DNA from: a candidate division KSB1 bacterium
Lineage (GTDB): Bacteria; Zhuqueibacterota; Zhuqueibacteria; Oleimicrobiales; Geothermoviventaceae
Length of the DNA: 33,242 nt
Direction of reading: 5' to 3'
Assembly: GCA_034506315.1 (NCBI GenBank)
Contig: JAPDPT010000037.1
Span: forward strand, 1 to 33,242
The translations under genes and the position numbers were made by a program. Shown one piece after another: positions 1-33,242 of the stretch (position 1 is the first letter of the stretch; every line of letters begins with the position of its first letter). Below the pieces are notes generated by a model. The model was not told where the DNA came from, made no database searches, and saw nothing but the letters and a program-made list of their open reading frames with translations.

Positions 1-1285
1 GCTGTCCCGTGCTAATCGTGTACACGTAGAGGTCGGACCTCCCGTAGTCCACTCCGACGAAACAGATGCGATCTCCGTCCGGGCTCCAGGCGGGGTTGTA
101 GATCGCATCCAGGTCGAACGAATAGGTGCGGACGATCTTTCTCTCCGCCACGTCGATGATGTTCAGGCGGTCCCGCTTTCCCGCCTTCGAAGACATCACC
201 AGGTAGCGGCCGTCAGGGCTCCACGACAGGTTGCGGCCACGGAGCCAGTGTAACTCCTCCAGTCCCCCGCTACGCTGACCGCTGATGATCTTGCCCAGGG
301 ACTTGCCGTCGATGGCGCTCATCAGGTAGACGTCGAAATACCCTGTCTTGTCACTGATGTAGGCGACCTTGTCGCCCCTCGGATTCAAGGCAGGACTCAG
401 GTTGACAAAGCTCCCGTCCTTCTTATGGTTGGTGAGCCGCTTGGCGATATCCTCCGGCTCGTCTCTGCCCGCAATATCCGGCCAGTAGCGTTTTTTCAAG
501 TGCTTTTGCCAGCGTTCGGAGAGTTCCCTGACATCCAATCCTATGGCCTGGCGCAACCCACGTTCCACGCTCCGCGAGATCTTAACCTTGCCCATGATCT
601 CGCCGACCTTCTGATCGCCGTACTTCTCCGCGATGAAGGCCCAGACGGACTGCCCTCCCTTGTAGGCCATGAAGCCGTCAAGCGATGCGATCTGCGGGAC
701 ATAGCCGTTAATGGTGGCATCGCGCATGAACATGTCGCTTTCGGTGTCCCAGCCGCGACTCTCATATTCGGCGAGACCTTCCACAAACCACATGGGCAAC
801 TGCAATCGCGTCATCCCCATGATGATCGACATCACCCCTGTCCCGTACATCATTTGCAGCGAGACAGCGTGGGTGAGCTCGTGGTGCAAAACGTGCCGGA
901 ACTTCTCCCACTCCCCCTCGTACGGGATGACCACCCGGTTCTTGAAGAACTCCGTGAACCCTCCCACACTCTCTTCCGGGGGCGAAAGGTCCACGTTGGT
1001 CTGCTCGAAGTCGTTGTGGCTGCGGTAAACGATGATCGTGATCCGGTCCGCCAGCTCGTACCGGAAATCCCGACTCATCTGCTCGTAGGCGCGCTCCGCC
1101 CGCTTTGCGACAAACTCCGCCAGGCTCTTCCCCCCATCGGTGAAGTAGATATCGAAATGCTTGGTCTGGATGTACTGCCAATGGAAATAGGTGTATTGAA
1201 CCTTGTTTTTGCCAAAGTACTGGGCCTGGAGCCCAAAGGGCAGGGATGATAGGACCAGCACCAGCCCCACGATTTTCCGCGCCAT
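1..1285 (-). CDS. Exported peptidase-MA / PD40 (TolB-like propeller) protein, C-terminus beyond the window
   Basis: I read this frame from ATG at 1285 and it stays open to base 1, giving at least 428 residues; the rest lies outside the window. A short signal peptide ends near LQAQ. Residues about 25-200 carry a gluzincin signature, HHELTHA with HExxH at residues 135-139, followed by WFVEGLAEYE, which supplies the usual downstream glutamate zinc ligand. From about residue 240 there are WD40-like PD40/TolB repeats, seen as LSPALNPRGDKVAYIS, LSWSPDGRYLV and PAWSPDGDRICFVG. This peptidase-MA plus propeller arrangement is common in FCB bacteria and is probably periplasmic or surface-located; the substrate is unknown. 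The ATG follows a good ribosome-binding site (GAGGAGAGG). It is the last visible gene of the left-hand block and sits 192 bp after the dehydrogenase gene. Confidence 0.85.
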   Translation of the reverse strand, partial: MARKIVGLVLVLSSLPFGLQAQYFGKNKVQYTYFHWQYIQTKHFDIYFTDGGKSLAEFVAKRAERAYEQMSRDFRYELADRITIIVYRSHNDFEQTNVDLSPPEESVGGFTEFFKNRVVIPYEGEWEKFRHVLHHELTHAVSLQMMYGTGVMSIIMGMTRLQLPMWFVEGLAEYESRGWDTESDMFMRDATINGYVPQIASLDGFMAYKGGQSVWAFIAEKYGDQKVGEIMGKVKISRSVERGLRQAIGLDVRELSERWQKHLKKRYWPDIAGRDEPEDIAKRLTNHKKDGSFVNLSPALNPRGDKVAYISDKTGYFDVYLMSAIDGKSLGKIISGQRSGGLEELHWLRGRNLSWSPDGRYLVMSSKAGKRDRLNIIDVAERKIVRTYSFDLDAIYNPAWSPDGDRICFVGVDYGRSDLYVYTISTGQ

Positions 1286-1326
1286 GGGCCCTCTCCTCAC
1301 TGACTCTGAGGGTTTCCGGAAAGCTT

Positions 1327-1355
1327 ATCTTGCCTGCGACGGGGCACTGTGTTAA
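1327..1355 (-). promoter_or_regulatory. Weak candidate promoter for the peptidase-MA gene
   Basis: On the minus strand, TTAACA at 1355-1350 is followed after 17 bp by CAAGAT at 1332-1327. The -35 matches 5 of 6 and the -10 only 3 of 6 sigma70 positions. It lies about 40 bp before the start codon in a 192-bp gap, so a secondary promoter is possible, but the match is weak. Confidence 0.25.
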
Positions 1356-1477
1356 CGCGCTCTGTGCGCCCCGGTTTCCCCCTCGAGCAGACTGAGAAAG
1401 ATTGCGTGGAAGGCCCTCCCCCTTTCCCTCTTCCCCCTCGGTGCGGCAACCTTTGGTAGAAAAGCTCCCCCACCTGA

Positions 1478-2608
1478 TCAGCCAAGCTCGGCGTATTTGC
1501 GGGCCACTTCCTCGGCCACTTCGAGCGTCGAGGAGGTGCCTCCCATATCGTAGGTTCGGACCTTTCCCTCTCGCACAACCTGGGCAATGGCCTCCTCCAA
1601 ACGGTCGGCTTTCTCTTGCTCGCCCAGCCATTCTAGCATCAGCCGCACAGCCAAAAGCATGGCCATCGGGTTCACCTTGTACTGGCCGGCGTATTTCGGA
1701 GCGGAGCCGTGCGTCGGTTCGAAGACCGCGTAATTATCCCCGATGTTGGCGGCCGAGGCGAACCCGAGGCCGCCCACCAGCTGCGCCGCCAGGTCAGAGA
1801 TGATATCGCCGAACATGTTCGTGGTGACGAGGACGCCATAATTCTGCGGGTTCTTGAGCAACCACATGCACATCGCGTCGATGTTCGCCTCCCAGAGCTC
1901 GATTTCGGGGTATCCCTTGGCCACCTCCCGAGCCACCCTCAGCATCAGCCCGGAGGTTTCCCGCAGAACATTGGCCTTCTCCACCACCGTCACGCTGCGG
2001 TAGCCGTGCTTGCGGGCGTACTCAAACGCATCGCGTACGATGTGCTCGCAAGCCTTGCGAGTCACGATGCGCAGTGTCACGGCGATCTCGTCCGGCGGTA
2101 CTGACGCAAATCGGGCCATCTTCGGGTGATTCTGCAAAAGCACATCCCGCACCGGCTCGGGAAGCGGGAAGAACTCCACCCCGCTGTACAGATCTTCGGT
2201 ATTCTCGCGAAAAACCACTATATCGATGTCGTCCCTGTAGTTCAGCGGGTTACCCGGGTAAGCTTTGCACGGGCGCAGATTCGTGCGGAGATTAAACTCC
2301 TGGCGAAGACGGACGATGGGGCTCGTGTACACGTATCCCTTGCCGCGGAGCTCAGGAGCCAGCTCGGCCTCTGCCTCCTCTTTCGGTTTGGAGGTAATGG
2401 CGCCAAAAAGCGCACAATCCGTCTCCTTGAGAAGCTTGATCGTCCGGTCGGGCAGAGGATTGCCCTCCTTACACCAGAATTCCCACCCGATGTCGCCGGG
2501 GACGTATTCCGCGTCCAGGGCGATTTGATCCAAAACGATCTTCGCGGCATCCATCACGTCCTTCCCAATACCGTCCCCTGGAAGCCAAGCGATTCGGTAT
2601 TTCGCCAT
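1478..2608 (-). CDS. Isocitrate/isopropylmalate dehydrogenase family enzyme
   Basis: A full-length 376-residue beta-decarboxylating dehydrogenase. Visible landmarks are PGDGIG near the start, the substrate-arginine segment (R102, R112), [10 protein letters not shown] (catalytic Tyr141), EKAN (Lys211), the metal aspartates D244, D268 and D272, and [10 protein letters not shown] (300-309). Lys305/Tyr306 and TYD near the C-terminus match NADP-binding residues of E. coli isocitrate dehydrogenase, although the matching Arg of that enzyme is glycine here. The isocitrate-contacting Asn115 position is Ile98, so true isocitrate specificity is doubtful; isopropylmalate, homoisocitrate or another 2-hydroxy acid remain possible. 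The ATG at 2608 follows GGAGG by 7 nt. The reading frame is open far upstream, but that stretch is a shadow of the barrel gene before it. A cytosolic enzyme inside a run of surface-protein genes is unexpected. Confidence 0.9.
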
Positions 2609-2634
2609 GCTTTCCCTCCACTTGAACCCGATGG

Positions 2635-3630
2635 CTAGAAAAACACGGAGAAGCCGAAGCAATGGGCGTCGCCGAAGTCGAAGCGCAGGGGCAGATAGGC
2701 GTAATCCAAGGAAAAGCGCGGTGTGTCGACGCCCACCCCCAAGCTCAGACGCTGCAGATCTACGCCCACAAGGTAGGCCCCGCGGACAGCGAGGGGCGGC
2801 TGCGGCCGAACCTGGAAGCTCAACGCCCCTTTCTTCCCCCCTCCCCAGTAGAGAGCATCGGCCGCCACGTACAGCCCGTCCTTCTGCCCGAACAAGGACC
2901 AGCACCTGCCCAGACCCATCCCCACGGCTGTACGGAGGTCTATCGGTCCATCGCCGAAGGATTTGGCGAGCGGCATCTGGCGCACAAAAGCGCCGATTGC
3001 AAGCGCCCCGGGAAGTCTCCGCGCCGTGAATCCGACATTCAGACTGACCGCACCTGCCTCGAAGACATCGATCTTCTGGTACAGCCACTCGCAGGAGATT
3101 CCTACGCCCAGCCCCTGCCCGATGTGGCGGGAAACGCCAAGTCCTGCGCGCAGGTGGTGAGCCGTGAACTGACCAATGAGCTCGTCCCGCGCGGTCCTCC
3201 GCTCTATCCCGGGAATCTCCAGCAACCCTCCCCAGACCGCCCAGGTCATCGCACGCCCCGGGTGCAAATAGGACGCCGCGTGTGCACGGGTACCTTGGAG
3301 CCAGGACAGGCTGGCCAGCGTCACGCCCGGCCTCCCGGCTTCGGAAGCAACCGCGACGTTCGTGAACGGCGCCTCGAAGGGCCAAAGCCCCACGGCTCCT
3401 ATTCCTCCAAGCGCTGCCGATCGCGGCGCCTGTGGAAGCTCCGTCCACGCATTATCCGTCCCACCGCCTGCGAGGGGCCGCGCCAGAGCCACCAACACGA
3501 GCCCCGTGCCGAGCACCCAGGTTCGATTCCGTCCGATCTCTGCCTCCGTAACGTATCTAGTCTGCCGATCGTCCAGACACAGGAGCCTACACCTCGGTAA
3601 CCTGCTTCTTAGGTCGCCTATTTGAGGCAC
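2635..3630 (-). CDS. Outer-membrane beta-barrel, PorV/PorQ-like (divergent)
   Basis: This encodes up to 331 residues and ends in the aromatic strand GFSVFF, a typical C-terminal signature of outer-membrane barrels. The mature part opens with PRSAALGGIGAVG and then TNVAVAS, a degenerate form of the GGA...NPA motif of PorV/PorQ and UPF0164 barrels, followed by alternating hydrophobic strands. Near the end, YAYLPLRFDFGDAHCFGFS resembles the last two strands of that family. A hydrophobic signal segment, WVLGTGLVLVALA, begins about residue 37, so the GTG start at 3630 may be too early; it has AAGGAG 12 nt upstream, and no better start in frame is obvious. It sits 31 bp after the other barrel gene and 26 bp before the dehydrogenase gene, consistent with one transcript. 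PorV-type proteins help deliver type IX cargo; that role here is inference. Confidence 0.7.
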   Translation of the reverse strand: MPQIGDLRSRLPRCRLLCLDDRQTRYVTEAEIGRNRTWVLGTGLVLVALARPLAGGGTDNAWTELPQAPRSAALGGIGAVGLWPFEAPFTNVAVASEAGRPGVTLASLSWLQGTRAHAASYLHPGRAMTWAVWGGLLEIPGIERRTARDELIGQFTAHHLRAGLGVSRHIGQGLGVGISCEWLYQKIDVFEAGAVSLNVGFTARRLPGALAIGAFVRQMPLAKSFGDGPIDLRTAVGMGLGRCWSLFGQKDGLYVAADALYWGGGKKGALSFQVRPQPPLAVRGAYLVGVDLQRLSLGVGVDTPRFSLDYAYLPLRFDFGDAHCFGFSVFF

Positions 3631-3661
3631 TTGCTCGCGAGGCTCCTTGGACCGCCAACCC

Positions 3662-4738
3662 TTATGGGAGCCCCGTCTGCCTTCTCCCGAAATCCACCCG
3701 CCAGCCTACCCAGTGGGCCGGCTGGGGAGACTCGGGCTCGGCGAAAAAGGCGTATTCGAGCCGGAAGTCACGTCCCCAAAGCGGCTGCCGGACGCCCAAC
3801 CCCAGGGCCGGGCGATTCCGCCGGATACCCGCGCGAAACAAAAACTCTTCCCCCATAGCCCACTGCAGACCTGCCGCCCAGGCCAAGGCGGAATCTTCCC
3901 TTTTCTCAATCTGGGCAAGGGCCAGGGCTCGCTGATCAAACGCGTGGCAGGCAAGGCCCAGTCGCAAGCCTCGGGGGAAATAGTCCGTCTTACTCGAGCC
4001 GTGTTCCCAGACGCCCTGCGTGTTCCACGTGTAGTGGGCGTTCAGATTCTCGGCGCAAAGGCCGACCGCAAAGCCACGCCCCGGCTCGATGAACATGCCG
4101 AGATCCACACCAAACCCCTGAGAAGAAAGAGCCCCTCCGTCCTCTTTCACACCAGGGAACCGACTGTAGAACACCTTACCCGTGAGCCCAAGGGCCACGA
4201 GTCTATGGGGCTTGAGCGCAAAAGCGAACAGGAAGGCGTTCTCGGAACTGGAAAGCGTGGCTGTATGGCGACCGTCCAGGTCGCGGCCGTCGATCTCCCC
4301 TACCCCCGCGTGGATCCAGGCCAGACCCACCGCCGCCGGTGGGCGAGGATGGGAGGCTTCCTCGAGCTTCCCCTTGCCTGCCGTTCCGACGGCCGCGGCG
4401 AACCCCACGAAACTCAACTTGCGGTCCAGGCTGAGCAAGGCATAGCTGCTGCCGAACTGGGGACCGGAAAGGGAGACCAGCGCTGCCGGATTGAAGCTGG
4501 CAGCGTAAACGGTACGAGACGCCGCAGTCATGGCACCTCCCAGCGCCATCGGCTCAGCCCCGATTCCGACACGCAGGAAGGCACCGGCACGTCCAGCCGT
4601 TCCGGCCGCCAAGGCCATCTGCACGGCAAACCCTACCTGGCCCACGAGCGCCAGATGGCTCACCCAAGCGGGCTTGGCCCCAAGCCCCCCCTTCCAGATC
4701 TGGTCAGTTCGTCGCGGGCCACGAAGCCGCTTCACCAA
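3662..4738 (-). CDS. PorV/PorQ family outer-membrane barrel
   Basis: About 358 residues. After a hydrophobic export segment, the mature N-terminus reads AGAFLRVGIGAEPMALGGA and soon after ASFNPAAL, which closely follows the family pattern AGAFLRxGxGARxxxMGGA...NPAGL. The remainder is predicted amphipathic strands, and the last strand region is EYAFFAEPES...HWVGWRVDFG. In Bacteroidota such proteins shuttle type IX cargo or act as accessory barrels, which fits the four sorting-domain proteins in this window. The start is TTG at 4738, six nt after GGAGGT; GTG at 4735 is the alternative. The signal sequence is longer than usual, so an internal GTG start near the hydrophobic stretch is also possible. 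It lies 47 bp after the propeller gene. Confidence 0.8.
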   Translation of the reverse strand: MVKRLRGPRRTDQIWKGGLGAKPAWVSHLALVGQVGFAVQMALAAGTAGRAGAFLRVGIGAEPMALGGAMTAASRTVYAASFNPAALVSLSGPQFGSSYALLSLDRKLSFVGFAAAVGTAGKGKLEEASHPRPPAAVGLAWIHAGVGEIDGRDLDGRHTATLSSSENAFLFAFALKPHRLVALGLTGKVFYSRFPGVKEDGGALSSQGFGVDLGMFIEPGRGFAVGLCAENLNAHYTWNTQGVWEHGSSKTDYFPRGLRLGLACHAFDQRALALAQIEKREDSALAWAAGLQWAMGEEFLFRAGIRRNRPALGLGVRQPLWGRDFRLEYAFFAEPESPQPAHWVGWRVDFGRRQTGLP

Positions 4739-4785
4739 AAGGCCACCTCCGTCTGAACTTTGTCCCTGCCCCCCATTATCGGGGG

Positions 4786-6258
4786 CTAATCGAGCACGAT
4801 CAGCTTGCCCCAGAAACTGCCTTCCCCTTCGATGTCCAGTCGGTAGAAATAGACACCGTTCGCCACCAGTTGCCCGCGCTCGTTCCGTCCGTTCCAGATC
4901 TCGGCGTAGTCGCCGGGAAGCGGTCTTTCCTTGTCTACCACAACGGTAGCCACCAATTCCATCGCGAAATCGAAAATGCGCAGCGAAACGCGTGTGGGAC
5001 GGGTCGTGTTGTACTGGAAACGGACGAAGCCCTCCCCGCTTATCTGGTTGTGGCGCGTTGGGGAAAAGGGATTGGGGTAGGCGTAGGTCCGAGGCGCTCC
5101 CGCGCGTCCCGTGGGGACAAAGCTGCGGAATATTGTCCAGGTGTTGCCATTGTCCGGGGTCATGGCCAGTCCGTCCGCGCCTCCCACCCAGAGGCGACGG
5201 TGGGCATCGACGGCGGCACCGTAGAATTCCGTCGTGAGGTAACGGGTGTCGTGTCGGAGGTCATAGATGTCGCCGAATGCAAACCAGGTCTTACCTCCGT
5301 CGACAGACTTAAAGAGCCCCTCATCGGCGCAAACGAAGACCGCCGTATCGTCGAATGCGAAGTTGTGGGCGAAGACCCCGCGGAGGGCCGTTTGCCATGT
5401 CTGGCCCTCGTCGTCGGTCCAGCTGACCCCGCGGAATTCGCTGGTGTCCCCGGTTTCGGAGGTCGTCTCCACCGTCGCAGCCCAGATGCGAGTGCGCCCG
5501 CGCAGGCGTTGCGCCGCCAGGGCTACGACGAAGTTTCCGGAGATCGGCTTTCGCTGGTTCTGGTGATTGAAGTTAATCCAAGTGCGACCGCTGTCTGCGG
5601 ATCGGTTCACACCCTTCGCGGTCCCAACCCATAGGACACCGTCGACGGCGATGACGGAAAAGGCGCGGTGATTCAGATTTCCGAGAGGATCGAAGAGGAA
5701 AGAGTCTGGGGGCACAATTTGCCATGTCCTGCCCCGGTCTCGGCTCCGCTGAAGCCCTCCGCCCCAGCTCGTGATCCACACCCATTCGCCCAGGATAGCG
5801 ATATCGTACGTGACGTTCTGGACCGGGGTCGGACCCGGTTGAGGCACGTGGACCCAGGTCTGTCCGCCGTCGGTAGAGTAGGAGAGACCGCCTCCCGCCG
5901 GGAGGCGCCCCGCGTCTTTCGTCAGGGTATCGAAGGCAGTGGCGACCCAGATGATGCTGTCCGTGACCATCAGGGCGGATACGCCACCCTTGCCAAGGCC
6001 ATGCCGGTGATCAAATGACTCCCAGCCTACGCCGTCATCGATAGACCGGCTGAGACCATGGCCCGTGGCCACCCAGATCGTGTCCCCAGCAAACCGAATG
6101 TCCGTGACGCTGTTGCTGGCCAAGCCCGAAGCGGGAGGAACCTCGCCACTCGATTCGTGCGCAAGCCGATAGGTGCGGAGGCCCTGGGCACCTGCAGAGG
6201 CCGCAAGGACCACGAGGAACAGCGTCTTGGCTGCCCACCACCGTGCTCTAATACACAA
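4786..6258 (-). CDS. Secreted seven-bladed Asp-box (BNR) propeller with type IX sorting domain
   Basis: 490 residues. The signal peptide ends at SAGA-Q near residue 25. Seven Asp boxes of the SxDxGxTW type start at residues 72, 128, 172, 220, 281, 318 and 367, each closing a propeller blade (IWVATGHGLSRS-like strands precede them). This is the count for a complete seven-bladed propeller of the sialidase/VPS10-like class. No catalytic residues of sialidases are recognisable, so a binding or scaffold role is more likely. Residues about 393-490 form a Por-secretion/FlgD-like C-terminal domain beginning YPNPFSP and ending FWGKLIVLD. The start is TTG at 6258, overlapping the stop of the lipoprotein gene by 11 nt, with GGAGA nine nt upstream; translational coupling to the lipoprotein is likely. 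Confidence 0.85.
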   Translation of the reverse strand: MCIRARWWAAKTLFLVVLAASAGAQGLRTYRLAHESSGEVPPASGLASNSVTDIRFAGDTIWVATGHGLSRSIDDGVGWESFDHRHGLGKGGVSALMVTDSIIWVATAFDTLTKDAGRLPAGGGLSYSTDGGQTWVHVPQPGPTPVQNVTYDIAILGEWVWITSWGGGLQRSRDRGRTWQIVPPDSFLFDPLGNLNHRAFSVIAVDGVLWVGTAKGVNRSADSGRTWINFNHQNQRKPISGNFVVALAAQRLRGRTRIWAATVETTSETGDTSEFRGVSWTDDEGQTWQTALRGVFAHNFAFDDTAVFVCADEGLFKSVDGGKTWFAFGDIYDLRHDTRYLTTEFYGAAVDAHRRLWVGGADGLAMTPDNGNTWTIFRSFVPTGRAGAPRTYAYPNPFSPTRHNQISGEGFVRFQYNTTRPTRVSLRIFDFAMELVATVVVDKERPLPGDYAEIWNGRNERGQLVANGVYFYRLDIEGEGSFWGKLIVLD

Positions 6259-7456
6259 CGAGGATCTTCTCCACGGTTTCGCTTTGTTGACCGACCCAGT
6301 CCACAGCCCGGAAGGAAAAACGGTAGCTTCCTAAGGCCACAGGAGGAAGTCCCGCCCGAGCCGCTTCCGCATCGGAGTAAACGACCATGGTGAACGTATA
6401 CACCCCGTCCCCCGCTGTCTCGTCGCCAAAATAGGGTTGTGGATACAGGGCGGGGTCAAAAGGGAGACCGTTGTCGACCATCGGGATGGGGTTCCCATTG
6501 TTCGCGTACGACCCATCCGGTTTCCGGGAGGTAAATCCCACCTCCCGAACGTCCGACAGGCCCTGGGGGTCGCGCACAGCCGCAAGGATCCGAAAGGCTA
6601 CCGATCCGGAAAGGGGCTTCGCCACCGAGTCCGGTGCGTCCACCCACACGATTTCGGGGGGCTCATTTTCGATCCTTATAGACCGCTCGGCGGGGGCGCT
6701 TCGAGCTCCTATGCGGTCGATCGCCACGAACTGAAGGCGGTACTCCCCCTTTTTTCCTGCCCCAAACTCCGAGGTAAGCCGGAGCTCGAAACACCCATCG
6801 CCAGCGGCAGGATCCCCATGGCTCCCGTCGTCGTAAAGCCGCCCCGCGAATATCTCCACTTCCCCTCGCAGCCCGGAGAACCGGACCTCTGCTACGTCGC
6901 CGATCCCATCGCTATCCGCGACCAAGATCCGGAAGCGGTAATCTCCTTCGAAACCACTGGGTAGCAAAGGTGGCGCCTCGACCTGGAGAATCTCCGGGGG
7001 GTGATTCCTTCGAGCAGTGACCCTGCGCTCCACCGACTCACTTTGGTGCCCTTCCCGGTCTTCCGCACGGAACGTAAGCCGGTAGGTGGCCTCGACAGGT
7101 CCACTCCATCTCCAGACCAAGCGCCCCGTAAAGAGGCCGTCGCCTGCGACCACATCTCCGTCCGAGGGGTGGTAATAGGCGCCATCGTCGTAGAGGGTGT
7201 CAGTGGCCAGCGGCTGTCCACCAGCTTCCGGATAAACCTCCACCACAACGTGCCGAACGGCTCGCACACCTTCTGGATGCGAAACCTTAGCCGTTAGGCT
7301 GCAAATTTGGTAGGGGCTCACGACCTGCGGGGCGTTCACTTCGAGGATGATGGGAAGGGCTTTGGGTTTCACAGCGTCTCCATCGCTGCCGCACCCTCCG
7401 ATGAACCCTGCGACCAGACAGGGGACTAGGGACAAAACTGTTCTTCTCAGGAACAC
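6248..7456 (-). CDS. Surface lipoprotein with three calcium-loop Ig-like repeats
   Basis: From the GTG at 7456 this encodes 402 residues starting MFLRRTVLSLVPCLVAGF and then IGGC, a good lipobox with the lipidated Cys at residue 22. A TTG at 7555 would add 33 residues and spoil the signal peptide, so I prefer 7456. The mature protein is built of three tandem Ig-like units, each with an acidic loop of the form LYDDG...GD..AGDGxF; the third reads MVDNG...GDETAGDGVY. This matches the choice-of-anchor X type of module, likely calcium-binding. Linkers NHPPEI and NEPPEIVWVDAP mark the domain joints. No enzyme motif is visible. Its stop codon overlaps the propeller start, so the two are probably made together and may interact at the cell surface. 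Confidence 0.82.
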   Translation of the reverse strand: MFLRRTVLSLVPCLVAGFIGGCGSDGDAVKPKALPIILEVNAPQVVSPYQICSLTAKVSHPEGVRAVRHVVVEVYPEAGGQPLATDTLYDDGAYYHPSDGDVVAGDGLFTGRLVWRWSGPVEATYRLTFRAEDREGHQSESVERRVTARRNHPPEILQVEAPPLLPSGFEGDYRFRILVADSDGIGDVAEVRFSGLRGEVEIFAGRLYDDGSHGDPAAGDGCFELRLTSEFGAGKKGEYRLQFVAIDRIGARSAPAERSIRIENEPPEIVWVDAPDSVAKPLSGSVAFRILAAVRDPQGLSDVREVGFTSRKPDGSYANNGNPIPMVDNGLPFDPALYPQPYFGDETAGDGVYTFTMVVYSDAEAARAGLPPVALGSYRFSFRAVDWVGQQSETVEKILVVY

Positions 7457-7618
7457 CGGGAGAGGCGCCTCACCGATCCGTCCCACGCGGCCTGCGCGAA
7501 ACACGTGACTGACAACCGACGCATCAAAGGTACGAAGGCCGGCCCTAAGTCGCAACGGCTTTCCCTCCGGGCGTACCCTGAGGTAACCTCGAGGGAGGGG
7601 TCAGGCCTGCACCCCCGG

Positions 7619-8704
7619 TCAGAAATAGACCACGGCAGCGTAGCCGACCCAGTGGCGAAGTGAACAGGGTGCGGTTACCCCCAATCCGTCGATCGAGGAG
7701 GGGAGACGACCGAGACCCAAGCTCGTATCGTAGCGAAGCAAGACACCCTCGGGAGGGTTCCTTCCCAACTCTGCCGCAAGGTGATAGCTGAGGAGAAGTC
7801 CGAACGGGACCGAGAAACGGCCGCACCAAGTGATCCGGTAGGTCCTCACGTCGTCCGGATCGACAAGCTCGTACAGAAGGGCGCGCAGCCGGTTGGGGGA
7901 CACGCTGCCCAGAAGGTATTCCCGGAGCAGGCGATACTCGCGATTCACGGCAGCCCCGTACCCTGTCTCCCCAACGCCGAACGGGGCGAAGTTGCGCCCA
8001 CCCCATCCGTCATCCCCATAGTGAACAGCGTCCGAGGAGATCAAGATCACAAAGTCCTCTCCCCAGACCAGCTTCTGCACCCGTGTGAGCTCCGCGAGGC
8101 TGCGCGCTAGGGCCCGGGCGATCGTGTCCATTCTCCCCCAGTGCATGTAGGGAACCAGGAGGGCCAGGATCTGGACGTTCCTCTGCCGGTATTGCATCCA
8201 GGGGATCAGCGCTTCGAGCGAATGCTCCTCGGCGTGGCAGGCGTCGCACACCCGGAACAGATCGTTCGGAAGCCGACGAAGAAGGGAGTCCCGTAAATCC
8301 CACACGGTCACAGGCCCCCACGGCCCACGCCACTGCTCGAAGGAGTCGAAGAGCACGCGATTGGCCTCTCCCCACTGCGCAGCGCGGTGGGCAACGCCGA
8401 TGAGAATGGCGCGCGGTGCCGAAAACTTACGAAAGAGATGCCAGTACACGCGCCCGGCGTACAGATAATCGTCGTGGGGGGAGATAGCAACAAGCCATCC
8501 CTTGCGCCGGGAAGCCCAGACCGCCCGCTCGCGCAGGGCGAGGCTGTCCCTCTCCAGGCTGTCGCAGAGCTGGATCACCCGCTCCATCTGCCCCGGAAAG
8601 CGCGCAAACCCCAGGGTGTCCGCAAGACCCCGGGTCCTCTGCCCCCGTACAGCCATCGGCAAGCAGACGAACAGAGCCGTCGTGAGGACTACGCGCCGGA
8701 CCAT
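7619..8704 (-). CDS. Exported MEMO-family (AmmeMemoRadiSam B-like) metalloprotein
   Basis: 361 residues from ATG 8704, seven nt after GAGGTG. Residues 1-21 form a clear Sec signal peptide (MVRRVVLTTALFVCLPMAV then RGQ). The rest is a full MEMO domain: ISPHDDYLYAG (His77), LIGVAH (His106), EEHSLEALIPWMQY (160-173), LISSDAVHYG (Asp225, His228), TWCGRFSVPFG (Cys294) and the family-typical end HWVGYAAVVYF. His77, His106 and Cys294 align with the His49, His81 and Cys244 metal site of human MEMO1, so metal binding is probably kept; PHAGY is changed to PHDDY. Bacterial MEMO proteins are usually cytosolic and encoded near AMMECR1 or radical-SAM genes, neither of which is seen here. It lies 10 bp after the carboxypeptidase gene. 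Activity is unknown; LigB-type dioxygenases are distant relatives. Confidence 0.85.
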   Translation of the reverse strand: MVRRVVLTTALFVCLPMAVRGQRTRGLADTLGFARFPGQMERVIQLCDSLERDSLALRERAVWASRRKGWLVAISPHDDYLYAGRVYWHLFRKFSAPRAILIGVAHRAAQWGEANRVLFDSFEQWRGPWGPVTVWDLRDSLLRRLPNDLFRVCDACHAEEHSLEALIPWMQYRQRNVQILALLVPYMHWGRMDTIARALARSLAELTRVQKLVWGEDFVILISSDAVHYGDDGWGGRNFAPFGVGETGYGAAVNREYRLLREYLLGSVSPNRLRALLYELVDPDDVRTYRITWCGRFSVPFGLLLSYHLAAELGRNPPEGVLLRYDTSLGLGRLPSSIDGLGVTAPCSLRHWVGYAAVVYF

Positions 8705-8714
8705 CCTTGGCACC

Positions 8715-11700
8715 TCACCGCAGCAGCAGAATCTTCTGTGCGCCCGCCCAGCGCAGAGCGCCGTGGCGGTCCCAGACCTGCAGCCGGCACAGGTAGATTC
8801 CGGAAGGAAGTTCCTCTCCCGAATCGGCTTTTCCATCCCAGCGGACCAGGTGGGTTCCCGGGGCGACCTCGCCGCCCCCGAGCAACCGGACGCGACGTCC
8901 CCTGGCGTCCGCGATAACCAATTCTGCCCGCGCCGCCTCCGGAACCCAGTATCGAACGACCGTTTCCGCGTTAAAGGGATTCGGGAAGCACGGAGCCAAC
9001 CCAAAGCCCTCCGGTACGGCTTGCCCCTCGGTCTTCGCGACGGACGGCGTGCGAGCCTCCACGACCACGGGGATCGTCTTTTCCTCCGCGCCGGGCACGT
9101 TCATCCGCAAGCGAACGTAACCCCGGGCAGGAAGGGCCTTGATCTGTCCGCAATCCACCCGCACGCGGACGCACAGTCGGCCGCCGTGGGGAACCATAGC
9201 CGAATCCGGGAAGGCGAAAAGCCAGGAGCCGCGGCGTGTAGCGACCGCCGATTCGATCCGCTCCTCTTCTGTACCCACCTGCCCGATGTGCAAGACCCGC
9301 CAGTCCCGACCCAGGACCGATTGCGGCAGAACAACCCGAGTAAGACCATCTCGTGTTTCGGCTGGCACGGTTACCAGCCAGCGCTTTTCCTCCAGCGACC
9401 CAAGAGCCACCTGCTCCTTCTCGCACTTCACCACGAAAGACTCCGCTCCCGGCCACGTCCGCATTACTAACGTGCAGGGGGCAACGCAAGCCAGAAAAGC
9501 GTACCCATCAGACAGATGGACGGCGGGGCCCGGGTGTGAAGCACCAACTCCTCTCTCTGAAGGCCAAGCGGGGAGTTTCCCCTTGGCCCACGGCTCGGGA
9601 ACCCCGGTGAAGCTCTCAAGAGCGATGGCCTTGCTGCATTTCTGGCTACCGGCTTCTCCCGACGGCCGGGTGGAAAGCCCGGGCTCCGGTTCGACCCTGA
9701 CGAGCAGGTCAAGGAGGCCTTCGTTTGCGATCCACAGACTGTCCTGAAGGAGGGAAGAACCGGGATCCGAGACTTCGAAGCAAAGAGAGTCCGGCCAGAC
9801 CCGGGGTGTGGGTCCGTCGTTGGTGACCCAAAAGCTGAAGGTGGCCTCGGGCGCCGCCAGCGGCTCTCTCACCACGTTCCCCTGGTCATCGGCCACCTCG
9901 AGGTAGAATTCCACCCGTGTGCCGAGGGGTTGGCCTGGCAACCAACCGATGTAACGGCTTCCCTGTCCCACCATGGGAATCCGATCCCAGCGAGGGCCGT
10001 TTCGGCGCACAATCTCCGCGCGAGCGATGCGCCCATCGTCCGTGATCTGAGCCTCCACCGGGTACGGCCCTTCCGTATCCGGGGTATTTCGAGGCAAGGT
10101 AAGCAGCGTTAGTGAGGGTGCACCCCTGGCATGGACTGTCCATGCGACGTCGTCGAGGTACCAGCCGTAGTCCTGGACGTAGCCGTCGCTGCCAAAATGG
10201 AACTGCAGAACCACGGTATGGCCGACGAAGGGCGACAGATCGAAGGTCTCAAGACGCCAGGAGTTACCCGTGCCGGGCGGTCCGCCAAAGGCCGGCTCCC
10301 CTCCCAGCGCGGAATTGTACCGGTCCACCCACCCATCGTAGCCGCGCAGGCTCGTCAGCAAGACCTGAAAGGGACCGCGGTCGACGGAGATCTTCACATT
10401 TCCCCCATCCCAAAGCTTTCCGTCGCTGTACTCGAACTGGTACCAGTGCCAAAATCGGAAGGTCGCTGCTTCCGCGTGTGTCAAGTCGATGGGGGGAGTC
10501 TCCAACCGTGCGTCGGCGTTGTCCCCATAGGTCCCGTTCAACCGGGTAGCCCAAACCCTCATCCCCGAGTGGGCGCTCCCGGGTCCGGTGGTCGGGACAC
10601 CCCATTCCCACTGGCGGTCGGAAGTGACGGTCAACCCGGGATCGTCTTCGAAGTCCAGAATCCGGTCGGGCACCAACTGAAATCTGTACCAGCCAGTATC
10701 CGGCGCTACGGCCACATTCTTGCGCCGGGAACCGTCCCTGGCGACGATCCGGTACCAAACGGTCTGCCATGCCCGCGGGTGCGGGAGGGTTAGCGAGCCC
10801 GCGAACTCCCCTTCCCCTCGATCGGTCAGCCCCACCGTAAAGAGGATCCACTCGTCCGTCCGATACTCGACCCAGGCGGAATCGACACCCGCAACGTCGT
10901 GGATCCAGGCGCGAATGGGGAAAGCGGCATCGAAAGCGGATCTCTGCACGGAGGGGCGATGGACAATGGTCGGTCCCAGTGTGTCGGGCCGGACGTGAAA
11001 CTCGAATACAGAATCTGGAGCACACCGAGGGGCAGCTCCTCTCCGTCCGCCGCTGGTACGGGCCGTGAGGTAGTAACGGTAAGAGCGGCATCCGGGACTC
11101 GCCGGGATTACCCCGACGTATTCGTCGCCGCCCACTGGGTGCAAGACCGTGGAGTCAAACGGTGCGTTCCCGGCCGCATAGTGGAGCCACAGGCTAGAGG
11201 GATCCAAGCCCGATGGGCCAGTCAGCGGTATCGGCGGACGAACCCTGGCCCGGACAATGAATGGGCCGTCTTCGTCTTCCGTGTCGGGTAGAGGCTGAAC
11301 CTCGACGATCGGCTCTTCACCCGCAGCCCAGATCGCGTACAGGAGGGGGCCGAGAGTCTCCAAGATCAAAGAGCGAATCTGGGATGTATCGGGATGGAAG
11401 CTGGTCCCGACTTCAAGGGTGAAGCCGAACATCTTGGTTTTGAGTTCCTGCTCCCCGTACAGCCAATCGCAAGCCTCCCCATTCGTCAGGTAGATTACCC
11501 CCGAGGCCGCATTTCGAGGGGTGTAGCGGTTGTACCCGACCATGCTGTCGGCCAGAGCCCGAAAGACCTCGTGATCCGGTGTGTTCTCGGGGATATAGCC
11601 CCATGGGAAGAGGACCAGACGGCCAAAGCTGTGGAGGGACAGCACAATGCGGAACGGCTCTCGGAGGCAAAGATCCCGGAACGCCTGGGTCTCCGGTTCC

Positions 11701-12587
11701 GAAAAAGGGGCTTCGCCGCGATATACCTCCGACGAGGGCTCGGGGCTGGATCCCACGTCATCGAAACCCCACATGAAGCCGTAGTTGCGGTTGAGGTCGA
11801 CCCCGTACGTACCGTTGGCATTCCTCCGCCTATTCTTTCGCCACCATCGGTCGAAGCGATGGACGTAGTCCAGCCCGTCAGGATTCAGCGTAGGCAGAAT
11901 CCAGATCTGCCGCTGGTTCACCAGGTAGGTGATGTACGGGTCCTTGCCATAGCGTTCGAGGAGGTAATGGATCAGGAAAATGGCGATCTCGGGGGTAATG
12001 ATTTCTCGTGCGTGGTGGTTCGCCACGATCGCCACCCGGGGTTCGTCCTCCTCCGTCTCCACATTGTCTGAGATTTTGATGGCGAGGATATCCCTGTCCG
12101 CCAGCCTTTGAGTCTTCTCCCAGCTGTCCCCCAAGTCGTAGACCTTGGCGATGCCGGGGTACGATCGTTCTGCCCACTGGAGCTCGCTCTTACACTCGCC
12201 GTAGTCGTGGAAGTGCTCAAAGTAGCCGCTCTGACGCAAATGGGACTCGAAGATGGCCAGATCGGGGATCTCCACCTCATACGGTAGTCGAAGGCTGTCC
12301 AGAAGGGCAACATCCCGGGGTCGGGTCAGTACGAAAAGAGTCCGACTCGCCGCATCATAGCCCGCTACGTCCGGACCCGCACGCAGGAACTGAACGACTG
12401 CAGGGTCAGCCACATCTGGGACGCGTACACGCACCAACTTGGTGGGACGCTCAGCCCAAGCGTACCCGGCTCCCAAGCCCGAGAGGAATATCCCCGCCAC
12501 ACACCACCGTGCACACCACACCGTGGCCCACCGCACGATGTACGCACTCCATCCCACAGCCTTACCGCTTTCTATCTCGCCTCTCAT
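8715..12587 (-). CDS. Secreted M14 zinc carboxypeptidase with MAM-like, Ig and type IX sorting domains
   Basis: 1290 residues. The signal segment ends at AWA near residue 45. Residues about 115-415 are an M14 peptidase: NHHAREI supplies the HxxE zinc ligands His192 and Glu195, then NPDGLDY, DLNRNYGF (substrate-binding Arg267), LSLHS (zinc His319), SGVIYLTNGEACDW (Tyr366) and FTLEVG (general base Glu392); all catalytic residues are present. It is followed by Ig-like units, a lectin-like jelly-roll (about 650-830) of the kind in immune-inhibitor-A peptidases with WYLDDV, more Ig-like units, and a C-terminal sorting module from CFPNPFNAET to KILLLR. Such enzymes remove C-terminal residues from peptides outside the cell. 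The start region is weak: ATG 12587 has a poor ribosome-binding site, and GTG starts closer to the signal peptide are possible. It lies 11 bp after the subtilase. Confidence 0.9.
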   Translation of the reverse strand: MRGEIESGKAVGWSAYIVRWATVWCARWCVAGIFLSGLGAGYAWAERPTKLVRVRVPDVADPAVVQFLRAGPDVAGYDAASRTLFVLTRPRDVALLDSLRLPYEVEIPDLAIFESHLRQSGYFEHFHDYGECKSELQWAERSYPGIAKVYDLGDSWEKTQRLADRDILAIKISDNVETEEDEPRVAIVANHHAREIITPEIAIFLIHYLLERYGKDPYITYLVNQRQIWILPTLNPDGLDYVHRFDRWWRKNRRRNANGTYGVDLNRNYGFMWGFDDVGSSPEPSSEVYRGEAPFSEPETQAFRDLCLREPFRIVLSLHSFGRLVLFPWGYIPENTPDHEVFRALADSMVGYNRYTPRNAASGVIYLTNGEACDWLYGEQELKTKMFGFTLEVGTSFHPDTSQIRSLILETLGPLLYAIWAAGEEPIVEVQPLPDTEDEDGPFIVRARVRPPIPLTGPSGLDPSSLWLHYAAGNAPFDSTVLHPVGGDEYVGVIPASPGCRSYRYYLTARTSGGRRGAAPRCAPDSVFEFHVRPDTLGPTIVHRPSVQRSAFDAAFPIRAWIHDVAGVDSAWVEYRTDEWILFTVGLTDRGEGEFAGSLTLPHPRAWQTVWYRIVARDGSRRKNVAVAPDTGWYRFQLVPDRILDFEDDPGLTVTSDRQWEWGVPTTGPGSAHSGMRVWATRLNGTYGDNADARLETPPIDLTHAEAATFRFWHWYQFEYSDGKLWDGGNVKISVDRGPFQVLLTSLRGYDGWVDRYNSALGGEPAFGGPPGTGNSWRLETFDLSPFVGHTVVLQFHFGSDGYVQDYGWYLDDVAWTVHARGAPSLTLLTLPRNTPDTEGPYPVEAQITDDGRIARAEIVRRNGPRWDRIPMVGQGSRYIGWLPGQPLGTRVEFYLEVADDQGNVVREPLAAPEATFSFWVTNDGPTPRVWPDSLCFEVSDPGSSLLQDSLWIANEGLLDLLVRVEPEPGLSTRPSGEAGSQKCSKAIALESFTGVPEPWAKGKLPAWPSERGVGASHPGPAVHLSDGYAFLACVAPCTLVMRTWPGAESFVVKCEKEQVALGSLEEKRWLVTVPAETRDGLTRVVLPQSVLGRDWRVLHIGQVGTEEERIESAVATRRGSWLFAFPDSAMVPHGGRLCVRVRVDCGQIKALPARGYVRLRMNVPGAEEKTIPVVVEARTPSVAKTEGQAVPEGFGLAPCFPNPFNAETVVRYWVPEAARAELVIADARGRRVRLLGGGEVAPGTHLVRWDGKADSGEELPSGIYLCRLQVWDRHGALRWAGAQKILLLR

Positions 12588-12598
12588 AGGGCCTTGGC

Positions 12599-15500
12599 CT
12601 ATTTCAATAGGAGTGCCTTCTGCACCGCACGCACCTCCCCGGCTTCAAACACCACGAGGTATACCCCGCTGGCGACCGGCTGGCCTCTCTGATCCCGCCC
12701 GTCCCACTCTACCTGATACGAACCGGGAGAGTGCTTGCTGTCCACGAGGGTGCGGACCTCATGTCCAAGCAGGTCATAGACCCGGAGGGTAACCCGGACA
12801 GGCTCCGAGACCTCGTAGCGCAAGATTGTCGAGGGGTTGAAGGGGTTGGGAAAGTTGGGATAAAGGGTGCTCAGCCGGGGCAACGGTTCCCGGCGGTCAT
12901 CCACAGCCACACCCGTCTCTTCGATCACCTGCACGTCGTCCACAAACCAGCCAAAGAACGGGGGAACCTGAGTGGCGTCGCTCTGCATTCGGAAGCGAAG
13001 TCGGACGTCGTTCATCCCGGAACCTGTCAGGTGGTCAAGCGAGATTTCGCGCTGTACCCATTGGGCCTGAACCCCCGTGATAGGCTGTCCCAGCCGTTGC
13101 CACGTCTGCCCGCCGTCTACACTTGCCTCCACATAGCCGTAATCGTGATTGAATTCGAGGTAGTACTTGGTCCAGAAGCGAAGCACCACGGAGCGGCTCT
13201 GGGAGAAGTCGAAGCCGAAGTTCGTCTCCAGGCTCACATTGGCGTTGTTTGGATACTGCCCACCGGGGCTATCGTTGACGGAGAACCTTCCGCTGTGGGC
13301 GTACACCGTCTCAAGACCCCACCCGCCTTGTGGGGCACTCCAGTGGGTCAGGCCGGACTCAAAGTCCTCCAGCCCGACCACAAAGCGGAAGGTGTCCGAG
13401 ATCGCTCGATTCCGGGCTTGACTGGCGTCGGCTGCGCTCAGGAAATACTCCACGGTTTCGCCGTACCGGAAAACCGGCGGGATCTGCCCACGGAACTGGG
13501 TCGGGACATCCCCCGGCGCCAGCCTGGCGCTATCGGCCACGCTGGGGGACCGAAAGTGAACGTACACAGAGCCTGTGTCCACGCGGAGATTATCCGTGAC
13601 GGTCGCCACTACCTCAAACGGCGCCTCGCCGTTGATGCAGTTCGGCAGGCCCACATGGGTGATTACGGGTGGATACACGTCCAGCCCAGCGTAGAATCGG
13701 AACACCTGACGTGGAGCCACTGCGGGCTTCCGCCACTCGAAATACTGCGTGGACACCTCAACGTAGTATTCCACCGCGGCCGGCTGGTGCGGAGCGGGGA
13801 TGGTGCCCGAGTACACACCCGGGGCCTGCTCCTGCATTTCCACAGCGTGGAAGCCGATCTCCCCCGCCTGGCGCCAGAAAAGCCGGACTCCCCTTAAGTC
13901 TGTCAGATCTCCACTAATCCGGACCGTGATCGGGCGGGAGGCGTGCACATCCTCCGTATCGGTGAGCGGTTCGTGCTCGACGGGGCTAAGGTACTCCAGG
14001 ATACGCCGCATGAGCTGATCTCGCACGGTGCTGCTGTCCGAGGGCTTGGTGGAGTACTTCGAGTCCACCGCCTCGAAGCCGAACCCCATATAGACGACCC
14101 GGTAAGCGCCGGAGAAGCGAACCCCTCCTGCCTTCCCGTTCGGGTAAAGGAAGATCGGCCGCGCCCCATTCAGAGGCTCCATCACGTCCGGGTACTGGTT
14201 CTCGACGTTCCTGCCTGGCTGATAAATGGCGAAGCGGAGACCATCCGTGATGGGGTCACCGGGAATGCCCCTTACCTCTCCTGACTCCGCGTCGTCGGAG
14301 AGATAGCGAGCGTGTAAGTAGTTCTCGTAGAAGCTGACGGCGTCGATTCCTGTGTTGTCGCTGGCGGGATCGCACAGGTCCCAGCCAATGTCCTGGCCGT
14401 GGAGGAAAAGACCGCCCCCTCGTTCCAGGAATTGCCGGAGGGCGGCGCGATCACCTGCGTCCAAGCTCGGGAACGCCCACTCGCACAGCCAGATCACAAT
14501 CGGGAAGTGGCAGAGGAAATCGCCTCTCGGATGCCCGTTTGTCCGGATATCCCAGACGCTGTAGTTGATGCCCAACCTCTCCAAAGATGCGATCGTGTAG
14601 CCCTCGACGTCGTAGTCTCCGGTATTTCCCCCAACCTCATCGTGGTCGTCATCGACGACCAGGACGGGCGTCTTGCCGATCAGGACCTTTACCGTGTCCG
14701 AACGGCTCATCCCCGCCTCTTCATGGGTCAAGACGATGCGGGCGATGTGGCCGCGGGCATCGGGCCGAATGCGGAAGCTCAGCGTCGTCGGAATGGTTGC
14801 CGTTGTCTCCCCTTCCAGGTGGGCGAGGAGATACTCGGATTGAAGCACCTCGAGCCCGGGCTCTGGCGTGGAAAGAAGGATCCGCACATTGTCTGCCGAG
14901 CCCACAGAGTAGTTCCGGTACGTGGCCACAACTGTGATCGTCTCGCCGTGCTCCAGGAGCCCATCGCCGTCCCCGAAGTCCCGATCGCTGACGGTCGCGT
15001 TCACCAACCGGATGCGCGGCTTGACAGGGGGCACCGTGGACGTGGCAACCGCCGCGTAGGCATTGACCAGGCCGTCTCCAATCATCCCCTCGTAGCCCGG
15101 GTTGAGGCCGTCGATGTTGGTGCAAGTGCCAGCGATGCGCTGCTGCACCTCTCGCCACGTCGCCGAGGGGAAGTGGGAACGCACCAGGGCCGCCACGCCG
15201 GAAACAAGGGCAGCGGAAGCACTGGTTCCGGCCGTAAGATACCCTTCCTTCGTGCGGGCCCGATAGAGCTGGGAGAACCCGTACTCGGGAAAATAGGGAG
15301 CGGTGGAGATGATCTCGGCCGGCGGCGATACGTTGAAGTCCCCTCCGGGAGCCGCAACATCGACGGTCGGCCCGTAATTCGAAATCGAGCTCAGCCTGCC
15401 CTGGAAGCCTGTAGCGGCCACGCAGAGCACTCCCGGGTAGCCGGAGGGGTAGTGTTCCTCATCGCTGGCTGAATTCCCCGCTGCGGCCACAAAGACCACG

Positions 15501-16462
15501 TTCCTGCTCAGACCGTACTCAATCACATCCCGCTGCGTCTGGGAGGCCGCACCGCCTCCGAAGCTCATGTTCACGACGTGCGCGCCATTGTCGATCGCGT
15601 AGCGTATTCCATTGGTGAGGTCAGAGGTCGAGCCCGAGCCTTCATCGCTCAGCGACTTGACGGGCATGATTGTGCACCGGAAGCCGGCCCCTGCGATCCC
15701 GCGGCCGTTGTGGGTGGCAGCCCCGGCCAACCCGGCCATGGCCGTCCCGTGGTCGGTTCCATCATCGGCCATGCCGTCACCATCATCATCGACCCCGTTC
15801 GGCTTGGGCCTCGGGTCCGGCACCCCATTGACGAAGTCCCAGCCGTGTACGTCATCGGCGTATCCATTGTGATCGTCATCGCGGCCATTGTTGGGGATCT
15901 CCCGCGTATTCGTCCAGATCTTGGCCGCAAGGTCAGGATGGTTGATATCCACTCCTGTGTCCACGATGCCGATGATGACCGAGGCATTTCCCTGCTCTAC
16001 GTCCCAGGCCTCGGGGAGTCGGAGCTCCCGCAGGTACCACTGCTGAACGAAAAGGGAGTCATTAGGGGTAAAGTGGACCTCGTACAGGTAGTCTGGCTCA
16101 GCGTACTCCACGGAGGGCAACTCGGAGAGAACCCGTGCCAGATAGTCCTCCGAGTATGGGCCCCGGACTGCGAGCTTGTAAATCCGGTCCAAACCGAAGC
16201 GCATCGCCTCCGTAGATAGGCCCTGGAAAAGCGGCTGCTCGCTCCCCACCACGATTGCACTGGCGACAGCACTTTTCCGGAGGCTAAGTTCGTTGTAGAG
16301 GCTTGCCGGAGTCGCTCCCGGCTTCATCTTAACCAGAAGCCTGCCTGGGACCCAATGGGGCTTTTTCGGAGCTCCCCCGCCCGTCCTTGCTATTCCTTGC
16401 GCGGCCAGTGCGGCCGATAGTAAGAGACCCCCTATACCTTTAGCCCAGGTAGAAAACCGCAT
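12599..16462 (-). CDS. Secreted S8 subtilisin-like protease with amidotransferase-like, MAM-like and type IX sorting domains
   Basis: 1287 residues from ATG 16462, chosen because AAGAGG lies seven nt upstream and a signal peptide begins there; a longer frame to 16561 lacks these. Domains: signal peptide; inhibitor-I9-like propeptide (to about 130); S8 catalytic domain with Asp168 (IVDTGVD), His238 (DHGT), oxyanion Asn330 (AAAGN) and Ser414 (GTSAS, where most relatives have GTSMA). Acidic, calcium-loop-like inserts follow the Asp (NNGRDDDHNGYADD, GVDDDGDGMADDG). After an Ig-like unit, residues about 598-828 form a Rossmann-like segment (VLVVDDD, GGGLFLHGQD), then further Ig-like units, a jelly-roll with FFGWFVDDVQV, and a sorting module from NFPNPFNPST to KALLLK. 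It leads the surface-protein operon and is a likely partner of the carboxypeptidase in peptide breakdown. Confidence 0.92.
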   Translation of the reverse strand: MRFSTWAKGIGGLLLSAALAAQGIARTGGGAPKKPHWVPGRLLVKMKPGATPASLYNELSLRKSAVASAIVVGSEQPLFQGLSTEAMRFGLDRIYKLAVRGPYSEDYLARVLSELPSVEYAEPDYLYEVHFTPNDSLFVQQWYLRELRLPEAWDVEQGNASVIIGIVDTGVDINHPDLAAKIWTNTREIPNNGRDDDHNGYADDVHGWDFVNGVPDPRPKPNGVDDDGDGMADDGTDHGTAMAGLAGAATHNGRGIAGAGFRCTIMPVKSLSDEGSGSTSDLTNGIRYAIDNGAHVVNMSFGGGAASQTQRDVIEYGLSRNVVFVAAAGNSASDEEHYPSGYPGVLCVAATGFQGRLSSISNYGPTVDVAAPGGDFNVSPPAEIISTAPYFPEYGFSQLYRARTKEGYLTAGTSASAALVSGVAALVRSHFPSATWREVQQRIAGTCTNIDGLNPGYEGMIGDGLVNAYAAVATSTVPPVKPRIRLVNATVSDRDFGDGDGLLEHGETITVVATYRNYSVGSADNVRILLSTPEPGLEVLQSEYLLAHLEGETTATIPTTLSFRIRPDARGHIARIVLTHEEAGMSRSDTVKVLIGKTPVLVVDDDHDEVGGNTGDYDVEGYTIASLERLGINYSVWDIRTNGHPRGDFLCHFPIVIWLCEWAFPSLDAGDRAALRQFLERGGGLFLHGQDIGWDLCDPASDNTGIDAVSFYENYLHARYLSDDAESGEVRGIPGDPITDGLRFAIYQPGRNVENQYPDVMEPLNGARPIFLYPNGKAGGVRFSGAYRVVYMGFGFEAVDSKYSTKPSDSSTVRDQLMRRILEYLSPVEHEPLTDTEDVHASRPITVRISGDLTDLRGVRLFWRQAGEIGFHAVEMQEQAPGVYSGTIPAPHQPAAVEYYVEVSTQYFEWRKPAVAPRQVFRFYAGLDVYPPVITHVGLPNCINGEAPFEVVATVTDNLRVDTGSVYVHFRSPSVADSARLAPGDVPTQFRGQIPPVFRYGETVEYFLSAADASQARNRAISDTFRFVVGLEDFESGLTHWSAPQGGWGLETVYAHSGRFSVNDSPGGQYPNNANVSLETNFGFDFSQSRSVVLRFWTKYYLEFNHDYGYVEASVDGGQTWQRLGQPITGVQAQWVQREISLDHLTGSGMNDVRLRFRMQSDATQVPPFFGWFVDDVQVIEETGVAVDDRREPLPRLSTLYPNFPNPFNPSTILRYEVSEPVRVTLRVYDLLGHEVRTLVDSKHSPGSYQVEWDGRDQRGQPVASGVYLVVFEAGEVRAVQKALLLK

Positions 16463-16503
16463 TTTCGTGCCTCTTTTCAAGTCGTCTTCTCCACGATCCG
16501 ACC

Positions 16504-16541
16504 TACACCGCGGTGTAAACGCCACCGCCCACAATTTACAC
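16504..16541. repeat. Operator-like dyad with three GTGTA half-sites
   Basis: TACACCGCGGTGTA at 16504-16517 is a perfect 14-bp palindrome. A further inverted copy, TTTACAC at 16535-16541, pairs with GTGTAAA at 16513-16519 across 15 bp. The cluster overlaps the -10 box and the first transcribed bases of the proposed subtilase promoter, the usual place for a repressor site. The binding protein is not in the window. Confidence 0.5.
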
Positions 16542-16561
16542 GAGAAGAGGCCGAGATCCAA
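16533..16561 (-). promoter_or_regulatory. Candidate sigma70-type promoter of the subtilase operon
   Basis: On the minus strand TTGGAT (16561-16556) is followed after exactly 17 bp by TAAATT (16538-16533), about 71 nt before the ATG. The same -10 hexamer and spacing occur in the promoter near 20.98 kb, which strengthens both calls. Operator-like repeats overlap it. Confidence 0.5.
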
Positions 16562-16650
16562 ACGGGAAGGGACTCCTGCAGGTAGTCAGCTGCCCCCGCG
16601 CGGGCCTGGTCCAGTGGAACCGCCAGCACTCCCCCTATGTGTCGCGAAAT

Positions 16651-17751
16651 CTAATCCCCGAGGCAGGTACCCACACCCCTGGCCACAGCCAAGAGCGGGT
16701 GGTTAGGATCGACCTTCCGTGTCTTGCCCCCCACGTCGCAGAGGGGTACGGTGACGATATCGTTCCCCTTGACGGCCACCATCACCCCGGCAACACCATC
16801 GTAGCACAACTCTGCCGCCTTCACCCCGAAACGCGTGGAGAGGATGCGGTCAAAGGCGGAAGGAGTACCACCTCTCTGCAGGTGCCCGAGGACCGTCACG
16901 CGCGTCTCAAGGCCGGTCATCTCCTCGATTTGGCGCGCCACCACATGGCCGATGCCGCCGAGGCGGATAGGATCCGTACTATCCTTTACCACCCTTTGAA
17001 CCACAAGGTCTCCCCCCTCTGGACGCGCTCCCTCTGCCACGACTACGATGCTGAAGCGCTTTCCACGCTTACTGCGCTCGGCCACGTACTCGCACACCTT
17101 CTCGATCCGATAAGGGATCTCGGGAATCAGGATCACGTCTCCGCCGCCGGCGATTCCTGACTCCAGAGCCAACCATCCGGCGTACCGGCCCATCACCTCT
17201 ACGACCATTACCCGGTGGTGGGACATGGCCGTGGTGTGGATCTTGTCGATGGCCTCGGTGGCCGTCTGCAGGGCGGAGTCGAACCCGAAAGTGATGTCCG
17301 TCCCCCAAATATCATTATCGATGGTCTTGGGCACGCCCACAATGCGCACACCCTTCTGGCTAAGCTGGCGGGCAATGGCCATCGTCCCGTCGCCGCCGAT
17401 ACAAACCAGGGCGTCAAGTCCGAGCTCATCTACGTATTCGACCACCTGGTCTGACACGTCGGCGAATTCGATTTCGCCGCCGTCCTTCTTGACCGGCCAG
17501 CGGAAGGGATTGGCGCGGTTGGATGTACCCAGGATCGTGCCCCCTTGGGTCAGGATGCCCGAAACCTTTTCCCAATCCAGGGGAATTACCCGGCGCTCGA
17601 TTAGTCCCTCGTAACCGTCCTCGATGCCGATCACTTCCATGTTGTAGAGGCTCATGGAGGCCTTTGCCACCCCCCGGATGACCGCGTTCAGCCCCGGACA
17701 ATCCCCGCCGCCGGTGAGGACACCGATTCGCTTCCTGCCGTTCCGTAACAT
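16651..17751 (-). CDS. pfkA: 6-phosphofructokinase (group III type, probably ATP-dependent)
   Basis: 366 residues from ATG 17751, six nt after AGGAG; a GTG 14 codons upstream is less likely. It phosphorylates fructose 6-phosphate in glycolysis. Motifs: GVLTGGGDCPGLNAVIRG (residues 10-27), IGGDGT (118-123), PKTIDNDIWG (141-150, catalytic Asp145), MGRYAGW (187-193) and LGHLQRGG (288-295). The residue matching E. coli Gly104 is Gly122, which favours ATP as donor, while the position of E. coli Gly124 is Lys142, as in pyrophosphate-using and group III enzymes. The combination Gly/Lys is known from actinobacterial ATP-dependent enzymes. It stands between the DUF2892 gene and the subtilase operon, with 188 bp downstream holding the subtilase promoter. 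Confidence 0.95.
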   Translation of the reverse strand: MLRNGRKRIGVLTGGGDCPGLNAVIRGVAKASMSLYNMEVIGIEDGYEGLIERRVIPLDWEKVSGILTQGGTILGTSNRANPFRWPVKKDGGEIEFADVSDQVVEYVDELGLDALVCIGGDGTMAIARQLSQKGVRIVGVPKTIDNDIWGTDITFGFDSALQTATEAIDKIHTTAMSHHRVMVVEVMGRYAGWLALESGIAGGGDVILIPEIPYRIEKVCEYVAERSKRGKRFSIVVVAEGARPEGGDLVVQRVVKDSTDPIRLGGIGHVVARQIEEMTGLETRVTVLGHLQRGGTPSAFDRILSTRFGVKAAELCYDGVAGVMVAVKGNDIVTVPLCDVGGKTRKVDPNHPLLAVARGVGTCLGD

Positions 17752-17846
17752 AGGCGCTCCTCGTCCTCCCAGATCCTCCTGATCCTTCCCCAAAGGCTCG
17801 TACCACCCTCTCGGGAATCGTCAGCTCTGGGGAAATCTTGAGGACA

Positions 17847-17878
17847 AGGGGCGGACGGCACGGGCCACATCCGCCCCT
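17847..17878 (-). terminator. Strong hairpin downstream of the DUF2892 gene, possible terminator
   Basis: AGGGGCGGA at 17847-17855 pairs perfectly with TCCGCCCCT at 17870-17878 around a 14-nt loop, starting 16 bp beyond the DUF2892 stop. On the minus strand it is followed by TGTCCTC rather than a true U-run, so it may act as an attenuator or a processing/stability hairpin instead. Confidence 0.4.
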
Positions 17879-17893
17879 GTTCCGCGGCTCTGC

Positions 17894-18097
17894 TCAGCCG
17901 CTCTGTTTCAGCGTGCTTATGCCCAGCAACTTGTAAAGCAGGCAGAATCCCGTGATTCCTGTGACCAACAAGATCACACCGATCACCCCTAAAATCACCG
18001 CCACCGTACCTTTCAGGAGCGCTGTGGCCAGGTACAAGAGGATGATCCCCGCAAGAATCCGGATTACCCGGTCGGCCAGACCCTCGTTCTTCTTCAT
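17894..18097 (-). CDS. DUF2892 (YgaP-type transmembrane) small inner-membrane protein
   Basis: 67 residues from ATG 18097, directly after GGAGGGAGAA. The sequence begins MKKNEGLADRVIRILAGI and contains two hydrophobic helices, the second around GVIGVILLVTGITGF, followed by the hallmark end CLLYKLLGIST. This is the complete DUF2892 module, otherwise found fused to rhodanese domains or as small stand-alone proteins; the biochemical role is not known. A longer frame upstream to 18178 has no start signal as good as this one. It stands alone, with a hairpin behind it and a long gene-poor gap in front. Confidence 0.85.
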   Translation of the reverse strand: MKKNEGLADRVIRILAGIILLYLATALLKGTVAVILGVIGVILLVTGITGFCLLYKLLGISTLKQSG

Positions 18098-18364
18098 TTC
18101 TCCCTCCTTGACGGTTTGGTCCAGACAGAACGTTCCTCCCGCGGTGTCGGTCACTGCACCACACCGCCCCGTCGTCAAAATATTGCTTCAGCCGAGCAAG
18201 GCAAGGAAAAACAGGCTGCCTTCGTTTCGACTTTCCCGGCCGTACCCCGTTTCTCCTGCCCAGACCGGAGAACGTTCTTGCCCAACTTGAATCAGACCGA
18301 CCACGGTAGGGGGTAGGTCCACATCTTGCGGCTCCGCAAACGTGGACCCTCTCCCAGTCGCATG

Positions 18365-18384
18365 CCCGAGGGCTCGCCCTCGGG
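18365..18384. repeat. Perfect 9-bp inverted repeat in the gap
   Basis: CCCGAGGGC and GCCCTCGGG are separated by only TC. AAAAAA follows on the plus strand, so on the minus strand a T6 run precedes the hairpin rather than following it. It therefore does not have the layout of an intrinsic terminator in either direction. Purpose unknown. Confidence 0.5.
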
Positions 18385-18685
18385 AAAAAATCGGATCATC
18401 GCTCTCTTCCACCGCTTCCCGAGCACAGCGCTACGGGCAGCCCAGTTTCCCACCTCGGCCTCGCCACAATCGGGGGAAGATCGGAGCATCTGTCGGCGTT
18501 GCGTTGAGGTTCCGGGGATTTCCGAAAACCCGGGCTCCGAACGGTATGTGCGCAACCGCGCCTTTCGCCCCATTAGACCGCCACTTACCCTCCTCGAATA
18601 GCCGCCCCGACCGCTCTCCGTCCATCTTCCACGGTTCCCTCCCCTGGGTTCGCGCCCCTGTACAATGCTTGCTTGCACAAACAAG

Positions 18686-18716
18686 AAGGGCCGCACCCTG
18701 AACGGGCGCGGCCCTT
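18686..18716 (-). terminator. Intrinsic-type terminator of the 697-residue cargo gene
   Basis: AAGGGCCGC (18686-18694) pairs with GCGGCCCTT (18708-18716); with CCC/GGG inside and one A/C mismatch the stem reaches 13 steps around TGAAC. It begins 24 bp after the stop at 18740. The minus-strand tail CTTGTTTGTG is only moderately T-rich. The plus-strand side has TTTTCTAATT, so it could also stop transcripts from the other direction. Confidence 0.7.
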
Positions 18717-18739
18717 TTCTAATTACTCTTGTGCCGGGA

Positions 18740-20833
18740 TTACCGGTTCAGGACCATCTTGTGGATGGCCTGGTAATCACCCGCCTCGAGCTTGTAGAAG
18801 TAGATCCCGCTCGGCAGGTTGCGGGCATCGAACGTCACCCGGTGCTGACCCGCGGGTTTGTAGCCATCCACCAAGGTGGCCACCTTCTGGCCGAGGACGT
18901 TGTAGACCGTCAGTCTGACCTGGCCGGCCTTCGCCAGGCTGTACTCGATGGTTGTAGTAGGATTGAACGGGTTCGGATAATTCTGGCTCAGGCTGTAGGA
19001 ATGCGGAACTTGTTCACCCGCTTCCGCCACGCCAACACCCGGGCTGGTTCCAAACCAGTTCAATACATTTCGAACCAGGGTCGCAAGCTGTGGACTGGGC
19101 GTGGCCTCTCCAACGCAGTCGGCCATGAAGGCCAGGTTCACGGTCTTAAAGTTAGCGCCCTGGTAACGAACACCGACCGTCTTGCCGCTCTCGGCGGTGA
19201 AGATCGCTGTAGCTGCGGCGGGTGTGAGATAGTCGGTCCAGTTGTAGCCACGGTAATTCGCATAGGCCCACCAGGTCATTCGCAGCGGGTCGGTGGCGAA
19301 ATCACCTGAGATGGGGTCGCCGGCCACGCCCACGAAGACCGAATCGAGATTGGCACCCGGATCGTTCTCACCGCCGGCGATGCCGAAGAAGTCGTAGGCG
19401 AACTCACCCGCCTGGAAGGTTGGCGTCGCCGGCTCGCCGTTGCCGTAGAAGTAGTCCATGTCGGAGAGGAACAGGTTTCCGCCGTTCTGAAGGAACGTGG
19501 CGAAGGGGTTACCCGCATACGCGCGCGTGGGAACGCTGCTCGCTCCCCAGCCCACAACGAAGATCGTCTTCCATCCGAACCCGGTGACGGATTCGTCAAT
19601 GCCATAGTTCTCTTCGACGTCCCAGACCTCATAGACATAGCCGAGGTTATCGAGGACATCTTCGAAGAAATTGGGGTTGAGAGCATTCTGGAAGCAGAGG
19701 AGGAGATCCGCGTTGGGGTGCTCAGGCTGAGCGATCCGGAAACGTCGGGAGCCGGACTTTGCGTAGAGGCCACCCTTATCCTTCGCTCCGACCCAGTATT
19801 CGATCTCGTCGCCTACACCGACGCCCGTAATCTGTCCTTCCCAAATGTTTCCCTCTACATTAACCATGAGGGCCGAGTCGACCTTGCTGGCGGTCTTCCA
19901 GACCAAGTAGGCCTTGTCGACTCCGGCTTTGGTCGGGTCAGAGGCATCGATGTCCGTGATCTCGCAGCGAGCCTTGAATGGCTTGTTCGGGTTATAGGTG
20001 CTCACGATCTGGGTAAGGCCGCTAATCGCTGGCGGGGTGTTCTCGTAGAATTCCACGACGCAGTAGGTCCACCAGCCATAGCTCCGGATGTGCCAACCGC
20101 GCTTGCCCGAGGTTCCGGGTCCCTGATAGTACTTGAGGCCCCGTGCGGCAATGTTCGTGGCCGTTCCCGCGTCAAAACCTACGTACGCACCCTCAGGACC
20201 ACCGTAGGGCACAATGACCACGAAGAAGTCACGCCGCCCAACGTCGGGCTCCACACCCATGTAGATGGTTGGGACTTCCTCGATCGCGTTCTCGTCCACA
20301 GTCCACGGAATATCACCCCAGAACATCTCCCCGAGCGGTGGCTGGGGCGCAAAGGTATTGTGAACCCACTGCCCATCCTGCCAGTAGCCAATCCAGCCCC
20401 TGGCGTTCACGCTATCGGGCGGGTAATCGGCGTGGTAACCCAGAGCCCAGCGCAAACTGACGGTGATTCCATCCGACAGAGGACTACTAGACCAGGTGTG
20501 AGCGTTGAAGCCGATGGACTTGATGATCATCGCGGCCGGCGGCTTGAAGTAGGCCGCGAAGGTGTCGTTACTGGCGAAGCCAAAATTCACGCCGCTGAGG
20601 GTCTTCTCTGTCCACACCGTGTCGATGATGCCCAGGGTGGCGGCGTGCTTGCCGAGAGCGGGAGAAGCGCTGCGCAGTGCGGCCCACTCGTCCGGAGTCA
20701 GATAAATCACCTCGCTCTTCTCGGCACCTTTGGCGGGAGCCAGCACTCCGTAGGTTTTCTGCGCAGCACTCACCCCCGTGGCCACCCCGAGGATTACCAT
20801 CACTATCAGCGCAACCCATAGCCCTCTGCGCAT
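18740..20833 (-). CDS. Secreted type IX cargo protein with amidotransferase-like domain
   Basis: 697 residues from ATG 20833, preceded by GGAGGAGTGA. Signal peptide 1-23 (ending VSA-A). The N-terminal 90-265 region looks like an all-beta domain with no family I recognise. Residues about 266-370 are an Ig-like unit (TPPAISGLTQI...EIEYWVGAKD). Residues 374-597 form a Rossmann-like, glutamine-amidotransferase-like domain (ADLLLCF, LGYVYEVWDVE, FLQNGGNLFLSDMD, VAGDPISG, VGVRYQGA) without an obvious catalytic Cys-His-Glu triad. Residues 613-697 are a textbook sorting domain, from NYPNPFNPTTTIEYSL to HKMVLNR. It has its own promoter and terminator, so it is probably monocistronic and perhaps abundant. 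Function unknown. Confidence 0.9.
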   Translation of the reverse strand: MRRGLWVALIVMVILGVATGVSAAQKTYGVLAPAKGAEKSEVIYLTPDEWAALRSASPALGKHAATLGIIDTVWTEKTLSGVNFGFASNDTFAAYFKPPAAMIIKSIGFNAHTWSSSPLSDGITVSLRWALGYHADYPPDSVNARGWIGYWQDGQWVHNTFAPQPPLGEMFWGDIPWTVDENAIEEVPTIYMGVEPDVGRRDFFVVIVPYGGPEGAYVGFDAGTATNIAARGLKYYQGPGTSGKRGWHIRSYGWWTYCVVEFYENTPPAISGLTQIVSTYNPNKPFKARCEITDIDASDPTKAGVDKAYLVWKTASKVDSALMVNVEGNIWEGQITGVGVGDEIEYWVGAKDKGGLYAKSGSRRFRIAQPEHPNADLLLCFQNALNPNFFEDVLDNLGYVYEVWDVEENYGIDESVTGFGWKTIFVVGWGASSVPTRAYAGNPFATFLQNGGNLFLSDMDYFYGNGEPATPTFQAGEFAYDFFGIAGGENDPGANLDSVFVGVAGDPISGDFATDPLRMTWWAYANYRGYNWTDYLTPAAATAIFTAESGKTVGVRYQGANFKTVNLAFMADCVGEATPSPQLATLVRNVLNWFGTSPGVGVAEAGEQVPHSYSLSQNYPNPFNPTTTIEYSLAKAGQVRLTVYNVLGQKVATLVDGYKPAGQHRVTFDARNLPSGIYFYKLEAGDYQAIHKMVLNR

Positions 20834-20915
20834 CCTCACTCCTCCATCTCTCAGGTCCAAAGCCTGGACACCGTTCTTCCACGTCCCCCTCCTCTTGTTT
20901 TAACGTTCTCTCCTT

Positions 20916-20927
20916 ATCACCTCCTTT
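20916..20927 (-). promoter_or_regulatory. Unusually perfect Shine-Dalgarno sequence in the leader, without a start codon
   Basis: The minus strand reads AAAGGAGGTGAT, a 12-nt complement to the usual bacterial 16S rRNA 3' end. It lies about 80 nt upstream of the ATG at 20833, and no ATG, GTG or TTG follows at a normal distance. The gene has a separate ribosome-binding site next to its start. A ribosome standby or mRNA-stability role is a guess. Confidence 0.45.
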
Positions 20928-20957
20928 CAGCTTGTCAAAAATCCACCCCTCTCTTCC

Positions 20958-20972
20958 ATTCGCGCGCCGAAT
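20958..20972. repeat. Dyad over the -10 and start of the cargo-gene promoter
   Basis: ATTCG (20958-20962) and CGAAT (20968-20972) are inverted around CGCGC, overlapping the downstream edge of the -10 box and the expected transcription start. An operator is possible, but arms of five bases are short. Confidence 0.3.
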
Positions 20973-20998
20973 TTACTCCTCTTCCCCAGTATTGTCAA
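20970..20998 (-). promoter_or_regulatory. Sigma70-type promoter of the 697-residue cargo gene
   Basis: A perfect TTGACA (20998-20993) is followed after 17 bp by TAAATT (20975-20970), giving an expected start near 20963 and a leader of about 130 nt. It lies in the 279-bp gap between the GH57 gene and this gene. A second TTGACA at 20938-20933 has no acceptable -10. Confidence 0.65.
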
Positions 20999-21112
20999 GG
21001 GCTTTTTGCAGCTCCGTCACCACTACGACGACGGTCAAGCCATCATCTTGGGGCCACAGGGGAGACCCCGCCTACAGAAGGTTTCCTCGACCAGAACCTC
21101 TGTATCTATCCC

Positions 21113-23644
21113 TCATGGCCAATAGTCGGGGTCCCGGCTGAGAGCCTCTTCGATGGGTCGTAGAGGCTCTCTTAGGTCGTCCACGTTGAGATTCAGGGTA
21201 GCGCCCAGACGCAAGAGTGCAGAGGCCAAGACGTAGCGACGCTGGGAACCTGAGCGGTCGGAGATTTCGCTCACCAGCGACTCTATTCGGCTTCGCAGGG
21301 CGAACCAGTACCATTCTTGCAGCTCCGTTTCGTCCAGGCCGAGCCGCAGACGGCGCGCCGCTTCCAGAAGGCGGATCAGGCTCACGCAGGGGTCCACCCG
21401 CCACTCCTGCTCGATACGGACCTGAAGCTCCCGGGCGGCTCGAGCCATCACCTCGCGCGGCTCCTCCAGTTCGATACGAATCCCCAATTTGCCAGCCAGG
21501 TCAAACCACGTGAATACCTGCCCTAAGCTAACGGAGTCGACATCCGGAAGGGATTCTCTCAGCACCCTTGTGATGCGGCGGGAAAGGGCCACGCGTGCCG
21601 CTAAGGCGATCTCGTCCGGCAGCTCGTACCTGCATTCGGCGAGGGTCTGAACCAGGGGCTCGTGTTCTCGATAGAAGTCCTCGAGCTGGGCATCCAAGGT
21701 CGCCAACTTCTTGGCCACCAGGCTCTGTACCACCCTGGCACGATCCTCCACGGGCAAATCCTGAAGGCGCAATGGCGATGTACCGAGCACAGCAGCCAGC
21801 TCGTCCATCCAATCTTCGGGATCCACGGCGCCCGACCGCACGGGGGCCAGCTTCTGGTGCCATGCCGGCTGCTCTTCGGCCGGCACGGCGAATCCCCGAA
21901 GCTCTCCGCCACCTGACAAGAGCTCTGCAAAGTGGACGCGCCGCTGTTCCCACGTGGTCTGGTTTTGGGCACGGATTGTTCCGGCGAGAAGAATCCGCTC
22001 GTCCTGTACGAACCTTTCCACGGATTCCGGCTCGAGCCTCCAGCCGTACAGGACTTCTTTCCTGGCGGCACCGTCGAGAATCAAGCGGACAGCAAAACTG
22101 TGGACCACTTTGCGGTAGTCCACAGCACTGGGACGGATCAGACGTTCCCACACCGTTCTGCCGTTTCCGATCTCTGCCACATTACTGGGCGCTCTTTCCA
22201 GGAGCTGTAGAAACTCTCCCTCCAGGTTTCCCGCTCCGAAGTCCGCGGCCAGATCGAGCGCTCGCGCCGCATAGCGCAGCACTTGCTGGCTCTCGAGGCC
22301 GGAGATGTCGGCGAAGAACCAGCCGCAGCTGGTGTACATCAGCATCGCCTGGCGCTGCATCTCGAGGAGCTTCAAGGCCTGCACCTGTTGGTCCCTCGTC
22401 TTCGCGCCCGGCGCATATTCGGCGAGGAAGCGCTGTACACTGTCAGGCGACCGATCCAGGACCACCGAAATGTACCCGTCACGCGCTCGCCACGGGTCAC
22501 CGAAAATCGGTTCTCCGTGCTCTTCGAAGATGCGAGCCAGCTCGTCCCTCAAGAAGTCCAGCGCCTGCCGCAGGGGTCCTCGCCACCGCTGGTGCCAGCC
22601 CGGCTTCCCTCCGGTGCTGCATCCGCAGTCCCGGAACCACCTCCCTACGCCATGGGCGCAGCTCCAGGAGCTCCCCAGCCCATCCGGCCCTTCGTCAATT
22701 TCCACCTCCCATTCGGGACGGCAGCGCTCCAAATAGGCAGCAGGATTGACCAGCTGTACCCGCATCCTCGGAACCTCCATCTCCAGGAGGTAGGCAAGGG
22801 CCATATCGCCGAAGGGCTTGTGATGGCCATAGGTCTCGCCATCGGTGGCAATGAGCACAAGCTGGTCTCTCTTTCCTGTCTCGGAGTAAGCGGCCATGAT
22901 CGCATTTGCCAGGCGGCCGGCGTTGGTCAGAAGGTCGCCGAAGCTCACCTGCTGCGAGAGGTCCCCATGATAGAACAGCACGTCGATCTCTCTGCCGCCA
23001 CTCCCCCGCCAGCGATAAGGTCTCCGGGAATCTACCCTCCCGCCTGCCACATCGATCCAGCGCCCCCGCCCATCCAGCTTCCGAATGCGCCGGGCCTGGA
23101 AAGGGGAGAGGATGACGTACTTCATCCCGTGCTCGGCAAGGGCCTCCAATACCCTTCGGCTCACGGCGGTCTCCGGGAGCCACATGGCCTCCGGTTCCCT
23201 CCCGAAGCGGTGGCGGAAATCCGCCAGTCCCCAGACGATCTGGGTCTGCAGGTCGCGCTCATTGGCCAGAGGCAGAATCATGTGGTTGTAGGCCTGAGCG
23301 ATGGCGTTGCCGTGTCCGTTGTTCAGCGCGAGGCTCTGCCGGTCGGCCTCCAGAACCCTGTTGTACACCTCCGGCGCCTGCGCTTGGAGCCACTGCGCCA
23401 GGGTCGGGCCGAAATTGAAACTGATGCGGCGGTAATTGTTGACGATGTCCAACACTCTCCCCCGGCCGTCCAGGATCCGGGATGCGGAGTTCGGGCGGTA
23501 GCACTCCCGCAAGATCCTCTCGTTCCAATCATGATATGGGGCGGCGCTCTCCTCCCGCATGATCTCTCCGGTCCACGGATTCTCCCGGGGTGGCTGGTAG
23601 AAATGGGCATGGATGATCAGGAAGCGGGTTCCCTCTTCGGCCAT
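21113..23644 (-). CDS. Glycoside hydrolase family 57 with DUF3536 domain
   Basis: 843 residues from ATG 23644, with GGGAG upstream; no signal peptide, so cytosolic. The GH57 barrel shows HAHFYQPPRENPW (residues 12-24, first conserved motif), NGHGNAIAQAYNHMILPL (His111), EAMWLPETAV with the expected nucleophile Glu158, and IATDGETYGHH with the expected acid/base Asp268. The segment SSWSCAHGVGRWFRDCGC and WHQRWRGPLRQALDFLRDE is typical of the subgroup carrying DUF3536, which fills the second half. GH57 enzymes act on alpha-glucans (amylase, branching or glucanotransferase); this subgroup has no settled activity as far as I know. A link to glycogen or starch turnover is inferred. Intact, with no frameshift seen. 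Confidence 0.9.
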   Translation of the reverse strand: MAEEGTRFLIIHAHFYQPPRENPWTGEIMREESAAPYHDWNERILRECYRPNSASRILDGRGRVLDIVNNYRRISFNFGPTLAQWLQAQAPEVYNRVLEADRQSLALNNGHGNAIAQAYNHMILPLANERDLQTQIVWGLADFRHRFGREPEAMWLPETAVSRRVLEALAEHGMKYVILSPFQARRIRKLDGRGRWIDVAGGRVDSRRPYRWRGSGGREIDVLFYHGDLSQQVSFGDLLTNAGRLANAIMAAYSETGKRDQLVLIATDGETYGHHKPFGDMALAYLLEMEVPRMRVQLVNPAAYLERCRPEWEVEIDEGPDGLGSSWSCAHGVGRWFRDCGCSTGGKPGWHQRWRGPLRQALDFLRDELARIFEEHGEPIFGDPWRARDGYISVVLDRSPDSVQRFLAEYAPGAKTRDQQVQALKLLEMQRQAMLMYTSCGWFFADISGLESQQVLRYAARALDLAADFGAGNLEGEFLQLLERAPSNVAEIGNGRTVWERLIRPSAVDYRKVVHSFAVRLILDGAARKEVLYGWRLEPESVERFVQDERILLAGTIRAQNQTTWEQRRVHFAELLSGGGELRGFAVPAEEQPAWHQKLAPVRSGAVDPEDWMDELAAVLGTSPLRLQDLPVEDRARVVQSLVAKKLATLDAQLEDFYREHEPLVQTLAECRYELPDEIALAARVALSRRITRVLRESLPDVDSVSLGQVFTWFDLAGKLGIRIELEEPREVMARAARELQVRIEQEWRVDPCVSLIRLLEAARRLRLGLDETELQEWYWFALRSRIESLVSEISDRSGSQRRYVLASALLRLGATLNLNVDDLREPLRPIEEALSRDPDYWP

Positions 23645-23843
23645 CGATGGTCTCCCGTTACCGCACCAGTCCGAGCGGAGCGATCACTCCCTTCTTCCGC
23701 ACTTGGGCAGACCACCCGCGTTACGTTGCCTCGCCTCGGGCGCTCGGCGATTCACGCTGGTGACCACAGTATCATCCTAACGCTGGATTCCCAGGGAAGA
23801 CCCGGGGTGTCCCTCACCCTTCCCCGCGGCTGCGGAATCCTCA

Positions 23844-25085
23844 CTATCGAGCCCCGGCCGAGGCTTGGTGGCCCGCACCGGGACGGGTATCGGCCACGGA
23901 TGGTGCACCAAGAGGGATCTGACCCTGCGGTGGCGTGTCTGGGCACCCGTCCTCGTCCCGGTAACCGTTCCGAGTCTCGGGCTCGTCGGGACAGGCGTCC
24001 TGGCGGTCGGGAATCCCATCGCCATCATTGTCCAGATCGGGACAGCCATCACCGTCCTCGAACCCGTCGAAATCTTCCGACAGGTCCGGGCAGCGATCGT
24101 TGGCGTCCGGGACTCCATCGCCGTCGTTATCCCAGTCGGGAATTCCGTCGGCGTCCTGGAATCCGTCGACGTCCTCAGGGGCATTGGGGGCCTGGTCCAT
24201 TGCGTCGGGAATGCCGTCCGCATCGTTATCCGGATCAGGCCGGCCGTCGGCGTCGTCAAAGCCGTCCAGGTCTTCCGGTTCTCCTGGAGCGAGGTCATAG
24301 GGATCGGCAATTCCGTCGCGGTCGCGGTCCCCTGCCCTGCGGAAATAGAGACAGAGCCCGAGCATTGCCTCAACGATCGCGCGGTTGTCGTCCGGGGGGC
24401 TACCGCCGATCGTGCTTTCCTCCCCCTTGAGGAGCTCGTGCCAGCGCAGACCCAACCGGAGGCCTGCGCGCTCGTTCAGCAAATACTCCACCCCTAATCC
24501 GGCCACCAACGTCACGTTCCAGACCCCGCCTTTGACAGAGCGGCCGGTGGCGAAGGTCCCGCTCTCCCCGCGGATGTCGCGGATGTCCCACCCCGTGAAG
24601 CCCAGTCCGCCCATGAGTAGGGGCCGGATCCTTCCGGGCCGGGCCGTGTACGAGAGGACAAGATCTACGGGGATAAGCAGGGTTTTGTAGCCTCCATCAG
24701 CGCCTGGTGACTGGCTTCCAACCGCCTTGGCATAGACCCAGCCGTAGGCGGCCGAAAGCCCGAGGTTGGTACGAGGGCTCACCTGGTAGAAAACGCTTAG
24801 ACCACCCCATTGCTCGACCGTCGACCGGTCGACTTTGCCCAGAACCATTTTCACCGGACCGGCAAAGGGGACGAACTGCACAGTGCCGCTCAGGTCCTGT
24901 GCCCTGCCGGAGGCAAAAAGGGCGATCACTACGAGCACTCCGGAAAGGACTCCCCGCACCCCCCGCCCCGTCTTCCGCGGTACGCCTGGCGTAGGACGTC
25001 GATGACCCCCTCCGCTTTTCCTATTGCTCACCCCCACGGTAGCGAAATGGACGGCCGTCGGACGTGGCACCTTCGCCTCGATCAT
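23844..25085 (-). CDS. Outer-membrane barrel with thrombospondin type-3 repeats, lacking an OmpA domain
   Basis: 413 residues if started at ATG 25085 (AGGAG four nt upstream). The export signal GVLSGVLVVIALFASGRAQ starts only near residue 45, so GTG 24959, which would begin exactly at this signal (MRGVLSG), is a strong alternative. A beta-barrel-like region of about 180 residues (LSVFYQVSPRTNLGLSAAYG, LLMGGLGFTG, GLGVEYLLNERAGLRLGLRW) is followed by four or five calcium-binding thrombospondin type-3 repeats (DRDRDGIADPYD, DNDADGIPDAMD, DNDGDGVPDAND, DNDGDGIPDRQD). In most relatives an OmpA peptidoglycan-binding domain follows DEDGCPDTPP; here the frame stops 29 residues later. The 199 bp downstream, read in other frames, show no OmpA motif, so this looks like loss rather than a simple frameshift. 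Confidence 0.82.
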   Translation of the reverse strand: MIEAKVPRPTAVHFATVGVSNRKSGGGHRRPTPGVPRKTGRGVRGVLSGVLVVIALFASGRAQDLSGTVQFVPFAGPVKMVLGKVDRSTVEQWGGLSVFYQVSPRTNLGLSAAYGWVYAKAVGSQSPGADGGYKTLLIPVDLVLSYTARPGRIRPLLMGGLGFTGWDIRDIRGESGTFATGRSVKGGVWNVTLVAGLGVEYLLNERAGLRLGLRWHELLKGEESTIGGSPPDDNRAIVEAMLGLCLYFRRAGDRDRDGIADPYDLAPGEPEDLDGFDDADGRPDPDNDADGIPDAMDQAPNAPEDVDGFQDADGIPDWDNDGDGVPDANDRCPDLSEDFDGFEDGDGCPDLDNDGDGIPDRQDACPDEPETRNGYRDEDGCPDTPPQGQIPLGAPSVADTRPGAGHQASAGAR

Positions 25086-25199
25086 ACTGCTCCTGCCCCT
25101 GGGCAAGCTTGCGCTGGCTTCCTTGCGGCCGCCAGGATGGCCTCCCTTCTGCCCGAGGAAATTCCTCCCGCACAGCTTTGTGAGACGGACAACCCCGAT

Positions 25200-26507
<1,308 letters not shown>

Positions 26508-27320
26508 CTAATCTTGCTCCTCCTTTCCATCTCCCACGGATCCATCCCGCTTCTGGGCCGGAGCCTGCGTGAATTTCTCTCGATAGCGCAGGGTGCTCAG
26601 TTGCTCGGCCCCCTCCATATGGTAAGAAAGGTACATCCCCAGCCAGCGGTCCAGCTCTTCTCCTACCGTCCGGTGGAGCGGAACGGCGGCTTTGGACGGC
26701 GGGACTGCCAAGAGCCAGCGCGCCCACTCCACCGTCCGGCCGAGAACCGTGAGGGCCATCGCACTGCGCGCCCGACAGTTCGAGCACACGTAGCCGCCCC
26801 GATCGATCTCGAAGACCGCCGTCTCCCCCACCGTCCCCGCCCCGCACGCCGAACACGACTCCAGGTTCGGCCGAAATCCCGCCACCTCCAGGAAGTGCAG
26901 GAGAAAGCTGCGCCCTATGCTCCGAAAACCTCGATCGGCGCGCTCCAGCCCTCGCAAGAGATCAAGGAGCAAGCGATAGATTCGAGGGCTCGCCTCGCCC
27001 GCCGTACCGAACTGGAGGAGGATCTCGAAAGCCTGCTCGGCAATGGCCAGACGCGAAATGTCCGTCTGTACCCGCGGGAATCTCTCCAGGATCTCGGCGT
27101 GACTCAGATAGTTCAGCTCGCGCCGTTCCCGGGAGTAGTAGACCACCGCAATCCGATTCCCGGTGTCCAGCGAACCGGCAAACTTGCTTTTCGGCAAACG
27201 GGCCCCCTTCGCAAGGAACGCAAGCCGCCCCAGGCTCTCGGTGTACAGATACACGAGCTTGCTCGTCTCTCCCTGGGGGCGCACTCGGAGGACGATGCCT
27301 TCGCCTTTCTCGATCGCCAA
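26508..27320 (-). CDS. recO: DNA repair protein RecO
   Basis: 270 residues. RecO loads RecA on SSB-coated DNA with RecR in gap repair. The N-terminal OB fold is visible as EGIVLRVRPQGETSKLVYLYTE-like sequence (GIVLRVRPQGETSK, then LGRLAFLAKGARLPKS), followed by a helical part and the C-terminal zinc finger CSACG...YVCSNC. The start is TTG at 27320; no ATG or GTG lies in frame nearby and the sequence starts as expected for the family. The last 20 residues are charged and poorly conserved. It lies 93 bp after rsmA and ends exactly where glyS begins. Confidence 0.93.
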   Translation of the reverse strand: MAIEKGEGIVLRVRPQGETSKLVYLYTESLGRLAFLAKGARLPKSKFAGSLDTGNRIAVVYYSRERRELNYLSHAEILERFPRVQTDISRLAIAEQAFEILLQFGTAGEASPRIYRLLLDLLRGLERADRGFRSIGRSFLLHFLEVAGFRPNLESCSACGAGTVGETAVFEIDRGGYVCSNCRARSAMALTVLGRTVEWARWLLAVPPSKAAVPLHRTVGEELDRWLGMYLSYHMEGAEQLSTLRYREKFTQAPAQKRDGSVGDGKEEQD

Positions 27321-27413
27321 TGAGGCACCACTTCCCTTCGGCCTCGATCTTCCTCCAACCGAGAGAAAACCCCTGGTCCCGTTGAACTCCGGGCGATGGG
27401 TCTCTCCGCCGGA

Positions 27414-28298
27414 TCAGACGGGTCCGTGGGCTTTCCCTGCCTCAACCTCGCAGGCCCAGTCCACCGAGGACCCGCTTAGCTCGCCCGCTTCTTCTGACCG
27501 CAACAACTGCTGAACGTCCCTCGAGAGCTGGAGCCACTCCGAAGGGGACAGATCCTCTGGGCGGCTGCTGAGGTCCCAACCTTTGGCCGTCAACCGGGCG
27601 AGGCGGTCCGAACCGAGCCAAAGAAGTCCGTTTCGTAGCATCTTACGCCTTTGGCCAAAGGCAGAGCGCACCAGCCTCCGAAACAGACCTTCCTCCACCC
27701 CAAGAGCGCTCTCCGGCCGGAATTGAGACCAGCGAACCACGGCCGAGGAGACGGACGGTTGGGGTCGAAACGCGCGCGGCGGGATCCCGAACAGGACCTG
27801 CGGGTCCGACAGCACCTGGCAGAGCACGGAGAGCACTCCGTAGCTCTTGGTCCCCCTCTCAGCCACCACGCGCTGGGCCACCTCCTGCTGGATCGTCAGG
27901 ACAGCGTCGTACAACACCTGACGGTGCTGGGGCTCCAGAAGGCGCAGGATGATTGCGCTGGTGAGGGAATACGGAATATTTCCCACCACCCGCAATCGCC
28001 GTTCCGGCCCTGCCCACTCGGTCAAATCCTGCCGCAGAAAGTCACCGCAAATCACCCGGACGTTCGGCAGGTTGCGAAACTTCTCGGCCAGGTCTGTGGC
28101 GAGCCGGTAGTCCAACTCCACGGCGATCAGCTGGGCACACCGTGGAGCGAGCCATTCCGTGAGGGCACCCTTTCCAGCTCCCACCTCCACGACCACGTCG
28201 CGCGCAGCGTCCAACTGCAAGTGCTCCACGATTCTCGCTGCCACGACGGGGTCGATCAGGAAGTGCTGTCCCAACCGTTGTCGCGCTGATCTGCCCAC
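27414..28298 (-). CDS. rsmA: 16S rRNA adenine dimethyltransferase RsmA (KsgA)
   Basis: 294 residues. It dimethylates two adjacent adenines in the 3' hairpin of 16S rRNA during 30S assembly. Motifs: RLGQHFLID (residues 8-16), VVVEVGAGKGALT (35-47, SAM loop), AVELD (59-63), GDFL (85-88) and the catalytic NIPYSL (107-112), then FRPQPSVSSAVV. The GTG start at 28298 has AGGAGG only three nt upstream, which is close. The C-terminal 30 residues are longer than usual and unlike the family. It is 39 bp downstream of the tatD-type gene. Confidence 0.96.
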   Translation of the reverse strand: MGRSARQRLGQHFLIDPVVAARIVEHLQLDAARDVVVEVGAGKGALTEWLAPRCAQLIAVELDYRLATDLAEKFRNLPNVRVICGDFLRQDLTEWAGPERRLRVVGNIPYSLTSAIILRLLEPQHRQVLYDAVLTIQQEVAQRVVAERGTKSYGVLSVLCQVLSDPQVLFGIPPRAFRPQPSVSSAVVRWSQFRPESALGVEEGLFRRLVRSAFGQRRKMLRNGLLWLGSDRLARLTAKGWDLSSRPEDLSPSEWLQLSRDVQQLLRSEEAGELSGSSVDWACEVEAGKAHGPV

Positions 28299-28337
28299 CT
28301 GCCTCCTTAGAGCTATGGGCCTCGACCTGCGATACCG

Positions 28338-29162
28338 TTAACCCGTACCAAGCGTTTCCGCCGCCAAGCTTTCCGGAAGGCCGAACAGGGCAATGGCATT
28401 GGCCGTTGTTCGGCTCAGAACCTCAGCGGGGCTCAATCCTTTTACCTCCGCAATCTTGCGGACCGTGAAATGAAGGTACGCGGGCTCATTTCTCTTGCCG
28501 CGGTGCGGCTCGGGAGCAAGAAACGGACTGTCGGTCTCGAGAAGCAACCTCTCGTCCGGGACCGCGCGCAGCACGTCCACAAGACGGGAATTCTTGAACG
28601 TGAGGTTCCCGCAGAAAGAGATGTAGAAGCCGAGGTCCAGCACCTGTTCCGCCACCCGCTGGTCCCCGGAGAAGCAGTGGAAGACGCCTCGCAAGGAGCC
28701 TTCGGCTGCCTCCCGTCTGACCATTTCCAGGGTCTCCTCGTGGGCCGCTCGCGAATGGATGATCACGGGCAGGCCCGTCTGGCGAGCGAGACCGAGAAGG
28801 CGGGCGAACACGTCTCTCTGCTTTTCCCTCGGGGAAAGATCGCGGTAGAAATCGAGCCCGATCTCCCCGATTGCGATCACCTTCGAATGCGCGGCAAGCT
28901 CCGCGATTTGCTCGATCTCCTCAAGCCTGGCTTCACCCGCATCGTGTGGGTGGATCCCGACGGCGGCCCACACCTCCGGATGCTTCTCTGCCAGGGCGAC
29001 GCTGGCCTGGCTCGATTTCGCATCGGTTCCGACATTCACGATCGCGCCGATTCCGCACTCGCGGGCCCTTTGGAGCACCTCTTCCCGGTCCGCGTCAAAG
29101 TCCCCGAAATCCAGATGCGCGTGGGTGTCTACGGCCAACGTACGCGTGCGATCGGGACCCAT
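28338..29162 (-). CDS. TatD-family metal-dependent hydrolase (DNase)
   Basis: 274 residues in a TIM-barrel fold with all TatD metal ligands: THAHLD (His14, His16), IGEIGLDFYRD (Glu100), IIHSR (His136), FHCFSG (His162) and LLLETDSPFLAP (Asp221). Members act as Mg-dependent 3'-5' exonucleases or as D-aminoacyl-tRNA deacylase-like hydrolases; which applies here is not visible. The ATG at 29162 overlaps the metG stop by one nucleotide (TAATG), indicating translational coupling. The metG-tatD pairing is the same as metS-yabD in Bacillus. Confidence 0.94.
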   Translation of the reverse strand: MGPDRTRTLAVDTHAHLDFGDFDADREEVLQRARECGIGAIVNVGTDAKSSQASVALAEKHPEVWAAVGIHPHDAGEARLEEIEQIAELAAHSKVIAIGEIGLDFYRDLSPREKQRDVFARLLGLARQTGLPVIIHSRAAHEETLEMVRREAAEGSLRGVFHCFSGDQRVAEQVLDLGFYISFCGNLTFKNSRLVDVLRAVPDERLLLETDSPFLAPEPHRGKRNEPAYLHFTVRKIAEVKGLSPAEVLSRTTANAIALFGLPESLAAETLGTG

Positions 29163-31225
29163 TACTTCACCTTCGAGCCTGCGGCGATATCGCGATCCAG
29201 GGTGACGAGCGAAAGCTTGCCCTGGGCATCTTCCGCGGCGAGAAGCATTCCCCGCGACTCGAGCCCGCGCAGTTTCCGTGGGGCCAGGTTGGCCACCACA
29301 ACCACAAGCCGACCGACCAGATCCTCGGGTCGATAGTGCTCGGCGATCCCGGCCACAATTTGCCTCTCCTCGCTTCCCAGATCGACGACAAGGCGCAACA
29401 ACTTGTCCGTGTTCGGCACCCGCTCTGCCTGCTTTACCCGGGCTACCCTCAGGTCCATCCGGGCGAACTCGTCGTAGGTTATCTCCTTGCCAGCCGGTAA
29501 GTCGATCTGCACGATTGTCTTCTCCCTGCTTTCCTCTTCCAATGCCGCTGCCGCCTGCTCGAGTTTGTCGATCTCAGGTTCGATCTCCTCGTCCGCGATC
29601 TTGGCGAAGAGAATCTCAACTTTACCCAGGGTTCTGTTCCCCGGCACAGGGACCTCGCCAGCCTCATCCCACACCTGGGCGGCCAATGGGACTTCCTCCT
29701 GCAGCATCCCCCACATCTTTTCGGCCGAAAAGGGCAGGAAGGGGTAGCCCGTAACGGCCAAGGTGCGTACTGCCTGGGCGCAGATGCTCAGCGTGGTCGC
29801 GCACCGGGCTCGATCTTCTCGTGCCGTTCGCCAGGGTTCCTGGCTGTCGAAGTAGCGGTTGCACTCGCGCGCAACGTCCATGTATTCCCGGATGGCACGC
29901 CGCACCTCGAATCGCTCCAGACAGCTCCCGATCCTCCGCGGCGCCTCTCGCAGCGTCTCGAGCATCTGGCGGTCGGCGTCGTTGAGTTCCCCCCTGGGGG
30001 GAACCTTACCCTCGAAAAACCGCTGCACAAAGGTCAACGAACGGTGGACGAAGTTGCCCAGAATATCGGCCAGTTCGTTATTGTTCCTGGCCTGGAAGTC
30101 CTTCCAGGAGAAATCGCTGTCCTTTGTTTCGGGGGCGTTCACCGCTAGACAATAGCGCAGGGGATCGGGCGGGAAACGATCGAGGTACTCCCCGAGCCAC
30201 ACCGCGTAGTTGCGGCTGGTCGAGAGCTTCCGTCCCTCCAGGTTCAAGAATTCGTTGGCGGGAATCTCTGAGGGCAGCACGTAGCCGCCCACGCCCATTA
30301 GGATAGCTGGCCATACAATCGCGTGGAACACGATGTTGTCTTTGCCGATGAAGTGGACGAGCTCCGTGTCCTCTCGCTGCCAGTACTCCCGCCACAGCTC
30401 CGGTTCGCCCCGCTTTAGGGCCCATTCCTTCGTGGAGGAGATGTAGCCAATGGGCGCGTCGAACCACACGTAGAGGACCTTGTCCTCGTAGCCGGGAACC
30501 GGCACTCGGACCCCCCAAGAGAGGTCGCGGGTCACGGCTCGGTCCTGAAGCCCTTCGTTCAGCCAGCCGTAGCAGAAGTTGCGGACGTTGTCTTTCCAGG
30601 TTGTCTTGGTGTCCAGCCAGCGGCGCAGTTGCTCCTGAAACCGGCCGAGGGGCAAGAAGAAGTGGCGTGTCTCCGCCACCACAGGACGGGTACCACACAG
30701 CTTGCAACGCGGCTCGACCAGCTCGAGCGGGTCGATCCATTTTCCGCAGTTTTCGCACTGGTCTCCCCGGGCTCCGGGGGCGTGGCAGTGGGGACACTCT
30801 CCCTCCACGTAGCGATCGGCCAGGAAACGACGGCAGCGGGGACAATACAGCTGCTTCACCGTGCGCTCCACAAGGAGGCCCTTGCGATACAGGGCGAGGA
30901 AAAACTCCTGCGAAGTCTGGTGGTGCAGGGGCAGGGTCGTGCGGCTGTAGTTGTCAAAGCTGATGCCGAAACGCTGGAAGTCGCGCTCGTTCATAGCGTG
31001 GTAGCGATCCACAATCACCTGCGGGCTTACCCCTTCCTTCTCCGCCATGATGGTGATGGGCACACCGTGCTCATCGCTCCCGCAGATGAAGACCACATCC
31101 TGACGACGCAATCGCTGGTAGCGGACGTAGATGTCCGCCGGAAGGTAGGCCCCGGCCATGTGGCCCAGATGCAGGGGACCATTTGCGTAGGGAAGAGCGC
31201 TCGTCACGAGAATTCTTCTAGCCAA
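29162..31225 (-). CDS. metG: Methionyl-tRNA synthetase with C-terminal tRNA-binding domain
   Basis: 687 residues, charging methionine to both initiator and elongator tRNA. Class-I signatures are HLGH (residues 19-22) and KLSTS (333-337), the latter a common variant of KMSKS. Four CxxC pairs (C128/131, C144/147, C157/160, C174/177) mark the two-zinc-knuckle form. The last 110 residues are an EMAP-II/Trbp111-like OB domain (ARMDLRVARVKQAERVPNTD core, EERQIVAGIAEHY), which promotes dimerisation and tRNA binding. The start is TTG at 31225, with GAGG seven nt upstream. It lies 58 bp after ricT. Confidence 0.97.
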   Translation of the reverse strand: MARRILVTSALPYANGPLHLGHMAGAYLPADIYVRYQRLRRQDVVFICGSDEHGVPITIMAEKEGVSPQVIVDRYHAMNERDFQRFGISFDNYSRTTLPLHHQTSQEFFLALYRKGLLVERTVKQLYCPRCRRFLADRYVEGECPHCHAPGARGDQCENCGKWIDPLELVEPRCKLCGTRPVVAETRHFFLPLGRFQEQLRRWLDTKTTWKDNVRNFCYGWLNEGLQDRAVTRDLSWGVRVPVPGYEDKVLYVWFDAPIGYISSTKEWALKRGEPELWREYWQREDTELVHFIGKDNIVFHAIVWPAILMGVGGYVLPSEIPANEFLNLEGRKLSTSRNYAVWLGEYLDRFPPDPLRYCLAVNAPETKDSDFSWKDFQARNNNELADILGNFVHRSLTFVQRFFEGKVPPRGELNDADRQMLETLREAPRRIGSCLERFEVRRAIREYMDVARECNRYFDSQEPWRTAREDRARCATTLSICAQAVRTLAVTGYPFLPFSAEKMWGMLQEEVPLAAQVWDEAGEVPVPGNRTLGKVEILFAKIADEEIEPEIDKLEQAAAALEEESREKTIVQIDLPAGKEITYDEFARMDLRVARVKQAERVPNTDKLLRLVVDLGSEERQIVAGIAEHYRPEDLVGRLVVVVANLAPRKLRGLESRGMLLAAEDAQGKLSLVTLDRDIAAGSKVK

Positions 31226-31283
31226 CTCCCAACCTCGTCAACACGGTGTGATCCAACCTTTTCCGACTCGCTCACCCAGGATC

Positions 31284-32099
31284 CTACTTTCCGGAGACGA
31301 TCTCGCAGTTACGCAGATCTTCCTCCCGCAGGATCTCCTCCTCGCCATCCTCGTGGCGCACATGGGCCTGCCGGCGAAAGACATCGATCTTCTCGATCAC
31401 CCCTACTCCCCTCGGCGTGCGAATGCGCGTCTTGAGTTTCGGGAAATGCGCCAGCACCTCGCGATAGAATTGGCGCTCGTACATCAGGCAGCACAGCAGC
31501 CTCCCACAGAGGCCGGAGAGCTTCTGCGGGTTGAGGGGGAGCATCTGGTCCTTGGCCGTTTGAGTCGTGATGGGCTCAAACTCCTTCAACCAGGTGGTGC
31601 AGCACAGCTTGCGACCGCACATCCCGTAGCCGCCGAAGCGACGGGCCTCGTCCCGCACCCCTATCTGCCGGAGCTCGATGCGCGTCTTGAAATGGGAGGC
31701 CAGGTCCCGCACCAGAGCCCGAAAATCCACCCGCTGCTCGGCCGTGAAGTAGAAGGTGATCTTGGTGCGGTCGAACTGATACTCCGCATCCACCAATTTC
31801 ATCGGAAGGCCGTGGGCACGCACCTTCTCGAGGCAGATGCGCAGCGCCTCCGCCTCCAGTTGGCGGTTCTCGAAATAGCGGCGCATGTCTTCCGCACTGG
31901 GCTTGCGGAGGATCCGTCGCAGCCCTTCTTTGTGACCCTTGCGCGCGAGGAGGGGGCCCGTCTGGTTGACCTGGCCCAGATCCTCCCCCTTTTCCGCTTC
32001 AACAATGGCGTAGTCCCCTACCTGAAATGGAAACTGTAACGGATTCAGAAAGAGCTCCTTGCGTTCCCCTTTGAAAACGATTTCGACCAGATCGGACAT
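31284..32099 (-). CDS. ricT: PSP1-domain protein, RicT (YaaT) family
   Basis: 271 residues. In Bacillus, RicT forms the RicA-RicF-RicT complex that carries Fe-S clusters and assists RNase Y in mRNA processing; in other phyla the role is less clear. The PSP1 core spans about residues 60-150. The family cysteines are present: C161, C166 and C167 (CGRKLCC) and C198, C203 and C204 (CGRLLCC). The tail HVRHEDGEEEILREEDLR is charged. The ATG at 32099 follows GGAGGTGA, whose TGA is the holB stop, so the two genes are coupled. No ricA or ricF is seen in the window. Confidence 0.92.
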   Translation of the reverse strand: MSDLVEIVFKGERKELFLNPLQFPFQVGDYAIVEAEKGEDLGQVNQTGPLLARKGHKEGLRRILRKPSAEDMRRYFENRQLEAEALRICLEKVRAHGLPMKLVDAEYQFDRTKITFYFTAEQRVDFRALVRDLASHFKTRIELRQIGVRDEARRFGGYGMCGRKLCCTTWLKEFEPITTQTAKDQMLPLNPQKLSGLCGRLLCCLMYERQFYREVLAHFPKLKTRIRTPRGVGVIEKIDVFRRQAHVRHEDGEEEILREEDLRNCEIVSGK

Positions 32100-32105
32100 C
32101 CAGGT

Positions 32106-32113
32106 TCACCTCC
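32106..32113 (-). promoter_or_regulatory. ricT ribosome-binding site overlapping the holB stop
   Basis: GGAGGTGA on the minus strand contains the terminal TGA of holB and lies about nine nt before the ricT ATG at 32099. Ribosomes ending holB would uncover or sit on this site, which supports coupled translation. Confidence 0.75.
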
Positions 32114-33203
32114 GAATCGATTGACGGAAGCGGCCCATCAGGACCAGGAGGACAAGGCGCAGAGCCACGTTCCTCCGCACCTGGTAGGCTGCCGCGTCCA
32201 GTGCGTTGAAGAGCGCCTCGTAGTCAATCAACGAAAGGTTCTTGTTGAAGCGCTCGATTACCTCGAGGTCGTCGCGGTTGGCCACCAGATCCATCGCCTT
32301 TTCTCCGAGCTCCCCGCTCAGGAACGCGTCCCGGAGCCAGAGCTGAAGCACATTGAGAAGGGCCAACAGTCGATGGCGGGTTTCTCGATCGCTGCGGGGC
32401 GCCATCTCCAGGGCGAATTTCACCTGCTCAGGGAGGCCGCGGAGGGAAGTGCGCAGCAGCTCCACGCCGCGCTCCCGCAACAGCCAGGCGTCCTCCTCGA
32501 TCCAGGCCAGAGCATCCGCATAGCTACCCGCAGCCAACGTGGCAAGCAGGCGGGCACGTTCCATCTCCAGTCCGTGACGTTCCACCAACGCTTGTTGCAG
32601 CTCTTCCTGGGGTACCGGTGCGAGTCGGAGCAAGTGGCAGCGGGAGACGATCGTCGGCGGGAGGAGCGACGGATCAGGAGTCGTCAGGATGAACACCATT
32701 CCTTCCGGCGGTTCCTCCAGGAGCTTTAGGAGGCTGTTGGCTGCCTCGGCCGTCATTCGTTCGGCAAGAGGGATCAGGACCACCCGCCGTTGCCCCGGCG
32801 CGGCTGCCAAGGAAGCGAAACGCTGAACCTCGCGAATTCGCTCGATGGAGATCGTAGGGTGTACCAGCACATGCTCAACCCGGTACGGGTCCGCGGCCAA
32901 GCGGTCCAGTAATGCCCGCTCGGCCTCAGGCTCCTGCTCCTTCGGAGACGGCAGCACTACCAGCAGGTCGGGGTGCTCGAGCTGTTCCACCTGCCGGCAG
33001 GAAGGACAATCCTCGCACGCCTCCACCACACCCTGGCGGGCGTTGGGACAGAGCAGGCAGCGAGCGAACTCCCGCGCCATGGCGAATTTGCCCACGCCCG
33101 AGGGTCCAAAGAACAGGAAGGCGTGCCCGATCCGGCCGGAACGGAGGGCTCGTCCGAGTAATACCGCCACCTTAGCTTGACCAACGATGGACTCCATTCC
33201 CAT
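32106..33203 (-). CDS. holB: DNA polymerase III delta-prime subunit
   Basis: 365 residues; a clamp-loader subunit of the replicative polymerase. The N-terminal AAA+ domain has GHAFLFFGPSGVGK (P-loop 33-39) followed by Phe instead of Ser/Thr, as in many delta-prime subunits that do not hydrolyse ATP. A zinc module comes next (C52, C63, C66, C69), then ANSLLKLLEEPPEG (sensor-1 region) and IVSRC, the SRC motif shared by clamp-loader subunits. The C-terminal helical collar is present. The ATG at 33203 has a second in-frame ATG two codons on (MGMESIVGQ); neither has a strong ribosome-binding site, and upstream sequence is cut by the window end 39 bp away. Confidence 0.94.
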   Translation of the reverse strand: MGMESIVGQAKVAVLLGRALRSGRIGHAFLFFGPSGVGKFAMAREFARCLLCPNARQGVVEACEDCPSCRQVEQLEHPDLLVVLPSPKEQEPEAERALLDRLAADPYRVEHVLVHPTISIERIREVQRFASLAAAPGQRRVVLIPLAERMTAEAANSLLKLLEEPPEGMVFILTTPDPSLLPPTIVSRCHLLRLAPVPQEELQQALVERHGLEMERARLLATLAAGSYADALAWIEEDAWLLRERGVELLRTSLRGLPEQVKFALEMAPRSDRETRHRLLALLNVLQLWLRDAFLSGELGEKAMDLVANRDDLEVIERFNKNLSLIDYEALFNALDAAAYQVRRNVALRLVLLVLMGRFRQSIRR

Positions 33204-33242
33204 CGCCGCGGACCGTCGTTCGTGCCAGAGGCCTTAGTGCCG

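Follow-up and report, generated by a model that had tools for sequence, protein, structure and literature searches.

What might a MEMO-family protein be doing when it carries a signal peptide and is encoded in a close-packed run with two peptidases? What MEMO does at the molecular level is an unsolved problem from archaea to human cancer biology. An apparently exported clade that keeps the metal-site residues and stands apart from AMMECR1 and radical-SAM partners would narrow the possible substrates to extracytoplasmic ones and supply simple test proteins, so that the role of MEMO, likely enzymatic, could be studied outside the cytoplasm. The gene considered here lies in a window of 33,242 nucleotides, the whole stretch of DNA that was analysed, from a candidate division KSB1 bacterium (Table 1). 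A first-pass annotation of this DNA had proposed an exported, possibly copper-binding oxidoreductase acting on peptides or aromatic compounds at the cell surface, in a setting new to the family.

The family assignment that it reported is confirmed by curated profiles, and the signal peptide is predicted also by a simple, loose rule described below. Pfam Memo (PF01875) scores 63 bits against a cut-off of 27, with matched profile positions limited to 35-183 of 269, and the NCBIfam model TIGR04336 scores 70.5 bits against a cut-off of 26. A PHROGs search gave no match and a single-sequence search of the PDB found nothing; a profile search of the PDB found human MEMO1, and the whole chain is predicted to fold like that protein. 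The sequence just 5' of the start codon reads GGTGAGGTG, with an AGGTG-like ribosome site ahead of the ATG.

Table 1 Features of the MEMO gene and its surroundings, in window positions
Feature	Positions	Strand	Basis or remark
S8 subtilase, FlgD_ig / T9SS type A sorting tail; first of three close-packed genes	12599..16561	minus	
M14 carboxypeptidase, InhA-like MAM and FlgD_ig tail; upstream of MEMO, 10-nt gap	8715..12587	minus	
MEMO-fold protein of the PHDD clade, 361 aa	7619..8704	minus	ATG at 8704, stop at 7619
Predicted Sec signal peptide, residues 1-22	8639..8704	minus	sequence and similar homologue starts; exact cleavage site inferred
His77 codon (= MEMO1 H49, metal ligand)	8474..8476	minus	profile alignment; conserved 63/63 and 29/29
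Asp78-Asp79 codons, clade mark (canonical MEMO: Ala-Gly)	8468..8473	minus	residue counts
His106 codon (= MEMO1 H81, metal ligand)	8387..8389	minus	profile alignment and conservation
Asp225 codon (= MEMO1 D189)	8030..8032	minus	profile alignment and conservation
His228 codon (= MEMO1 H192)	8021..8023	minus	profile alignment and conservation
Cys294 codon (= MEMO1 C244, metal ligand; Glu in LigB-type dioxygenases)	7823..7825	minus	profile alignment, conservation, PMC11081632
Choice-of-anchor X protein, downstream of MEMO	6248..7555	minus	NF041940 48 bits, cut-off 25
Asp-box/sortilin-like propeller, FlgD_ig-like tail	4786..6258	minus	all matches below curated cut-offs
PorV/PorQ-like outer-membrane protein	3662..4738	minus	NF033709 60.8 bits, below cut-off 90
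Second PorV/PorQ-like outer-membrane protein	2635..3630	minus	NF033709 37.2 bits, below cut-off

In a profile alignment, H77, H106, C294, D225 and H228 fall on H49, H81, C244, D189 and H192 of human MEMO1, for whose roles we follow PMC11081632. The His-His-Cys metal triad of the family is therefore present in the alignment as H77, H106 and C294, and the complete metal site that had been read from the letters stands. These residues, together with E160 and E164, are invariant in all 63 rows of the protein's own clade and in all 29 canonical rows. Two neighbouring positions separate the groups: position 78 is Asp in 63/63 clade rows and Ala in 29/29 canonical rows, and position 79 is Asp in 63/63 clade rows and Gly in 28 of the 29 canonical ones, while W293 and H351 are further marks of the clade. 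That the protein binds a metal is, on this evidence, quite probable. We rejected a copper-specific reading, since sequence alone cannot separate copper from iron; the ligands suit both equally, and the earlier description as a possibly copper-binding oxidoreductase is not supported.

Judged by its sequence, the protein is a member of a distinct clade with PHDD in place of the canonical PHAG. Of the 7999 proteins scored in a homologue search, 2435 had E values up to 1e-3, the best relative reaching 69%, and a scan of one genome per species returned 445 related stretches, the best 80 of which lie in records labelled Calditrichota, KSB1, Bacteroidota, Acidobacteriota, Aminicenantes, Latescibacterota, Gemmatimonadota, Planctomycetota and others. 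Within the phylum, 19 of 82 genomes carry the gene. Among 60 genomes (the window's own and 59 relatives), the clade profile scored 322-540 bits in 15, and every other match reached at most 58 bits. In a quick tree of 92 sequences, hand-chosen from those at hand and assessed by SH-aLRT only, a single, very long branch (support 100) lies between the PHDD and canonical groups. The new setting that had been ascribed to a single protein thus belongs to a clade of hundreds (445 stretches), with a signal in 76 of the best 80.

Loci of the clade were also surveyed for partners of the AmmeMemoRadiSam system. AMMECR1 was found in none of 95 clade loci (80 + 14 + the window, a set with at least three duplicates and many short contigs), and a radical-SAM gene in one, about 8 kb away (L077). 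The combination of AMMECR1 and a TIGR04337 radical-SAM gene that characterizes the system is thus absent from the locus of the window, as the first-pass annotation had supposed. Applied to 16 canonical loci, the same profiles found AMMECR1 in 14 and radical SAM in 15, a positive control but no fair contrast, because those loci had been fetched for these very genes. AMMECR1 is present in 13 of 15 carrier genomes, each time on a contig other than the one with the PHDD gene; the only match in the window's genome is on contig C5, separate from that of the MEMO gene (C37), and as the window is the entire contig C37, nothing lies just outside it in the assembly.

Our search for any other conserved partner gene ended in rejection of the idea: clustering of the neighbours in 80 loci (in two of which, L004 and L044, the MEMO gene itself was not clustered) gave clusters confined to 9 loci or fewer. 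When 98 immediate neighbours (108 in-frame genes of 100-650 aa, minus 10 spurious-looking ones dropped by hand) were scanned with Pfam, each of the families listed, 25 of 129, appeared in 6 or fewer. These neighbour lists are incomplete, as the ORF picker lost genes to longer antisense ORFs (the MEMO gene in L121, L124 and L127, the radical-SAM gene in L084), and a more distant partner may be missed because many carrier contigs are short. With no widely recurring partner gene, the surroundings of MEMO point to no substrate.

Some individual loci are worth recording. In each of three relatives from family f3 (L119, L123 and L128), the PHDD gene lies near a DUF362 gene and one for a CxxCxxCC metal-binding protein; a nitroreductase and an ACT protein (two shown of each) and, in some, NIF3 are also close by, surroundings that echo those of canonical MEMO. 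Close to the PHDD MEMO of genome G034 is a gene for a peptide methionine sulfoxide reductase whose N-terminus is signal-like (L118, 6730-7359). With its cut-off of 26 bits, TIGR04336 names PHDD-clade proteins "AmmeMemoRadiSam system protein B"; this automatic name is thus put on proteins whose examined loci lack the rest of the system, and for the PHDD clade it is probably misleading.

Taken together, we read the protein as a member of the PHDD clade with predicted Sec export and a predicted MEMO1-like fold, and as a likely periplasmic mononuclear iron (or copper) enzyme that works outside AmmeMemoRadiSam, a reading that we regard as evenly poised. Fe(II) or Cu(I) would be held in the pocket by H77, H106 and C294. 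A small envelope molecule might bind at a site perhaps lined by D225, H228, E160, H161, D78/D79, R138, W293 and H351, of which D78/D79, R138, W293 and H351 are clade-specific. The last and least certain step would be redox or ring chemistry on this molecule. The invariance beyond the ligands suggests a substrate pocket, and we lean towards catalysis rather than storage. As to the reaction, where our confidence is low, we slightly favour O2-independent chemistry in the window's host, because the third ligand is a Cys, no dioxygenase activity was found for human MEMO1 with standard substrates, and the host genome, 99% complete, shows only partial cytochrome-bd matches (93 and 51 bits) and lacks COX1 above cut-off. 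O2 chemistry nevertheless keeps some weight, since both bd matches exceed the Pfam cut-off, and 20 of 25 hand-picked carrier genomes have a strong terminal oxidase, the exceptions being G000 (the window's own), G001, G082, G093 and G096. The two partial bd-like matches are adjacent (G000:C4:33447-35411), occur also in the same-genus genome and perhaps belong to a divergent bd-type protein.

Although O2-dependent ring cleavage is the analogy that first suggests itself, an exported, O2-dependent dioxygenase or oxidase of the extradiol type, acting on aromatic compounds in the envelope, is unlikely. The LigB-type 2-His-1-Glu iron site is not present, Cys294 occupying the position of the Glu, as Cys does in 63/63 clade rows; both genomes of the window's genus and three further carriers lack COX1 above cut-off, with bd matches absent or weak and partial; and no aromatic-degradation family occurs among the 25 of 129 neighbour families listed. 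A non-catalytic periplasmic metal binder, serving in the buffering, sensing or delivery of iron or copper, is likewise unlikely. In human MEMO1, H49/H81/C244 bind Fe and Cu(I), and a role in copper sequestration has been suggested (PMC11081632, PMC9477392); the former reports no dioxygenase activity with standard substrates, which makes a non-catalytic role conceivable. Against it, the invariance extends far past the ligands (E160, E164, D78, D79, R138, W293, H351), which suggests a substrate pocket, and no metal-transport family is found among the 25 of 129 neighbour families listed.

The genes around MEMO in the window are those that had been named before, an S8 protease, an M14 carboxypeptidase, a lipoprotein and outer-membrane proteins, the two PorV/PorQ-like ones scoring below the model cut-off; the lipoprotein-like N-terminus, with a lipobox-like GGC seen by eye, belongs to the choice-of-anchor X protein (choice_anch_X). 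MEMO is the third gene of the close-packed minus-strand run S8-M14-MEMO, with 11 nt between S8 and M14 and 10 nt between the M14 stop and the MEMO gene, and the order recurs in the same-genus genome G001. This packing could be taken to mean that MEMO modifies or binds peptides as a member of a secreted peptidase operon, as the first-pass annotation suggested, but we consider this improbable. The order is found in the window and, among 94 other loci, in G001 only; the M14 gene of the window is matched in that one other genome (two loci) and its S8 gene has a related match in two genomes, some of these loci being cut by contig ends, and the clade is found in records of many phyla, in other settings. 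The peptidase setting is therefore lineage-specific and says little on function, so that the ideas of copper and of peptides, while possible, are not indicated. As a wider view of the locus, positions 1478-16561 likely hold a run of T9SS cargo (S8, M14 and the propeller) with the PorV/PorQ-like genes, followed by an isocitrate/isopropylmalate dehydrogenase gene (PF00180); this gene order is common to G001 and partly to G002, which has the downstream genes and whose contig ends upstream of MEMO.

The same surroundings bear on where the protein would reside. Both peptidases end in FlgD/T9SS-type tails, and SprA is matched in the genome; in MEMO, however, Pfam and NCBIfam revealed no T9SS C-terminal sorting domain, whereas S8 has one. 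The periplasm is for this reason a better guess than the cell surface that had been proposed.

Export itself, by the Sec route, is predicted with high confidence. The N-terminus of the protein, MVRRVVLTTALFVCLPMAVRG followed by QRTRG, has two Arg, a hydrophobic core and a V-x-G cleavage-like site, and the Gln after this site is found at the same position in the three closest relatives. Across the clade we used a simple rule of our own, a positive n-region and an uncharged hydrophobic core located before the mature domain; n-, h- and c-regions common to the relatives were recognized in this way. The rule is passed by 76 of the best 80 of the 445 loci, several with a lipobox, and by 15 of 15 carriers among the window's relatives, its own genome included. 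It fails in L036, L043, L068 and L020, the last of which has a signal-like start, seems to fail the charge criterion and was entered as exported in both trees described below. Among 120 catalogue proteins, with their starts taken as given, 91 pass and 29 fail. Stand-alone canonical MEMOs pass in 0 of 9 cases, but the rule is loose, as 86 of 609 internal stretches and 342 of 735 other genes of the same 80 loci also pass.

Seventeen of the 29 catalogue failures lie in or beside one nested group without signal, and 12 are scattered over the tree. Together with L043, a Betaproteobacterium record and the only named member, these 17 proteins (P0050, P0055, P0074, P0077, P0079 and others) make up this group. 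A single loss of the signal peptide, which a first tree with 16 signal-less rows picked by eye explained with one change, was not upheld, since a tree with all 29 of 120 failures needed 12. The scattered cases suggest that export was possibly lost, or starts misplaced, several times: P0072, P0093, P0101 and P0102 look like signals missed by the rule or proteins cut at the start, whereas P0024, P0028 and P0057 do not. It is highly improbable that the N-terminus fails as an export signal and that the protein stays in the cytosol, as stand-alone canonical MEMO does. The nested group indicates that the fold is able to work in the cytosol, and 29 of 120 catalogue relatives fail a loose rule, but the signal recurs in 76 of the 80 loci, in many of them with a lipobox, and in all 15 carriers among the relatives, against 0 of 9 stand-alone canonical MEMOs.

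The premise that known MEMO proteins are cytosolic also fails within the same organisms, as the AMMECR1-fused MEMO of the window's genome has a signal-like N-terminus too. On contig C5 (L084, 8456-12973) this fusion is accompanied by a DUF362 protein (PF04015, 73 bits) and a TIGR04337 radical-SAM protein, both with twin-arginine starts, and by a nitroreductase with a signal-like start that is SagB-like below that model's cut-off; TatC is present in the genome. In the window's genome and its relatives, 20 of 21 MEMO-AMMECR1 fusions carry a signal, the one miss being cut by a contig end; this count and that of the stand-alone canonical MEMOs (0/9) leave out L001 (the same gene as L084), L002 (the same as L085) and L144, which is contig-cut, adjoins a radical-SAM gene and has a signal. 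By eye, RRxF is found in 14 of 14 radical-SAM proteins with a complete N-terminus (one further is truncated) and a twin-arginine motif in 9 of 12 DUF362 proteins. RRx with a large hydrophobic residue occurs within the first 45 residues in 115 of the 120 best radical-SAM homologues, the query included, and in 32 of 638 neighbour genes of at least 250 aa used as a control.

We tentatively propose that MEMO chemistry in these bacteria takes place outside the cytoplasm in two forms side by side: PHDD-MEMO free in the periplasm, and an entire AmmeMemoRadiSam set that is exported and whose members (Tat radical-SAM, Tat DUF362 and Sec-exported or lipid-anchored MEMO-AMMECR1) act together. If true, a radical-SAM enzyme system would operate on the far side of the cytoplasmic membrane. 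An active radical-SAM enzyme in the periplasm would have to be supplied there with SAM and low-potential electrons, which counts against it, and their source is the question that such an exported set would pose. A literature search covering parts of the sources, with the key survey of Burroughs et al. 2019 outside its scope, gave no report of an exported MEMO or an exported radical-SAM partner; PMC10805854 was discarded as a false match to the strain name MEMO17_8. What deserves attention, in our view, is how widely export is predicted across a MEMO clade, together with the canonical system that seems to be exported beside it.

Set against known systems, the window protein shares 17-18% identity with human MEMO1 (PDB 3bcz, 7kq8, 7l5c, 7m8h) and is about 65 residues longer, signal included; it has PHDD and WCGR where MEMO1 has PHAG and ICGR, and it is predicted to be exported whereas MEMO1 is described as cytosolic in PMC11081632. 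The class III extradiol dioxygenases (LigB, DesB, 2-aminophenol and DOPA dioxygenases) differ in having Glu as third ligand in place of Cys. AmmeMemoRadiSam protein B (TIGR04336), often fused to AMMECR1, is matched above cut-off and has an identical metal site, and its fused representative in the window's genome likewise has a signal-like N-terminus. Unlike protein B, the clade showed no AMMECR1 and a single radical-SAM gene in 95 loci, and it stands separate on a very long branch. Burroughs et al. 2019 are said to describe five Memo-clade families, and the PHDD clade may coincide with one of them.
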